A DNA stretch of 64,000 bases from Schizochytrium sp. TIO01 (lineage: Eukaryota; Sar; Bigyra; Thraustochytrida; Thraustochytriidae): assembly GCA_004764695.1 (NCBI GenBank), contig SMSO01000032.1, positions 7,584,668 through 7,648,667 of the forward strand, given 5' to 3'. Below the pieces are notes generated by a model. It did no database searches. It worked only from the letters and a program-made list of their open reading frames with translations, and was not told where the DNA came from. This document shows, piece by piece, positions 1-64,000 of this stretch. The stretch's first letter is position 1. The number at the start of each line of letters is the position of its first letter. The position numbers were made by a program, and so were the translations under genes.

Positions 1-70
1 ATTAGACTGCCTCAAATCAGATTGGACTGGTTTGGATTAGATTGCTGGTTTAGGCAAAAGAGACGATACC

Positions 71-3000
71 ATGGTCACCTCCAAATTCCTCTCGGATGAG
101 GAGCTTGATCGTGCAATGCAGAACGAGGCAACTTGCGGTTGGATTGTACGCAAAGCTGAGGAAAAGCTTCAGCGTCTCGAGACCGAGGCTGAAGATCACT
201 CAAAGCAGCTCGTTGACCTTCGCGATGAGAATGTCAAGCTCCTCGAAAAGGTTCGCGACGGCGAGACCGCTGCAGCTCTTCAGAGCCAAATCGACCGCCT
301 TGAATCTCAAGTCATCCAACTCCGCGTAGAAAAATCTGACCAGGCCAATGAGCTGGAAAGAGCCTCGCGAAGGGCAAATGCTGCTGAGGAGCTTGCTGAT
401 AGCCTTCGTACGAGAACCCGTGAGCTTCGCGACGAGCTTGAAGAACTGAACACGAGGTACCTTGAGCAGCAGAGAAATGCTGTGGCCATCGACGAGGCCC
501 GGGCCCAAGGCCAAACTATGATGGCTCAGGAAGAGGAAGCTTTGTGGATCCGTAAAATTGAGCTCAAAGACCGCGAAATCAACTGGCTTCGTAGTTCACT
601 CAATCAGCGCGACTTGGAGGTTCGTGAAATGCGCTCTGCGAATGATGCCGCTACTCGCGAGCAAGACTCGCATATTAATGAGCTTTCGGAAAGCCTTCGT
701 GTGAAGGAGGAACAGATAATCAAACTCAACGCAAAGATTGACGGCATGGCAGCCGAATCTGTTGAAGTTGAGCGAAACCACGCGAGGGAATTACTCTCAG
801 CCAACCAGAAGTTTGAGGAGGCTAATGAGTATGCTCGCAAGCAAAGCGAAATCAATGAGGAACGTGCAGAGATCATGAAGGGGGACGAGGCCCGTATCGC
901 TGAACTTGAAGCGCGTATCGAAGAGGAAGTCAAGGCTCGCGAAGACCTCATTGACGGAAACATCAAGGTACTCGAGCAGCTCCAGGAGCAACACTCAGAA
1001 AACATCGCCGAGCTTCAACGCGAGCATGAGGCAGACATTAAGGCCTTGGAAAAGGAGCGGGCTGCCAAAGACGATGAAATCCGTCGCAAGACGGAAGAAA
1101 TTCTTTGTATTGGAGACCTTTCGCAGACTGCAGCAACGGAGGAGCTCGCTAAGCGGGGTATCTCGCTCACTGATGCCTTCGCAGAGCTCGAGAAGGCTCG
1201 CCAGGAACGTCGTCAGGACCAAGATGAAATTGCTCGACTCAAGGGGCACCTTGGTCGCATCCTTGAGGACATGGAGCGCACAGCCCCGCAGGTTAGAGAA
1301 CTCCGAAACCAGCATGCACTCCAAGTTGAAGAGCTTGAAAGGCTCAACTACGCCCTGAGCGATAGCATGGAGGAGGCAGACAATCTCCGTGTGGAGGCGA
1401 GAAGGAGCAACGAGGCCCGCAATCTCGCCGAAGAAGAGCTTGCAAACGCCAAGCTCAAGGTTGAAGACCTGACGCGACAGGTTCGCCAGCTCCTGCGTAC
1501 ACAACAGGAAGCACGTCGCGCCCAAGGTGACTCGGGCAAGCTTGTGGTCCCTCCACGTGCGATGAGTTATGGCAACGGGCTCGGCAATTCGACAGCGGCA
1601 GAGCTCGTTTCTCGAGAACTGGTGGTGTATTCTTCAATTGAAGAACTTCAGGCAAATCATATGAAGCTTCTGGCAGTGGTCCGAGACCTCATCATGCAAC
1701 AGGAGGAGACCGAAGCTAGGCTACAAGAACGCATGAATGATGCAACCGGTCAGATTCTTCGTGCGAGTGAAGAAGAACTCGAGAGAGTTCGAGAGGACCG
1801 GAAACGGCAGGAAGAAGTTGTGCGTGCAATTGTCATGCAACGTAATATGTATCGCACATTATGCATGCAGAGCAATCAGCAGGCCCTTGAAACTGGACTT
1901 TTGCCGGATGCTGAGATGGCCGAGGATGGAAATGTGCTTCTACTCAAGAATGCGCAAACCCCAACTCCTGCGAAGAAGAAGGTGTTTTCAACACCCGGTC
2001 AGAGCGGCGCTCCCACCCCAGGATCGCATGCTGGTGGCAATATGACAGGCACGCCAATGTCTCTGCAGAGTCCTGCTCGAAATGACGCTGCTGGGGCTAT
2101 TCAAAAGGACTTTGACGACTTCCGTGAGGAGACCCACGCGAAAATGACAGAAATGCAAGATTTGCTTGATGATCGTCGCGAAAAACTCTCGAAAGCGCGT
2201 GCCGAAGCCCTCCAGGCCAATGCAGAGAGGGATGCTGCAAAGAAGCAGATCGAGTCTCTTGAACGTTACGGAGAGGATTTACGTCGCGACTTGGCCACTT
2301 CTCGTGAAAATTACCAGAAACTCACCCAGCAGCTTTCAGAGTCCTTCAAAACAAACACCAATACTTCTGAGGAGCTCAGTGACCTCCGTGATCAAGTCTC
2401 GCGATTTGATGAGGAGCGCTCTCAATGGGAGGCAAGCCGTGCTGCAAAAGAAGCAGAAATTGATTGGGTGCGCCAAGAGGTCACCCGTCTCCGGGAGCAG
2501 CTCAGCACACAAACAAAGATGCTTGATACATATGCCAACATGGAAGAAGGCCGTGTCGCCGAACTCACATCCTCCTTGCAGCGGCTAACCAAGGAGAACC
2601 AACGTCTTGAGGACCTCCTTGAAGATGTTCGTTCTTCCTCCAGCGAGGATCGTAAGGGTGCTATGCAGAGCAGTATTGAACTATCCGAGCGTGTGAAGAA
2701 GCTCGAAGAGTCTCGTTTGCAAGCTGAAGAAAGCGCTCGCACTGCTAACCTTCGAGCTACAGAAGCTGAGGCTTCTCTACAAAATGCAATTACGCGGGAG
2801 ACATCGCTCAAGACCCAACTTGATGAAGTTCGTGGAATGCTTCGTAGACATGGAGTTGATTCTTCTGCTTCTCGAAGTGCTTCGCCAAGCACTAGTAACC
2901 AAGCTGGTACTGGTGAGGAGAGTGCTGCAATCTTGAAACGTGACTTGGAGGCCTGTCGCCGTGATCTTGAAACTTACCGTGCTATTGCGAAGGCAAATGA

Positions 3001-6000
3001 AGATGCTTTGGCTAATTTGAGTAAAGCCAGTGACAAAATCAAGCTGGAGAAGAGTGAGGAGATTGCTAAACTCACTGCGGAGCGTGACGATCTTTCAAAG
3101 CGTATGGAGTCGTCCACCAAGAGCTCGAACGAGCGTCTTGCCGAGCTGACTGCTAAGATCCAGTCTTTGGAGTCTTCCTTGGCAGAGGCTTCTCAGGCTT
3201 CCGCTGAGGCGCAGAGTAAACTCCAGGCTGCACAAGCGGCTAAGGACGCTGCTGAGTCTGAGGCCGAGCGGCAGCGGAAGGCGGCAGCTGATGCGAAGCA
3301 AACATACGATCGCGAATTGCAGCTTCATGCAGAAGCCAAACGCGAGCTTGAAGAGGCACGCGCGGAGGCCAAGGAGGCCCGTGAAGCTCGCAACAAGGCA
3401 GTCAGCGAGGTTGATGGTTTGAAGAGTTCGCTCGAGTCTACTCGTAAGTTTGCTGATGAGCAAAAATCAGCCCTTGAGCAGCATCGTGCCAGCGCAACAA
3501 CTGAATTGGCTGACTACAGCCGCCAAAACAAGCTTTTGGCGTCGCAGATTGAGCAACTGAATAATCGCATTCGCGACTTTCAAAGTTCCGGAAGCACCTC
3601 CTCTAACAACCAGCAAGATCAGACCGAGACTATTGAATTGGAACGCCTTCGCGAACTTTTGCGTATCTTTCAGCGCCAGCGCGACCGCAAGGTGGTTGAG
3701 GCCGAAGAAATTTCACTTGATCTCTCACGCTGTCAGCAAGAGCTGGCTCACGTGCGAGAGGAACTTAACCAGACGAAAGAGCGCCTTCGTAAGGAGCTAG
3801 AGCGTCTTGGTGAAGAGGGCAAGGCTGTTTCACTCAATGAACTCCGTCGCTTGCAAGCTCTTGACAAAGAAATGGCGATGCTTCGGAAGCTAAACGTTAT
3901 TGTTGAACAGGAGTCAAAGGACCACCAGGCGGCCCGTGAACGCGCGGAGAAGCGCGTGATAGAACTGGAGGCTAAATTGGCACCTTCTTCAGCCGACCAA
4001 GCTAAACAGAGCAGCCAAATCGCTGCACTGGAGGCTGATAAGGCCGGTCTTGAAAAAGAATGTTCTGCTTTGAAGCAACGCTACGACAGTCTGGTAAAGC
4101 GTTTTGGAGACAAGGTTGACCCTGCAGATCTTCAAAAGGCTGTGAGCGAACAGCAGCGGCTTACTGGTGCGACGACCAAGCTTCGTGCTGAAGTAGAGAA
4201 GCTTCGCGCAGATTCTGAGAAGTTCCAGGCCGAACTTGAGAAGACTCGTGCTGAGAAGGCATCCGCGGAGAAAGCACGCGCAGATGAAGAATCCAAACGT
4301 TTGAAGATCCGTGACCTGGCCATCAAGCACCGCAATGATGCTCAGACCAAGGCGAAAGAGATTGAAAGTCTCAACAAACAGCTTGCAACTAAAACTGAAG
4401 AGTTAGAGAAATCTAAACGCAGCTCGGTGACTGCTGTGCCTTCTGCTGACCACTCTGCTATCGAAGCACTCAAAAACGAGATCAAGGCAAAGAATGATAT
4501 AATTGCTAAACTTAAGGAATCTGCTCGGAGCTCGCCTTCCCCGGCCAGTGGAGTAACAGGAACTGCAAGCAGCCCTGTGGAAGCAACCACAACCGCTCCT
4601 TCTGGTGAAGCATCTACTGGCAATGCCAAGCGCAAGCGCGAGTTGAACGCCGACGCACCTTCGTTTACGCCAGGAGGCGCCACCAGTGAATCAACTTCTT
4701 CGGACCAGCCGCCTGCTGGAAGTACCGAAAAGCAAGACAGTGCTGACCCTCCAACCAAGAAGGTCCGCTCTGTAAGCGATGCCTCATCTGGCTCTGCGTC
4801 TGAGAAGAAAGGAGATCTGCAAGCAAAGATTGCACTGATGAAAGCACGTATTGCGGCAGAAAAACAAAAGAAACAGCAGAAGGGTGGAGCTGAGGCTTCT
4901 CCCGGAGCAACTTCCAGTGGAAAGGCATCTGTGACAAAATCAAAGGCGGCAGAACCTACTGAGGCTGCAATGAGTGTAGAAGAGGCGCGCATTGCTGCAA
5001 GGGCCAAGCGTTTTGGTACTGTCACTGATGAGGCTGCTGCAGCTCTTGGTCGTAAGAGCAGTCAACCCTCGTCATCCAGCACGAGTTCCGAGAATACGTC
5101 TCCAAGTGCACCTGGTATGACAACTACCAAGCCTCTGTTTGGAGCTGGAGCCACAGCAACTGCTTCTACTTCAACAGGTGGCTTTGGATCTTCTGATTCT
5201 AGTTTTGGAAAGCAAGCTGCTTCTGCAACCTCATCCTCGGCGACTACTTCAAGTGGTTTCGGCAGAACTTCTGGCTTTGGTTCATCAACATCTACCTTCA
5301 AACAACCCAATACGTCTGGATTTGGAAAGTTTGGTGCAGGCGCGACCTCGGGTGGCTTTGGTACCTCTTCAGGTTTCGGAACTTCTACCCAGACAACTAC
5401 CTCGTCTTCATCTGCGTTGCCCTCTGCTCAGCAGACAGAGAGTAAGCCCACCGGATTTGGTATGCCTTCGTCTTCATCTGGATTTGGCTCTTCTTCCACT
5501 TTTGGTTCTTCAACCGCGACCTTCCCTACGCCTACGTTTGGCTCTGGTTCTGCTATGGGCAAACCTTCCTCAGGTGGATTTGCTCCAAGCGCATTTGGTG
5601 GTTTTGGCAAGAGCACTTCGGATGCAACGTCTTCATCCAGCGCTGAGAACTCTGGATCCTCATCGCAGCAGGTTTCGGGCTTTGGCAGCTTTGGCAAACA
5701 GACCGAAGATGAGGAGAGCAAGCGCCAGGTCGAGACTGTACCAGCTGCTGAGGACGACGAACATGTTGGTGTTGATGACGAGGCCGACGATGACGAGGAA
5801 GGCAGCAACGATCAGCAGGAAAACGAAGACGTTGACGCGGCTGAGGACGATGACCAGGCTGACGATGACGAAGAGGATGCTGATGCTGAGGACGACGAGG
5901 GTCAGAACGACCAGGGAGATTCCAGTGGTCACCAAGCGCAAGATGGAGATGATGAAGACGATGAGGATGAGGATGATGGCGACGGCCATGACGATGGCGA

Positions 6001-6139
6001 TGGCCATGACGAAGGCGATGCTGAAGGGGATGAGGAAGAGGATGACGACGAAGAAGAAGAGGACGAAGAAGAAGAGGAAGAGGAGGAGGAAGATGACGAC
6101 GATGACGACGATGTCGTCGTTGTCGTTGACGATGACTAA
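71..6139 (+). CDS. TPR/Mlp-like nuclear basket nucleoporin with FG-repeat and acidic tail
   Basis: The 2022-aa protein starts at the first ATG. Residues about 1-1480 are almost uninterrupted heptad-type coiled coil rich in E, K, R, Q and L, the layout of the TPR/Mlp1/NUA nuclear-basket scaffold. A basic nuclear-localisation-like patch (KRKRE) lies near residue 1520. Around residue 1637 the motif EEARIAARAKRFGT resembles the C-terminal RNA-binding motif of Tho1/MOS11/SARNP mRNA-export proteins. Residues about 1687-1875 hold about 17 FG dipeptides, mostly GFG or SFG in Ser/Thr/Gly-rich spacers, typical of FG nucleoporins. The last 135 residues are a run of Asp and Glu. By family, TPR anchors at the inner face of the pore and scaffolds mRNA export and checkpoint factors. 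The FG block is unexpected, because human TPR and yeast Mlp1 do not carry a comparable one. Family assignment rests on architecture, so another giant coiled-coil nucleoporin is possible. Confidence 0.75.
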   Translation: MVTSKFLSDEELDRAMQNEATCGWIVRKAEEKLQRLETEAEDHSKQLVDLRDENVKLLEKVRDGETAAALQSQIDRLESQVIQLRVEKSDQANELERASRRANAAEELADSLRTRTRELRDELEELNTRYLEQQRNAVAIDEARAQGQTMMAQEEEALWIRKIELKDREINWLRSSLNQRDLEVREMRSANDAATREQDSHINELSESLRVKEEQIIKLNAKIDGMAAESVEVERNHARELLSANQKFEEANEYARKQSEINEERAEIMKGDEARIAELEARIEEEVKAREDLIDGNIKVLEQLQEQHSENIAELQREHEADIKALEKERAAKDDEIRRKTEEILCIGDLSQTAATEELAKRGISLTDAFAELEKARQERRQDQDEIARLKGHLGRILEDMERTAPQVRELRNQHALQVEELERLNYALSDSMEEADNLRVEARRSNEARNLAEEELANAKLKVEDLTRQVRQLLRTQQEARRAQGDSGKLVVPPRAMSYGNGLGNSTAAELVSRELVVYSSIEELQANHMKLLAVVRDLIMQQEETEARLQERMNDATGQILRASEEELERVREDRKRQEEVVRAIVMQRNMYRTLCMQSNQQALETGLLPDAEMAEDGNVLLLKNAQTPTPAKKKVFSTPGQSGAPTPGSHAGGNMTGTPMSLQSPARNDAAGAIQKDFDDFREETHAKMTEMQDLLDDRREKLSKARAEALQANAERDAAKKQIESLERYGEDLRRDLATSRENYQKLTQQLSESFKTNTNTSEELSDLRDQVSRFDEERSQWEASRAAKEAEIDWVRQEVTRLREQLSTQTKMLDTYANMEEGRVAELTSSLQRLTKENQRLEDLLEDVRSSSSEDRKGAMQSSIELSERVKKLEESRLQAEESARTANLRATEAEASLQNAITRETSLKTQLDEVRGMLRRHGVDSSASRSASPSTSNQAGTGEESAAILKRDLEACRRDLETYRAIAKANEDALANLSKASDKIKLEKSEEIAKLTAERDDLSKRMESSTKSSNERLAELTAKIQSLESSLAEASQASAEAQSKLQAAQAAKDAAESEAERQRKAAADAKQTYDRELQLHAEAKRELEEARAEAKEAREARNKAVSEVDGLKSSLESTRKFADEQKSALEQHRASATTELADYSRQNKLLASQIEQLNNRIRDFQSSGSTSSNNQQDQTETIELERLRELLRIFQRQRDRKVVEAEEISLDLSRCQQELAHVREELNQTKERLRKELERLGEEGKAVSLNELRRLQALDKEMAMLRKLNVIVEQESKDHQAARERAEKRVIELEAKLAPSSADQAKQSSQIAALEADKAGLEKECSALKQRYDSLVKRFGDKVDPADLQKAVSEQQRLTGATTKLRAEVEKLRADSEKFQAELEKTRAEKASAEKARADEESKRLKIRDLAIKHRNDAQTKAKEIESLNKQLATKTEELEKSKRSSVTAVPSADHSAIEALKNEIKAKNDIIAKLKESARSSPSPASGVTGTASSPVEATTTAPSGEASTGNAKRKRELNADAPSFTPGGATSESTSSDQPPAGSTEKQDSADPPTKKVRSVSDASSGSASEKKGDLQAKIALMKARIAAEKQKKQQKGGAEASPGATSSGKASVTKSKAAEPTEAAMSVEEARIAARAKRFGTVTDEAAAALGRKSSQPSSSSTSSENTSPSAPGMTTTKPLFGAGATATASTSTGGFGSSDSSFGKQAASATSSSATTSSGFGRTSGFGSSTSTFKQPNTSGFGKFGAGATSGGFGTSSGFGTSTQTTTSSSSALPSAQQTESKPTGFGMPSSSSGFGSSSTFGSSTATFPTPTFGSGSAMGKPSSGGFAPSAFGGFGKSTSDATSSSSAENSGSSSQQVSGFGSFGKQTEDEESKRQVETVPAAEDDEHVGVDDEADDDEEGSNDQQENEDVDAAEDDDQADDDEEDADAEDDEGQNDQGDSSGHQAQDGDDEDDEDEDDGDGHDDGDGHDEGDAEGDEEEDDDEEEEDEEEEEEEEEDDDDDDDVVVVVDDD

Positions 6140-6839
6140 ATAAGAATGCAAAATTTGCAAGGGTCTACTATTTGGCTTAAACTTTGCAGCTGTAATAGAC
6201 GTACATACTTTATTTGAATCCACCCTCCCGCCCGTGATCCTTTTTTAGGAGGCCTTTAGTCTCCTTTGCTATTCTTTATTCTTCGCTTTATGTCCACTCC
6301 GTTTAAGATTCAACGCAATAGCAATAAGCATTAAAATAATTCAAAGTTTAATTGCACGTACGTTTATCTTCACCTTGATGGGTTAAGCTAGCCTTGTTTG
6401 CTGTTATCATATGATGTCTTTTCTCTACGAAAGCATCATGCTATAAGTACTGAGTAGTGTAGTTGGACTTGAGAATTTTTTAAACCAATCCTTGGTCTGC
6501 AGAAAATCAGTATCTTGGTCTGCATTTGCATTATTATTTACAATCGGTACCTGAGCGTATTTTTTATACTACACATGAACGCATATCTGTTGGCTTGTTT
6601 TTATAATTTTTTATCATACCATGGTAAACTTTTTATTATCCTCTTTTTATAATAATAATAAAACTTTCGCTTTATGATGGAGAAGTTAGAATGAAACAGA
6701 ACACCATTCGAGATCACCTTTGTGCGGTGCCTTAAACTCTATCCAGTGAAGCAACGGCATAAGGTCTGTTGTAGAGTACGCCGATTTACAATTTCTCACG
6801 CGCTTGGGTCAGCACCTGCGGCATCCCGGCTTCCGCATA
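6140..6839. other. Intergenic, AT-rich, no gene seen
   Basis: This spacer of about 700 bp between two same-strand genes is AT-rich with short ATA runs near 6650. I see no coding frame, RNA gene or clear promoter motif. Confidence 0.5.
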
Positions 6840-7904
6840 ATGTTGCAGTCTGAAGATGCGCTGCGCAGCGTTGTGGACATCAGCGACCAGGTCCGCTCGC
6901 GCGGCCTTCTGCTGCTGAAGCTTCTCGAGTCTGCACGTGACGTAGGCCCTAGCGGCGACAAGCCTGCTGCTCCTCCCTCCCCTCCAGAAGCCCATAAGCT
7001 GTACGTGCTCGATCTTCTTCGCCAGCATGAGCGCGAGGTCCGTGGCCTTCTTCGAGGCCTCCATGATCGCGTAGACGCTATCGAAAACTGCAAGCCCGGC
7101 AGCAGCGGCAGCAGCTCTACTGGACTGGATATGGATGGGTACAACTCCAAAGCTGCAGAAGATGACCCTTCCGAGGTATACGAGACTTCAGAGGCTATTC
7201 ACTCTATCGCAGTCAAGGGTGTCTCTAGAGACATCGCGCACTCACTCCAAAACGAAATCTCGTGGCGAGGTGCCGCTTCCAAAGCCGCTAATGAGGCTGA
7301 CACCTTCTTCCACCAGAGGTTGGCAACACTCTTCCCAGACCTTGAAGTCGGTCGCCGCAGGAAGGCTCTCTTGCAGCAAAAGAAAAAGATGGCTAGGCGC
7401 AAGAAAAACGGCACTGCGGTGTCCAAAAAGACCACCCCAGAAACGCAAGAGAAAATCGAGAAGCTTCCGAAGCTCGAAGATGCTGTTAATGGGTTGTCTG
7501 GACTGGCTGATTTCACAGCAGAACATGGTGGCAAGCGATGGAGGATGCTGAAGAAGCTGGTGCTCACGTGGAAGAATGGGCTCGTATTCACGCTGCACTT
7601 TGGACCAGCAAGAGGAACAGTAGACCCGAACAACCAAAGCCAGGAGGTGCAGCAGGGGGAGTTGTCGCTTTCAGGGGTTAGACTTGTGTGGGTATCCGTG
7701 GAATCGCAGCATACATTTTCAGACAGGTCGAGGGTAGCGGAGGGTGGACCAAGACCCGCAAACTTTCCGTCAAAATTAGCAGCACAAGCACAACAGAATC
7801 ATTTCATCTGGAGCCAGGAAGAAAGCGAGATTGCAGCTACGCACAAACTGCTTAAGTGGCTAGCAGAGAAAATTGAGGCAGGACCGACGAGCTTTCCCAA
7901 GTAA
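6840..7904 (+). CDS. Hypothetical protein, mixed helical
   Basis: The frame is open from 6804, but the first ATG is at 6840 and gives 354 aa. Residues 1-100 are helical and Arg/Leu-rich, with a Pro-rich break near residue 45 and a Ser/Gly-rich linker near 90. Residues about 180-205 are strongly basic (KKKMARRKKNGT) and could be a nuclear localisation signal. The C-terminal third contains a beta-like stretch (GLVFTLHFGP, VRLVWVSVES) followed by a helix ending in KLLKWLAEKIEAG. Codon use and GC resemble the neighbouring genes, which supports real coding. I do not recognise the family. The helix-then-sandwich layout vaguely recalls Mediator subunit MED27, but the C-terminal zinc-binding cysteines of MED27 are absent. 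A potential splice donor (AAGTAAAA) overlaps the stop, so the true C terminus could be longer. Confidence 0.6.
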   Translation: MLQSEDALRSVVDISDQVRSRGLLLLKLLESARDVGPSGDKPAAPPSPPEAHKLYVLDLLRQHEREVRGLLRGLHDRVDAIENCKPGSSGSSSTGLDMDGYNSKAAEDDPSEVYETSEAIHSIAVKGVSRDIAHSLQNEISWRGAASKAANEADTFFHQRLATLFPDLEVGRRRKALLQQKKKMARRKKNGTAVSKKTTPETQEKIEKLPKLEDAVNGLSGLADFTAEHGGKRWRMLKKLVLTWKNGLVFTLHFGPARGTVDPNNQSQEVQQGELSLSGVRLVWVSVESQHTFSDRSRVAEGGPRPANFPSKLAAQAQQNHFIWSQEESEIAATHKLLKWLAEKIEAGPTSFPK

Positions 7905-8670
7905 AACTCAGAATGTTTGACTCTTAATTGCCTGTCTAACTGCTTAGTACTTTCAAAGTGTCCTTTGAGATAGTTGCTGGCAAGAAACTTACGCTTGGGG
8001 CCTTAAAGTTGTATGACATCCAGTACTGCCTTGATTTGGGTTCACCCACCTCGTAAGAGTACTATGGAATGCTTCTATGGTATAGTGAAATGTGTGATGC
8101 TGCAGTCTCCCGTTGGTGCTCAACCTTGGCTAGTAAAGCTTTTTTGATTATACCTGGCAAGGGACCAAATTGGAGAGCTAGAAATCCTGGACTCATAAGT
8201 TACCGGCCTGGGGGTTGGGGGGGCAGGTCGCCCCAACGCATGCTACTCACAGATTTCAGAACCAAATATGAAGAGGAAAGAAGTCTCATATCATAAATTT
8301 GGGTCTTGTTATCATCTCTGCATATATATACGGACATGCATATACAACAAACATTCAAACAAACTGACAAAAAATCTCACAAATATAAACGTAGTTGTGT
8401 TTGTACATTCCTCAAAAGTTCACCGGGTTGGATGTTGGGAGGAGGTGTTAATCTTCATCCATGACTGCTGTGCTGTTCCATCCATGAAATTATATAAATC
8501 GAACTTCTTCAAGACACTAGCAAGATAAAATATTTAGAGTCACAGCCTAAAAGCTAAAGGCAAGCTGCGTAACCCGCGTCCTCTCTAAACTTGACAAGGG
8601 AAGCCTTCGAGATCATTAAATATTTTCTTTGTTTTCTTTGTTTTCTATTTTCTAGAAACCCAAGCAATGC
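7905..8670. other. Intergenic, no gene supported
   Basis: Only short frames occur here, none with recognisable composition. A G-rich patch lies at 8209-8230 and an imperfect TTTTCTTTG tandem at about 8622-8655. Confidence 0.45.
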
Positions 8671-9150
8671 TTATTCATTAGTGTTACACTTATTGATCTT
8701 CCAAAGCTTGTTCGGCGACAGAACACACAACCTACATTCTTTGAGAAAGGAGTCACTGATCGAAGAAATGCTACAAGCCTCGCAGAATCCAAGGTATGAC
8801 GAGAGCTTTACTTTACACTTGCGAAATGGTTCGATATTTACACAAGATAAGCACTTCTGTAAACTACTCTGACTCTCATCACTGTCGATGCACTGCATAA
8901 GACCCTCTATCCAGACATCCTCTGGGCAGTCATGAGGCGCCTTATGAGGCACCCGGTGGATCTCCACTAGCTTTACAAGTCCGCCATCTGCCAATGTCTT
9001 CGAAAGCCTGCTTCCAGTCTTGAACATTAGTTCAGCTCTTTCTGCAACGCCAGCTGCGAAGTCCTTTAGCTCACGAAGAATTTTGGCGTTCGCTCTTGGC
9101 ACAGCAATCGCAACAGCAATTGCAATGAAATCAAAAGAAAAGGTTCGCAT
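8671..9150 (-). CDS. Predicted small secreted Cys-rich protein
   Basis: This 159-aa frame starts with a true ATG at 9150. Residues 1-23 look like a signal peptide: a short basic start, a hydrophobic core (FIAIAVAIAV) and a plausible small-residue cleavage site after ANA. The mature part contains ten cysteines, all in the second half, including two CxxC pairs (CLSC and CEAC) and CRLC. The even number suggests disulfides in a secreted or ER-lumen protein. I do not recognise the family; saposin-like or elicitin-like small secreted proteins are alternatives. The frame lies in otherwise gene-poor AT-rich sequence, so support is composition only. Confidence 0.45.
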   Translation of the reverse strand: MRTFSFDFIAIAVAIAVPRANAKILRELKDFAAGVAERAELMFKTGSRLSKTLADGGLVKLVEIHRVPHKAPHDCPEDVWIEGLMQCIDSDESQSSLQKCLSCVNIEPFRKCKVKLSSYLGFCEACSISSISDSFLKECRLCVLSPNKLWKINKCNTNE

Positions 9151-10237
9151 GACTGCAAGAGAACAAAATGAAATACAACTTGGTTGAGTTATAAATTTAT
9201 GGTTAAGGATTTGCCCTGTCTTGTTTTTACCAATTCGCGATGTTTTGTATTGTGTACTTCTTCAAAGAAAAAGAATCAGCACTTATAGTCTACAAGGTAG
9301 GGCACATTTGTCAAGAGATATCATATGACCAACACTGCTCCCTACAGTCACTGTTGCATCAACGAAGATCAATGCTAGGTGCAGAAATAGTCTAATTAGG
9401 CCCATATCCAAGAAGACGCTATCCTGAGCGTTTAAAATTATCCATGTCCATGACTTTCTGGTCCCAAAAATCGCGTCTTCTTCTAAAAAGAGGCGACGCA
9501 AAACTTCTCCAGACAATAAAATGACTGCGTGCTCGCCACATCCCAAATACGAACTTGATCTGCTGCCTTTGTCAAGCTTGCTTGAGTTAGTGTTGTGTTA
9601 CTTGGACTCCGCGCAACCTCTATGAGACAGTTTGCAACTGTCCCTATATAAATTTAGATTGAACTTTGAAAAATAATGTATAATAATGCTAACGTAATAA
9701 AAAAATGTGGCTATCCAAGAAATAACCCATTTCTAGCAAGATGATTTGTTGCGTATGAAGATACCAAAACAGATGCTGCGTCAAGATGAGTTTCAATTGT
9801 TATAGACTTCACACTGCGACACTGTTTTTGAACTAGAAGGGGGGGGATGTCCGCCAAGGGGAGCTAAAGATAAACACGTATAAAGAACCGTCTAAATGAC
9901 ATTTCCATGTCCCCATGCCCCATTCAAGGTCTTCACCGGAACCCTTTCATTTTTCATATTTTTTTTTTAATAGACATCGGCCCATAAGGAGAGATAATGG
10001 AGAAACACGATTCAACAGAGTGCCCTCATGCACTGTAGGCGATTCATTTAAAAAAAATGGATCACGTCCAATAGTCAAATTGGGATGTTTATGGTATTCT
10101 GTTCAGCAATCGTTTGAGATCTTACTGTTGAGATTCTGCAAACCTGCTCAACGTATCATATTAAGGTAGAGGATTCGGAGTATAATGCAATGCAATGTTT
10201 TAGTTAAGGCGCTTGCATCTCTTCCTTTCCTGTTATG
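9151..10237. other. Intergenic, no gene supported
   Basis: This AT-rich spacer has a G run at 9839-9846 and a T run at 9958-9969. A minus-strand frame at 9283-9546 lacks an upstream ATG and has no protein-like composition. Nothing else is seen. Confidence 0.45.
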
Positions 10238-13200
10238 TTACTCTCCTAAATTATGACCTGGATCGAATGTGAAATCTCGCACGAGGATCTTATGTCGAGA
10301 AAACCTGCGCCACATTGTCAGCGGAATCCCAGCATAAAAGTGATCAGGAAGGGCAGATGCTAAGAAATAATTGGCTACTGGACTCAAAACAGACATATGA
10401 GCACGGAGTAACTGATTCGATAGCGGTTGAACAGATGCACTTGACATGTGGTGATGGTTGAAAAACATACCCATTCTTTCTGTCTGGTGTGTTATGTCAC
10501 GAACACCACGACGCTCTGCAATCATTGTGGCAAACAATAATTGAATAATGTGCCCAAGTATGCGCTCAAGCAGGACAGCAAAGACAAGCAGAGCATAACC
10601 AGGTAGTAACTCTTCCTCTTGGATTGTGAATGCCTGCAGTTCAGGATTGTGCTTTTCAAGATACTCGTCTAGAAATTTAAAGCCGGCATTTTCAATTAAA
10701 TGAGTAGTAAATGCGCGAAGATCAAAGAGAGTAAATAGCAGCATGATACAGAAGATATCGAGGCCACTCCATGCATTAACTACTTCTATCATGTTCATGA
10801 GACGTAGTTGCTGTTTTGGAGACCATGGAAAGATCCATACGGCAGCAAGTACTAACACATGAAATAAAGGCATAACAATGACGAATACGAAGAAGCTGAT
10901 GGCCATCAAATGGGGAGGTTCGCCTTCAAGCCCGACATGAAGAACCGCTGATGGGACGTGCAGCACCGAAAACGTTAAATTCTGTGACTCGGGTGGAATG
11001 ACCAGCTTGCCAACTAGTCCAGACCTACGCAAGGTAAATGTTGGCACTGCGATGGCAGATACCAAAATCATCAGCGTCAAAATGAGGAGACTGAACATTA
11101 AAACCTTTCCAACACGAGAGCACCTGTAAAACTCTCCAGGAGTTGGCGAAAAAATATGATTCTGACAGGACTCGGAGCGAAGGGCTTTGTAATATTCCAT
11201 CTGTCTCAGCACTGAGTCCTCGGCAAACGATACATTCTGTTGGGTGTTCTCTTCGTCTTGAGATGACGTTATGTCAAAACGACCCCTAGAATTGTTATTC
11301 AAAAGTACTTCTGGATCTGTGTTGCCTGCATCTAATGAAAAGGACCCTACCAAAGAGCTGAAACGCCTGCGGTATGCTTGACGTTCATTTGTCATCATCT
11401 GGTATGGCGAGTCTGCTTCTGAAAAGAGAGGGTCCGCGAGAAGGGAAGTTGACGCATGGTTCTCTGCGTCTCGAATATTTCTTCTCCTCGAAACGAGCGG
11501 ACTTGATTCCAGCTGCTCTTCGTTTTGAGTAACGTTGAGGTCTGCACTACTTCTGCTCACAGACATTTGTAAGAGGTCGTCTTCAAGTGGTTCAGATTGC
11601 CATTTTTGGTGCTCTTCATCACGGCGCTTTTCTTCCCATGATTTTGCAAACCTATGCACTGCGACATTAGCTTCTCCCATGAGCAATGATAGAATAAAAG
11701 AAAGTGTATACCCATCAATGCCAAATCCAGGCTGTATACCAAAGCTCATGCGAACTCGAAGTTTATGTAGAGGTCGGATAACCAATGGAGCTTTATACCA
11801 CGGGATATATATGGTGCGCTCGAAATAATTTGACAATGAGAGTATAACCAACATGTACAGATTTGCTAGGGATATTTTACCCATTATATCCACCCATGCG
11901 TAGATGCGCCCTCGAAAAGTCTCATCAGCAGGGGCATACCAAAACATTGCCCAAATAAGTACTTTTAAGATCGGCCAGAGAAAGACTGACACAAGCTGAG
12001 CAATGCCGAGGCCAAATGCTTTTGCGCCAAAGAAAACGTGGAGTGTCGTGATTGGACTAAACTCAATAATGTGTTGCTTGACTGTAACATTGTCAAGCCA
12101 AAGATGACCCTCGATCGGAAACAATAAGTCCTCCACCATGGAAATGTACAAATCCTCAAAGGCATCAGTTAAATTTTGATATTCCATTGAGGTTGTAATA
12201 TTGGTTGAGGGCTGGAGGCCATAAGAGAGGTCAATAATATCATTCGCAAATCCATGGTGGGGGGCTCCACCCTTCAGCTGGTCAAAATGTGCAATGGTTG
12301 CAAATGCCGTACCTTTCATAACCCAGAACCCAAGGATACACGCATGGGCTATATTCATTAAAGGGGGGATAGCGTTGATCAAATGGCGCACCCATACTCC
12401 ATGGCGGCTTGTCCGTCGCATGAATGCTCCGTAGAGAGAGTAGTGTCGTCCAAATCGAAAACGAGATGGTAGAGCAATTCCAGGTGAGCCGGGCGTATTT
12501 TGGTTGCCTTCATAAGTAGATGGGTCCAGCAATGCAGTACGAAGAGTGTCTGCCTCGCTATCACCGTCTTCATCAACTGCAACTGCGGCCTCGTCATTTG
12601 ATGAAGATACTTCAACAACGTTGCTTGCAAAGAGCGGGGACTGCATTTCATTTGACCACTCTAGTTGATCTGGGTTATGATGTTTGATCGCGAGGCGACG
12701 AACTAGATTAGCCTCGTGCAACTTCATACCGAAGAGAAGTCCGGCGAAGAGAAATCCCACCATAGCGCTCATTGAAAAGGCAAAACTTGGTCCAGGGAAT
12801 AGACACTGCATTCGGCCGTCATAATTTCGCTGATGTAATATACTTGCTAGAGTAGGCATTTGGTACAAGCAGCTGGTTCCTTGATATGGTTTGCGGAAAC
12901 CCCTAGATAAAGCTGCAATATGTTCGTCTCCAAACAATGGAGATGTTTGCATGAGAAATAGAGTCGTCGCTTGTAGGATGAAAGCTATTGTACAGCACGA
13001 CGTAGCTCCTACGCTGCAATACAGCTGGAAATAAAACTTGCGGGTAATATGTGTAAGAAATCCGCACACCATGCCCATGCATGCAAGGAAAATAGCACAA
13101 ATGAGCAAGGCTTGCGAAGCTGTAGTTCGTGAGCACATTTCCCTTCGAAACTCTGCTGTCATTGGCACCCGGCCATTGTCTAAGGTTGGATTCATCATAG

Positions 13201-13444
13201 GTTGACAGTATGCTTCATAAGACGATCGGGCTAAGCCCGCTTCTGCTGTGCAGGTGATACCAAGCGTCGGCAGATCGTCGCCCCAACGATAACTCGTTGA
13301 AAATATTCCTTCGCCAAACCAGCAGAATCTATCTACGAGCTCAGCGCGGCTAACAAGCCACATTGGAACATAACCGGTTAACACTGTGCAAACAAGCGCA
13401 AAGCCTGTGAAAGCAAGACCTCCAGCCACAAACCCGCGTGCCAT
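10238..13444 (-). CDS. PqiA/LetA-family multi-pass membrane protein with N-terminal four-helix region
   Basis: The frame opens at 13552 on a non-ATG codon; the first ATG is at 13444 and gives 1068 aa. Residues 1-250 form a four-helix membrane region with Cys in its large loop, tetraspan or claudin-like in layout. Two repeated membrane modules follow. Module 1 (about 350-600) carries the signature RGRIYAWVDIMGKISLANLY near 511-530. Module 2 (about 800-1010) carries MIEVVNAWSGLDIFCIMLL near 915-935. These match the conserved 'W-x-hydrophobic-D' segment of paraquat-inducible protein A, which also has two modules. The loops of both modules contain N-glycosylation sequons (NIT, NLT, NVT), so they probably face the ER lumen or cell exterior. 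A Ser/Glu-rich cytosolic linker of about 190 residues joins the modules. Bacterial PqiA and LetA work with MCE-domain lipid-transport proteins. The eukaryotic role is unknown, and lipid transport is inference. Confidence 0.75.
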   Translation of the reverse strand: MARGFVAGGLAFTGFALVCTVLTGYVPMWLVSRAELVDRFCWFGEGIFSTSYRWGDDLPTLGITCTAEAGLARSSYEAYCQPMMNPTLDNGRVPMTAEFRREMCSRTTASQALLICAIFLACMGMVCGFLTHITRKFYFQLYCSVGATSCCTIAFILQATTLFLMQTSPLFGDEHIAALSRGFRKPYQGTSCLYQMPTLASILHQRNYDGRMQCLFPGPSFAFSMSAMVGFLFAGLLFGMKLHEANLVRRLAIKHHNPDQLEWSNEMQSPLFASNVVEVSSSNDEAAVAVDEDGDSEADTLRTALLDPSTYEGNQNTPGSPGIALPSRFRFGRHYSLYGAFMRRTSRHGVWVRHLINAIPPLMNIAHACILGFWVMKGTAFATIAHFDQLKGGAPHHGFANDIIDLSYGLQPSTNITTSMEYQNLTDAFEDLYISMVEDLLFPIEGHLWLDNVTVKQHIIEFSPITTLHVFFGAKAFGLGIAQLVSVFLWPILKVLIWAMFWYAPADETFRGRIYAWVDIMGKISLANLYMLVILSLSNYFERTIYIPWYKAPLVIRPLHKLRVRMSFGIQPGFGIDGYTLSFILSLLMGEANVAVHRFAKSWEEKRRDEEHQKWQSEPLEDDLLQMSVSRSSADLNVTQNEEQLESSPLVSRRRNIRDAENHASTSLLADPLFSEADSPYQMMTNERQAYRRRFSSLVGSFSLDAGNTDPEVLLNNNSRGRFDITSSQDEENTQQNVSFAEDSVLRQMEYYKALRSESCQNHIFSPTPGEFYRCSRVGKVLMFSLLILTLMILVSAIAVPTFTLRRSGLVGKLVIPPESQNLTFSVLHVPSAVLHVGLEGEPPHLMAISFFVFVIVMPLFHVLVLAAVWIFPWSPKQQLRLMNMIEVVNAWSGLDIFCIMLLFTLFDLRAFTTHLIENAGFKFLDEYLEKHNPELQAFTIQEEELLPGYALLVFAVLLERILGHIIQLLFATMIAERRGVRDITHQTERMGMFFNHHHMSSASVQPLSNQLLRAHMSVLSPVANYFLASALPDHFYAGIPLTMWRRFSRHKILVRDFTFDPGHNLGE

Positions 13445-13612
13445 ATTTGCTAAGACAGCTCTAAAACAATGGCGGTAGGGTTTAATCCTGGCAAACACCC
13501 AAAGCTTGCAAGTTTCCCTGTCCCTGCTGAAGCTTTCTCCGCCACCCACCAAGTTGAAGGCGTCGTCGAGTTGGGGTGCGTAGTTCTTCTCACTTCAGCT
13601 CCAACAGAAAGC

Positions 13613-14128
13613 TCAGCTCCTTAAGTAGTCTGCTAATCGCGTCACTCCGTTTCTTTCGTTCAAGACAGGCCTTGGGCCCGTCGCCATGTGGACATGCTCA
13701 GACGTTCTGGATCTACTGTCCCGAAATTCCCAACTATGATCCCGAGGCCTTGTATTCAAGACACAAGAACAACAACAAGCAAGCGAAGCGCAGGCACCTA
13801 AGATGAATACATAGGGAAAATAAGATTCAATCAATTGAGTGTGTAAGACACAGGCGCGGCTACCAAAACAACGAGAGCCTTGGCTCGTGCGAAATAAAGC
13901 TGGTATAAGAGTTGCCAGAGTAACGAGCGCAATCGTGAGAAGTTGTTCAAGAACTTGAAGATCTCGAAGGCAAGGGTAGTAGCAAAGACGATGCGCAAAA
14001 GTAAGCAAAAGTAAGCAAATTGGTGGATGTTGAAGGTTGAAAAAAGCTTCACTCGCTCGAAATTGGCGAAACAGACCCCAAAATGCGCTCTTATAGCAAG
14101 TATCCTTCGTGCGTGAACTAAGGCCCAT
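13613..14128 (-). CDS. Possible small membrane protein
   Basis: This 171-aa frame starts with ATG at 14128. It holds two likely membrane segments (LLTIALVTLATLIPALF and YFPYVFILGACASLACC), followed by a polar tail. Another minus-strand frame (13831-14220) overlaps it with similar hydrophobicity, so at most one is real, or the two are exons of one spliced gene. No family is recognised. It lies just upstream of the PqiA-family gene on the same strand. Confidence 0.3.
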   Translation of the reverse strand: MGLSSRTKDTCYKSAFWGLFRQFRASEAFFNLQHPPICLLLLTFAHRLCYYPCLRDLQVLEQLLTIALVTLATLIPALFRTSQGSRCFGSRACVLHTQLIESYFPYVFILGACASLACCCSCVLNTRPRDHSWEFRDSRSRTSEHVHMATGPRPVLNERNGVTRLADYLRS

Positions 14129-14514
14129 TGGCGTTCAGTCTGATGTACAAGTAGTACTTGGTGCAGGAAACTTTTAGTCTCGGCTATGTTGGGCAAAATC
14201 TTAGGATGCTTCAACATGCAACAATAATGAAGATGTAATAACACTGAAGCAAAAGCTAGAGACCGTTAGAAACTACTGGAGCTGACGTCTTCGCGTACTG
14301 AATTTGTATGTATAACTTAAGGGTGTCTGCTACGACATTGGTTCTGCGGAGTTTATGTCCTCCACAACCTCTCCAAGCTCCACTTATAGAACTCACACGG
14401 CAATTTCTTCTCCAAAGTATGGGTATTTAGTTTTTGAGACATCAATGCTTTCACAAACACAGACTCCCAATCACCGGGAGAGGTGCCGATGCCCCCCGCA
14501 GACTATTGCAACAT

Positions 14515-14552
14515 CTTGAACAGCGGACATTACCTTGAACAGCGGACATTAC
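14515..14552. repeat. 19-bp perfect tandem duplication
   Basis: The unit CTTGAACAGCGGACATTAC occurs twice head to tail with no mismatch (14515-14533 and 14534-14552). Confidence 0.9.
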
Positions 14553-16143
14553 CATAGCTCTCAATAGAATCGTGTACCAATCTTAAGCTGGATCAGTGGA
14601 AAGTTTGATGCTTCACAGCAGAGCAAGAAATCACCCTTTGCTTGGTCTCAGAGCACATAATCTGTGCTTTGCGATCGCAGCGTCAAATGTCGCGGTCCTG
14701 CCTCATCGAGTAGCGCCAGAGCAGCAAGGAGTGCCAGGAGGTCTCGCAAAACGCAGCGATTTTAATCTTGTACTGTGAATTCGTAACTCTCATGGTCTCA
14801 ACATAGAGTTCCCATGAGAATAAGTTCCAAAGCGATGTTAGAGGTCAGAAAGCCTTTGATTCATATAAGTTTTTTCGACTTCTCTCGTTTCGTATTTTGT
14901 ATCTATATCTTGTACTACATAGGTAACTCAAAGTTCATCGTAAGAAGTCATAGTTGGCCAAGAAACTAACTGACAACTTGAGCTCGGACGCTCACTGCTT
15001 CGAATGCAGAGCCTCTTGGCGCTTGAAATAAAATAAATAACGTATGGGCTGCCAGAGGCCGGGCGCTACCACGTCCAACATGGTTTCCGAATGACCCTGT
15101 CAGCTGTAAATGCGCTTTTGAGAGCTATGAATTCGAGCTCATTCTCGGACGGAGATGATAAAAACTGACACAGGACTGATTTTATATAGGCCTACTACGT
15201 GACCTATTTACTTGTTTCTTAAAAATTAAAAAGTAAATATTTATTTAATTTATAAAAATTAAAAATAAATAATAAATAATAAATAATGTTTAATCGAAAA
15301 AAAAATGAAAAAATATATAGGTAAGAAAAGAATTTGGCCAACAAGAAACACATGTGGTGGCAGACTCCACTCGCCTTCGACAACTGTAGCTTCGCAGGTG
15401 CTTGCTTTGGGAGAACCAATGTGGCAGCCGAGACGACTCTTTCTTATCCAAGCTATATAAGCAAAGGTCGCAAAGCATGTGCAGTATGTTGCTCTGAAGG
15501 CGAAATGAACGAACACCTACGCGGTCACACCAAGTCTTGTGCGCGGCAGACTGCCCCCTCTGTTAGGGGTGTCCTATGCGCACATAGCGGAAACCCGCGG
15601 AGTCCTCGAAGCCGTGCCTCAGAACTGATGTTGGTTGCGTTGGTCTCCAGAGCCTACTCCGACGGTGGCAGTGTTGCCAAAGCAAGCTCAGGGTCCTTTG
15701 TGTAGGATGCGAACGATGATTGCCGAAGAACGTGCCTTTGGCTGTCGTGATCGCAGGGCGACTGCAGCGGTGTTCCACTTGGTATTGCATGGAGGGAAGA
15801 ACAGGCTAGTTAAAAGGCAAGTGCTACCGTATTCGTTAGGGAACTGCTAGTTTGCACAGCTGATAGCTGTTCTCTCAATGCCTTCATTCATTCACTCATC
15901 CATTCCTCGGAGACACCACTGCAAATGCACTGTAGATTGCCGAGGGAGGGACGCAGAGCATTGCATCGCACTCGTCCAAGTCCTCGACGTAACGCACGAT
16001 GGAGATAGGTGCCTAGCTAGGAAGGCGGTGGTGTATTTTAGCGGCAGTCTTTGGCTTGGCATCATCGCATCGTCAGTCAGTTTGCATTACATTTGTTACT
16101 TATGGCTGCCATGTAAGAATGAATATACGTTTTGATGGTATCG

Positions 16144-16162
16144 CTCACTCACTCACTCACTG
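16144..16162. repeat. CACT microsatellite
   Basis: About four consecutive copies of the CACT tetranucleotide, about 310 bp upstream of the mitochondrial EF-G ATG. Confidence 0.85.
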
Positions 16163-16228
16163 ACGGCCTAAGACCTTAATATGATGTCTTATTCCATTTT
16201 TTCAATCGAAGAGAAAAAGAAAAAGAGA

Positions 16229-16254
16229 AAATAAATAAATGAATAAATAAATGA
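16229..16254. repeat. AAAT simple repeat
   Basis: An imperfect run of AAAT/GAAT units in the upstream region of the mitochondrial EF-G gene. Confidence 0.8.
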
Positions 16255-16271
16255 GTTTGTTGATAATGCCT

Positions 16272-16303
16272 AAACTAAAGAAACAAAACTAAAGAAACAA
16301 AAA
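16272..16303. repeat. Short tandem duplication, 14-bp unit
   Basis: The unit ACTAAAGAAACAAA is present twice in tandem (16274-16287 and 16288-16301), in the AT-rich upstream region of the mitochondrial EF-G gene. Confidence 0.8.
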
Positions 16304-16471
16304 TATAAAATAAAACTCGGTGAAAAAAATCTGCATTACATTTGCAGTGCATTGGTTGGTGGCGAGTGGTTGAATGAGAGGAAAAGAAATGCAAGAGGTA
16401 CTTCGGTCACTCGCCCATTCTCCTTTCTTCGAGGCGGCGAGCGAAGGTTGATTCGATCGCGTGCAAGCAAA

Positions 16472-18748
16472 ATGTCCGGAGTGCAGGCCTTTGCAGGCCG
16501 CGTCCGCGCCGCGTCTCGCTGGCTGGGATCCTCTCGTTCCCCTCTGCAGACTCCTTTTGAGCAGCATGCGAAGATTGCTTTGGCATGCGGAGGCCTTCAG
16601 TCTCGGGGCTTTGCCAGTGCCAGCTCCGACATCACTGCCCCTGAGAACTTGCGCAACATTGGTATCTCTGCTCACATTGACAGTGGCAAGACCACACTGA
16701 CTGAGCGTATTCTCTTCTACACTGGCCGTATTGGTGCCATCAATGAGGTCAAGGGCAAGGACCCTAGCAAGGGTGCCAAGATGGACAGCATGGAGTTGGA
16801 GCGTGAAAAAGGTATCACAATTCAATCCGCTGCTACATACACCAAGTGGAAAGACACCAACATTAACATTATTGATACTCCTGGCCACGTTGATTTCACC
16901 GTCGAAGTAGAGCGAGCTCTTCGCGTGCTCGATGGTGCCATCATGGTCCTCTGCAGTGTCGGTGGTGTGCAATCGCAAAGTATCACTGTGGATCGTCAAA
17001 TGAAACGTTACGGAGTTCCCCGTGTTGCGTTCATCAACAAGCTTGATCGCATGGGTGCAAACCCTGATCGCGTTTTGGGTGCAATTCGCGAGAAGCTTCG
17101 TCTCAACGCGGCAGCAGTCCAGGTGCCTATTGGTCTTGAGGAGAAGCACGATGGTGTCGTAGACATCATTGATGAGGTCGCCATCACATTCCACGGAGAA
17201 AACGGAGAAATTATCAAGACTGGCCCTGTGCCTGAGAACCTCAAGGAGAGGGTCGCCGCTAGACGCATGGACCTTCTTGAGAGACTCGGAGAGGTTGACG
17301 AGGAGATGGAGGAGTTCTTCCTTATGGAGGAGATGCCCGAGCCTGAGGCTATCAAGGCCGCCATCAGACGTGCGACCATTGCCAACAAGTTTGTGCCGGT
17401 CTTTATGGGCAGTGCTTTCAAGAACAGGGGTGTGCAGCCGCTCCTTGATGGAGTTAACGCATACCTGCCTGGACCCCATGAGATGGACTACAGCTACCTT
17501 GATCTTGATGCAGAGGAGCAGTCAAAGCCTCTTAAGTGCGCTGAGAAGGACCCCCTCGTTGCGCTCGCCTTCAAGCTTGAAGAGTCCCGTTTCGGTCAGC
17601 TTACCTATGTTCGTGTGTACCAAGGTACGCTTAAGCGCGGAATGTTCATTCGCAACTCTACCACCGGAAAGAAGGTCAAGCTCCCGAGAGTCGTTCGCAT
17701 GCACTCCGAGGAGATGGAGGACGTCGAGGCAGTTGGACCTGGTGAGATTGCAGCCCTTTTCGGAGTTGAGTGCAGCTCAGGAGATACTTTCTGCGATGCT
17801 GACATCAAGGACTTTAACCCCTCCATGATGACCATGTATGTCCCTGAACCCGTTGTGAGCCTTGCCATCAAGCCCAAGAACATGGCTGATGCAACTGGTA
17901 ACTTCGGAAAGGCCCTTAACAGATTTATGCGTGAGGACCCTACCTTCCGTGTCAAGGTTGACGAGGAGAGCAAGGAGACCATCATCTCTGGTATGGGAGA
18001 ACTCCACCTCGAGGTGTACTTGGAGCGCATGCGCCGCGAGTACAAGGTAGATACTATTGCTGGCATGCCGCAGGTGAACTACCGTGAGACTATTGCGCAT
18101 CGCGCTGACTTCAACTACCTCCACAAGAAGCAGTCTGGTGGATCTGGACAGTTTGGTCGTGTCGAGGGTTACATTGAGCCTCTCTCCGAGGAGGAGCGCA
18201 AGGATGGTGTTGAGTTCAAGTTTGTAAACCAAATGATCGGAAACTCTATTCCGCCCGAGTACATCTCTGCTGTTGAGAAGGGTTTCCAGGAGTCCATGCA
18301 GAAGGGACCTCTTGTTGGACACCCTCTCGTGGGCATCAAGGTCGTTCTTTTGGATGGTTCTGCTCACTCCGTCGATTCCAACGAGTTGGCTTTCAAGCTT
18401 GCTGCCCGTGGCGCTTTCCGCCAGGCCATGCCCGAGGCAAACCCGGTGGTTCTCGAGCCCATCATGAACGTCGAGATCCAGGTCCCCGAAGAGTACCAGG
18501 GTGCCATCGTTGGTGGAATCAACCGTCGCCGTGGTACGATTCTCGACTCCGACATGGAGGACGATACTGCCACCATCCACTGCGAGGTTCCGCTCAAGGA
18601 GATGTTTGGCTACTCCACCGAGATCCGCTCCTCCACCCAGGCCAAGGGCGAGTTCTCCATGGAGTTCAAGGCTCACCAGCCCATGCCTGCGTACGAAGCC
18701 GAGGAGCTCATGCGCAAGTTCAAGGAGTCTGAGTCCGAGAACAACTAA
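16472..18748 (+). CDS. GFM1: Mitochondrial elongation factor G1
   Basis: The frame is open from 16352, but the first ATG is at 16472, giving 758 aa, close to the 751 aa of human GFM1. Residues 1-50 are rich in Arg, Ala and Ser with few acidic residues, a typical mitochondrial targeting peptide. The GTPase P-loop AHIDSGKTT is at 67-75; Ser in place of the bacterial Ala matches the mEF-G1 form. The G3 motif DTPGH and G4 motif NKLD follow, then EF-G domains II to V to the end. By family, mEF-G1 translocates the mitochondrial ribosome along the mRNA and uses GTP. The coding sequence is richer in GC than the spacers and strongly biased in codon use, as expected for a well-expressed gene. No intron is seen. 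Identification is near certain. Confidence 0.96.
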
Positions 18749-20304
18749 ATACCAACCCGCCAACAACATATGTAGTAGTCATTGAACTTTCTCTCTCATT
18801 GATTTGTTTGTCAACAGATAATTTCCATTCTTCATGTCACCCTGTTTGATGTTTGTCTTGAATTCTATATGGTTATTGATGGTGTATTTTCCCCCGGTTT
18901 CGGATGCAGTTCTAGTAGAAGTCATTCGATTTTTATCTTGTATTCCTTAGAGCTTTAATTTTCAGCAAATATTGTCTTTATAATCGCAATTATCTGGATT
19001 GAGTTTCTTTTTCTTCACCTTTCATGTACCTTGCCAAAGTGACGGAGTATCGAGGCTTGTTTTACCAAGAGCAGATACATACTATCCTTGCTCTTTTAGC
19101 CAATTACAGAAAGGGGGACTTATTTCTTGCCATCTTGAATTCTAAATACAACCAGCAATCGGAGAGACAGGTGTAGCAATACTACAACTGAATGGAGACA
19201 CTTGCAAGGAACATATCAGCTGCATGATGCTTGAAAGATGTGACTGGCAATGCTCGATTGTGAAGGCTTCAAGCAATATGAAAAATCAAATTACATAAAT
19301 GCCTGCCTCCCTCTCTCCAATTTTAAGTAGCAAAATCTTACAAATATTATCCTGTAGAATTAAGCCTGGGCAATCAGAAATTTATGCATTTCAATTTCAC
19401 TTAGCCTATAGTCTATCCCTCGTAAACAAATGTATAAAGTTACAAACATCCAAATGGTGTCGGTAGTTTTCTAAGTCTTGACGCCGCTCATTTTCAACCC
19501 TAGGAGCGAATATATTTAAACAACAGCATAAACGAATACAATCATCCAGGTATCTCGACTTCTCCACCTATGGGAAGCAGGACGGACCCTTTGGGGTGAA
19601 CGCTCGCAAATTGCACCCTTATCTTCCTGAGACCGTGACTTCCGTAAGCCTTCCCATTCTACACACTTGAAGCAAAAGTTTGCTTCTACTGCACTGCTTT
19701 ACCTTATATCCATCTCCATCAAGTCGTATGTTACGACACCATCATAGCACAATAGTACTAGATGCTTAAGAAAACATGTATGAGATCTTCTTTTCTTTTC
19801 TTTTCTTTCTCCCTAAAGTACTAAATTAAACAACTTTCTCTAATCTACTAAGGGTTCATATAAGTTTCATTAGGGGTTCCGAAGGGAAAAAACTCTCCTG
19901 GGTTTTTAACTTTAAAAAAGAAACTGTATATTTTCTTTTAAAGGTCTATATAGAGAGGTACTTACTTATATGGCCATTCTATGCATCTCTGCCTATAATA
20001 AGAAGTATGAGCACCTGCTTGAATAAAACAGGATTGAAAGAAGAGGACAAAGGAAGGAAGATAAATGAAGAAGGCTTCATTCTCTCAGGCTCGAGATCAA
20101 AACTCCAAACTCGGATAGGACGAGCTCCGATTGGCTGCTTGCAAGCTCTGGGAACAAGGTGGTTCCACCACGGGAAAACCTCACTCTACGTGGACGCCTC
20201 TTGGGAAGCGTCGGGAAAGCGGTGGGGGACGCTCAACGAGCGATATACCCTTCCTTCGTCTAGAACGACCTTGAGGTCTTTGTTTCGTTGCATGATAGAC
20301 GAAG
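18749..20304. other. Intergenic, AT-rich, no gene supported
   Basis: A 1.5-kb spacer between two plus-strand genes. It includes a TTTTC pentanucleotide run (about 19789-19810). The last 200 bp become richer in GC and probably hold the promoter and 5' UTR of the piggyBac-derived gene. Confidence 0.45.
19789..19810. repeat. TTTTC pentanucleotide repeat
   Basis: Four near-perfect CTTTT/TTTTC units in an AT-rich spacer. Confidence 0.85.
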
Positions 20305-23259
20305 ATGCCAACTCCGGTTAAGTTTGGCGTTGGAAGCGAGGTGAAGGCAAGCCTTTCAAGGGTTCTAGTGCCAGAAAAGGCAAAAGATCTGTATGGAGAC
20401 GGTTGGCTGGACGTCTTAGTGCCTGGTGTAGTGACGAGGATTGTACAGAGGTCGAGGGAAGTGCAATTTTCGCTCAAGGATGGCTCTACAGCGCTAACCC
20501 AGCTGAGTGTGAAATGCCTTGCTGACAAGGACTCGACAACACCCGGCATCCCCAACAGGCTGAGAAGAAGATCCAAAGATGTTGACAATGAAGTCAATTC
20601 TGATGATTCTGACGACTCCAAGGACTCCGAGGATGATGGGGACACCAAGAAGAACACAGACAAAAAGAAAGCGCCGAAATCCAAAGCAGCTCCAAAGAAG
20701 AAGGCTGCTGCTGCTACTACAAGTGCCTCTAGTGACGCCAAGAGCAAAAAGACCACTAAAAAATCTCCTGGTAAAGACTCCAACAACACTAAGGACAATG
20801 ACAAGGACGAAGCAACTCCCAGCAAAGCGGTAACAAGAAATGCTTCTGGGGCCTCGAAGAAGCCTGCTACGAGGAACAAAGAAAAAGTTGTAACCACGAC
20901 GTCCAACAAGAAGACTACGCCAGCTGCAGCAAAAAAGGCCACTACTACAGCTAGCAAGACTGCAACCGCCAGCAAGAAGGCTGAGGCAGCTAAGAAGGCC
21001 GCAACGACAGGCGCAAAGAAGGCACCAGCAAAGAAAGGGCGCACGGCATTGGTCAAGGATAAAAAGAATCCCGAGCTCGAAGATAGTGTGTCTGAGGCGG
21101 AAACCTACGATGGGATGGATAGCAGTGTCGGTAGCAGCAGTAGTGATGAAGAAGATACGAAGAAGATAGTGGGAGCTAACAAAGATCAACGCTCAAATGC
21201 AAAAGTTTCTAAAAAGTCTACCCCCAAGTCTCCTGCAAAGTCTCCTTCTAAGGGTAGTAAAACAACGTCTGGAGCTCGAACTCCAACGAAGCGTCGTAAG
21301 CTTGTAGAGAGTAGTGGTGACGAAAAAGATACGTCTGACGATGAGGAGCGACCAACTCCAATTAAGAAATTGAGGCAGAAGGCTGACAATGAGTCCGACT
21401 CACATAATGAATCTGACACTACAGTGGATCAGGACAATAAGCGGGCTCTTTCAAAGAAGGCAACCACCAAAAGGTTATCGCATGGGATTGCAAAGGCTCA
21501 TAGTAAGAAATCTGCGACCTCATCGACCCCGACAGCAAAGTTCGGAGGAAAATCGGCATCTTCTTCTCGTAAAAAAAACAGGCGTCGACTAAAGCGAGAT
21601 GAAGTAAGCTCCGATGACGAATCAGAAGATAGTGACACAGAAATGAAAGAAAGAGCCCGAGCTAGTAGTTCTGAGGAAGAGAGTAGCTCAGAAGAAAGCA
21701 GTTCTGAAGAGGAAACTAGCTCTGAGGAAGAGTCTGACGATGATAGGAAAAACAGTGCTGCTGCTAGCATGAACTGGCAGAAGAGGATGAATTCTAGAAT
21801 CCGATTTAAAGAATCTCTGCAGTGGAGCTATATTAAAGAGCGCAAAACTGATACGCGTGCAACATCCTCTCTCCAATCTCGTGAGCCACAAATGCGATGG
21901 ATGGATGATACTGGCGCAAACTATGACCGACCACCGCTTGCGTACTTTATGGAGTTTTTTATTGGGCCAGAAGGCCTTCAAGAACTCGTGCGCTGCACCA
22001 ACCAGCGCCTTGCGCGAAAACGCCACCCAGAGCTCAGTGTACACGAGTTCGAAATCTATGTTGGCCTTATTTTAGCCATGACTCACAGCCCATACGTGCC
22101 GCGTAAATTTCTTTGGAGTGCCAACTCGGGTGATTCGTTTGTCTCTCCAAACTTTTCGCGCTTTATGGCTATTGAGCGCTTCAAACAGATCAGTGCGGCG
22201 CTGTGCTTTGTTGATGAAAACGCTGTTGCTGCTGCTAACGGTTCCCTTGCATCTGATATGAATGGCAAATCCTCACATCATCATCATGAGCTGTCGTTTG
22301 CCGCGTCTGTCGAGCCTTTGGTGCAGTGGTTTAATTCTCGTCGCGAAGCAACTTTAAACCCCGGTCATGGCATGTGTTGTGATGAAGTTTTGGCTAAGTG
22401 GGAGCGTGATGATAGTCGCTTTGAAGATAGCAAGAAAATTCTTAGAAAAGCAATCGGTGATTTCGAATCTCTTGGCGTGGAGATATTTTCTCTTTCGTGC
22501 TGCTCTTCATACGTAACGACTCGTATTGAACTTGTAGACACACAAGAAGGTATGCCAATGAAAAAATTTGATGAAGGCCGACAGCCATCTACAGCATTGA
22601 TGATGCGCCTCGCAGAGCCTTTAGCTGGTTCAGGACGAACAATCTACGCAACTCCCTTACTAGCTTCTGTAGAAGCTGCAGTTTACCTTCGGAGGAACTT
22701 GGGTCTTTTCATGATTGGATCAATCAAGGGTAACGATGAACACTACCCTCGTGACTTTTTGAAGGGCTACCGCTATAAGCACCGAGGAGATTCGTGCTTT
22801 CTAGAAACCGACATTGCCAAAGTGCCTATTTTTGCGCATGGGTGGAAGGGAAGCCATGTAGAATGCATTGTGGCCAACTGTGGCACGGCATTGCCAGGCG
22901 AAAAGACAAAGAAGAGAAAGCGTAAGAGCTCTAGCTATATAGATAAATTGGGCAACGAAGATCGCAAGTTGCCAAAAGACATGACTACTGCTGAGTTCTT
23001 TTCTCATGCTAGCGTGGCAGATATACAGTCTTATCATCGTTCTGAAATTCTCAAAATGGAGCAAGTTAATGTCTCAAAGAGATTTGAGACTCGACTATTT
23101 ACCTCAATCCTTGGCATCTGCATCACAGACGCTTACTTTGCTTCAAGCTTTTTCTGTCCCAAACATGGTCAGTACAACGCAAAAAATCTGCATGAGTTCG
23201 TTATGGCAGTAAGTGATGGCCTTTTATCGAAAGACTCGAGAGGCAAAACTAGTTCATGA
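20305..23259 (+). CDS. piggyBac transposase-derived protein with long disordered N terminus
   Basis: The 984-aa protein starts at ATG 20305. Residues 1-75 look folded and beta-rich (GWLDVLVPGVVTRIVQRSRE), perhaps Tudor/SH3-like. Residues 80-520 are disordered, alternating Lys/Ala-rich, Ser/Pro-rich and Ser/Glu/Asp-rich tracts like those of chromatin proteins. From about 540 to the end is the DDE_Tnp_1_7 (piggyBac) fold: PPLAYFMEFFIGPEGL, then YVGLILAM, then FSRFMAIERFKQI and ALCFVDENA, matching the conserved N-terminal transposase segment in order. The first catalytic Asp is retained (CCDEV, about residue 690). At the second the usual DNxFTS is replaced by ATPLLAS, so the Asp is missing. The C-terminal Cys-rich DNA-binding domain is absent. 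An uninterrupted 984-codon frame with lost catalytic residues suggests a domesticated host gene rather than a live transposon. I could not identify terminal inverted repeats or TTAA target sites flanking it. Confidence 0.75.
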   Translation: MPTPVKFGVGSEVKASLSRVLVPEKAKDLYGDGWLDVLVPGVVTRIVQRSREVQFSLKDGSTALTQLSVKCLADKDSTTPGIPNRLRRRSKDVDNEVNSDDSDDSKDSEDDGDTKKNTDKKKAPKSKAAPKKKAAAATTSASSDAKSKKTTKKSPGKDSNNTKDNDKDEATPSKAVTRNASGASKKPATRNKEKVVTTTSNKKTTPAAAKKATTTASKTATASKKAEAAKKAATTGAKKAPAKKGRTALVKDKKNPELEDSVSEAETYDGMDSSVGSSSSDEEDTKKIVGANKDQRSNAKVSKKSTPKSPAKSPSKGSKTTSGARTPTKRRKLVESSGDEKDTSDDEERPTPIKKLRQKADNESDSHNESDTTVDQDNKRALSKKATTKRLSHGIAKAHSKKSATSSTPTAKFGGKSASSSRKKNRRRLKRDEVSSDDESEDSDTEMKERARASSSEEESSSEESSSEEETSSEEESDDDRKNSAAASMNWQKRMNSRIRFKESLQWSYIKERKTDTRATSSLQSREPQMRWMDDTGANYDRPPLAYFMEFFIGPEGLQELVRCTNQRLARKRHPELSVHEFEIYVGLILAMTHSPYVPRKFLWSANSGDSFVSPNFSRFMAIERFKQISAALCFVDENAVAAANGSLASDMNGKSSHHHHELSFAASVEPLVQWFNSRREATLNPGHGMCCDEVLAKWERDDSRFEDSKKILRKAIGDFESLGVEIFSLSCCSSYVTTRIELVDTQEGMPMKKFDEGRQPSTALMMRLAEPLAGSGRTIYATPLLASVEAAVYLRRNLGLFMIGSIKGNDEHYPRDFLKGYRYKHRGDSCFLETDIAKVPIFAHGWKGSHVECIVANCGTALPGEKTKKRKRKSSSYIDKLGNEDRKLPKDMTTAEFFSHASVADIQSYHRSEILKMEQVNVSKRFETRLFTSILGICITDAYFASSFFCPKHGQYNAKNLHEFVMAVSDGLLSKDSRGKTSS

Positions 23260-23529
23260 TTTAAAAAATAAATAAAAAAATCTATATATCTCATATTCAT
23301 TGTGTTTTATTAACTTTTTAGAAACCTACAGCATTTAATGAAATAGCATGAACAAGGAGAGGGGGGGCAAACATAGCTCATTTGAAGTTGATAGCAAAAG
23401 CTCTGATTTTTGTAGTGGTCACTTGGAGAAACGAAATCAGAAGTGTCCCGAACAAGATTTTTTTTTTTAGAACATGTAAAATTACGTTAAAGGTTTCCAT
23501 TCCTCTGCGGGCTAAAGATGCATGATCCA

Positions 23530-26500
23530 CTAGTTAACAGAAACATCAAGCATCGCGACACCTGCTGTTGTAAACGTCAGCACCATTGAGTAGACATTCC
23601 CATTCTCAGATGAACGGCCTTCTGGAGTAGAAAAGATGACGTGGCTGATTGCCCCAGCCAAACACGGATGGTCAAATGGTCCATAGCTTTCGAAAGAATC
23701 CAACACAACTTTTGGAGTTTGCGCAGAATTCTCCCTCTGGTTAGAAAAAGGAGCTTCAAGAAGTACAATTGCCGGGTCTTGCGCCATGGCACAGACAAGA
23801 AGAGAACTGCTTCCAGGCCGCTCTAGTAATTCACCTTGTACAAGCACGTCTGTGCTCCCCTCTGATGCGCCTCCGGAGGACCCCATTTGATGAAGGAACA
23901 GCTCCTCACCAGAGTCAATTGACCAAGCACCAACTTGGCCATCTCGGCTCCAAGCATAGGCTGTATCTCTCGCATCATTTAAATGCATAGCGACACACGG
24001 ACCTGGAAATTCTTTCACAATTCGCAAAGGTTGACCCCAAACAAGGTCCCATGTCCGTATAGTACAGTCAGTGCTGTAAGAAATCGCCATTTCCTTCTCA
24101 CGACTGCCAAGGAATTTGACACCAAGCACACCACCCTCATGCCCAGTAAGTGTGCGTATTTCTGCCCCGTCTTCAAGATTCCATGCACCTGCGTATTGTC
24201 AAGCAAAACAAAATCATAGATTTCAAATGTCCACCATATCGCTGTTAATAACTATATTGACCCATTTCTATATCATTTGTCTTTCGTCATCTTTTCGATC
24301 AACAGAAATTAAACTTACGGATTGTTTTGTCTTGCGAGGCAGAAAGAATGATTTCCTCAACATTGACAGTTGCAATGCCTCCAATTTTGGAGAACGCTGT
24401 TATGCCGTCTGTGTGGCCTCTAAGCCGCATGCAAAGCTTTCCAGTATCAAGATCCCATAAGTGAATGAACTTATCCCGCCCACCTGAGAAAAGACGGTGA
24501 CCAGAACACAAACGTAGCGTATCTACGCGAGAAATATGCGCACCCAAGGTGTAAAGTTTGTGCCAAGTATGTCTATTCCAGACAAGTACTGTTTGGTCAT
24601 TACTCCCGCTAACAACAAAATCCTTATCAGCACAAATGGCGTTCACCTGAGCAGTATGCCCAGAAAGTTTTGTGGACAATAAGCCAGTGCAGCCATCAAA
24701 CGCATAAACAAGGCCAGTGTTACACCCATAGAAACGATGCTCTGGAGTCACATAAAGTGCTGTCACAGTAGAACGCATAAAGTGATCTTCAGCCTCCGCC
24801 TCGAGCATATCTTGTAGCTTTTCCTTTTCATCATTCGAAGACTCATAAGATGGTGCGGGACTCTCACTTAATCGGTAATTGTTATTGTTATTGTTGTTGG
24901 TACTCGGCCGCTCGGCAACAATTTCTTTCGAATGATCTTCGCCGAGCGATCCAGCTTTGATGAAATTTGCATCGCTGTCACGCAGAACGCCATCATCAGT
25001 TTGAGTATCCTGCGTCTGTTCTTCTGGCGTTTCTTCGCCCTGGACATTTAGATGTGGGATTTCTGCACCTGGAACCTCAAGTCCTTCAACATCCCACCAC
25101 AAGACAGATTTATCGTCGCTCACGCTCAAAAATGCAAGGCCGTCTCTTCCGGCGGCCTCGGTACCACAAAATTGATCATCGATACGCATTAACGCATTTA
25201 TTGCGTCAGCATGACCAGCCAAGTTGGTGACTAATTCACCAGCACCCGAATCAGGGTCCACTCTCCACACCTTGAGTGTCCGGTCAGCCGAAGCAGATAC
25301 AAGAAAGTCACCCCACGTTGTTAGTGCTCGAATCTCACCATGGTGAGCCGAAAGAATGCAAAGTGGCACAGCCTCCAATCCTTCGGCAGGAGTAGGGAGA
25401 CCCCAGATGCGAACCGTATGATCTGCAGAGCCAGTGACTACACGAAGATTATCATTTCCTTCTAGGAAGTGGATAGATGTGACGTTGTTTTCATGCCCAC
25501 GAAGCACGATAGCGGAATCTTTTCCCATTGGTGTCGCTTCTGAAGTATTGAGATCTAATGGAAGGTCTTTCCATACGTAGCCGAGGCCATCATCTGCGCA
25601 ACTGGCAACATTAATCATGCAGGATTCATAACTATGGTGAAGGTCAACCCCAAGGACCCAACCATCGTGAACTTGAGAAAGTTCATACAGTACTTTGCAA
25701 TCAGGAATTGTCCAGATCAACACCGTGCCATCATCCGAACCAGAAACAACCACACTATTGCGACTACGTAGAGCTCGGACAGAGTCTTTATGATGCGAAA
25801 ATGTTTTCATTTCTTCAAAGACAGCCGGAGGCTCCTTAATGCGCCAAAGCTTGCATGTTGTATCCATAGAAGCAGAGATAAGAAGACCGTGTGTTCGCGA
25901 TGATTGCAGACCATGGACTGCCCAGCCTGGATGCGCATCTATGCTTGATACAATATGGCCTGTTTCAGAATTGATAGCTGCAAGAATGCCTTTTGAGCCA
26001 GTGCATGCAAACAAGTGGGGTTGCTGAAGACCAGCGACAGCTTGCAAAAAACCTAAGTCAAGGCCTTTGAACCGGTGCAACAGAGGGTCCATTGCACTCG
26101 CTAGAACAGGCCAGCGAGCGATAGGCCCTCCATTCTGTTTGGCTAAGAGTTTGCGAAGGGAACTAAGGTTGTGCACAAAGTTGTGAAAGTAGCGATCAGC
26201 AATACGTATAGTTGACAACTTGTTCCACAATAGTTCACTAGCAAGTTGTTTACGTTGGGCAGGGTCCGCTTTCAGGATTGCAGACCTGGAAGTACGCACA
26301 GCGCGTGAAATTGCACAAACGCACTTGGGGTTTTCTTCTTCGGCAAGGGCAAGATCCTTATCGATAAGACTTCGAAATGTCTCGTCATCTTCCACCAACA
26401 TCTTTGCCAGTACCCAATTGACATTCACTGTAAGAAAGTATACTTGGGATTGGCGTCTTGCCTTCTGCATATGCAAGGCGAAGTTGTGAAAAACGTATGG

Positions 26501-27028
26501 GACGGGATTGACCCAAGGCCGGCCTCCAGAGCGAAGAAAAACACCGTCTACAAAGCTCGCTTGCATTGCCTCTAGTTCTTCAGCTGAGTACGCACAACGC
26601 ATGGACGCTACAAACGTACTATCAAGAGAAGTCCATTCTTGGGGGGGTGGGGGGCCATAGATTTCTGCAAGGATGGCACACTCCTCGGACGACGGAAGAC
26701 TTTCATTTTCAATAAAAATGGCCATTTTCTTCCACTCCAAACTCCATAGACCGCTCGTTTTGATCTCACCATCAGCATTCTCCTGTTCGTCTTCTAGCTC
26801 TCCTGCAACGACCACTGCACGGCTGATATCTGTTTGTCTAGAATCAACTCTGCTTCTGATACTAGTTCTTGACGTCTGAGTAACGTCGATACCCTCAAGA
26901 TGCTGCTGCAAGGTTTGCATGACCTCATCGAGATCCGAGTCATCTTCTACAAGGACCACCACGCGAGCAAACGTACTCAACAAGTTCTTAATTTGGTCGA
27001 TATCAAGATCCACAATGACGTGTGGCAT
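23530..27028 (-). CDS. WD40-repeat protein with NACHT-WD-type linker, one intron
   Basis: Two exons are inferred. Exon 1 is 27028-24319 and exon 2 is 24188-23530. The 130-bp intron has a consensus GTAAGT donor and a GCAG acceptor. The join restores the WD repeat (DKTIR then AWNLEDGAE) and gives 1122 aa in frame. The frame opens at 27088 without an ATG; the first ATG is 27028. Residues 1-330 are mostly helical. The segment about 195-270 (VYFLTVNVNWVLAKML, then ILKADPAQRKQLASELLW) resembles the helical linker that precedes the WD40 propeller in NACHT/NB-ARC-WD40 proteins. About a dozen WD40 repeats follow from residue 335, enough for two propellers. A poly-Asn tract and an acidic linker separate repeat groups near residue 700. 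No NTPase P-loop is present. It probably acts as a protein-interaction scaffold; the partner is unknown. Confidence 0.8.
24189..24318 (-). other. Spliceosomal intron (WD40 gene)
   Basis: On the minus strand the intron begins GTAAGTTTAA after ...AATCC and ends in ATACGCAG before GTGCATGG. Removing it joins two WD40 half-repeats in frame (phase 1). Without splicing, translation would stop five codons later. The sequence is AT-rich compared with both exons. Confidence 0.85.
24880..24902. repeat. In-frame Asn trinucleotide repeat
   Basis: An AAC/AAT run on the minus strand encodes seven or more consecutive Asn residues in a linker of the WD40 protein, probably length-variable. Confidence 0.75.
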
Positions 27029-27249
27029 TCTTTCGTTCCGCAGCACCAAATTTCGTTTTTGAAAAGTCCACAAAACTATAAACCCCACAAAACTGCGAGA
27101 TTTTCCCCGTGCTTGACGATTTCCTCAGGTTGCCCCAAAACAGGGTATCCAGAAGTTGGACGTGGGCCTAAGGTCTCGCCTTCCAGTTCAAACCCGTTAG
27201 TCTACTGCTGCTTTCCTGGCCTCGAGTTGATCGCTTTCCCTCAAAACCG

Positions 27250-27507
27250 ATGACACCTCACCAGGACCTCGGGACGCTTGCGTTCAATCAACTAAAAGTC
27301 TCGACTGATGTTCTTCACGATCAACAACGAGGTACTGCTCTTTCCCTCGCTCTGCTCCAGCGCAGCAAGAACACGACTGCAGTCTTCAGATGGCAAAGTA
27401 GTGCCACTGTCAGAGGTACTGGCTGGTGCAGGAAAGATCTGCAAAAGGTACTACAGTGTCTGCAAATGCGAATGAGAATGAGATTAAATAGAATTTGTGA
27501 AGGATAA
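27250..27507 (+). CDS. Possible small ORF divergent from the WD40 gene
   Basis: An ATG at 27250 opens an 85-aa frame. Its first 45 codons have gene-like composition (DLGTLAFNQLKVSTDVLHDQ, ALSLALLQRSKNTT). The last part is low-complexity Arg/Met. It could be the first exon of a spliced gene, or chance. It lies 221 bp from the WD40 start, so the two would share a divergent promoter. No family is recognised. Confidence 0.2.
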   Translation: MTPHQDLGTLAFNQLKVSTDVLHDQQRGTALSLALLQRSKNTTAVFRWQSSATVRGTGWCRKDLQKVLQCLQMRMRMRLNRICEG

Positions 27508-28770
27508 AATTAATTGCTAAGAGTCATGGCGAAAAGCGCTAAGACAGCAAAACTAAAAAAGAAGAGTAAAGCGGAATTAATGAGCCTTGCTGAACGGACT
27601 CTTTTCGTATTTGTAATAATACATATGTATCTAGTACCCACTATCGGTTTCTCAGTGTTACTGCCCAACAGGTCACAAGGGCAAATGATTCCCTAGAAGC
27701 GTTCTGGACAAAGGCGTGCGTGCAGCTGTGGATGTCGTCATTATAGTGCAGGGATGGGGTGGGGACATTGGTTGATTGAAGAAGTTCATCATGTCATGTA
27801 AAAATACTACTTTTGATCGCTAGGCTGGAATTACATTGAAAATAAATGCTCCAAGGCTGTAGAGATTATCGCTTTGTTAGATTGGACCAGGCAGGAAATG
27901 CGCAAAATGAGATTTGTGAAGACAACTCATTGGTATGCTGACAACGAGATTTGCTCATCAAATACAATATATAGGTCTCAGTTCTGAATAAGCGTTCATT
28001 CGATATTAAAGCTTTTGTGGCCAAGTAAGGCTTATGATGACTTATATAAGAATGACCTGCTGTCCTACATTGCTAAAAACGAATCTTGTTTGGTTTTGAT
28101 TATAGAACCTAAGTCACTTTATATCTTTCTTTTGCATAATGCTACTACTCTGCATCAAGTGGGGGTTTCGGGATTGGATCTAAAATCTAATCTGATTACC
28201 TAATGGCATATGAAATCAATGATTTAGCATGGTAGTGTTTAAGTTCGGTAGATATTGCTATCCGAATGGTGCATACCTGAATTAAAGAATATTTATAATG
28301 CTAGAAATTATGCCTTCGATTCTTAGAATGCGCCAAGGCAACCATATTGTACATAAAAAGAAATAAAATAGTATCTGCCTAGTTCATAGACATTTAGAAC
28401 GATATTGAAAGCACCATTATAGAAATGACAATATGCGCTCGCCGTATGTTTCCACAAATGTTTACGCTATCATGCCAGATAATCCCGCTCAAATCAAAGT
28501 TTCGTATCTATATCGCAAGAATTAACCAGTCAGTCCCCCAATGTGTTTGTCTCGACTTTTTGCAGCCTCTCAGAATCTCTTCTCATCCAAAATAGAGAAT
28601 TTATCTAAATAGAGAGCCACTTTGGCGCGTGGTTGCGTTTGACCAGCCTTAAGAATGGTTATTTTTAACTAACTGTACCATTGCTAATCAATTTTCAATA
28701 TTTATGTTCATCGTTAGAACAAACCAAACCTGAATGAGGGAACGCCAGCGCCTGCAATAATCTCACCACG
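27508..28770. other. Intergenic, AT-rich, no gene supported
   Basis: About 1.26 kb of AT-rich sequence with only short frames. It presumably contains the promoter of the LRR gene near its right end. Confidence 0.4.
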
Positions 28771-31419
28771 ATGGACCACGGCGCCGCCTCGAGAGCCCTC
28801 GGGCAGCTCGTGACAGGACCGAGGCTAGGAACGGGTGCGGAGAGCGAGCTATCGAGGCTCCGTGATCGCACTCGAGCCCTCGAGAGCGAACTAGAGGATG
28901 CGAGGAGCGCTATTAAAGCCTCGTTTGGCAAAGAGCTGAGGTCCATAGAGCGCGTTTTTGAAATGAGGAAAGTAATGCATCGCATTCGAGATGATGTCGA
29001 GTCCTGTATTGCATGGAGCACAAAGTTGCGACTTGGAGGTGCATGTATACATGGAGCTGACAAAGGTAAACACTGCGAGATCTGTATGGCAGAATTCGGA
29101 CGATTGCAAGGTCCGCATGTTCAAGAACCAGACGGACTCGAGGTTGGCGAGATGCTGTTTCGCTCCTTGTCAGCTTTGAAACGCCGCAAGGTAGCCGATA
29201 CAGCTGGCAAAGATCTAGGCCTTTCAAGTTCAGTGTTGTATCAACACCTTGACCGTATCAATACGACATTGAAAGATTTGGATCAACTTCTTAAGGAGCG
29301 CAGCGAAGAGTATAAGTATCTTCTCGAGATCTTCGATGAGTTGTGCAAAGTTACACCGGGAGCTAAACATGCTTTGAAAAGGGAGAATGCCAAGGAGAAA
29401 CGGAGTCAGCAATATGGGCAAGAGAATGACTCGCCACGTGATGATCGTAAAATCACAGAAGTTAAGAAGCGAAAAGTCTTAAATAAGGAAATAAGCATCC
29501 AGCCTCCAGGTAGCTCGTCTTCTAATTCAGATCTCATTAAGCAGAGACAAACAGAGCTTGACCAAAAAAAATTAGGCAGTCCAGTACCAATTTCAGGCGA
29601 TATTTCTCACGACAGCATATCTATTGGTCATGACCAAGCCTCATCTAACCGCTGTCGCACTAACAAAAGTATCCCTCGTGTCCATATTATAAGTATGGAC
29701 TTCGGCATTTTCCCGCTCTCGTTTGCTGTTTTCAATCCAGCACATTTTGATGGTGACAAAAAGGCAGGCAAATATCATGTTGAGCTTGCTCTTGGTCCTC
29801 GAAAGAAGCGTATACGGATCTTCCCAGCAACTAGACTTAATGCCGTCAAAAGAGCTGCCACACAAGCACTGTCAAGCGTAATGAACCGTCCTTTGGAGAT
29901 AGTGAATGTGCAGCAGAGAACAAATGATAATCAACTGATACGCCGAGCTGATTCGGATACGATTGAGATGCTTGCAAGAGACGCTGGTCCTGAAGGTGCG
30001 GAGATCAACCTTTACGCAGAAGTTCAGCCAGACTCCACAAAACCTGCAAGGGAGCAGAAACGCAGCTTTCTTGAATCAAGTATGCAAATGATGACGCAGC
30101 GAGCACAATGGGCACAACAGCTTAAGGAGGAAATTAACATAAACATATGTTTACCTCCCGCTGTTGAGGCTGCCTTCAAGAGTGGTATGACAGACTTGAG
30201 TGCTTTGCACTTGAGTTCAGCAGATGTCTCTATGGTTTTACCACTTTTGTTCGCAGCAGATACAAAGCTTCGATCTTTGGACTTGAGTATGAACAAAATA
30301 TCTGAATGTAGGACAAGAATAGCCAAAGCTTTGCCTTGCTTTAGTTCTTTGCGTGAAATCGACCTTTCTGGAACAGATCAACCACCTTCTGCGCTCGCGG
30401 ACTGCATTAATGCGCTTCCATCTCAGCTTACGAAGGTGAGCTTGGCCAACCTCCCAATCTTTGGAGGAGATACTTGCCCTGGATACGCTTTAATCAAAGC
30501 ATTAAATCGTTTGGAGTACCTGCGCTCACTTAACATTGATGATTCTATGGAAGCTGCAAAGGATTCTAGTACCTCTGATCTTCAAAATGTTCTCCAAAGC
30601 TTCGCAGCGGTGTTGACCAAAGCTCCAAAGCTCGAGGAATTCTCAATGGCTGGGTGTCATTTCTCGCAGCAAACCTACTTTAGATATATACTTTCAGGTG
30701 CCTTGAGTAACCCTGGTATGCGAAAAATTTCCATGGCATATTCTCAAGGCGGGCCTGAACATTCCCCTGGGTCTGCCTGGTCATTAACCCTCGCCTCATG
30801 CATTGAAGCAGAGACTTCACAGCTGACGCATCTACGGCTTGCCCATTGTGATGGTTTTTTCAATTCTGCTGAAGATGTTCGATGTATTATTAGAAATTGC
30901 AAGCAAATGGATGTCCTTGATTTCTCTTATTGCGGCCTAGATGCCTCCAGTGGAGAGGTCATTCTCAAAGCCCCTCATTTGGCTCGAAAATTGAATCTAA
31001 ACGGAAACCCTCGTATCTGCTCGATGTCCATTCACGAGCAATTCGCCTCTACTATCGTATGCGGAAGTTGGATCGAAGTGCGGCTAGCAGGGATTGATTT
31101 GCATAACTGGAAGCGGTTCATCGAACTTTTAGTTACGTCGAACACCTCGCTTCAAGTGCGGAGACTTGAAATTGGCGCATCTTCAACATCACTTCTTGAA
31201 TCCACTAGTTTGGAGGACCTTGTACAGTGTTCCAAGCTTGAATTTTTGCGTGTAAACTCTGCTCACCGTATTGTGAAGAACTTTGTTACAGAAATTGATT
31301 GCGATGGAATACCTGCTCCTTCATTCGAGTCTGGTGGCCGTTCTTCTGGCACTGGATTGCTTGGCTACACGTGGAATGGGGGCAAAAAATCTGTCTTAGA
31401 TATTTGCTACTCGGTGTAA
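28771..31419 (+). CDS. Leucine-rich-repeat (RNI-like) protein with N-terminal coiled coil
   Basis: The 882-aa protein starts at ATG 28771. Residues about 25-50 form a charged coiled coil. Cysteines near 92, 105 and 108 (C-x12-C-x2-C in GGACIHGADKGKHCEICM) could form a small metal site with neighbouring His residues. A second helical part reaches about 200, followed by a Lys-rich disordered stretch with likely nuclear signals (EVKKRKVLNK). Residues about 325-420 look like a small alpha/beta domain (YHVELALGPRKKRIRIFP), PB1- or ubiquitin-like in feel. From about 470 to 850 there are irregular leucine-rich repeats of the ribonuclease-inhibitor type (LRSLDLSMNKI, LREIDLSG, MDVLDFSYCGL). No known family is recognised as a whole. 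Its role is probably as a protein-binding adaptor. Confidence 0.7.
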   Translation: MDHGAASRALGQLVTGPRLGTGAESELSRLRDRTRALESELEDARSAIKASFGKELRSIERVFEMRKVMHRIRDDVESCIAWSTKLRLGGACIHGADKGKHCEICMAEFGRLQGPHVQEPDGLEVGEMLFRSLSALKRRKVADTAGKDLGLSSSVLYQHLDRINTTLKDLDQLLKERSEEYKYLLEIFDELCKVTPGAKHALKRENAKEKRSQQYGQENDSPRDDRKITEVKKRKVLNKEISIQPPGSSSSNSDLIKQRQTELDQKKLGSPVPISGDISHDSISIGHDQASSNRCRTNKSIPRVHIISMDFGIFPLSFAVFNPAHFDGDKKAGKYHVELALGPRKKRIRIFPATRLNAVKRAATQALSSVMNRPLEIVNVQQRTNDNQLIRRADSDTIEMLARDAGPEGAEINLYAEVQPDSTKPAREQKRSFLESSMQMMTQRAQWAQQLKEEININICLPPAVEAAFKSGMTDLSALHLSSADVSMVLPLLFAADTKLRSLDLSMNKISECRTRIAKALPCFSSLREIDLSGTDQPPSALADCINALPSQLTKVSLANLPIFGGDTCPGYALIKALNRLEYLRSLNIDDSMEAAKDSSTSDLQNVLQSFAAVLTKAPKLEEFSMAGCHFSQQTYFRYILSGALSNPGMRKISMAYSQGGPEHSPGSAWSLTLASCIEAETSQLTHLRLAHCDGFFNSAEDVRCIIRNCKQMDVLDFSYCGLDASSGEVILKAPHLARKLNLNGNPRICSMSIHEQFASTIVCGSWIEVRLAGIDLHNWKRFIELLVTSNTSLQVRRLEIGASSTSLLESTSLEDLVQCSKLEFLRVNSAHRIVKNFVTEIDCDGIPAPSFESGGRSSGTGLLGYTWNGGKKSVLDICYSV

Positions 31420-31654
31420 ACAAAGTATGAGCAACAAGACAATCTAAATGATGGAGTGAAGAGAGGAGAAGACTTTATTTTAATTGAGAGATTGTGAGAA
31501 AGACTTCTTCTTTCGTACAATAAGGAAAGTTGAAAGAGCTAAATGATGAATTTATAGTGAGCTAGTAATTGATTTTTCTAAAGGAATAATGGATGAGGAG
31601 CTAGCCGCATTTTTACAAACCAGAGTCTTGCTTCAATGGTGAGGAATATCCACT

Positions 31655-32740
31655 TTACTTCTTGTCAAAGGTGGACATGTCCATGACGAAGCGGTAGCGT
31701 ACATCAGCCTTCTCCAGACGCTCATAGGCCTTGTTGACATAGTCAGTTGAGACGACCTCCACTTCAGGGAGAACGTTATGCTCACCACAGAAGTCAATCA
31801 TCTCCTGAAGCTCCTTCATACCACCGATCAAGCTACCGGCAAAAATGAGGCGCTTGAAAGCGAGAAGCATGGGAACCACCTCGAGAGGCTCTGGAGAAAG
31901 ACCCACAAGGACAAGCTTGCCGTCAGAGTTCAGGAGCTTCAAAAAGCTGTTGACATCGTGCTTGGCCGAAATGGTATCAATAATGAAGTCGAAAGTACCG
32001 CTCTCCTTGCCAAGGGCATCCTCGTCTGTTGAGTCAAGGTACTTGTGAGCCCCGAGCTCAAGAGCATCATCCTTCTTCTTTGTACCGCGGGAAAGGACTG
32101 TGACTTCAGCGCCAAAAGCAATTCCAAACTTCACAGCCATGTGGCCAAGGCCTCCGAGTCCGGCAACGCCAAGCTTCATACCCTTCTCAAGGCCGTAATG
32201 ACGAAGCGGCGAATAGGTGGTAATGCCAGCGCATAAAAGGGGGGCGCAAGCGGAGAGGTCAAGGTTCTCCGGGATACTTACAACATAGCGCTCGTTCACA
32301 ACGATTGAGGCGGAGTATCCACCTTGGGTTTGCTCACCAAGGCACGGGGAGTGTTTGTACTTCATCTTGGCGCCGTAGGTAGCGACAAAGCCTGACTTAC
32401 AGAGATGCTCATTGCCCTCCTTACACTTTTCGCACTCGCGGCAGGAGTCCACGAAGTTACCGACACCAACGCGGTCGCCCTCCTTGAACTTCTTCACATC
32501 TTTTCCGACGCTCTTAACCACGCCAACCATTTCATGGCCAGGGCACAACGGAAAGGAGTCAGAATTGTCTCCCCAGTCTCCACCGACCTGGTGCTTGTCG
32601 CTAGCGCAGATTCCAGAGTACTTGATTTCGACCTCAACATCATCAGGGTGGACCTCGCGACGCTCAATGTCCATGGGTTCGAGAGGGCCGCCCTGCTTCT
32701 TGGCGCAGAGGGCATGGACCTTATGCGTGTGCTCACCCAT
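31655..32740 (-). CDS. Zinc-dependent alcohol dehydrogenase, cinnamyl-alcohol-dehydrogenase type
   Basis: The 361-aa protein starts at ATG 32740, the usual length for the CAD/ADH6/YahK group of medium-chain dehydrogenases. Catalytic zinc ligands are visible in GICASDKH (Cys), PGHE (His-Glu) and the later Cys near ACAPLLCAG. The structural zinc site is the four-cysteine lobe SCRECEKCKEGNEHLC. The Rossmann nucleotide-binding motif is GVAGLGGLGHMAVK. By family it reduces aldehydes to alcohols with NADPH, with broad specificity. The actual substrate (aromatic or medium-chain aldehyde) cannot be told from sequence. There is no signal peptide, so it is presumably cytosolic. The coding sequence is richer in GC than its surroundings. 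Confidence 0.93.
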   Translation of the reverse strand: MGEHTHKVHALCAKKQGGPLEPMDIERREVHPDDVEVEIKYSGICASDKHQVGGDWGDNSDSFPLCPGHEMVGVVKSVGKDVKKFKEGDRVGVGNFVDSCRECEKCKEGNEHLCKSGFVATYGAKMKYKHSPCLGEQTQGGYSASIVVNERYVVSIPENLDLSACAPLLCAGITTYSPLRHYGLEKGMKLGVAGLGGLGHMAVKFGIAFGAEVTVLSRGTKKKDDALELGAHKYLDSTDEDALGKESGTFDFIIDTISAKHDVNSFLKLLNSDGKLVLVGLSPEPLEVVPMLLAFKRLIFAGSLIGGMKELQEMIDFCGEHNVLPEVEVVSTDYVNKAYERLEKADVRYRFVMDMSTFDKK

Positions 32741-34889
32741 CTTGTTGACTTTTTTAATGCTCTTCTTGCTCTTCTTGGTATGACTTTAGCGTTTTGGTTT
32801 TGTTTGTTTCGGGTTTGCTGATGTCGCGACTCCCTAAAACCAAAGACTGACGTTCGCTTGGGTCGCTCGTTCCCTTCCTGGCTTGCCTAATTCGACTATA
32901 GATTTGACTTGTTTCTGATAGCAGACTGCTCCTGAGTCTGTGCTGTTTCATATTGAAGACCCCCATAACACTTAATTGTCAGATATGGCATCATCATCAT
33001 TTCTAATATCACGGTCTGTATCTTCTGTCGTTCAACGCTGTGCATCACCTTCCCCGTACGCTGTGCATCACGATGAACGAGGAGTTCAGCCTGAGGAATG
33101 AATGCATTAGCCGTAGCTCCCTCCATGCGAATGCTGTTCCATATCCCTGGTTCAAGACTGTGCAAGAGACTTTGGACCAAGTATGGAAAACAAAGCAAAC
33201 CACGGCAGGCACAGTGGTGTCTCCCTGCGACTGCGAGCTACAGCAGAAAATTGGCCATTCGAGAGCATGGATCGCGTTTAGTATGCAAGAAACGAATCAG
33301 GTAGAGCTTCACATCTTGATTTTCGACCTTTTGTAAGAATGCCCACACAAAAGCCCAAGTCTTCAGGCTGTCTAAGCTTAAGCGCTTGCTGGAATAGAAA
33401 ACTGTTGAATGTTGGATTATTTCTTTTGATTTAAGTTCCGCCAAGCTTCATTGAATTGAATATTGTGTTTGTGGAGCTATTCTCCGCGGCCATGGACATC
33501 TTCAGTGAGAGATAAGGATCGTCGTGATGTATTCATTTTTTGTTTTCAAGTTATTTTACTTTTATTCTCTTTGCATTCTTTATTCTTTCAAATCAAAGTT
33601 GATATACATACATTTTTTATTTTTATTTTATTTTAATTATCTTTTTTGATTGAAAAATGAACTATATTAATTTTAAAAGGGACATCTAGTATTGTGACTG
33701 ACTACCTATGACTATAATTTATAAAGATATACTATATTTATAAAAGAAATGAAAAAACATCATGCGCGCGTATGCCACTTCAAGACAGTTTCGCGAAGGG
33801 TGGTTCTTTCGCATGACTTCGTATTTCAGTAGCTGACTCATAGAAGCTTTCAGATTGGAGGAGTTAATTTTTCTCGACAGACTTAGCGCTACATTGGACT
33901 TCACCGGTACCAAAGTACCCTTTAGCGGCAACAAGCACAGCCTCAGTTGTCTTGGGAGTGGCTCACTCGCTTCCGATTTCATACTAAATTTTTATAAGAA
34001 AAAAGTTTTTAGTTTGGTTTTTGGTCCTCTTTGACTTGTAGGGGGAAATGAACATGGGTGTTGCGACAGCTCACCTGCAGTTAATGAGCATATGATAAGC
34101 GTGGAATGATTGAGGAGAAAATATATACGTTCTGAAATAAAACAATACAAAACGTTTCTGTATTTTATCTGTACTGGGCTTCATTATAATGATTATAATG
34201 AACTACTTAAACTAATATTGCTTAGCTCGGGCTTTGTCGAACAAGGCCAATTCTATCATTGATAAAAGCTTATTCAAGTAGACTACTTGAATGCGTTTTG
34301 GGGCCTATTCTGCTCTACCGTACCTCGGCGGTGCTACCTGCAGGTTTACAAAGTCATCCTCAGTAAGAATCTACTTTCTGTAGTTCTGTTTTTTACAGCT
34401 TTGGAATCTTGCAGGAAGTCACCTAAAAACACGACACCAAGAAACTTTCTCTGTATGCAGATCTGGAGGATCATTTACCTCTCCTGAAGCTCAAATCCTC
34501 AAGCTGAGGACCGCACATGCGGAGACTTTCTCCGTCGCTAGAGAGCTCCAACATTTGCAAATATCAATTTATTAAGAAGTTCGCTGATATTCACCCTGCG
34601 ATGGCCGCGTATCAAGCAAGAGTCGGCTTGCAAGAACCTTGAAAGATCGCAAAGGTTGACGAACTTCTAAAGAACTAGCGTGCCTTGCTTGGTAGCTGTT
34701 GAACCGTGAATGTACTGTCAACACTAATTTCAAACAAACCTAACTTGATCATACTGATTTCAGGTTCCGATGTCATAAAAATATGCGCATTCTTGCCTCC
34801 AAGCCAGTTAGTCAGGTAGCCAGTGAATGATTCTTTTAGAAGGAGAGAAGAGAGTTAATCATCATACGTATTTTAAATTGTTTTAAAGA
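32741..34889. other. Intergenic, AT-rich, no gene supported
   Basis: About 2.1 kb separating two minus-strand genes. Short frames at 33040-33336 and 33719-33982 lack convincing composition. A 14-bp direct repeat lies at 33035-33071, and long AT-only runs occur around 33600-33750. Confidence 0.4.
33035..33071. repeat. Short direct repeat
   Basis: ACGCTGTGCATCAC occurs at 33035-33048 and again at 33058-33071. Confidence 0.85.
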
Positions 34890-37800
34890 TTATTCTTTGA
34901 GGAGCTTCTGCGCACGAGCCCAGATAGTTTCAAGAGCCTCCTTTCCATTGCTAGCACCTTCATTGTCTAGAACATCTTGAAGGTCTGCAAGGATTTGCTG
35001 CGCAGCAAAGTTGCGCTGAAATGCTGCAGACTGTTGTTGGCCTTCATTGATAATTTCTTCAGGGAGCTTTGCAAGACGTGCAACGTTCATTCCATGACTG
35101 TCGGCTATGCCGCCTACCAATTTGTACAGAAAAGTCACATCCGTATCGTTCTCTGCGAAGTAGGACATGTGGCCTGTCTTCACATAAGATAACTCTTCGC
35201 ACTCTTGCACCAAAGAATGGTAATGTGTTGCAAACATGATACGGCATCGGAGGTCGTCTGCACAGAGACGCTCAACCACAGCATGTGCAATAGCGGTTCC
35301 GTCAAATGTTGAAGTACCACGGCCCAACTCGTCTAAAATAACCAGCGAAGTTGGTGTTGCGTGGTGTAATACAGTTGCTGTTTCGTCTAGCTCCACAAAA
35401 AATGTAGACTGTCCAGCCATGATCCGGTCGCTTGCACCAAGGCGAGTAAAGATGCGATCAACGGGGGTCAATGTACAAGCTGCAGCAGGGACATAGCAAC
35501 CAATCTGAGCCATAATGACGGCTACACAAGTCTGTCGAAGCAACGTAGATTTACCACCCATGTTTGGACCAGTAAGTAGAAGGCAAGTTTGCGCACCACC
35601 CACGGAGACATCATTGGGAACAAAAGTTCCACCAGCCTGCTCTAAAAGCTCAGCAACACAAGGGTGGCGAGACTCTTGTAGTTCGAGCACGGGGTGTCCT
35701 TCTGGGTCAGGACCAACAATTGTAGGAACGCACATTGGCGAATCATCAGTGCCATTTCCGGAAACAAGGGCCAGGGACAAAAGGCAGTCGAGATCAGCAA
35801 TTGCATGCATGCAGCGACTCCAAACCTTTCGCTTCTCATCAAATTTCTCGAAAACTTGGCGAGTAGCGTCAGCTTCCTCGCTCTCCAAGGCCGATTCTGC
35901 AAGAGTAAACTCATCCAAAAGTTTGAGAACACGCGTTGTATGGAATCGGCGTGCGCCTTTCTTTTTGGTCTTCATTTTCCATCCACGCGGGGCATCACCC
36001 TTGAGCACATTATCAGGGACCTCAATTTGGAATCGTTCCTTGTTCTTGGCGACTGCAGGATGCCAAAACTTGATGCTTTGATTTTTGGGAGCCCCTAGCT
36101 CCTTCTTGGCACTTTGCAAGGCGTCTTCCATATCGGCCTCGATGCGTTCCTTGTTTGCCACTGCTGCATCGTAACCCTTGGCAACTCCAGGGCGGGGAAC
36201 AATCGCTCCTAAGCGTTGAGCCTTGGCTGCATCAAATGATCTTTGAAAGTAGGCCAATGTCTCAGACATATCAACTGGCGAGGTCGCAGTGGTCGTAGCA
36301 CTTTCGTCACATAGAATAAAACGTCTCAGGCATTCGTATAACTCTGTGTTTTCTTCGCACTTTTCCTTAACCGTATCACCGAATTTTGTCAAGATTGATT
36401 GAACTGTTTCCATTCCCTTGAGAGTCTTGAGCAAACTTGCAATCTTGCTTTGGTTGTACTTGGCGGCATCGTATAGCACAGCTTTCACATCCGGATGGTC
36501 TTTCGGCTTTTGCAGACCGATAGTATGAATACGCATGAGAAGGCGTTCAAGATCAGGAAGACTTCCCAGACTTGAGCGAAGGGAGACAAGAGTTTCACTG
36601 TCTTCTTGAAAAAGGTTCACCAAGGCCGTAACCATATCCTGGCGTCGAAGAATTGCACGACGACTCTGTAGTGGTTCGCGTACCCAATCACGCAACTGAC
36701 GCTTGCCAAATCTTGTCTTGCACTTGTCCAGAAACGCAATCAGCGTGCCTTCCTCCCTGCGGCGCGAGGAAGTGCTTTCAAAGATTTCGAGATTAGACAA
36801 TGCTTGGCCGTCTAGTACCATTGGATGTTGATGCTGCTGGATATCACTGTCCACATCTAAAGCATCATCATTCATATCATCCGCTTCACTTGAGCTGTTT
36901 TCTCCTTGGCTTCCTGGAAGCGTATATTGCTGGAAAATCCGCATGCTGAAAAGCTCGTGATCAATCTTTGCACGTACAAGAACATGCCAGCATGCACATA
37001 ACGCCGCAACGCCAGCCTCATGTTCCTGCGAAGGTTTGAGTTGGCTGCTCTTGTTATCAAAGAGCTTGACCCAAAACCCAGAAGGAAATCCCTCGTCCTT
37101 AAAGTATTCATTTTGCATCTTGGTGAGCTTGCTAGCACACTCCAGAGCACGTTTGGAGCAGCTTACTGCTTGGCTGCTCGGAATTTCAGTATAAAGCACA
37201 GAGCCGTAGGCACCAGGTGCATTAGGCACCATGTGACGTAGAACCGATATGGAAGCGTCACTGAGATTGTCCTGGAAAAATGCCACTTCAGCAACGCCTT
37301 CGCGGGCCAAAAGCATGCGCAGGCGAGCACGGTTTGCAGTATCGTCAAATTGCCCAATGGAAAAACGCCCAGTGGTTGGGTCCAGTAAACAGAGGCCAAA
37401 CGTCACATCTCCTCTGTCAGATGTAGGGTGTTCAAACAAAGATAAAAGTTGAACACGAGAAAGATTTCCGCCATTCATATCACCACCATCGCGCACAGTC
37501 AAGGTGCGCGTTCCGGGACTCAGAACAGAGCAGATTGCACGTTGAACACAGCCAGTCTTCTTGCCAGTCCTTTGTTGCATCATCTCAGGAGTTTCAACTT
37601 GCTCCACACGGGCAACCCGAAATCCAAGAGAGACAAGTTTTTCACTATATTTGCCGTAGGCAGCTTCTGGAAAACCACAGTGAGCTGTATCACCTTTCAT
37701 GTACACGAGATCTAAGTACCGCACGCCTGCGTCTGCATCCATATGGTAAAGCTCGTAGAATTTGCCAACCTTGTAAAAGAGTACAGAATCAAGAAGCTGA

Positions 37801-38936
37801 GACTTGAACTCCCACCAATTCCGCATTGCTGGTGTGATCTTTCGCGCTTGCAAGTGCGGGGCATGTGCGCTCGGCTTGCCATCAAAATACGCCTCAGGGA
37901 CATACAATGTCGACGCATCATATCCAGGTTCACCAGGAGAACGCCGTTGTGCATCCTTTACCTTATCCAAAGCAAGCCACGGCAGATGGTGATGTTCGTG
38001 ATCGCCAGCGTCCATGACACCAACACGGGGAGAAGAAGGAGCAGTCGAGGCAGAGGCAGCTCCAAACTTTCGCGGTGGCGTAGCGAGACCCGATACAGAA
38101 ATGGGAGAATGGTTTCCTGCAGTCAGAGCTGGGCTTCTGCCAATAGCAGAGGCAGCAGAACGAGGTGCCGTTGATGGTGCAGGTTTGGTTTTCTTCGGAG
38201 TCATCATTGTTGAAGGTTTGCTAATTATGCTGGACTTACGCTTCGTACTAGCCGCGGCGGTCTTCTTTGCAGGTTTAGAAACCTCTTCGCCTTCGCTGTC
38301 GCTCTCAACTACACCAGCACTGGCATCGTCATCCTCTTCCTCACCACCGCTGGAGGCATCCTTCATAACAAAGTCCTCGTCGTCTTCATCATCATTCAAA
38401 TCCTCGTCTTCGTCATCATCGCTATCTAAGAGGACCTTTCGTTTCTTTTGGCGAAGGGTTTTCTTTGATGCTGATCTAGTTGGGCGAGATGTTGAACTAG
38501 GGGTCTTCTTAGTTTCGGCCTTAGTAGGGGTAGTGGCCACTACTGTCTTCTTTGCTTCATCTTTCTTTGGCTTGGCAGGGCTGGTTTCAACAGCAGGGGA
38601 GCTCTGCTTTAACACAGTAGGCTTTTCCTCCGCGGGCGCCTCTAGCTTCATCTTTTTGGTCAGATGACCATTAACACGGCCGCCTTTGTCGAATTTGCTC
38701 TCAGCTTCTTGAACCGCTGCCAAGAAAATATCGTCATCGGCAATGTCATCCTTTACTTCCTTTGCTGTGTCCGGTGCTGGTCTGACAGCAGGTTTCGACG
38801 AGACCACGGGAGACCTTTTGGATGGGGTAGATTCAAGTTTGGCGCTAGAGTTTAGTGACTTGCTTGGGGTTGTAGAAGTTGATGTAGAGGGCTTTTTGGC
38901 AAATCCAAATGCAAAGAGGCCGCCTTTCTTTGACAT
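34890..38936 (-). CDS. MSH6: DNA mismatch repair protein MSH6
   Basis: The 1348-aa protein starts at ATG 38936. Residues 1-330 are disordered, with Lys-rich and acidic stretches (DSDDDEDEDLNDDEDDEDF). The very N terminus (KKGGLFAFGFAKK) sits where MSH6 has its PCNA-binding PIP box but is degenerate. MutS domain I begins near 360, with the mismatch-contacting Phe-x-Glu in GKFYELYH (about 389), the signature of MSH6 and bacterial MutS and not of MSH2. The connector, lever and clamp domains follow. The ATPase carries Walker A TGPNMGGKST near 1124, Walker B VILDELGRGTS and the ATHYH switch. By family it pairs with MSH2 as MutS-alpha to recognise base mismatches and small loops in the nucleus. No PWWP domain is evident in the N-terminal arm, unlike human MSH6. 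Full length, no break seen. Confidence 0.95.
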   Translation of the reverse strand: MSKKGGLFAFGFAKKPSTSTSTTPSKSLNSSAKLESTPSKRSPVVSSKPAVRPAPDTAKEVKDDIADDDIFLAAVQEAESKFDKGGRVNGHLTKKMKLEAPAEEKPTVLKQSSPAVETSPAKPKKDEAKKTVVATTPTKAETKKTPSSTSRPTRSASKKTLRQKKRKVLLDSDDDEDEDLNDDEDDEDFVMKDASSGGEEEDDDASAGVVESDSEGEEVSKPAKKTAAASTKRKSSIISKPSTMMTPKKTKPAPSTAPRSAASAIGRSPALTAGNHSPISVSGLATPPRKFGAASASTAPSSPRVGVMDAGDHEHHHLPWLALDKVKDAQRRSPGEPGYDASTLYVPEAYFDGKPSAHAPHLQARKITPAMRNWWEFKSQLLDSVLFYKVGKFYELYHMDADAGVRYLDLVYMKGDTAHCGFPEAAYGKYSEKLVSLGFRVARVEQVETPEMMQQRTGKKTGCVQRAICSVLSPGTRTLTVRDGGDMNGGNLSRVQLLSLFEHPTSDRGDVTFGLCLLDPTTGRFSIGQFDDTANRARLRMLLAREGVAEVAFFQDNLSDASISVLRHMVPNAPGAYGSVLYTEIPSSQAVSCSKRALECASKLTKMQNEYFKDEGFPSGFWVKLFDNKSSQLKPSQEHEAGVAALCACWHVLVRAKIDHELFSMRIFQQYTLPGSQGENSSSEADDMNDDALDVDSDIQQHQHPMVLDGQALSNLEIFESTSSRRREEGTLIAFLDKCKTRFGKRQLRDWVREPLQSRRAILRRQDMVTALVNLFQEDSETLVSLRSSLGSLPDLERLLMRIHTIGLQKPKDHPDVKAVLYDAAKYNQSKIASLLKTLKGMETVQSILTKFGDTVKEKCEENTELYECLRRFILCDESATTTATSPVDMSETLAYFQRSFDAAKAQRLGAIVPRPGVAKGYDAAVANKERIEADMEDALQSAKKELGAPKNQSIKFWHPAVAKNKERFQIEVPDNVLKGDAPRGWKMKTKKKGARRFHTTRVLKLLDEFTLAESALESEEADATRQVFEKFDEKRKVWSRCMHAIADLDCLLSLALVSGNGTDDSPMCVPTIVGPDPEGHPVLELQESRHPCVAELLEQAGGTFVPNDVSVGGAQTCLLLTGPNMGGKSTLLRQTCVAVIMAQIGCYVPAAACTLTPVDRIFTRLGASDRIMAGQSTFFVELDETATVLHHATPTSLVILDELGRGTSTFDGTAIAHAVVERLCADDLRCRIMFATHYHSLVQECEELSYVKTGHMSYFAENDTDVTFLYKLVGGIADSHGMNVARLAKLPEEIINEGQQQSAAFQRNFAAQQILADLQDVLDNEGASNGKEALETIWARAQKLLKE

Positions 38937-39796
38937 CTTTACGAACGTTAAGAATTACTCGCTGACGAATCAAAAAAGAGTCTTGTACAATTAAAGCTGC
39001 AAAAGGATTCTGATCAATATAAGCAGAAAGTAGGATCGAGTCCTTTCAAAGGATCGGTATGCAGAGATACCAACCTCCTCGCACAGCAGGCACGACCTGG
39101 TGATTCTGTCAAGGTTCACAAGTCTTGGTTAGTACTTCGGGGCCCAGACTGGGAAACCTGTTCTGCCTTGTAGGGGATCTCTTAGGGAGGATAAAATCCC
39201 TCGTGCCCCCCAAGGCTGTGGTCTAGATCGTAGAACAACTGTACAACGCAGCGCACGCAAAAGTTTTGCAGTGCGCAGGTTTTGTTGTTGTGGTTCTGCT
39301 CTCTCCTCTCAACATATTAAAAATCGACGGTGAACCCAACCACCGCATAGTTTCTGTACTTTCTTAGGCTTTTCTACTAGATACCATCATGACATGTCTT
39401 CCAGACAATAGAATAAGAATAAAATCTATTCTTATCGTGCTCTTCGATATGGAATCGGTGTCGAGTTTTGTTTGTATATTCACGGTGGCCTTGAGAGAAC
39501 CCAAAACTAAAGAACGAAGTCTAAAGTCGCGATGACAATGGTCAAGGTGAACATGCGTTTCAATGTCGAAGGAAAGACCCAAAGAGAATAAAGCTCCAGT
39601 TTTTCATTTTAGTCCTCCAGAACTCATGGTGGTCTATTAGAATTTTCATATGTCATCGCAATAAGCATCATCAAATGATGTAGACAAAGTCGCAGGGGCG
39701 AGCGGTTATCAAAATTGGGTTTGCAGGTTTCTAAAATACTAATAACTAGCGTTGTGCAACGTTTAATAAAGTTAATTATCGATTCTAAATATTACC
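38937..39796. other. Intergenic, no gene supported
   Basis: About 860 bp between two minus-strand genes. A minus-strand frame at 39364-39582 has no recognisable composition. Confidence 0.45.
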
Positions 39797-41416
39797 TCAT
39801 TTGCTTAGTGAGAGGTTTTCGTAGAGAGAAAGATATGCCTCTGAGCGACCAACAATATCTGGTGCCGTGGCTTGAACATGCAAGTTTTGTACCTCATACC
39901 ATTGACTTTCCGGCTTACTGTAAACATGAGCTGAATAAGACGCGTTGTGAATGACAGGAATGCTCTCGCGTTCTGCCTTTTTCGCGTTTGATGAAGTCGT
40001 TGTAGGGCCTGAAGTCTCGGCAAACGCAGATGGATCAGCAGAGTGATGGCAAAGATTACCAACAAGGTTGTACTTGTTAGATGCAATCGGACGTAAGGAT
40101 GGCACAGTCAATGGAAAACCATGTTTCGACCTCTTACGTTTTCGTGAAACCTCTTCTTTTTTGCTATCTACTACACTAGAAAGTTTAAAAGGAGTCATGT
40201 CAAGACTATGAATACACAAGTCAACAATAGTGGAGTTCTTCTCTACAGAAAACTGCGTCTTGATGAAACGGTTCATGTGCATAATGATATATGGAGGGAG
40301 CTTAGTGATCCGGTATCTCCTTCTATGAATACTCCCATTTACCACGGAATCAAAGAACTTCTTGCCGTTGAATTTTTGTAAGGCTTCCCGAATATCAATT
40401 TCGGGAATCAAAGATTTGCCCTCTCGACCTTCTTTAAATAAGGGTGATGCTGGAAGCTCAAGCGAAAGTAAAAGCGCAGGTACCTTTTGGGAAGTGATCG
40501 TTGAAGATTTGTTGGCTGACGATGAGCTCGATGAGGTTGCACTTCTGTGCTGCGTGTTACTCTCGGTGTCTCCCTGCTCCTGTTTCTCCTTTTCCTTTTC
40601 AAAAGTACTTAGCTCCTCCATCATAACGCTAAAGTCTTTAGCAGAAGCTAAAATTTCGGTTTCAATTAAAACCTCTCCCTGGAAACACGAATGGATAATA
40701 CTTGAACCCGACTTATGGGAACCACCAAGACCAATATGAAGCTCCCGCATCAACCACTTGAGAAAGTCCGCAGCATCCGCTTGGCAGTCAATGTCAAATT
40801 GATTTTTACTTGCCCACGCCACAGTTTGCAAGAACTCATGCGCACTCACACTCGCTTTTATCTTGCGACTGCTCCAGATCTTGCAAACAAGCTTTCCGAA
40901 TGCCTGGACAACGTCACTACGTGAGTTTTTGTAGTTGTCCTCTTGGAGGAAAAAGTCCCGCAAAGGAGTAACATGTGAGAGAAGTTGCATGACAGCATTG
41001 ATATAGTCTGCCCTACCTATCTCGTTCATGGGTGTGATACCTCGAAGATAATTGGTCCCAAAGATGTCCGATTTTTTTAGAACCACTTTATCCAGATCTC
41101 GGATCTCCTCGTTCGTAAATTGAGGGTACAAGTTGTAGCGAATATCGTTTAAAGAGGTATCTTTGACCTCATAGTTGTCAGGTAAGCAATATACCTTGCC
41201 ATCACTCAAATTCATAAACACATAGTGATTAGCCTGAACAGAATGAGTCTCGGCGGGAGTACCATGACCGCGCCCTTGAAAATATTTTCCACAAACCAGA
41301 CAGGCATAAACATTGTGCGTCTCAAGAGTCACACTACAGACCTTTTCAAAGTCAAAGTTTAACGTCTTGCGGTTCACTGTGTCCAAGTAAGGGCACTCGC
41401 GACTCACCTGTGCCAT
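39797..41416 (-). CDS. USP39: USP39/Sad1-like spliceosomal ubiquitin-hydrolase-fold protein, catalytically inactive
   Basis: The frame opens at 41488 on a non-ATG codon. The first ATG, at 41416, puts the conserved CPYLDTVNRKTLNFDFEK just after the start and gives 539 aa. Residues about 8-110 are the ZnF-UBP domain (ACLVCGKYFQGRG; a conserved His in ETHSVQANHYVF; YCLPDNYE). The UCH/USP fold follows. Where active proteases have the catalytic Cys, this protein has Asp (GRADYINAVMQLL, about residue 137), the replacement known in USP39/Sad1. The C terminus WYEVQNLHVQATAPDIVG also matches the family. By family it is needed for assembly of the U4/U6.U5 tri-snRNP and lacks protease activity. A Ser/Glu-rich insertion near 300-330 is lineage-specific. 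Confidence 0.93.
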   Translation of the reverse strand: MAQVSRECPYLDTVNRKTLNFDFEKVCSVTLETHNVYACLVCGKYFQGRGHGTPAETHSVQANHYVFMNLSDGKVYCLPDNYEVKDTSLNDIRYNLYPQFTNEEIRDLDKVVLKKSDIFGTNYLRGITPMNEIGRADYINAVMQLLSHVTPLRDFFLQEDNYKNSRSDVVQAFGKLVCKIWSSRKIKASVSAHEFLQTVAWASKNQFDIDCQADAADFLKWLMRELHIGLGGSHKSGSSIIHSCFQGEVLIETEILASAKDFSVMMEELSTFEKEKEKQEQGDTESNTQHRSATSSSSSSANKSSTITSQKVPALLLSLELPASPLFKEGREGKSLIPEIDIREALQKFNGKKFFDSVVNGSIHRRRYRITKLPPYIIMHMNRFIKTQFSVEKNSTIVDLCIHSLDMTPFKLSSVVDSKKEEVSRKRKRSKHGFPLTVPSLRPIASNKYNLVGNLCHHSADPSAFAETSGPTTTSSNAKKAERESIPVIHNASYSAHVYSKPESQWYEVQNLHVQATAPDIVGRSEAYLSLYENLSLSK

Positions 41417-42028
41417 AGTTTGAAGGTCGTTGAAGAGCGCCACAGATGAACTTTGTTGATGCTTGAGAATACTACCCTCACAACTCAAAACACCTTTATT
41501 AAAACACCTCTACACGTGAGACGGGGGTAGGATGACAAGCTTGGTAAACCAGATATGCTGCAGTTCGAAAGGTTGGACTGCCCGGTGAGTTAGTTTTTAG
41601 ATTTCTTTGTCTCATCACTAAAACCAAAGGGTGGGCATCTCAGCGAGCGCTATGGCGTTTCAGCGAACCTATCTATTTGTGATTTTATCATATTTTGTTT
41701 GATTTTATTCTCGAACTGTGAATAATGTCTGTCAGACGTAACCTCTACCTAGAGGAGCGATACTTGCTACTCAAAGTCCACTGTCATCGTAGGAGATTGT
41801 CATTAGCGAAGAATGTTAAATATTTTGATTTGCTTTATGTTTCTACGTCGGGAGGGATCTTCGAAGTTACTGGATAATGAATGATCAAAAATTGAATGAG
41901 AAGCCTTCTCTTTGCAAGATTAGCTGGTTTTCTGGAGCCTCTCGTTTCCGGCCATTAAATCAGAAATATAAAAATGTAACGCTCCTCTTCAATTCCTATT
42001 TTAAAGAGATGGTTTTTCCCTAAACATC

Positions 42029-42061
42029 GCGACCTGACCGAAAAACCAGCGCGACCTGACC
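42029..42061. repeat. 11-bp direct repeat
   Basis: GCGACCTGACC occurs at 42029-42039 and 42051-42061. Confidence 0.8.
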
Positions 42062-42120
42062 TTGAGCTAGAGTTTCCTTTCTGCCAATCCAAACTCTGAA
42101 AATCTTTCAACTCGGGAAAA

Positions 42121-42150
42121 AATATAATAATAATAATAATAATAATAAAA
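42121..42150. repeat. TAA microsatellite
   Basis: About eight consecutive AAT/TAA units in AT-rich intergenic DNA. Confidence 0.9.
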
Positions 42151-42908
42151 TCGCAACCAAGCTTATATTATTAATTGAATTCAAGTTGTATCGGGAAATT
42201 AAGAAGAAATAACTTGAGGCCCACCCAATTACGAATTAATGAGGATATCTTAGAATTCAGCGCTTAAATTTAGAGGCCCCATCGCTACAGTTGGCGCAAA
42301 GTTTTCAACAATTGAAATCATATTGAATCTCAAATGATTTATATGCGGTTTTTCGTTTGTAAAACTTGTTTCGGGTTTTAAAATTGAATTATTACGCTCC
42401 TTCTGGTGCTTGAATTTCTCTTTCAATATCAATTTGTTTGTTCTGTTTATTCCTTTTCAATTATTAAAATCACCATGTGAGCTTTAAGGTATTGTTATGG
42501 AATTTTGATCCTTATGATGGCGATTTTCCTACTCCACGCCCCTTCGAAGACTAATATGGCATAATCCAAACAGGCTCACTCTAACGTGCTACATACTTCT
42601 TTCACTGATAGGCGTGGCACCGTATTAAATATTCAATCCAGAATATAATGCGATGGCACTTCAACGTGGTGCGAACAGACCCGAATCAGCCAAGCTCGAA
42701 CTTTGCGAATAGGACTATATAAGGGTTTGCATAGGGTGCAAGCCAAGCTACTATATAGTGTTTCCTAAAATGATCCTGGAACGATACGAGAACAGGACCA
42801 GAACGATAATTTCATGTGCCAGGATTGTTAGAATGTATTACGAGTGATCTGCGGAAGATCCGTGCACGCGACTGGACACCTTGGTTAGTGGAAACAGTCT
42901 GCAGAAGG

Positions 42909-42919
42909 TATATATAAAG
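42909..42919 (+). promoter_or_regulatory. TATA box of the 606-aa gene
   Basis: TATATATAAAG stands 147 bp before the ATG at 43066 in less AT-biased surroundings. This is a strong match to the eukaryotic TATA consensus at a distance allowing a 5' UTR of roughly 110 bases. A TATA box usually marks a regulated rather than a housekeeping promoter. Confidence 0.55.
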
Positions 42920-43065
42920 AGCACAATTGCGGCTCAAGATACTCAGATCTTGCTACAAGCAAATCCTCAACGTTGACTTGAAAAAATCAACACCACTATA
43001 TATATTTGCAAGTTCATAAACCCAAGAACTCTTCATCTGCCAAATAAGGCATAAGAGAACCAGAG

Positions 43066-44886
43066 ATGAATTATTCTGAGAAGTCTTGGGATATAGAATC
43101 CCAGCTTGAGAACTTGGATGAGTCGTGGACCGTTGTAAGTGCATCCTCGGCTCAACACGCAGGGTTCGCTTCGTCTGTAGTGTCTGGTGTTTCTGAACGT
43201 ACCACCCAATCACTAAAGGAGCTTGAAGGGTGGTCCTTATGTAGCGACTGCGAGTTCGAGAGCAACAGCTGTTGTAGCCAATTCTCTGATTTACTCACCC
43301 ATAGGGTGAGGCAGGAGCAAACCAATTATGCTCTGTCTGAGGATTCCCCAACATCGAGTGCAGACACTGTAAGTCTTGAGCAAGCTAGACTTGATCTCTT
43401 TGGAAAGCTATCTAGCTCTGATTCGAATGGATATGACGAATCAATGAAAGATGGTCTCTCACGTTTAATTGAGATGTGTCTGGCACGAGGAAATAGCGCC
43501 CATTCAGAGCAAGACGGGTGTCATATCTGCAAGTCGACAATTCAGAATCCCGTCCTATTGGGTAGTGGAGACATTGTTCACACCAGCTCCGCATATGTGG
43601 AAGACCATCGAATTCCCGGTCGTCGTTTTAGGAACAATCGCTATGTGATGTGGGCCGGCAAAAGTATTACTCGCAAGTGTCTCCGCAATTGTTGTAACAC
43701 AAGTAAAGATGAGCTTGTGGTTATGCGGCCTAAAGTCGATGTAATCACCGCAATTGATGAATGCCTTTTCTCTTTACATCCACCACCAACCATTCGAAAC
43801 AATATTTCCCTCTCCAAACATAAACGTTGGGACTTTGAGGAAGTGTTGTCACAATATTGTGTTGGAGTGCCCACCAGCAAAATCAACTATCAAGGCAATG
43901 AAGAGGTAACCTATGAAGTTCCTATTATTGGTGAAGTGGCAAGTGCGCAAACCAAGCAGGTGTTGGATTCTCAGCACGAGCGTTATCGGCTCTTGCGGAG
44001 CGTTTTCGAAGTCGTTCATCGGGGGGATCCATTTCGTGTTCGACTACTTGGAGAGTATCCCGAAGGACCCCCCAGTGAGGAGTTCGAAGAACTTCGCTTC
44101 AGACTTCGAGTCACCCGAGGTGTATCAAGTAATTCCGTCAATGTTTCTCAGGCCAAATGTAGAAATGGAAAATACGATGCTTACTTTAATCCTGGGTTTG
44201 ATGAACGAGCTATGCTAGAAGCAAATTTTGACCTGCCTGTAAATGTTTGTGCAGTAAGTACAGCTGCTCGGCGGCCTACTTTAACTCAATTTCCGGACAA
44301 GCAGTGGTTTGATCTTTATTACCCGAAACGTTCGCAATGGAAGGGGCCTTCCTATAAAACTTTTGACACGCGCTACAACTCTCAGCATGACGAATTATTT
44401 TATCCTCAATACGTCCTCCAGTACAGGCCATCACATAACAGTGCCTGGTTTACACTTGGTACTTTTAAAGGTCCACAAAGTAATTTTGAGGAACGTCTGC
44501 AAATGCTCAACACTGCTGAAAATACAAACGCTTACAACGGTGTGCGTTGTGTTGCCCTACGTTGGATCGTCCCAGCTTTTGGCCTCGCATCAGCAGAAAA
44601 ACGCGGCCTACGAGTATCCGTTTTTGGCAATACTGGGAGCAATGTTGACAATGCTATCTTAAAATCCGGGTATGATAAGGCGACCTTGGGTGATCAGAAT
44701 CCCAACAAATCAACAGTTTGTTATACAGTGGTCAAGAAGAGTGAGAATCAATTCAAGCCCAAGAAAAAGAGCACCGGTCGTTCCTGGGATAAAGAGGGCC
44801 TAATGCTTGCAAAACGTACCCGCCAAGGTCTCAAGCAAGAGGTACGTGATGGTCTCCGTGAATACAAGCACTTTGGTCCCATTTAA
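43066..44886 (+). CDS. Unknown 606-aa protein with discoidin-like C-terminal segment
   Basis: It starts at ATG 43066. The N-terminal 110 residues are Ser/Glu-rich and disordered, with a Cys-rich patch (CSDCEFESNSCCS). A CHICKST pair lies near 150. The middle is a compact Arg/Tyr-rich globular region (VFEVVHRGDPFRVRLLGEYP). Residues about 440-530 (AWFTLGTFKGPQ, then CVALRWIVPA, then GLRVSVFGNTG) have the strand order of an F5/8-type-C (discoidin-like) beta sandwich, in which 'R-h-h-P ... LR-h-x-h-x-G' is typical. The last 50 residues are basic. There is no signal peptide or membrane segment, so it is probably intracellular. I do not recognise the family as a whole, and the discoidin suggestion is weak. 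The gene ends 71 bp from the convergent gene at 44958. Confidence 0.7.
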   Translation: MNYSEKSWDIESQLENLDESWTVVSASSAQHAGFASSVVSGVSERTTQSLKELEGWSLCSDCEFESNSCCSQFSDLLTHRVRQEQTNYALSEDSPTSSADTVSLEQARLDLFGKLSSSDSNGYDESMKDGLSRLIEMCLARGNSAHSEQDGCHICKSTIQNPVLLGSGDIVHTSSAYVEDHRIPGRRFRNNRYVMWAGKSITRKCLRNCCNTSKDELVVMRPKVDVITAIDECLFSLHPPPTIRNNISLSKHKRWDFEEVLSQYCVGVPTSKINYQGNEEVTYEVPIIGEVASAQTKQVLDSQHERYRLLRSVFEVVHRGDPFRVRLLGEYPEGPPSEEFEELRFRLRVTRGVSSNSVNVSQAKCRNGKYDAYFNPGFDERAMLEANFDLPVNVCAVSTAARRPTLTQFPDKQWFDLYYPKRSQWKGPSYKTFDTRYNSQHDELFYPQYVLQYRPSHNSAWFTLGTFKGPQSNFEERLQMLNTAENTNAYNGVRCVALRWIVPAFGLASAEKRGLRVSVFGNTGSNVDNAILKSGYDKATLGDQNPNKSTVCYTVVKKSENQFKPKKKSTGRSWDKEGLMLAKRTRQGLKQEVRDGLREYKHFGPI

Positions 44887-44957
44887 AGAGAAATTGACAC
44901 TGTGAGAAGAATCTACGAGAGATCCCGCAATGCTATTAGCAACAAATAAATTAAAAA

Positions 44958-46025
44958 TCAAAGTTCCACCTCTGCTGCATCTGCTTCGATCTCTGACTCA
45001 TTAAAGAAATCGTCAACTACGGAGGGCTGAACAGCTGTGGTGCTTGAATCATGTTGATTAGGTAATTCTTTTATGATTGGACCATGTGATGGTTGAACAA
45101 GCGTAGTCCCGCGAACATGTGTATTAGTAAACGAACCAGCACTACCGAATCTACCATCATGGTGCTGTACTTTCTCTGTGTTAGCTTCTACAGATGTATG
45201 CTTATGAGATAAACTTAAATTTGTACCACCATTTGAATAAGAGTTATACAGTTCACTCTGTTGGCGTGCCAAGGCGAGATTTCGAGCTTCAGTTTGCCGT
45301 ACAAGCTCTTCAATATATGAGTTGACCTCGAGTCGTAATTCTAACAAAGTTTCAGCCATCTCCATGAGTAACTTTGAAGCAGCACCAGCAGCTAACTTTG
45401 GTTCACGAGTGGCAACAAGCACAGATGAGTTTGTAGAATCCCAGAATTGAAGATTGGGCAAATGCCAAGAGGAAACATCTAGCGCAGATGCCAAGCTCGA
45501 GAACGGGTCAGAGCTATCATCATTGATTGGAACTGGATCTGAAACCCGTTGTCTGAGACGGTCCCTTCGCACTGCCTCGTCTGACGAGGCTCGTTCAAAG
45601 GCTCCAGAGCTGAAAGGGAACAGTGAGAATAGAGAGGTACCAGACTCAGAAGCAGCAGCTTTGAGTCTTTCACAGCGGTCAAGTTGATCCTTGAGGTCTG
45701 CAATTAAAGATGTGCTCTTTTGAACAAGTGCAACGGGATCCAAATTAAGGTTTTCTGCGCGGGGTCGAATGCGTTCGACTCGGGTCTCTTTGCTTCTTTC
45801 CCAAATAGGCTCAACTAAAAGCAGTGTGTCTGCCAAAAGCTCCCACTGCTCTTCTTGACCTTTTCGGGCTGCCTCCCGGCCAGCGTCTCGACATAATTTG
45901 CACGGCAACAGGGCATCGCGCCGAAGTTCTGAAACGAGTTTTTCGAGTTCTGCTACACGTCTCTCTGCATTAACTGCACGTCTACGTAGAGCTGTTTCTA
46001 ATACAGTTTCGTCACGGTCCTCCAT
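44958..46025 (-). CDS. Hypothetical coiled-coil protein
   Basis: The 355-aa protein starts at ATG 46025. Residues 5-40 form a charged coiled coil ending in a CKLC pair (PCKLCRDAGREAARKG). A second helical stretch lies near 105-125, followed by a Ser/Phe-rich region (GTSLFSLFPFSSGAF). A long helix near 225-260 (LLMEMAETLLELRLEVNSYI) is another likely coiled coil. The C-terminal 90 residues are low-complexity, ending in acidic residues. No family is recognised. It converges on the 606-aa gene on the left and diverges from the LMF-family gene on the right. Confidence 0.6.
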   Translation of the reverse strand: MEDRDETVLETALRRRAVNAERRVAELEKLVSELRRDALLPCKLCRDAGREAARKGQEEQWELLADTLLLVEPIWERSKETRVERIRPRAENLNLDPVALVQKSTSLIADLKDQLDRCERLKAAASESGTSLFSLFPFSSGAFERASSDEAVRRDRLRQRVSDPVPINDDSSDPFSSLASALDVSSWHLPNLQFWDSTNSSVLVATREPKLAAGAASKLLMEMAETLLELRLEVNSYIEELVRQTEARNLALARQQSELYNSYSNGGTNLSLSHKHTSVEANTEKVQHHDGRFGSAGSFTNTHVRGTTLVQPSHGPIIKELPNQHDSSTTAVQPSVVDDFFNESEIEADAAEVEL

Positions 46026-46607
46026 CGGTTCTTCCTTGATTCCACACCACCGCCCAGTCTAAGCACTCTGTTTCGACCTCGAAAAGGTCAATATGTCACG
46101 TTGCAATCAATACTCTGCACTCGACCTCTGTCTTTTCTCCTCAAATCCTGCAAGCAGGACTTCTCTTTGTTTCGCGTTTACAATAGAATATTGTGCCGGT
46201 GGACCTCCACAATCCTCAATTAGCAAAAAGACACCTTCTTCGTTGCTCTCCGGGTTTCCGTGCAGGGTGATCAAGGTTTAGCTTCTCTGTTTTTATGGCT
46301 GCAAACTTAAGAAAACATCAAGAACACATTGTTGGAAAAGATAGTCCATCGTTTGCAAGAGTAAATTAAATGCAAACAAAAAACAAAAAGCACTTTGTTG
46401 AAGAACTTGTAAAGGCTGCAGCAACAGCAGCAGGAGCTAAGCAAGTCAGATACTTGCAAACCTAGATTCATTTAATAGGCTTTGGCCTGGGCAAGACAAG
46501 CGCTGAAAGTGGGAGAGGGGTGAAATATTGCCGTTGTCACTTCCCTTGGGCCGGCCTGGGAACGAAAAGTTTCGTATGCTTGAAAGTAACTTGCAACATC
46601 AGGCGAG
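46026..46607. other. Divergent promoter region
   Basis: 582 bp between the starts of a minus-strand hypothetical gene and the plus-strand LMF-family gene. It must hold both promoters. I see no distinctive motif. Confidence 0.45.
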
Positions 46608-48758
46608 ATGAAATCAAGTAGCAATAAGAAGGAGAGACCCTTCAAGAGCGGTGGCCTTGCTACGAACTCATCTTCTCACACAACTAATGAATCCGATGGT
46701 GTAGGCAAAATTAAGGCTTTGGAAGTAAAATCGACCTCCAAGCCAGGAGTGACATCAAATGACATTCATGAAACAACAAACGCTGTAACCGTTCTTAGTT
46801 TTAAAGACCAAGAAAAGCTGCCAGACGATGAAATTTATGCTCGCATTATAACAGGTGGCATCTTTATGTGCTTCTTATGGGCGTTTGCAAGCCTCTTTGT
46901 ACAATGGCCAGGATTATTCGGGCCTAATGGGCTTCAGCCTGTCCAGGCCTGGGTCCCACAAGCGCAGAACACAGTTGTGCAGCAAATAGTGCAAGCTTTC
47001 AACGAGGAGTTCACTGTAGATGATGTGTGTGAGGTATTATTGGTGCTGGGAACTAGTCTAGCCATTATTGCAACTTTTACCGGTTTCTGGCACTGGTGGG
47101 TGCTCGCTGTATTGTGGTTTGCGTATGGAACACTTCAGCAGGTTGGACGGGTGTTTCTCTCGTTTCAATGGGACATTTTGCTCTTAGAGGCAGGTCTTGT
47201 TTGCATCGCTCTTGCCTCACGCCGAGCACGGCGTGGTTCCATGTGGGCAATTCGGATCCTCTTTTTCAAGCTTATGTTTATGAGTGGTGTTGTAAAAATT
47301 CAGAGTCAGTGTCCCACATGGCTTTCTTTGACCGCACTTGAATATCACTTTGCTACTCAGTGCATCCCAACACCATTGGCATGGTATGCCAATGCATTAA
47401 GTCCACAGGCGTTAGCACAGATCGCTGTGGCCACAACTTTGATTATCGAAATCCCTGCCACTTTGTTGATCCTTGCTCCTTTTCGTTCAATGCGCGCCTT
47501 CGGATTTTTGGCCCAATCTATGCTCCAGGTCTTCATTATTTTGACTGGCAACTACAACTTTTTCAACATACTCACCATTATACTCTGTGTGTCACTGGTC
47601 AGTCCTGATATCTCGATGACCACTACTCCTGATGCGGATCGCGACGGGCCTCTGCAGTATGTTGCGTATATCTTTCACAAGGCAGAAGCAACTTTTTGGC
47701 GCAAAGTTGGGCTAATTGTGGCCACAGTTTTTGCTCTTTTATTCTACTCTCTGACATACATGGTGGAGCTCGTCCCGGCTCCAGAGTTTGTTCATTGGCG
47801 TATGGCACCGCACGAATTGCAGAAACAAATACAGATAGCTCTACCTTGGATTCTGGCATATGAAGCATTTGTCTTAGTTGGAGCAATTGCGCTAGACGTA
47901 AATGACAACGTTGTACAGGGCTTGAAACCAATGAAGCAGCTCCAGTTGTGGCCGTCCATTAAATCATTTGGTAGCCTCTTTACAACTTTGCTTGTCTCTA
48001 CTCTTCTCATTTTTATTTCTTGCATCTCTGCAATTCCACTGGTATCACTCGACCAAGCAAGCATCCCCGCTTTAATTCCCTCAAGCGTAATATGGGGCTA
48101 CCAAAATTTACAGGTGCCATTTCCTTTAGTTCACAGTTATGGTTTATTCAGGCGTATGACGGGAGTCGGGCCGGAAGGGCAGGTTGCTCGCCCAGAGGTG
48201 ATCTTTGAGGTACAACTTGAGGATCAGACATGGCACGAATTGGACTTCAAGTATAAACCAGGAGCTGTAGACGAAATTCCGCCCTTTCTGATTCCTCACC
48301 AGCCCCGGCTTGACTGGCAAATGTGGTTTGCAGCCCTTGGTAACTATCAGGGTGCCCCATGGACAGTCCACTTGGCTGACAAAATTTTACGCGGGACGCC
48401 TGAGGTTGCTCATTTGTTACCTTCTTTACGGACCTTAAGCCAACCTCCTCAAGCGGTTCGTGCAAAACTCTTCTTATACAACTTTACCACTAACCTCTCT
48501 GGACAAAATTGGTGGCTTCGAGACTCTAAAAGTGAAAGACAATACCTTCCAGAAATTCGCCCACGCGACCAACACGTTGCTAAATTCCTCCACGCGCACG
48601 GTTGGCGAACATACGACCATAAAGATGCCACAATTTCGTGGTTCTCGGTCCTCTTTGACAAATCTCACCATTGGGTACTTTGGCTAGTGCGACCAGAACT
48701 TTTGCCAGCTTTCTTCGCCTTGCTTATTTTGAGTGCTCGCAAAGGTCTGCACAATTAA
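46608..48758 (+). CDS. Lipase maturation factor (LMF) family ER membrane protein
   Basis: The 716-aa protein starts at ATG 46608. A polar N terminus of about 75 residues precedes the first of several membrane helices. The family signature is clear: FQWDILLLEAGLVCIAL near 185, then LMFMSGVVKIQ and PTWLSLTALEYHFATQ near 225-252, followed by PTPLAWYANALSP. The soluble C-terminal part holds the conserved PRLDWQMWFAALG near 565 and RAKLFLYNFTT near 620, then a final hydrophobic helix. By family, LMF1 is an ER membrane chaperone needed for folding of dimeric secreted lipases; LMF2 and protist members are less well studied. N-terminal topology is inferred. The client in this organism is unknown. Confidence 0.88.
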   Translation: MKSSSNKKERPFKSGGLATNSSSHTTNESDGVGKIKALEVKSTSKPGVTSNDIHETTNAVTVLSFKDQEKLPDDEIYARIITGGIFMCFLWAFASLFVQWPGLFGPNGLQPVQAWVPQAQNTVVQQIVQAFNEEFTVDDVCEVLLVLGTSLAIIATFTGFWHWWVLAVLWFAYGTLQQVGRVFLSFQWDILLLEAGLVCIALASRRARRGSMWAIRILFFKLMFMSGVVKIQSQCPTWLSLTALEYHFATQCIPTPLAWYANALSPQALAQIAVATTLIIEIPATLLILAPFRSMRAFGFLAQSMLQVFIILTGNYNFFNILTIILCVSLVSPDISMTTTPDADRDGPLQYVAYIFHKAEATFWRKVGLIVATVFALLFYSLTYMVELVPAPEFVHWRMAPHELQKQIQIALPWILAYEAFVLVGAIALDVNDNVVQGLKPMKQLQLWPSIKSFGSLFTTLLVSTLLIFISCISAIPLVSLDQASIPALIPSSVIWGYQNLQVPFPLVHSYGLFRRMTGVGPEGQVARPEVIFEVQLEDQTWHELDFKYKPGAVDEIPPFLIPHQPRLDWQMWFAALGNYQGAPWTVHLADKILRGTPEVAHLLPSLRTLSQPPQAVRAKLFLYNFTTNLSGQNWWLRDSKSERQYLPEIRPRDQHVAKFLHAHGWRTYDHKDATISWFSVLFDKSHHWVLWLVRPELLPAFFALLILSARKGLHN

Positions 48759-50266
48759 CTATAAAGTTATGAAATATTACTAATGCAACACCAGGTTTGA
48801 TATGTGTTATGGTGCGGTTTATGAAGAAATTTACCTACTCTAAATATAAGATTTGTATTGCTCATTCTTTCAAATACTAACCTAACACACAAACGACGAC
48901 TATATATCTCATATATTGCCACGTCCATCCCCAGGTCTGCCTGAGAAGGAGTACAAGATCAATTGAGTTCATACCTATCTAGATTTACCCAGAGAAATAG
49001 TTTCCAGCAGCATTCTTATTTCAGTACCTGATTTGGTTTCCTTATTTCAGCACTAGGTATCTATATATTGAAACTTTGCAGGGCTCGGTTTCGTACTACA
49101 TTGGTGAAAATTCCAACTGGAACTAGTATATTATGCAACTGCTGCAAGAATATGTCATGTCTAGGGAGTAAAATTTGGTATTGTCCTGATGTAAAGATTA
49201 AACAGGTTGGCAACCGCCTGATGAATACATGTTATAAAGTGTTTCATCAAGGCGTCACTGTATTACTTTTCCAATTTTTGCACAAGTTATTATCACCCCT
49301 GTATTTGACTCGTATAATCTGTGTATGGTTGCAAAGTGCTAGTACGTGTTAATTTGCTACTAAATATTGGGTCTATCCTTTCCTTGTTTGTCGAAAACAG
49401 CAACAGAAAAAGAGAACTCTCTCCATGTATATGACATAGAAGGAGAAGAGTATTGTGTACTTGAGGTTAAGTCCAATAAATTAGTTATAGCTGAGTTCTT
49501 GGTCACGTATTTGAAAATTTGCCGTGTTTCAGGGTTCTCATCGGGATCAATAATGTTACCATCTTTCAGTAAATTTCCAAAGACCTCGAAGCTATCAGGT
49601 ACAAGAAAGTTTAATTCTAGCTAGACCAAAGAACGTTTCATCAATTGGTCGTCAGGAAACCCAGTGGATTTGTAAGACCTGGAGCCGTTACAGCGAGTCC
49701 TTCGCGTGGTGCCTCAACGGGCTCAATTAGAGCGATTGGGGGTTTGGTGCACCCATATTTGTCCCGGTGTCCATGGAATATTCTGTGGAAAGTCGAATAC
49801 AAATAAAGTTTGTTGCAGGTATTCTAGGAAAGAAAGACAAAGGAAGAGGTTCTTTAAAATCAGATTTGTTTTATTTTTTCTCTTGAAGCGGTGTCAGGCA
49901 GACACTAGGTTCTCTTAGAAAGAGTAGTGAGTATTCATGATAAATACTACCAATCCCACTTCGGGATATGGAGATCTCTACAACAAATACAATGCTATGG
50001 TTTTTGCAACACAGAGTCTCTGATAAAGAGCAGCATTATTAAGTGAAGAAGTTTGTCTTGTGAACATCAGAAAATACCCCTCTTTTAATTTGAATTGACC
50101 TTGCTCTTCCATATATCTTTCAAAGATAAAGAGTGGTTAGCTTATATACTGCTTAAGTAAATGTATCATGGTAGGAAAATGCACATATGTTTGTTAAGAA
50201 GTGTACATTCTCGTTAAGTCGGGCAAAGCATGGGGGTAGCCTGGCAGTAAGTGCTCCCTATGCCAT
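48759..50266. other. Intergenic, no gene supported
   Basis: About 1.5 kb between two converging genes. Short plus-strand frames (49068-49352, 49367-49624) show no protein-like signature. Confidence 0.45.
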
Positions 50267-51574
50267 CTAGGCAGCACTAGTCCTTGACGATTGTATCATT
50301 TCAAGCCACTGGCAGATTCCAGGATATTGAATGCCGCTCATTTCTTGATCATAGCTCTTTACAAGAGTATGGGCTTGATCATCTAGAGCAGTTCGCGTCT
50401 TACCACCAACAAAAGAGTTATGTCTTAACCAGTACTCAAGAAGCTCGATCGCCCTTGACGGGTTTACTTTAAGTGATTCCAAGTCAGCAAGAAAGTGTTG
50501 TGGTTCTTTTTCCTGTTTTGTGAGCCTCTGTTCCATAGGCGGGGGCGTAAAATCTAGCTCACGCAGATTATCCAGACTACTCGAGTTAGAGATAACCTCG
50601 CTACAATACAGCTGTACGATGACCACATGCACATACTTCTTAGCAACCTGCAAATGTTTCTTAGCTCCAGAGCGAATTTTCAAACCTCTGGAAAGATAAT
50701 CTGTTGTGTTTCGCACGATAGCAAGTGGCACATCATTGGAATCTCGAATCTCAACAGCATAAGAATCGGCAATATCAAGAGCATTTGGCGCAACCGCTTC
50801 AGCACGTGCGTTGTTATGAAATGTAGACAATACATTCAAAAGACGCCAGGTAAAGGTACGAACGGCGTGCGCAGACCAGCGATCCTCACCTCGACAGACA
50901 AAGATGACTCGATCAGATGATTCTGACTGAATGAAGTATTGAGGAAGCTCGACGGATTCATCTAACCACTTTCCCCGAAGTGCTTCTAGAGACTCGAGTG
51001 TTTTGGTTTTAAGACCTAAAGAAGATTTTAAGAACTCCTTAGCTTCATAAGTCTTAGCCAAAGAAGAATTTTCTTGAGTTGCAGTAGGTTCTTCCGCGGT
51101 GTTGCGGATGGAGGCAAGAATATTCATCACAATTTCCACATTTACAAGGTTTCCAAAATTTGCGACAGCTTCATCAGCACTTGTTTGCGCGTGCTTTGCC
51201 CTTTTTTGACGTTCTGCATCCTCATTCTTGAGGGTTTTAAGCTCCTTACGAATTTCCTCAAGTTTCGATTTCTCAACTTTGGCTTGCATGGCCTCCCGAA
51301 TATCACTGCCACGTTCATGGATCATCTGACGACTTCTTGAGCAAGAATCAGCCAGTCTTCGGGCCTCTTCGCAGATAATCAACGTTTGCTCAATTGTTTC
51401 TGCCACTTTATTCAGGTTTTCATCCTTGTTCTGGCTGGAGAAGGCACTGCCAGAATGTTGGTGGTCCTCGCAACCACTCGAAGTCTGCGATGCTCTCCGT
51501 GCAGCTTCGCTCGCCAAAAGTTCATTTAGAAAGCCACGCTGTGATTCTCGAAACCATGTAGCGTCGAGGCCCAT
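50267..51574 (-). CDS. Hypothetical coiled-coil protein
   Basis: The 435-aa protein starts at ATG 51574. Residues about 50-150 are a long Lys/Glu-rich coiled coil (KVEKSKLEEIRKELKTLK). A globular middle follows (RVIFVCRGEDRWSAHAVRTF near 225-245; AVEIRDSNDVPLAIVRN near 275-290; KYVHVVIVQLYC near 320). The pattern of alternating strands suggests a compact alpha/beta domain. The C terminus is helical (RAIELLEYWLRHN). No signal peptide, membrane helix or known motif is seen, and I cannot name a family. Coding GC and codon use resemble the neighbours. Confidence 0.6.
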   Translation of the reverse strand: MGLDATWFRESQRGFLNELLASEAARRASQTSSGCEDHQHSGSAFSSQNKDENLNKVAETIEQTLIICEEARRLADSCSRSRQMIHERGSDIREAMQAKVEKSKLEEIRKELKTLKNEDAERQKRAKHAQTSADEAVANFGNLVNVEIVMNILASIRNTAEEPTATQENSSLAKTYEAKEFLKSSLGLKTKTLESLEALRGKWLDESVELPQYFIQSESSDRVIFVCRGEDRWSAHAVRTFTWRLLNVLSTFHNNARAEAVAPNALDIADSYAVEIRDSNDVPLAIVRNTTDYLSRGLKIRSGAKKHLQVAKKYVHVVIVQLYCSEVISNSSSLDNLRELDFTPPPMEQRLTKQEKEPQHFLADLESLKVNPSRAIELLEYWLRHNSFVGGKTRTALDDQAHTLVKSYDQEMSGIQYPGICQWLEMIQSSRTSAA

Positions 51575-53260
51575 TTTCCCTAACCTCTATGCACCGCTGA
51601 CTCTCTAAGCAGTGCGTGTTTGCCTCGCAAAGTCTATCTCCCTTGTGCCCCTGTTGATTATTAGAATAGAAACCAAGCATCAATTTCCTCAATTTCCAAG
51701 TAGGGGGAGGTGTCTCTTAAAGAGGCCTTGACATATTTGCATCCATAGAGCTCCAAAGGAAGCCAACGATACTGTAGTCATGACATTTTCTTGAACACAG
51801 GAGACCTCGCCACAAATGTGTAAAGCTGGGTCAAAGCAATCCAGAACAACCTATGTATCATCAACTTTTAATAGAGTTGAGGTTGCAACTTTGACTGCCG
51901 AGGTTATTCAATGAAAACAAATAACGCAACTAATAAGGACTATCATATGACCTAAGGGCAAATAGCAGATCGATCCTCCAGCTATTGACTACTAGCACTA
52001 CCTATTTAGGATCATGTTGACTAGTACTTGCTATGGGTGAAGTCACTATTCTCATAGTGAGTCTTTACTTAGCAGAGAATAACGAAGAGTCATTTGCGAC
52101 TAGGCCTGGTTGCGACAGCGTTTGAGAGGTCAAATAATTTTAATGAAGTTATAGTTTGTACTACAATAACTATTCGGCTGGGACCTATTGAGTACCTGGC
52201 AGCCCAGGAGGGCACAAAAGAACAAATGGAGAGTTCGTCCGCAACTGCACCTTGCGTGGAACAATTCTGCAACTGTCCACTTCATTCCTACTGCTTGAAA
52301 TATTTGGAAACTGCTATGAACTTAGGCACTACCTGCTCGAGACCAGTGCGCCAGGCGGACCCAATACAAATGTCTTTGAGAGGATTATAATGCTGAGACT
52401 TTGAGAATATTGATGCAGTACCCACAAGCTTGAAGTACGTTTTTCAGGTCAAGTATGGATCATTGCATCCTACCAACCTTAGTTGCATAGTACATAGGTT
52501 CGTATAGGCCTATCTGAAGGACTGTCCTCAACGATTGCGCCTAATAGCGATTCTCCGTCACCCACCGAATTCCTTCGTCGCAGTCTGCCATCTTAAAGTT
52601 TTGCATAATCGCGATACCAAACTTCACATAATGGTTTTCACACAGATCAAGTCTGGCAAAAGCTGCCTCCCTGCTACTAAAATCTTCTCTGCAGCAGGCA
52701 GGATCGCGCGTAGGTTAAAACGAGGAATAAACTTGCTTGAGCTGGACGCATGGCATTTACTTCAGAAAGAGTGCGCTATCCTATACATATCCAATACTTG
52801 GAAACATATCATTACATCAGGCGTCATTATTCCTTTCCGCGAATGAGGCTTCTCTCGAAGCACGCTCAAGACTCCCTGGTACGCTTCTCTTACCAGGAAA
52901 GCCCCAAAATGATATCGATGACTATACAGATATATCTATTCTGGTAATAGTGGTTTTCGAATTTAGTTTTCCCACCTCAGGAATTTTGCTTCAGTATTCT
53001 AAATTCCTCTAGTGCACTGTTAGTAGGTACCTTAGGTAGTACCTAGTTTCCTTCCTAACTCACTCATCGACACAAATTCGATGTGCTCGCAACATTGAAG
53101 ACAGGAATTGGGCGTGGCAAAAGCTTAAACCTAGCTCAACTTCGACAAAGCCTCGGAGTTCACGCAGGATCTCTATTGGATCACCACCAGGCCTAGAAAG
53201 GCTGCAGGGTAAGGCTCTGCGGGCTAGTGAGTTTGCCGTGAACTGCGAGACCAAACGAGT
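51575..53260. other. Divergent intergenic region, no gene supported
   Basis: About 1.7 kb between a minus-strand hypothetical gene and the plus-strand GNAT gene. Several short frames (52094-52390, 52535-52846) lack recognisable composition. Confidence 0.45.
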
Positions 53261-53869
53261 ATGACTGGCGAAGCAGTGAAGTGGAGACCCTCCACGGAGA
53301 GAGACTGCGATAAACTCGCGTCTCGCGTGGCCGAAATTGTGAATGCTGCATACAAGCGTGGTGAAAATGGAATGTGGCAAGAAGGACAGACACGAACAAA
53401 CCCCGAAGAGGTTGAGGAATTTCTAAGGCGTGGTGAATTGCTGTTACTTTTTGCTACGGAGGATGATAGCGATGATGACAGCGATGATGACAACGATGGC
53501 GAGTTACTCGGCTGCGTGCGCTGTCTTGCGCCGATGAATGAAGACGAGGATCCCAACTTAGCTGAGCTTGGCATGCTAGCAGTTGCAGAGTCTGCTGCTG
53601 GACTTGGTCTTGGTTCACGCCTTGTGAAGGCAGCAGAAGACTATGCTAAGGCCAATGGATGCTCTGTAATGCAGCTTGAATTACTCTCACCTTCTGAAGA
53701 AAAACATGATTTCAAGGCTCGCCTTGACTCATGGTACTCACGCATTGGCTACGTACCTGGTCCCACTGAGCCTTTCGAGAATGAATTTCCACAGCTTTCC
53801 GAACTCCTTGCAGTGCCGTGCAAATTTCAGATTTATAAGAAGAACCTTGTACAAGAAATTGAAGAATAA
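53261..53869 (+). CDS. GNAT-family N-acetyltransferase
   Basis: The 202-aa protein starts at ATG 53261. The GNAT fold is visible: an N-terminal beta-alpha unit (DCDKLASRVAEIVNAAY), strand 4 (LAELGMLAVAES) and the acetyl-CoA pyrophosphate-binding loop AGLGLGSRLVKAAEDYA near 110-128. An alpha/beta unit with the conserved 'Y-x-x-x-G-Y' (WYSRIGYVPG) follows near 160. An Asp/Ser-rich insertion (DDSDDDSDDDNDGE) lies between strands 2 and 3, longer than usual and probably a loop. By family it transfers acetyl from acetyl-CoA to an amine. The acceptor cannot be predicted. Confidence 0.85.
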   Translation: MTGEAVKWRPSTERDCDKLASRVAEIVNAAYKRGENGMWQEGQTRTNPEEVEEFLRRGELLLLFATEDDSDDDSDDDNDGELLGCVRCLAPMNEDEDPNLAELGMLAVAESAAGLGLGSRLVKAAEDYAKANGCSVMQLELLSPSEEKHDFKARLDSWYSRIGYVPGPTEPFENEFPQLSELLAVPCKFQIYKKNLVQEIEE

Positions 53870-55179
53870 ACTTTGCACATCATTGCCGAAAGCTAACAAA
53901 ATTTTACAATGTAGAAAAAAAATGATACCTCTGCAGCCAGCTAGGGAAGCAAAGCGTTTTGGTCCAACATGTTCAATAGCACTTGGACCTCATTTCACCA
54001 GCACCTTGATCACTAGTCAAACAAAACACGTTCTTGCTTCTATAAATCACTGCCTCAAATCGATCCTAAACCACATTCAGACACTTTAAAAATTAACCAT
54101 GCGATTGATTCCGACTTCCCTCGTGAAGACGTTGTTTACTTTGGAACTATCTCAATGCCGAACATAACAAATGTGCAATTCTTAGCACAACATTCCTTCA
54201 TACCTTCGTGCGGAAAGGTTTTGATTAATGTCAGCCAACATTTAATTACGATTATATGTTAAAACTACAGAAGAAAATGTGTTTAGATCGATATTGTATT
54301 CGTTATCAGCCTCTGATCTCTCGATGGCAAGCTCTCGCGATGGTTTTAGAGCCAGGGTGCAAAGTGCAAAGAGAAGTAGATAGCCTTCCTCGATGCAGTC
54401 CTCTTCCAAGCCTTTTTAATTTAATATAATATATCTCAAGTGGATTGCAAGGACTATTATTTTATAGATAGCTGAATGAGAGGTTAGCTACCCTTTCAAT
54501 TTTCAGTTGTTCAAAAATGATAACATCGTACTTACTGTACCGAATGGTAAAATCACAATGAATAGTGCTAAAAGATACTTAATGTTGACTGTAAAGATGA
54601 AGGCAGGGATCTCGATGAAGGCTTTAAGAGGGCTGATCTTCAAGAGTTAGTGAACTGCTGTCCTAGAGAATGAATTCCAGGGCAGACGGATTCATGTAGT
54701 AATTAAGGAGGCCAAGACATTCTTGAATAGTGTTAGAGATGTTTGATGAGGTTAGGTTAATTCATCCTCAGCTATCGATTCAACTTACACCATAATTGGA
54801 TCTAGGAAATAGGTAGTCACACGTTTGGCTCTTGACTCTGGCAGCCACACGAATCTGGTTCCCTACTCCTGCTCTATTGTAAGCCCTATGCCTGCGAGGG
54901 TTTTGCAAAGGGACGCCAAGAACTTTAGCAATGTCTTGTCCACTAGTTCCTCCGATTGGAGATCTCAGCAATAGGACGCTCGTCAAATGTCCCGAATACA
55001 CTGAAACATTCAATGTAGGTTAAATAAGAGACTGTGATTCGTTTGGGGAATTCAAGACAAGCAGAGCCAACAAACCCAATAGGTGAGCATTCTCAAACCG
55101 AGCTCAGTGCTACGAAATGACTATTTCTGAGGTCAAGAACCTGAAACTTGAGATACACGGAAAGCGCGCAGCTATCTAG
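53870..55179. other. Gene-poor region downstream of the GNAT gene and beyond the Fanzor remnant
   Basis: No complete gene. On the minus strand 54780-55013 is an open fragment with a helix-turn-helix-like stretch (SGQDIAKVLGVPLQNPRRH), without a usable ATG. It lies on the 3' side of the Fanzor remnant and could belong to the same decayed element, or be chance. Confidence 0.4.
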
Positions 55180-55750
55180 CTACTTAAGGGGCCAATGAAT
55201 AGCATAGAATTGTATCGGGTTATAACGCCTAGAGATTAACCTATAGAATTGTACAAACCTTGCATATCCTATGATGACGTTAGGCTTAGGCCCAATCGCT
55301 GGTTTAAAACTGACCTGCGACTCAAAGACAATCCTCAAATCATGTCCTTGGTAGCGCAAAAGGATGCCTCTGGCGGCGTGGATATCACGATCGGCTACGC
55401 GTGTGCATTTTTAAGGGGCATTTGAAAACTCTGGATGTTCCGAGCTTGTCGTAGATGCTTCTACATTCATTGCATGGTTCTGAATGCTGTGCAATCCTCT
55501 CGACAAACAACCAGTTTATACCACTGGCATGGGAAAAGCTCGGCTTTGTGAATGCGCGCTTGTCCGAGCAAAATGACACAGCGTTCGAGCTGTGTTGCTT
55601 TTGATCCATCCTGATAACTTGTTGGGGTTTCAAATTTAGGCAAAAGGATGACACCGTAGTTTTAACAGAGCCAAAGTGCAAGCTTGCGGCGAACCTCGGT
55701 TGTCCAGTAGGATGCGCAAGCCTGGCCTTTTGAGATTGACCACTCCACCG
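55180..55750 (-). pseudogene. Decayed Fanzor (eukaryotic TnpB-like RNA-guided nuclease), C-terminal half
   Basis: Read on the minus strand, pieces in three frames line up in the order and spacing of the Fanzor/TnpB C-terminal half. LRILLDN, then RRKLALWLC, leads to NYGVILLPKFET (RuvC-II with its Glu). QARIHKAELF and the end of RuvC come next. The zinc-ribbon motif PCNECRSIYDKLGTSRVFKC is followed by VADRDIHAARGILLR, the DRDxHAAR signature of RuvC-III. The frame is broken by a TAA at 55664-55662 and by single-base shifts near 55698, 55482 and in the A run 55408-55412. It therefore cannot encode a working protein. The N-terminal half with RuvC-I is not identifiable; sequence upstream to about 56090 is unassigned. 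By family these nucleases are carried by transposable elements and use a guide RNA encoded at the 3' end. This copy is an inactive relic. Confidence 0.75.
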
Positions 55751-58684
55751 ATGTCTTTGTAGACGGCGGGGGTGTCTGGATAGGCCCGCAGAAGGTCACC
55801 AATCTGGCATTGAAATTTCTCTCTTTGCTTGGCGGAGGGCGCTATGGCGTAGTAGATAATAATGGTATGGTCAGTCCCGCGTTGCTCGCAGCCATAGGTG
55901 CGCTAAACATTGTCACTTGCGTATTGGCGGTGGGGAAGCGCCCAAAGGCCACTTGCTGAGACGCCAAACTTCTGGTTAAAGGACTTTGTTGGCTTCTACG
56001 GTATGTTTGCTTCACTTGTAGTGTTTTGGCGGTTCCTTGGCCATTCCATTTTCTTACCTATCCCCTCCACTTCTAACAAAGACCGACATAATTAGTATAA
56101 TATATCATTTAGGCCTATCATGATATGGAATGCTATACAAGATAAATTTTTATAGGTACCGTGATGTTAATTTAATCTCACCAATTATGATTGGTACCAA
56201 TCGTACAGTGCATATATTGCAACATGTTACATCTAATATCGTGAATTGGCTTATGACGTGCCCTTTCTCTTCAAGCCTTTCTACTTTTCAGGTTTCTGAA
56301 ATATTTTAAAGATAGCTGACGAGACAGTACTTCTTTTTCTTTTCTTTTTTTTCCTAGTGAAATTAACTTTAAAATTAACTTTTGAAAATTACCATTCTTT
56401 TAAATATTTAGTCAATTTTTGATATATTTTTATTTTTAGTAAAAATACAAAATGTTTTTAATTTGTTGTTTTTTAGCCTATGTGATAATAAATAATAGGT
56501 AGGTAGGTATCTCAATTATTAAGGTAGGAGCAATGGTGTAGTAATCTACGGATGTTGTGTCTCATCATTCGATATTTTGGATAAAGGGGGGTCAATCGTT
56601 TTGCAACGACCTTACTTACTTTGGACCTGCAAGGAAACCTTTCACAATAATAGTAAGCTGTATTGCAAGTTGCAAAGGACTCAACAATGCACCCAAGTAA
56701 TTAATGCTCAAGTGCTTAAATTGCGCAGCATGAACGCTTTGGCTGGGTGCCCTAACGCCTCTATTATGTTCTAAGAGATCTTTCAAGCGAGCTGGACTTT
56801 TATAGGCAGTTTAAGAATAAGATCAGATTCTGCAGTCGCGGGATTGTGGTCCGCAATGGTTGTGGCGAAAAGACTGGTCACCATGGAGGGCGAGGCATCG
56901 GGTCAAACCTATGCTCAGCACACAAAGATCAGCAGCAGGTAATTGGCTCGAATTGACCACACATTATCCAGAGCCTTTGCAAATATGTTGATCGTCCTGT
57001 GGACCAGCATTTTTCGACTCCGCACAAGATTGCAAGAACCCGTTCTTGCACCATTCATTCGAAAATCTTGGCAGCCTGAAACTTCCACCAAGTCCTTTTG
57101 CAGCAAGAAGTTCCCATGATGAAAAGACATGCCTTAGCAATGATTGGCGCCTTGGGCTGCTTTGACTCACGAAGCACTTTCTGCGTCATCGATTCATGAA
57201 TCAGGTCCTTCTTTGACCAAGGAAATCAACTCATTGTTCATAAAACTGGCAGAATAGGAGGCAAACGGCGATACTGCGCCGCGTGCAACAAGAAGTTAAA
57301 AGTTCAGAAGAAACGAAAATGCAAAGCATTGAAGCTGCGTCAGCTTGGTAGCAGAAGGTGCACCTCTCTTATCCAGAATAGGAATATACCGCTGCCACGT
57401 TGAATTTACCCCGGACTGTTTCAACGTACGGTTGATTCTTTATCCAAACAAAGAAAAAAAAAAGAAGGAAAAAAAAGAAGAAAGGCGACGAACGTTTCGA
57501 ATACCAACAAAAAAACATGCTCGAGAAGATCAGCACTGTTTGGCGAGAATGTAATTTACGAACATTGACGCAGTGCCCGAAGAACACGCTTAGCAAACAA
57601 GAGGCAACTATGTATTGCTTGTGGTTGGTAAGAGATAAAAGATATCAAATTGGAAGCCTCCAAAGAATATCCATCCATCTCCTGAACTGACATCAATGCC
57701 AAGCTTGTCGACGCTGCTTTGCAGATCGTTTGCAGATCTTCATGATTAGCTTATATGTACGTTTATACTTCCAAAAGTGCTTCTCTTTAGACCTCTATGA
57801 TGTAGGAAAGGATACTCTCAAAAAACAATTTTTTTTTTTTAAAAATGATAGCTTATTGACGACTACAGTGCCTCGGCAAAGTGTCGGCTATTCTTGATCG
57901 ATGTACATCCTTTATCTCTATAAGCTCGGGTATCTTGAGCTCCTCTCCGTTTATCGTAATATTTGAGGGAAGTGTTGTCCTTTTTATCCTCCCATTCTTA
58001 CGCTGATGATATAAGTTCTAACTTTTTTTTTCAACATACGGGAAAAGAACTCGAAACGATAATCTTCGCATGAGAACCAAGAGCTGAATTTGTAAGGCAA
58101 CCAATTGAGCGAAATTTCGTTCTCGTTCAAAGCGTTAATGCCAGTGCTCGATCTAGCACTCAGAGAGCACTCACGAATTCTACACTTATTCCACTGTGTG
58201 CGCATTCGCTCGAGCCAGTCCTTGCGAGCAAACCCGTGCTACCGTTCTTTCCATTGAGGTAGTCACATACTTGTAATTTTTTCCGCCCTGGCTAGGCAGT
58301 GTGACTATGACGAACGAATATATGTGTCCCCAAGATTAGCACATAGTGAGGCTAGGTAGCATCTAGTTCGTGTCTTTCAAAAGCAGCGGTAGATAGAGGG
58401 TGAAATATAGCAAGGAGTTGATTAGTTATGCGTTTGTGAATAGGAATGTGATTTTTTGCATACTAACTCGTGTACAATTCTAACAACTTTTCGTTTCAGC
58501 TCTATAGCAGAAGCAGGAATTGTGGAGGGACTTTTGAGCAAAAAATAAATTAAATGGTGCCTGGCCAAGTACCGAAGTCAAGTACTAACTAGCTCAGAGC
58601 TCCTTCTCCCTTTTCAAAGAGCGGCAAATATGAAATGTAGACGACGTTACCAAAGTTTGGTAGCTAGTTTGCTTTCTCTGCAGC
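55751..58684. other. Gene-poor region with degraded element fragments
   Basis: Nearly 3 kb without an intact gene. 55751-56090 is GC-richer and open on both strands in register. 56150-56520 is very AT-rich. 56800-57370 contains broken protein-like segments, including a plus-strand Lys/Cys-rich stretch (KRRYCAACNKKLKVQKKRKC, about 57263-57322). A purine-rich run spans 57448-57486. It reads as transposon debris; the families other than Fanzor are not certain. Confidence 0.4.
57448..57486. repeat. Purine-rich low-complexity tract
   Basis: An A-rich GA run (AAAAAAAAGAAGG-like) with no unit longer than a few bases. Confidence 0.8.
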
Positions 58685-60436
58685 ATGACGCCGTATTCCA
58701 GATCCGGCGCAACTCAACAGCCAAATGGCATTGGGCATCTGCCAGAACAAAATGAGTTATGTAATGATGCAATTCTCAAACGTTTTGGACAATGGGAAAG
58801 TTATGATTTATATCCGTCATATATGTCCCCATTAGGATGGGGTTTAGGAATAAGTTTATGCGCCATTGTAGTGATTGCAGTCGCCCTAATGCTTCCACGC
58901 AGACATCTTTACCCGTTGTGTCTCTCCTCACCGGTACTCGCTACTGCACAAGGTGTCGGTATCTTGTTTTTGTGCGTTGTGGTTTGTTTCCGTGACGCGA
59001 ACCTACGCAGGGATTTTAGTTGTGATGTTACCCTCTGGGGGAAAACTTTGTCTTTTCCACTTATAATTGGCTCTCAAATCGCAATGCTGTCTCAAATGCA
59101 CAATCGAGTGCTTCTAGCAGAGGAAATGCAAAAGTTTTCCGTCACAGAAGATGATATTGCTTTTGACGAGCTTATTCGTAGCGTTCGTAGGGCTGGTCGA
59201 TGGAATGAGGTCCGAGTCATTCTCATTATAATGATCGTACCTCTAGCAGTTGCGATTGCTGCATATCATAAAGACTATTATGGGAACGGTTGTATTGGCT
59301 GTCAGCGAGAGTTAGAGGGTGATCTAATTTTTGCTTGTTTTGCTTTCCTTGGACTTGGAGCCTCTGTGATATTAGTATATTGTCTTCGTCGCTACGAAGA
59401 CCCTTTAAGGTTGCGTCAAAAATGTCAGCGAGTCCTACTTGTTTTCATATTTGCTACAATCTCGTTTATAATTCTGAGCAATCTTGATCCGGGACACTAT
59501 GAAGACCATGGCTACGTGAACTATTCTTGGATTATTGTTGCTGGCGCAATGTATGCGTTTACAGCGAACTGTCTCTGGCCTCTCTTTTTAACGTTTTATG
59601 ATCCACTCCAGGCAAAATTATATCGCAGACGTCATCGCCAGCACCATTGTAAAATGGCACGGCGTTTTCAGGTAGTTGACCGTTTACGAACGAATGCAAT
59701 TACTTCATTAGCCGCATCTTCAGGGTTGAAGTCAAATGCTAATAGCACAGTGCCCTCTGAGCAAGATGATCTAAGTCTTGGGGAAGTTCTCCAAATCCGA
59801 AACGGATTGCAGGCATTTCAGCGTCATCTCGCACAAGAGTTTAACATTGAAAACATTCTTTTTTGGCGTGCAGCACAAGAATGGCGTGATATGTATTATC
59901 GTTCACCTACCATCCAGTCTCGTGAAATTGTTGCACAAAAGATTTATGCAGCATTTATTCCTCATCGAGCGCCAATGCAGGTCAACCTTTCTTGTCACCA
60001 CGTGCAGTCCTTGGCTGCAATCTTTGAAACAAGAGACTCGTGTAATTGTTCTCCTAAACCCATTACTGTGTTTGACGAAGCCATCTCTGCTGTGTTTCAG
60101 TTAATGCAGTCAGATAGCTTCCAGAGATTTAAATTCACGGATGCATACTTGAACTTGAACTCGAGACGCCATAGTGTAGTCTCGCGTTCACGAAAAATTA
60201 GTCTCACCACAAAATCAGCTTCGCATCAGCAGGGTTACTGTCGGCGAAATGAGCATCTGGAGATTGAGCAAGAGCAAGGATACGACGCAAACAACCCCCA
60301 ACAGAGAGCGCAAATGCCTTGTCCCAGAAATCCAGTGGAACCTCAACAGGATACGGACTATCCACATGAAGATGAAGATAATCGTACCACTATTATCGGT
60401 GGCCAAACAGGAAAACCACGAATGAGCATCGTTTAA
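58685..60436 (+). CDS. Seven-transmembrane RGS protein
   Basis: The 583-aa protein starts at ATG 58685. Seven hydrophobic segments are visible between about residues 50 and 305 (for example WGLGISLCAIVVIAVALML, ILIIMIVPLAVAIAAY, LLVFIFATISFIILSNL). A conserved Cys-x2-Cys loop (GCIGCQRE) lies before segment 5. After a basic linker the RGS domain runs from about 365 to 490: LGEVLQIRNGLQAFQRHL, then EFNIENILFWRAAQEW, later FDEAISAVFQLMQSDSFQRF. These are the conserved helices that contact G-alpha. By family, 7TM-RGS proteins such as plant RGS1 couple a membrane sensor to GTPase acceleration of a G-alpha subunit. The Ser/Gln-rich C-terminal 90 residues are disordered. The ligand is unknown. Confidence 0.88.
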   Translation: MTPYSRSGATQQPNGIGHLPEQNELCNDAILKRFGQWESYDLYPSYMSPLGWGLGISLCAIVVIAVALMLPRRHLYPLCLSSPVLATAQGVGILFLCVVVCFRDANLRRDFSCDVTLWGKTLSFPLIIGSQIAMLSQMHNRVLLAEEMQKFSVTEDDIAFDELIRSVRRAGRWNEVRVILIIMIVPLAVAIAAYHKDYYGNGCIGCQRELEGDLIFACFAFLGLGASVILVYCLRRYEDPLRLRQKCQRVLLVFIFATISFIILSNLDPGHYEDHGYVNYSWIIVAGAMYAFTANCLWPLFLTFYDPLQAKLYRRRHRQHHCKMARRFQVVDRLRTNAITSLAASSGLKSNANSTVPSEQDDLSLGEVLQIRNGLQAFQRHLAQEFNIENILFWRAAQEWRDMYYRSPTIQSREIVAQKIYAAFIPHRAPMQVNLSCHHVQSLAAIFETRDSCNCSPKPITVFDEAISAVFQLMQSDSFQRFKFTDAYLNLNSRRHSVVSRSRKISLTTKSASHQQGYCRRNEHLEIEQEQGYDANNPQQRAQMPCPRNPVEPQQDTDYPHEDEDNRTTIIGGQTGKPRMSIV

Positions 60437-60936
60437 ATGCTGCTAAAAAATGAATATACATACGGCATCTGACTGTTTGTATATGTTAATAAAAATGAGG
60501 GTTGAGTCCTCAAAATTTGACCATGTAGATGTTCTGAAAATGCCCAATCTTTATAAATATTGTTTAATGATCTTGAATTATTTGAGAAAATGTTCAAAAT
60601 AGATGATCGGGGGAGTATGTACTGCATTTATTTGATGAATTTTGTGGCGAGGAGAAATCTAGATTTCCCAGTATCGCTGTAAGTAGTTAGCAAGAAGCAA
60701 TTTACAAGAATCTTTCCATTCTGTTACCCTGGTTGTAGAATATTTGCAACTATTAGAAAGGCGCTCGATTACAAGTGTTAAATTTCAGGAGTATGAATTA
60801 ATCTCAAATTCCTTGCAAAGAAAATGAATCAATCAGCCGCATTATTCCGCATATGTAGGTATTCACCTGATCAGAAGAACCTGATCAGCAAAACTGTAAT
60901 TAGCTTAGTGCTGAAAGCAGAATGCTATCACGAGAC
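60437..60936. other. Convergent intergenic region
   Basis: 500 bp of AT-rich sequence between the ends of the 7TM-RGS gene and the UFC1 gene, including both 3' UTRs. No gene seen. Confidence 0.5.
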
Positions 60937-61804
60937 CTAAACGGGGGTAATAAAACCATTCTGCACAAGGTTAGGTACCTCTGCTGCAAGCCAAGGTCCT
61001 AGTCCTAATGCCAAAGCATGTGCAACACCAAATTTTGGTGAATTCTTTGACCACAATGGATTGAAGTGTACATCGAGACAAATTTTTCCACCGTGGTACA
61101 TCTTAATAGTTTTGCGATCCAGCTCTGGAATTTTAATCTCTGGGGGGGTCAAGGGATAGCCTACTGGAAGATCAATACTTACATCAAATTGATACCGCAA
61201 GTTCTCATGATAATGCCAGCACTTACCTTCCCAGCGTGTCCCCTCTAGATTAGCTTTTAGGGAAAACCAGTCGCTATCTCGCTCTTTATTCACATTGACA
61301 TACTGAATGAGGCACATGTACTCCTCTTTAAGCCTCTGCTTCCAAGCCTCACCATCAGCAGGACCCGCTCTAGTCTTGATCAGTGGCAACTTGCGAACTG
61401 TAGTAACAAACCGCCAGATCGAACCACAACATGCGACCCAGTAAGACATATGGCGATTTTCATAATACATGTCCAATGCAAAGAAATGAAGATGATATGG
61501 TCAAAGCATTTATTGTAAAGTATAAGGTATAGCACAAAGGTATACCAAACGAAGTTTTAATATAACATCGCATTTTGATGCATGTATCTAAAGTCAGCTT
61601 TCCCATAAACTCATTCCAATTGCATTATTGTGCCTTTGCTTACGTACCTGTTTGCTTCGTGTTTTCGTCAAATGCAACCGACTTTTTTGCTTGCTCCTGT
61701 GTACCGTCGCCGTCTTCGCCGCTTGCAATCGCCTCCAGTGCCGATGTCATCCCTTGAGCCGTCACATTTGCAGTATTACTACTACCTTCAGCGTCGCTCT
61801 GCAT
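60937..61804 (-). CDS. UFC1: UFM1-conjugating enzyme (E2), one intron
   Basis: The conserved core is in exon 2 (61397-60937). Exon 1 (61804-61648) is joined across a 250-bp intron with donor CAG|GTACGT and acceptor TTACTACAG. Splicing links FDENTKQT to [13 protein letters not shown] in frame and gives 205 aa; an in-frame stop precedes the ATG at 61804. Without the intron the frame has only a poor N terminus. The E2-like fold matches UFC1 along its length: [52 protein letters not shown], then [16 protein letters not shown]. The catalytic Cys is the one in GGKICL (about residue 159). By family it accepts UFM1 from UBA5 and passes it to substrates with UFL1, mainly at the ER. The N terminus carries about 35 more residues than human UFC1. 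Confidence 0.93.
61398..61647 (-). other. Spliceosomal intron (UFC1 gene)
   Basis: On the minus strand it begins GTACGTAAGC after CAG and ends TTTGTTACTACAG. It is AT-rich and phase 1. Both sites match the GT-AG consensus, and the join restores the conserved UFC1 N-terminal region. Confidence 0.85.
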
Positions 61805-62298
61805 TTGTTCTCCTGTACAAGCCTATACGTGGTAGGTAGCCCAGAGTCTCGCGGTCAGCGTCTTCAGTGAGTGCTGTACTATTATAGATATTGTGCCAGC
61901 CGCGACAGCTCTTTACTTCTGACACCAACTAGCTGTGAACGATTGTGCATCAAAATTAATATCTCTAACTAGCTATGATTATCTATTATCAGTGGTAAGC
62001 TTATTTTTTGTTTGTTCCCAGCGTAAGAATTCTTCAAAACCAGGCAAAGAAAGTCATTACATAATTGCTGTGACTGCCGTGGAAGGTGCTTTAGTTCGCA
62101 TACTTGTCTTGCATTGGTCGACCAAAAACTCAAAATATGACCCTGAAATCATCTGCAAAAAGCGACCTAGTGCCTACTTGTTGATTTGTTATGTGGGCTT
62201 GAACAAAATCAACAATTAGAACCGAATGTTGCACAAATGAATCAAAATCGATCACACTGCAAACCAAACTGTGATTGCATTGGTTAATTCTAGTTCTA
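61805..62298. other. Divergent promoter region
   Basis: 494 bp between the UFC1 start (minus) and the histidine-phosphatase start (plus). It carries both promoters. A short plus-strand frame at 61935-62219 has no protein-like composition. Confidence 0.45.
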
Positions 62299-63927
62299 AT
62301 GGATCCCGGTCAGGACCCGAGCGATATACAACACGAACTTGAGCGACGCGCAGTGGATGGCATCTTCATCTCACCTGGCTTCGAGGATCGTGAGGACGTG
62401 AAAGCACCCTCCGAGGCCGCTGACGCTCATCCTGGTGACGGGCATGAGGCTTTAAGCAACAGCCAGGAGCCCGGGAAACGTGAGGAGGGAAATCATGAAG
62501 ATCTTGAGGAAGGGTTTCCGGAGGTAACCGAGCATTTTAATTCCATTGCAGAAGGTGTTGCTGACAAAGATGGTCTTGAAGGTATTGAACTCTGGTTTGT
62601 TAGACATGGTGAAAGCACAAACAACCGTGTGGTACATGGCTGGGGAGGCCTCAAAGCCGTGTTATACCCCGTTCTTGTAGAGGCAGATCCATTACTCACA
62701 GACAAAGGGCTTGACATCGCCCGAGAAAATGGTTCTAGGTTAGTTTCTGCAGGCGTGAACTTTGATTTGGTGCTATGCTCCGCGCTAATGCGGACCATGG
62801 AAACCGCATACGAAATGTTCATCAAGACTGGCCTTACAGAGTCGTTCAAAGTTGCGCCCTTTGTGTCAGAGGTTCCGCTTACGTGGGGGGCGAGGGTCCC
62901 TGTCTCAGAAAATATTCCGTTTCCAAGAGCTAGACAAATCAAAGTGCTACGAGAGCGTCATGGTGATAATTTCATGAAGTGCGTAGATTGGTCTCTTGTG
63001 GGCGGGCCCCAAGGTGACAATCTGCAGTGTCTACCACCTGGTGGTGTTAGGTTTTTGCGTTGGCTGAATGAACAAAAAGAGGTACTCAAACTGGTTGATA
63101 AGCCCCGCCAAGCCGAGGTTGTTCGTATTGTGGTTGTTACACATTCACGATTTATGCGTAGAGGCCTGCTTCTCCGGAAAAAACCTGGTAATAGTGATGT
63201 TTGGAGGTCTACCATCGTGAATGGTTGCGATGGTAGCCTTGCAGTTTGCGATATACAGCCTTGGTATCGCTCTAGCGTTGAGCGCAAGAAAAAGAGAATC
63301 GATAGAAGGATTGATAAAAAACGAGTAAGAGCCCAGCGCAAGATCAATAAACTCAAATCTCATGTCTCAGAACTTCAAGACAAGCAAAAAAATATTGTAC
63401 AAAAGTTTGCTGCACGCTCGGAGGGATCAAACGTAGATGAAATTATAGAGACTGCAAAGGACGCTACAAAAGGCTCTCTTGATATTTCAGAAAACATGAT
63501 AGTTGGGGCTGCAAGCGAAGCGCTTGGTGATACCTGCAGCTCAAATACTGATATCCAATTAGCTAACCCAGACGGGGATCCTAACCTAAGCAACCATCTT
63601 ACAAATGGTTGTGAAAACAACATTAATACTACTAGTAGTAATAACAAGTGTACTAGTAGAAGTAGCAGCTGTTGCAGTGACTCAAATGCAGATAGCGATG
63701 AGGTTCTCTTCGAGGATCCAAAGAATAAACTATCTGAAAAGAATTTAAAGAAAATGTCCAAGGCTATGCGCAAACTTTCTAAAAAGAACAAGAGGCTTCA
63801 CCAAAAAGCCACCAAAATGAACAATAAAGCAAGCAACAAAATTAGTAAGCTTGAAGCGAAGAAGGAAAAACTAGACAACTGCAATGGTCGTATCAAGAAC
63901 CAGGAAGATTCTCTTTCGTTTACCTGA
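62299..63927 (+). CDS. Histidine phosphatase (phosphoglycerate mutase-like) protein with basic C-terminal tail
   Basis: The frame opens at 62275 on a non-ATG codon; the first ATG is 62299, giving 542 aa. Residues 1-90 are acidic and disordered. The histidine-phosphatase domain begins at about 95 with ELWFVRHGESTNN, whose RHG holds the phospho-accepting His near residue 102. SALMRTMETAYEMF supplies the conserved Arg. The second catalytic His is in VVVTHSRFMRRG near 280. The core is fused to a tail of more than 200 residues: Lys/Arg-rich coiled coil (KKKRIDRRIDKKRVRAQRKI), an Asn/Ser-rich stretch and another Lys-rich helix (LSKKNKRLHQKATKMNNK). By family the core removes or transfers phosphate through a phospho-His intermediate. 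The substrate is unknown, and the tail suggests binding to an acidic partner or nucleic acid. Confidence 0.85.
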   Translation: MDPGQDPSDIQHELERRAVDGIFISPGFEDREDVKAPSEAADAHPGDGHEALSNSQEPGKREEGNHEDLEEGFPEVTEHFNSIAEGVADKDGLEGIELWFVRHGESTNNRVVHGWGGLKAVLYPVLVEADPLLTDKGLDIARENGSRLVSAGVNFDLVLCSALMRTMETAYEMFIKTGLTESFKVAPFVSEVPLTWGARVPVSENIPFPRARQIKVLRERHGDNFMKCVDWSLVGGPQGDNLQCLPPGGVRFLRWLNEQKEVLKLVDKPRQAEVVRIVVVTHSRFMRRGLLLRKKPGNSDVWRSTIVNGCDGSLAVCDIQPWYRSSVERKKKRIDRRIDKKRVRAQRKINKLKSHVSELQDKQKNIVQKFAARSEGSNVDEIIETAKDATKGSLDISENMIVGAASEALGDTCSSNTDIQLANPDGDPNLSNHLTNGCENNINTTSSNNKCTSRSSSCCSDSNADSDEVLFEDPKNKLSEKNLKKMSKAMRKLSKKNKRLHQKATKMNNKASNKISKLEAKKEKLDNCNGRIKNQEDSLSFT

Positions 63928-64000
63928 AATACAATTCCTAGATCCCTGCATGTACAAACTTTAATTTCCGTGTATCATTGTACTTTAACATCGATTTAAT

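Follow-up and report, generated by a model that had tools for sequence, protein, structure and literature searches.

The window analysed here, a 64,000-nt stretch of contig SMSO01000032.1 from Schizochytrium sp. TIO01, carries on its minus strand a relic element of 934 bp (55226..56159), delimited with an alignment of 28 family copies. It begins with GTACC (at 56159) and ends with CTAGGCG (at 55226), and conservation amongst the copies falls sharply on both sides. The core dinucleotide, TG in the family, has decayed in this copy to GG at the left end (56159..56160) and to CG at the right end (55226..55227). Judged by its sequence, the element is a non-autonomous, internally deleted derivative of a bacterial-type transposon carrying a Fanzor RNA-guided nuclease.

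Remnants of two genes are recognisable within the relic, both on the minus strand. The remnant of an IS607 TnpA serine recombinase, consisting of the helix-turn-helix (HTH) and the first half of the catalytic domain, lies at 55702..55995, where tblastn with an intact TnpA as the query gave 50% identity over 116 columns (E 8.6e-24). The C-terminus of a Fanzor2 protein (residues ~330–455; NYGVILLPKFET, the zinc ribbon and VADRDIHAARGILLR) lies at 55336..55700 in three frames: 55485–55700 corresponds to residues 330–406, 55415–55483 to residues 406–428 and 55336–55410 to residues 431–455. When the window was searched by frame-tolerant translation (tblastn, with the intact Fanzor2 of the same genome as the query), these pieces combined were significant at E 1.5e-24, while the reversed window, used as a control, matched neither protein. 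Fanzor C-terminal pieces in this order and in three frames of the minus strand were what the original prediction had described. Taken singly, the frame pieces of the window copy are too short and broken and gave no Fanzor match in Pfam, so the evidence for Fanzor in this copy comes from the joined pieces and from the DNA, which is 84% identical to the family consensus across 935 aligned columns (E 0). The right end (55226..55340, minus strand) holds what is left of the guide-RNA (reRNA) scaffold, as located by the fold in intact copies and in the family consensus; the window had no match in Rfam.

Aligned with the intact elements described below, the window DNA falls into two blocks that abut at 55700/55702. 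At this junction (55700..55702, minus strand), ~1195 bp of the intact element (positions ~516 to ~1712) are absent: the deletion removed TnpA from its middle onwards together with most of Fanzor, and both ends and the guide-RNA scaffold were kept. The original prediction had placed the relic at 55180–55750, a span that does contain the Fanzor pieces, but the relic runs to about 56159. It had also attributed the loss of function to a stop and single-base shifts. These are present, and the copy is dead as predicted, but the main lesion is the family-wide deletion of ~1.2 kb, with the stop and the shifts on top of it. A Fanzor relic was thus correctly recognised; that it is a Fanzor2, that the parent element is of the IS607 type and encodes a serine recombinase, and that the copy belongs to a large, internally deleted, non-autonomous family had been missed.

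Other features of the window may be mentioned. At 20299–23259 (plus strand), a frame of 986 residues has a long charged N-terminal region ahead of a C-terminal PiggyBac/IS4-type transposase domain (DDE_Tnp_1_7, E 3e-32). Another frame, of 590 residues (58664–60436, plus strand), combines a hydrophobic N-terminal half with an RGS domain (E 1.1e-18), a layout like that of an RGS-coupled receptor. Weak matches at 54742–54969 to the flanks of three Fanzor copies (L004, L025 and L015) probably represent another dispersed repeat. The genes are long and intron-poor. The contig of the window terminates in (TTAGG)n (L083), and many contig ends have 5.8S rDNA at a distance of roughly 10–30 kb, with further 5.8S rDNA lying internally. 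Together these traits point to a thraustochytrid such as Aurantiochytrium; a 2023 paper by Collier et al. reportedly concerns, going by its title, universal subtelomeric rDNAs in Aurantiochytrium.

The expectation that intact relatives exist elsewhere was borne out in the whole genome (64.06 Mb in 37 contigs). A profile search with PF07282 (Fanzor/TnpB zinc ribbon) returned 36 matches, and in no fewer than 14 loci the Fanzor2 frame stays open over 423 residues or more, counted from the KxRVYPT motif. The autonomous element is ~2.2 kb long (aligned length about 2205 bp in most copies) and consists of TnpA, an overlapping Fanzor2 and a structured, guide-RNA-like right end. Between intact copies, the dN/dS ratio of Fanzor2 is 0.20–0.45, which indicates that the protein was under purifying selection while the copies spread. 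The upstream TnpA frame encodes 232 residues and matches the profile NF033518 (transpos_IS607) above cut-off (E 1.9e-42, covering residues 27–210) as well as Resolvase PF00239 (E 5.1e-20), with weak, sub-cut-off MerR/HTH_17 matches at residues 28–66; its best solved structures are of the IS607 family. On these matches, the intact element is of the IS607 type, with a serine recombinase that carries an N-terminal HTH. In all, NF033518 has 46 matches in the genome, 21 of them above cut-off. Three intact-Fanzor2 copies at different genomic sites have their TnpA broken, in the HTH region, by a 294-bp insert (L036:2593-2886, L044:840-1133 and L035:3167-3461) that is 99.7–100% identical amongst them and contains the genome's telomere repeat as a (CCTAA)5 run. 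The insert has no GT–AG ends, and we rejected it as an intron.

In the published Fanzor fingerprint (PMC10711439), RuvC-I has a DPG motif, and a glutamate is displaced to a position six residues ahead of the zinc ribbon. In the intact copies, RuvC-I reads LDPGVR, in which D254-P255-G256 are invariant, the cyanobacterial relatives included, and the RuvC-II glutamate (Ealt; E402, likewise invariant) is found six residues before the first zinc-ribbon cysteine (QESYTSKTCNEC). The strict form of the published zinc-ribbon search pattern, CxxC...CxxC, fails in the current lineage (CNEC...CPNPKC), where the second zinc pair is Cx4C; the older copy L020 has CxxC (CPKC), and all four cysteines are present. 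We treat Cx4C as a spacing variant and not as grounds for exclusion, since the published pattern is a search filter and not a definition. The best solved relative is the mimivirus Fanzor2 9b0l, both by sequence (2.9e-19) and by fold (2.4e-13, with a rough AlphaFold2 model of moderate mean pLDDT, 72.5), and the sequence search found no Fanzor1 chain amongst the solved structures. The best matches in bacterial genomes are mostly cyanobacterial (identity ~30–40%); TnpA lies alongside in 71 of the 80 prokaryotic relative loci, and the loose fingerprint pattern is found in only 42 of them. The viral contigs scanned with the Fanzor2 protein or alignment contained no relative. By sequence and modelled fold, then, the protein appears closest to Fanzor2/pro-Fanzor, and the intact Fanzor2 is predicted to cleave DNA under RNA guidance.

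With the window relic as the query, 40 copies were scored amongst 248 candidates, 69–78% identical to the window copy, and the deletion junction is identical in all 30 relatives fetched and examined. The family consensus is about 970 bp long (972 bp) and has no intact TnpB frame. Its members have kept the ends and the guide-RNA region, have lost the Fanzor frame and are numerous, and we refer to them as ghosts. They have diverged from the consensus by a mean K2P distance of 0.17 (~17%), and the divergence is virtually the same at the three codon positions (0.146/0.150/0.145), which indicates that the ghosts have decayed neutrally, with no coding constraint. The shared junction, the neutral decay and the lack of an intact TnpB frame together are best explained by a deletion derivative that was moved in trans. 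The ghost consensus is 84% identical to L020, a decayed full-length copy, and 75–78% identical to the current intact lineage; the right end CTAAG-TG is common to the ghosts and L020.

Neither terminal inverted repeats nor target duplications were found at the ends of the 18–19 intact and 28 ghost copies inspected. Intact copies start after C-AG in 13 out of 19 cases (the other six lack AG at the left) and end in CTAAG-AG, the right AG being present in all right ends found. Ghosts start after (C)TG in 15 out of 28 cases and end in CTAAG-TG in 16 out of 28. We took the left bases from the aligned ends, reading a few copies by eye. For these counts of the core dinucleotides, which are matched as AG/AG in intact copies and as TG/TG in ghosts, the binomial P is 1e-10 or less. 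The left flanks suggest a C[A/T]G-like motif as a putative TAM. IS607 TnpA crosses over between matching dinucleotides (PMC10711439), and the change from AG to TG at both ends together is what such a crossover predicts. With the exceptions given, these copies have the matching end dinucleotides, and the lack of inverted repeats and target duplications, of IS607-type elements. One intact copy (L039) is nested in a ghost of greater age; when its flanks are joined, they align gaplessly to the ghost consensus at CAG|ACAC, which gives an exact empty site, the sole one found.

Three stem-loops form in the folded right ends of intact copies (z −3.9 and −6.1) and of the ghost consensus (z −4.25); the fold is lost in the window copy (z −0.5), and the evidence for it is taken from the intact copies and the family consensus. 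In the right-end alignment, 82% of cells are paired, versus 38–51% in slid-partner controls, and the covariation score of the fold was reached by one of 500 shuffles. We regard the covariation as modest, supportive but not strong, since the ghosts decay neutrally; their decay also accounts for the weak consensus that RNAalifold returned for ghosts and intact copies together. The three-stem architecture agrees with the shape of IS607 reRNA in PMC10711439, and by this analogy the right end may function as a guide RNA.

We consider it very probable that the window copy is a dead ghost and that its family arose when an IS607-type Fanzor2 transposon lost ~1.2 kb in a single internal deletion. The grounds are the shared junction, the many dispersed copies, the sharp ends without inverted repeats or target duplications, the matched core dinucleotides, the neutral decay and the coexistence of copies with intact Fanzor2. 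The stops and shifts of the window copy could be taken for those of one autonomous Fanzor element that merely decayed where it stood, but this is very unlikely: it is refuted by the main lesion, which recurs with the same junction throughout the relatives examined, and the family consensus itself lacks an intact TnpB frame. Nor do the relatives represent one segmental duplication with common flanks, as similarity stops at the element ends. Stramenopiles are known hosts of Fanzor1 (PMC3627910), which speaks for a Fanzor1 that travelled in a eukaryotic DNA transposon of the Helitron, mariner, Sola or MuDR kind. This alternative is refuted by the IS607 TnpA that the element encodes and that is linked in the intact copies; the ends without inverted repeats or target duplications, the mimivirus Fanzor2 as best solved relative and the absence of a Fanzor1 chain from the sequence search add to a case that leaves it next to no probability.

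Cyanobacterial TnpBs neighbouring IS607 TnpA make up most of the nearest prokaryotic relatives, as would be the case if the copies were bacterial contamination or stemmed from a very recent bacterial IS insertion instead of an established eukaryotic element. Yet the copies are spread over many megabase contigs, one with a telomere, the cyanobacterial proteins are distant in sequence, and the extent of ghost divergence implies that the family is old in this genome; we give this explanation hardly any credence. Somewhat less improbable, though still a long shot, is that the ghosts are kept by a function of their own (e.g., as a regulatory RNA) and not as parasites of an autonomous partner: the strongly folding right end retained in the ghost consensus is in its favour, and the neutral decay of individual ghosts and the unfolded right end of the window copy count against it.

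A deletion derivative of an IS607-type Fanzor2 transposon could have spread as follows. A single internal deletion of ~1.2 kb very probably founded the ghost family. An autonomous partner presumably supplied the TnpA that mobilised its members in trans, and they would have moved in the manner of IS607, through excision as a circle and crossover at a dinucleotide. The partner may have been the L020 lineage, given the TG right end in common and the 84% identity. The Fanzor2 of intact copies would load the right-end RNA, with flanking host DNA as the guide, and, thus loaded, may cut the empty site, after which the sister copy would serve to restore the element and avert its loss. Ghosts might have served as dispersed guide RNAs, each transcribing a scaffold fused to its own flanking host sequence, loading Fanzor2 made elsewhere and guarding its own site; we put this forward tentatively, as a possibility more doubtful than likely. 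If true, it would amount to a two-part system: copies encoding neither protein would be mobilised by IS607 TnpA and retained by Fanzor2.

IS607-type Fanzor2 elements are already known from Acanthamoeba (ACa-1/-2), mimivirus (ISvMimi) and the Cafeteria virus (CRv-1) (Bao and Jurka 2013, PMC3627910; Yoon et al. 2023, PMC10711439), and Fanzor1 ghost loci (Spu-1) from Spizellomyces punctatus (Saito et al. 2023, PMC10432273). Like the former, the elements described here combine a TnpA serine recombinase with a TnpB/Fanzor2 that has the DPG motif and the displaced catalytic glutamate six residues before the zinc ribbon, and have a matched dinucleotide and a structured right-end RNA without inverted repeats or target duplications; unlike them, they include the Cx4C second zinc pair of the current lineage, occur at no fewer than 14 intact Fanzor2 loci in one genome and are accompanied by a large deletion-derivative family. 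The ghost Spu-1 loci resemble ours in that ends and guide-RNA region are kept without the Fanzor frame, ghosts outnumber intact elements and the end sequence differs from that of the intact elements. They are, however, Fanzor1 elements with inverted repeats of 30 nt, between which no transposase was found, whereas ours go back to an IS607 element encoding a serine recombinase and keep parts of both genes. The S. punctatus ghost guide RNA has been shown to be functional with Fanzor protein (PMC10432273); here, such an activity is putative, by analogy. The best prokaryotic relatives, cyanobacterial pro-Fanzors (IS607 TnpB with DPG and displaced glutamate), have TnpA alongside as reported for them, and differ in their bacterial hosts, in their distant sequence and in often lacking even the loose fingerprint. 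What is new is the occurrence of intact elements and IS607-type ghosts together in one genome. In the literature searched, which took in few subscription papers, we found no report of an IS607-Fanzor2 ghost family, nor of Fanzor or IS607 elements in thraustochytrids.

These findings extend the record of IS607 elements in eukaryotes and bear on the role that Fanzor plays for the transposon carrying it in a eukaryotic host. Both Fanzor2 nucleases tested in PMC10432273 came from loci without clear transposase association. In the Schizochytrium genome, the recombinase, the guide-RNA end and intact Fanzor2 occur side by side with a dated family that would depend on both proteins in trans, so that any contribution of Fanzor2 to the persistence of IS607-type elements could be tested directly.
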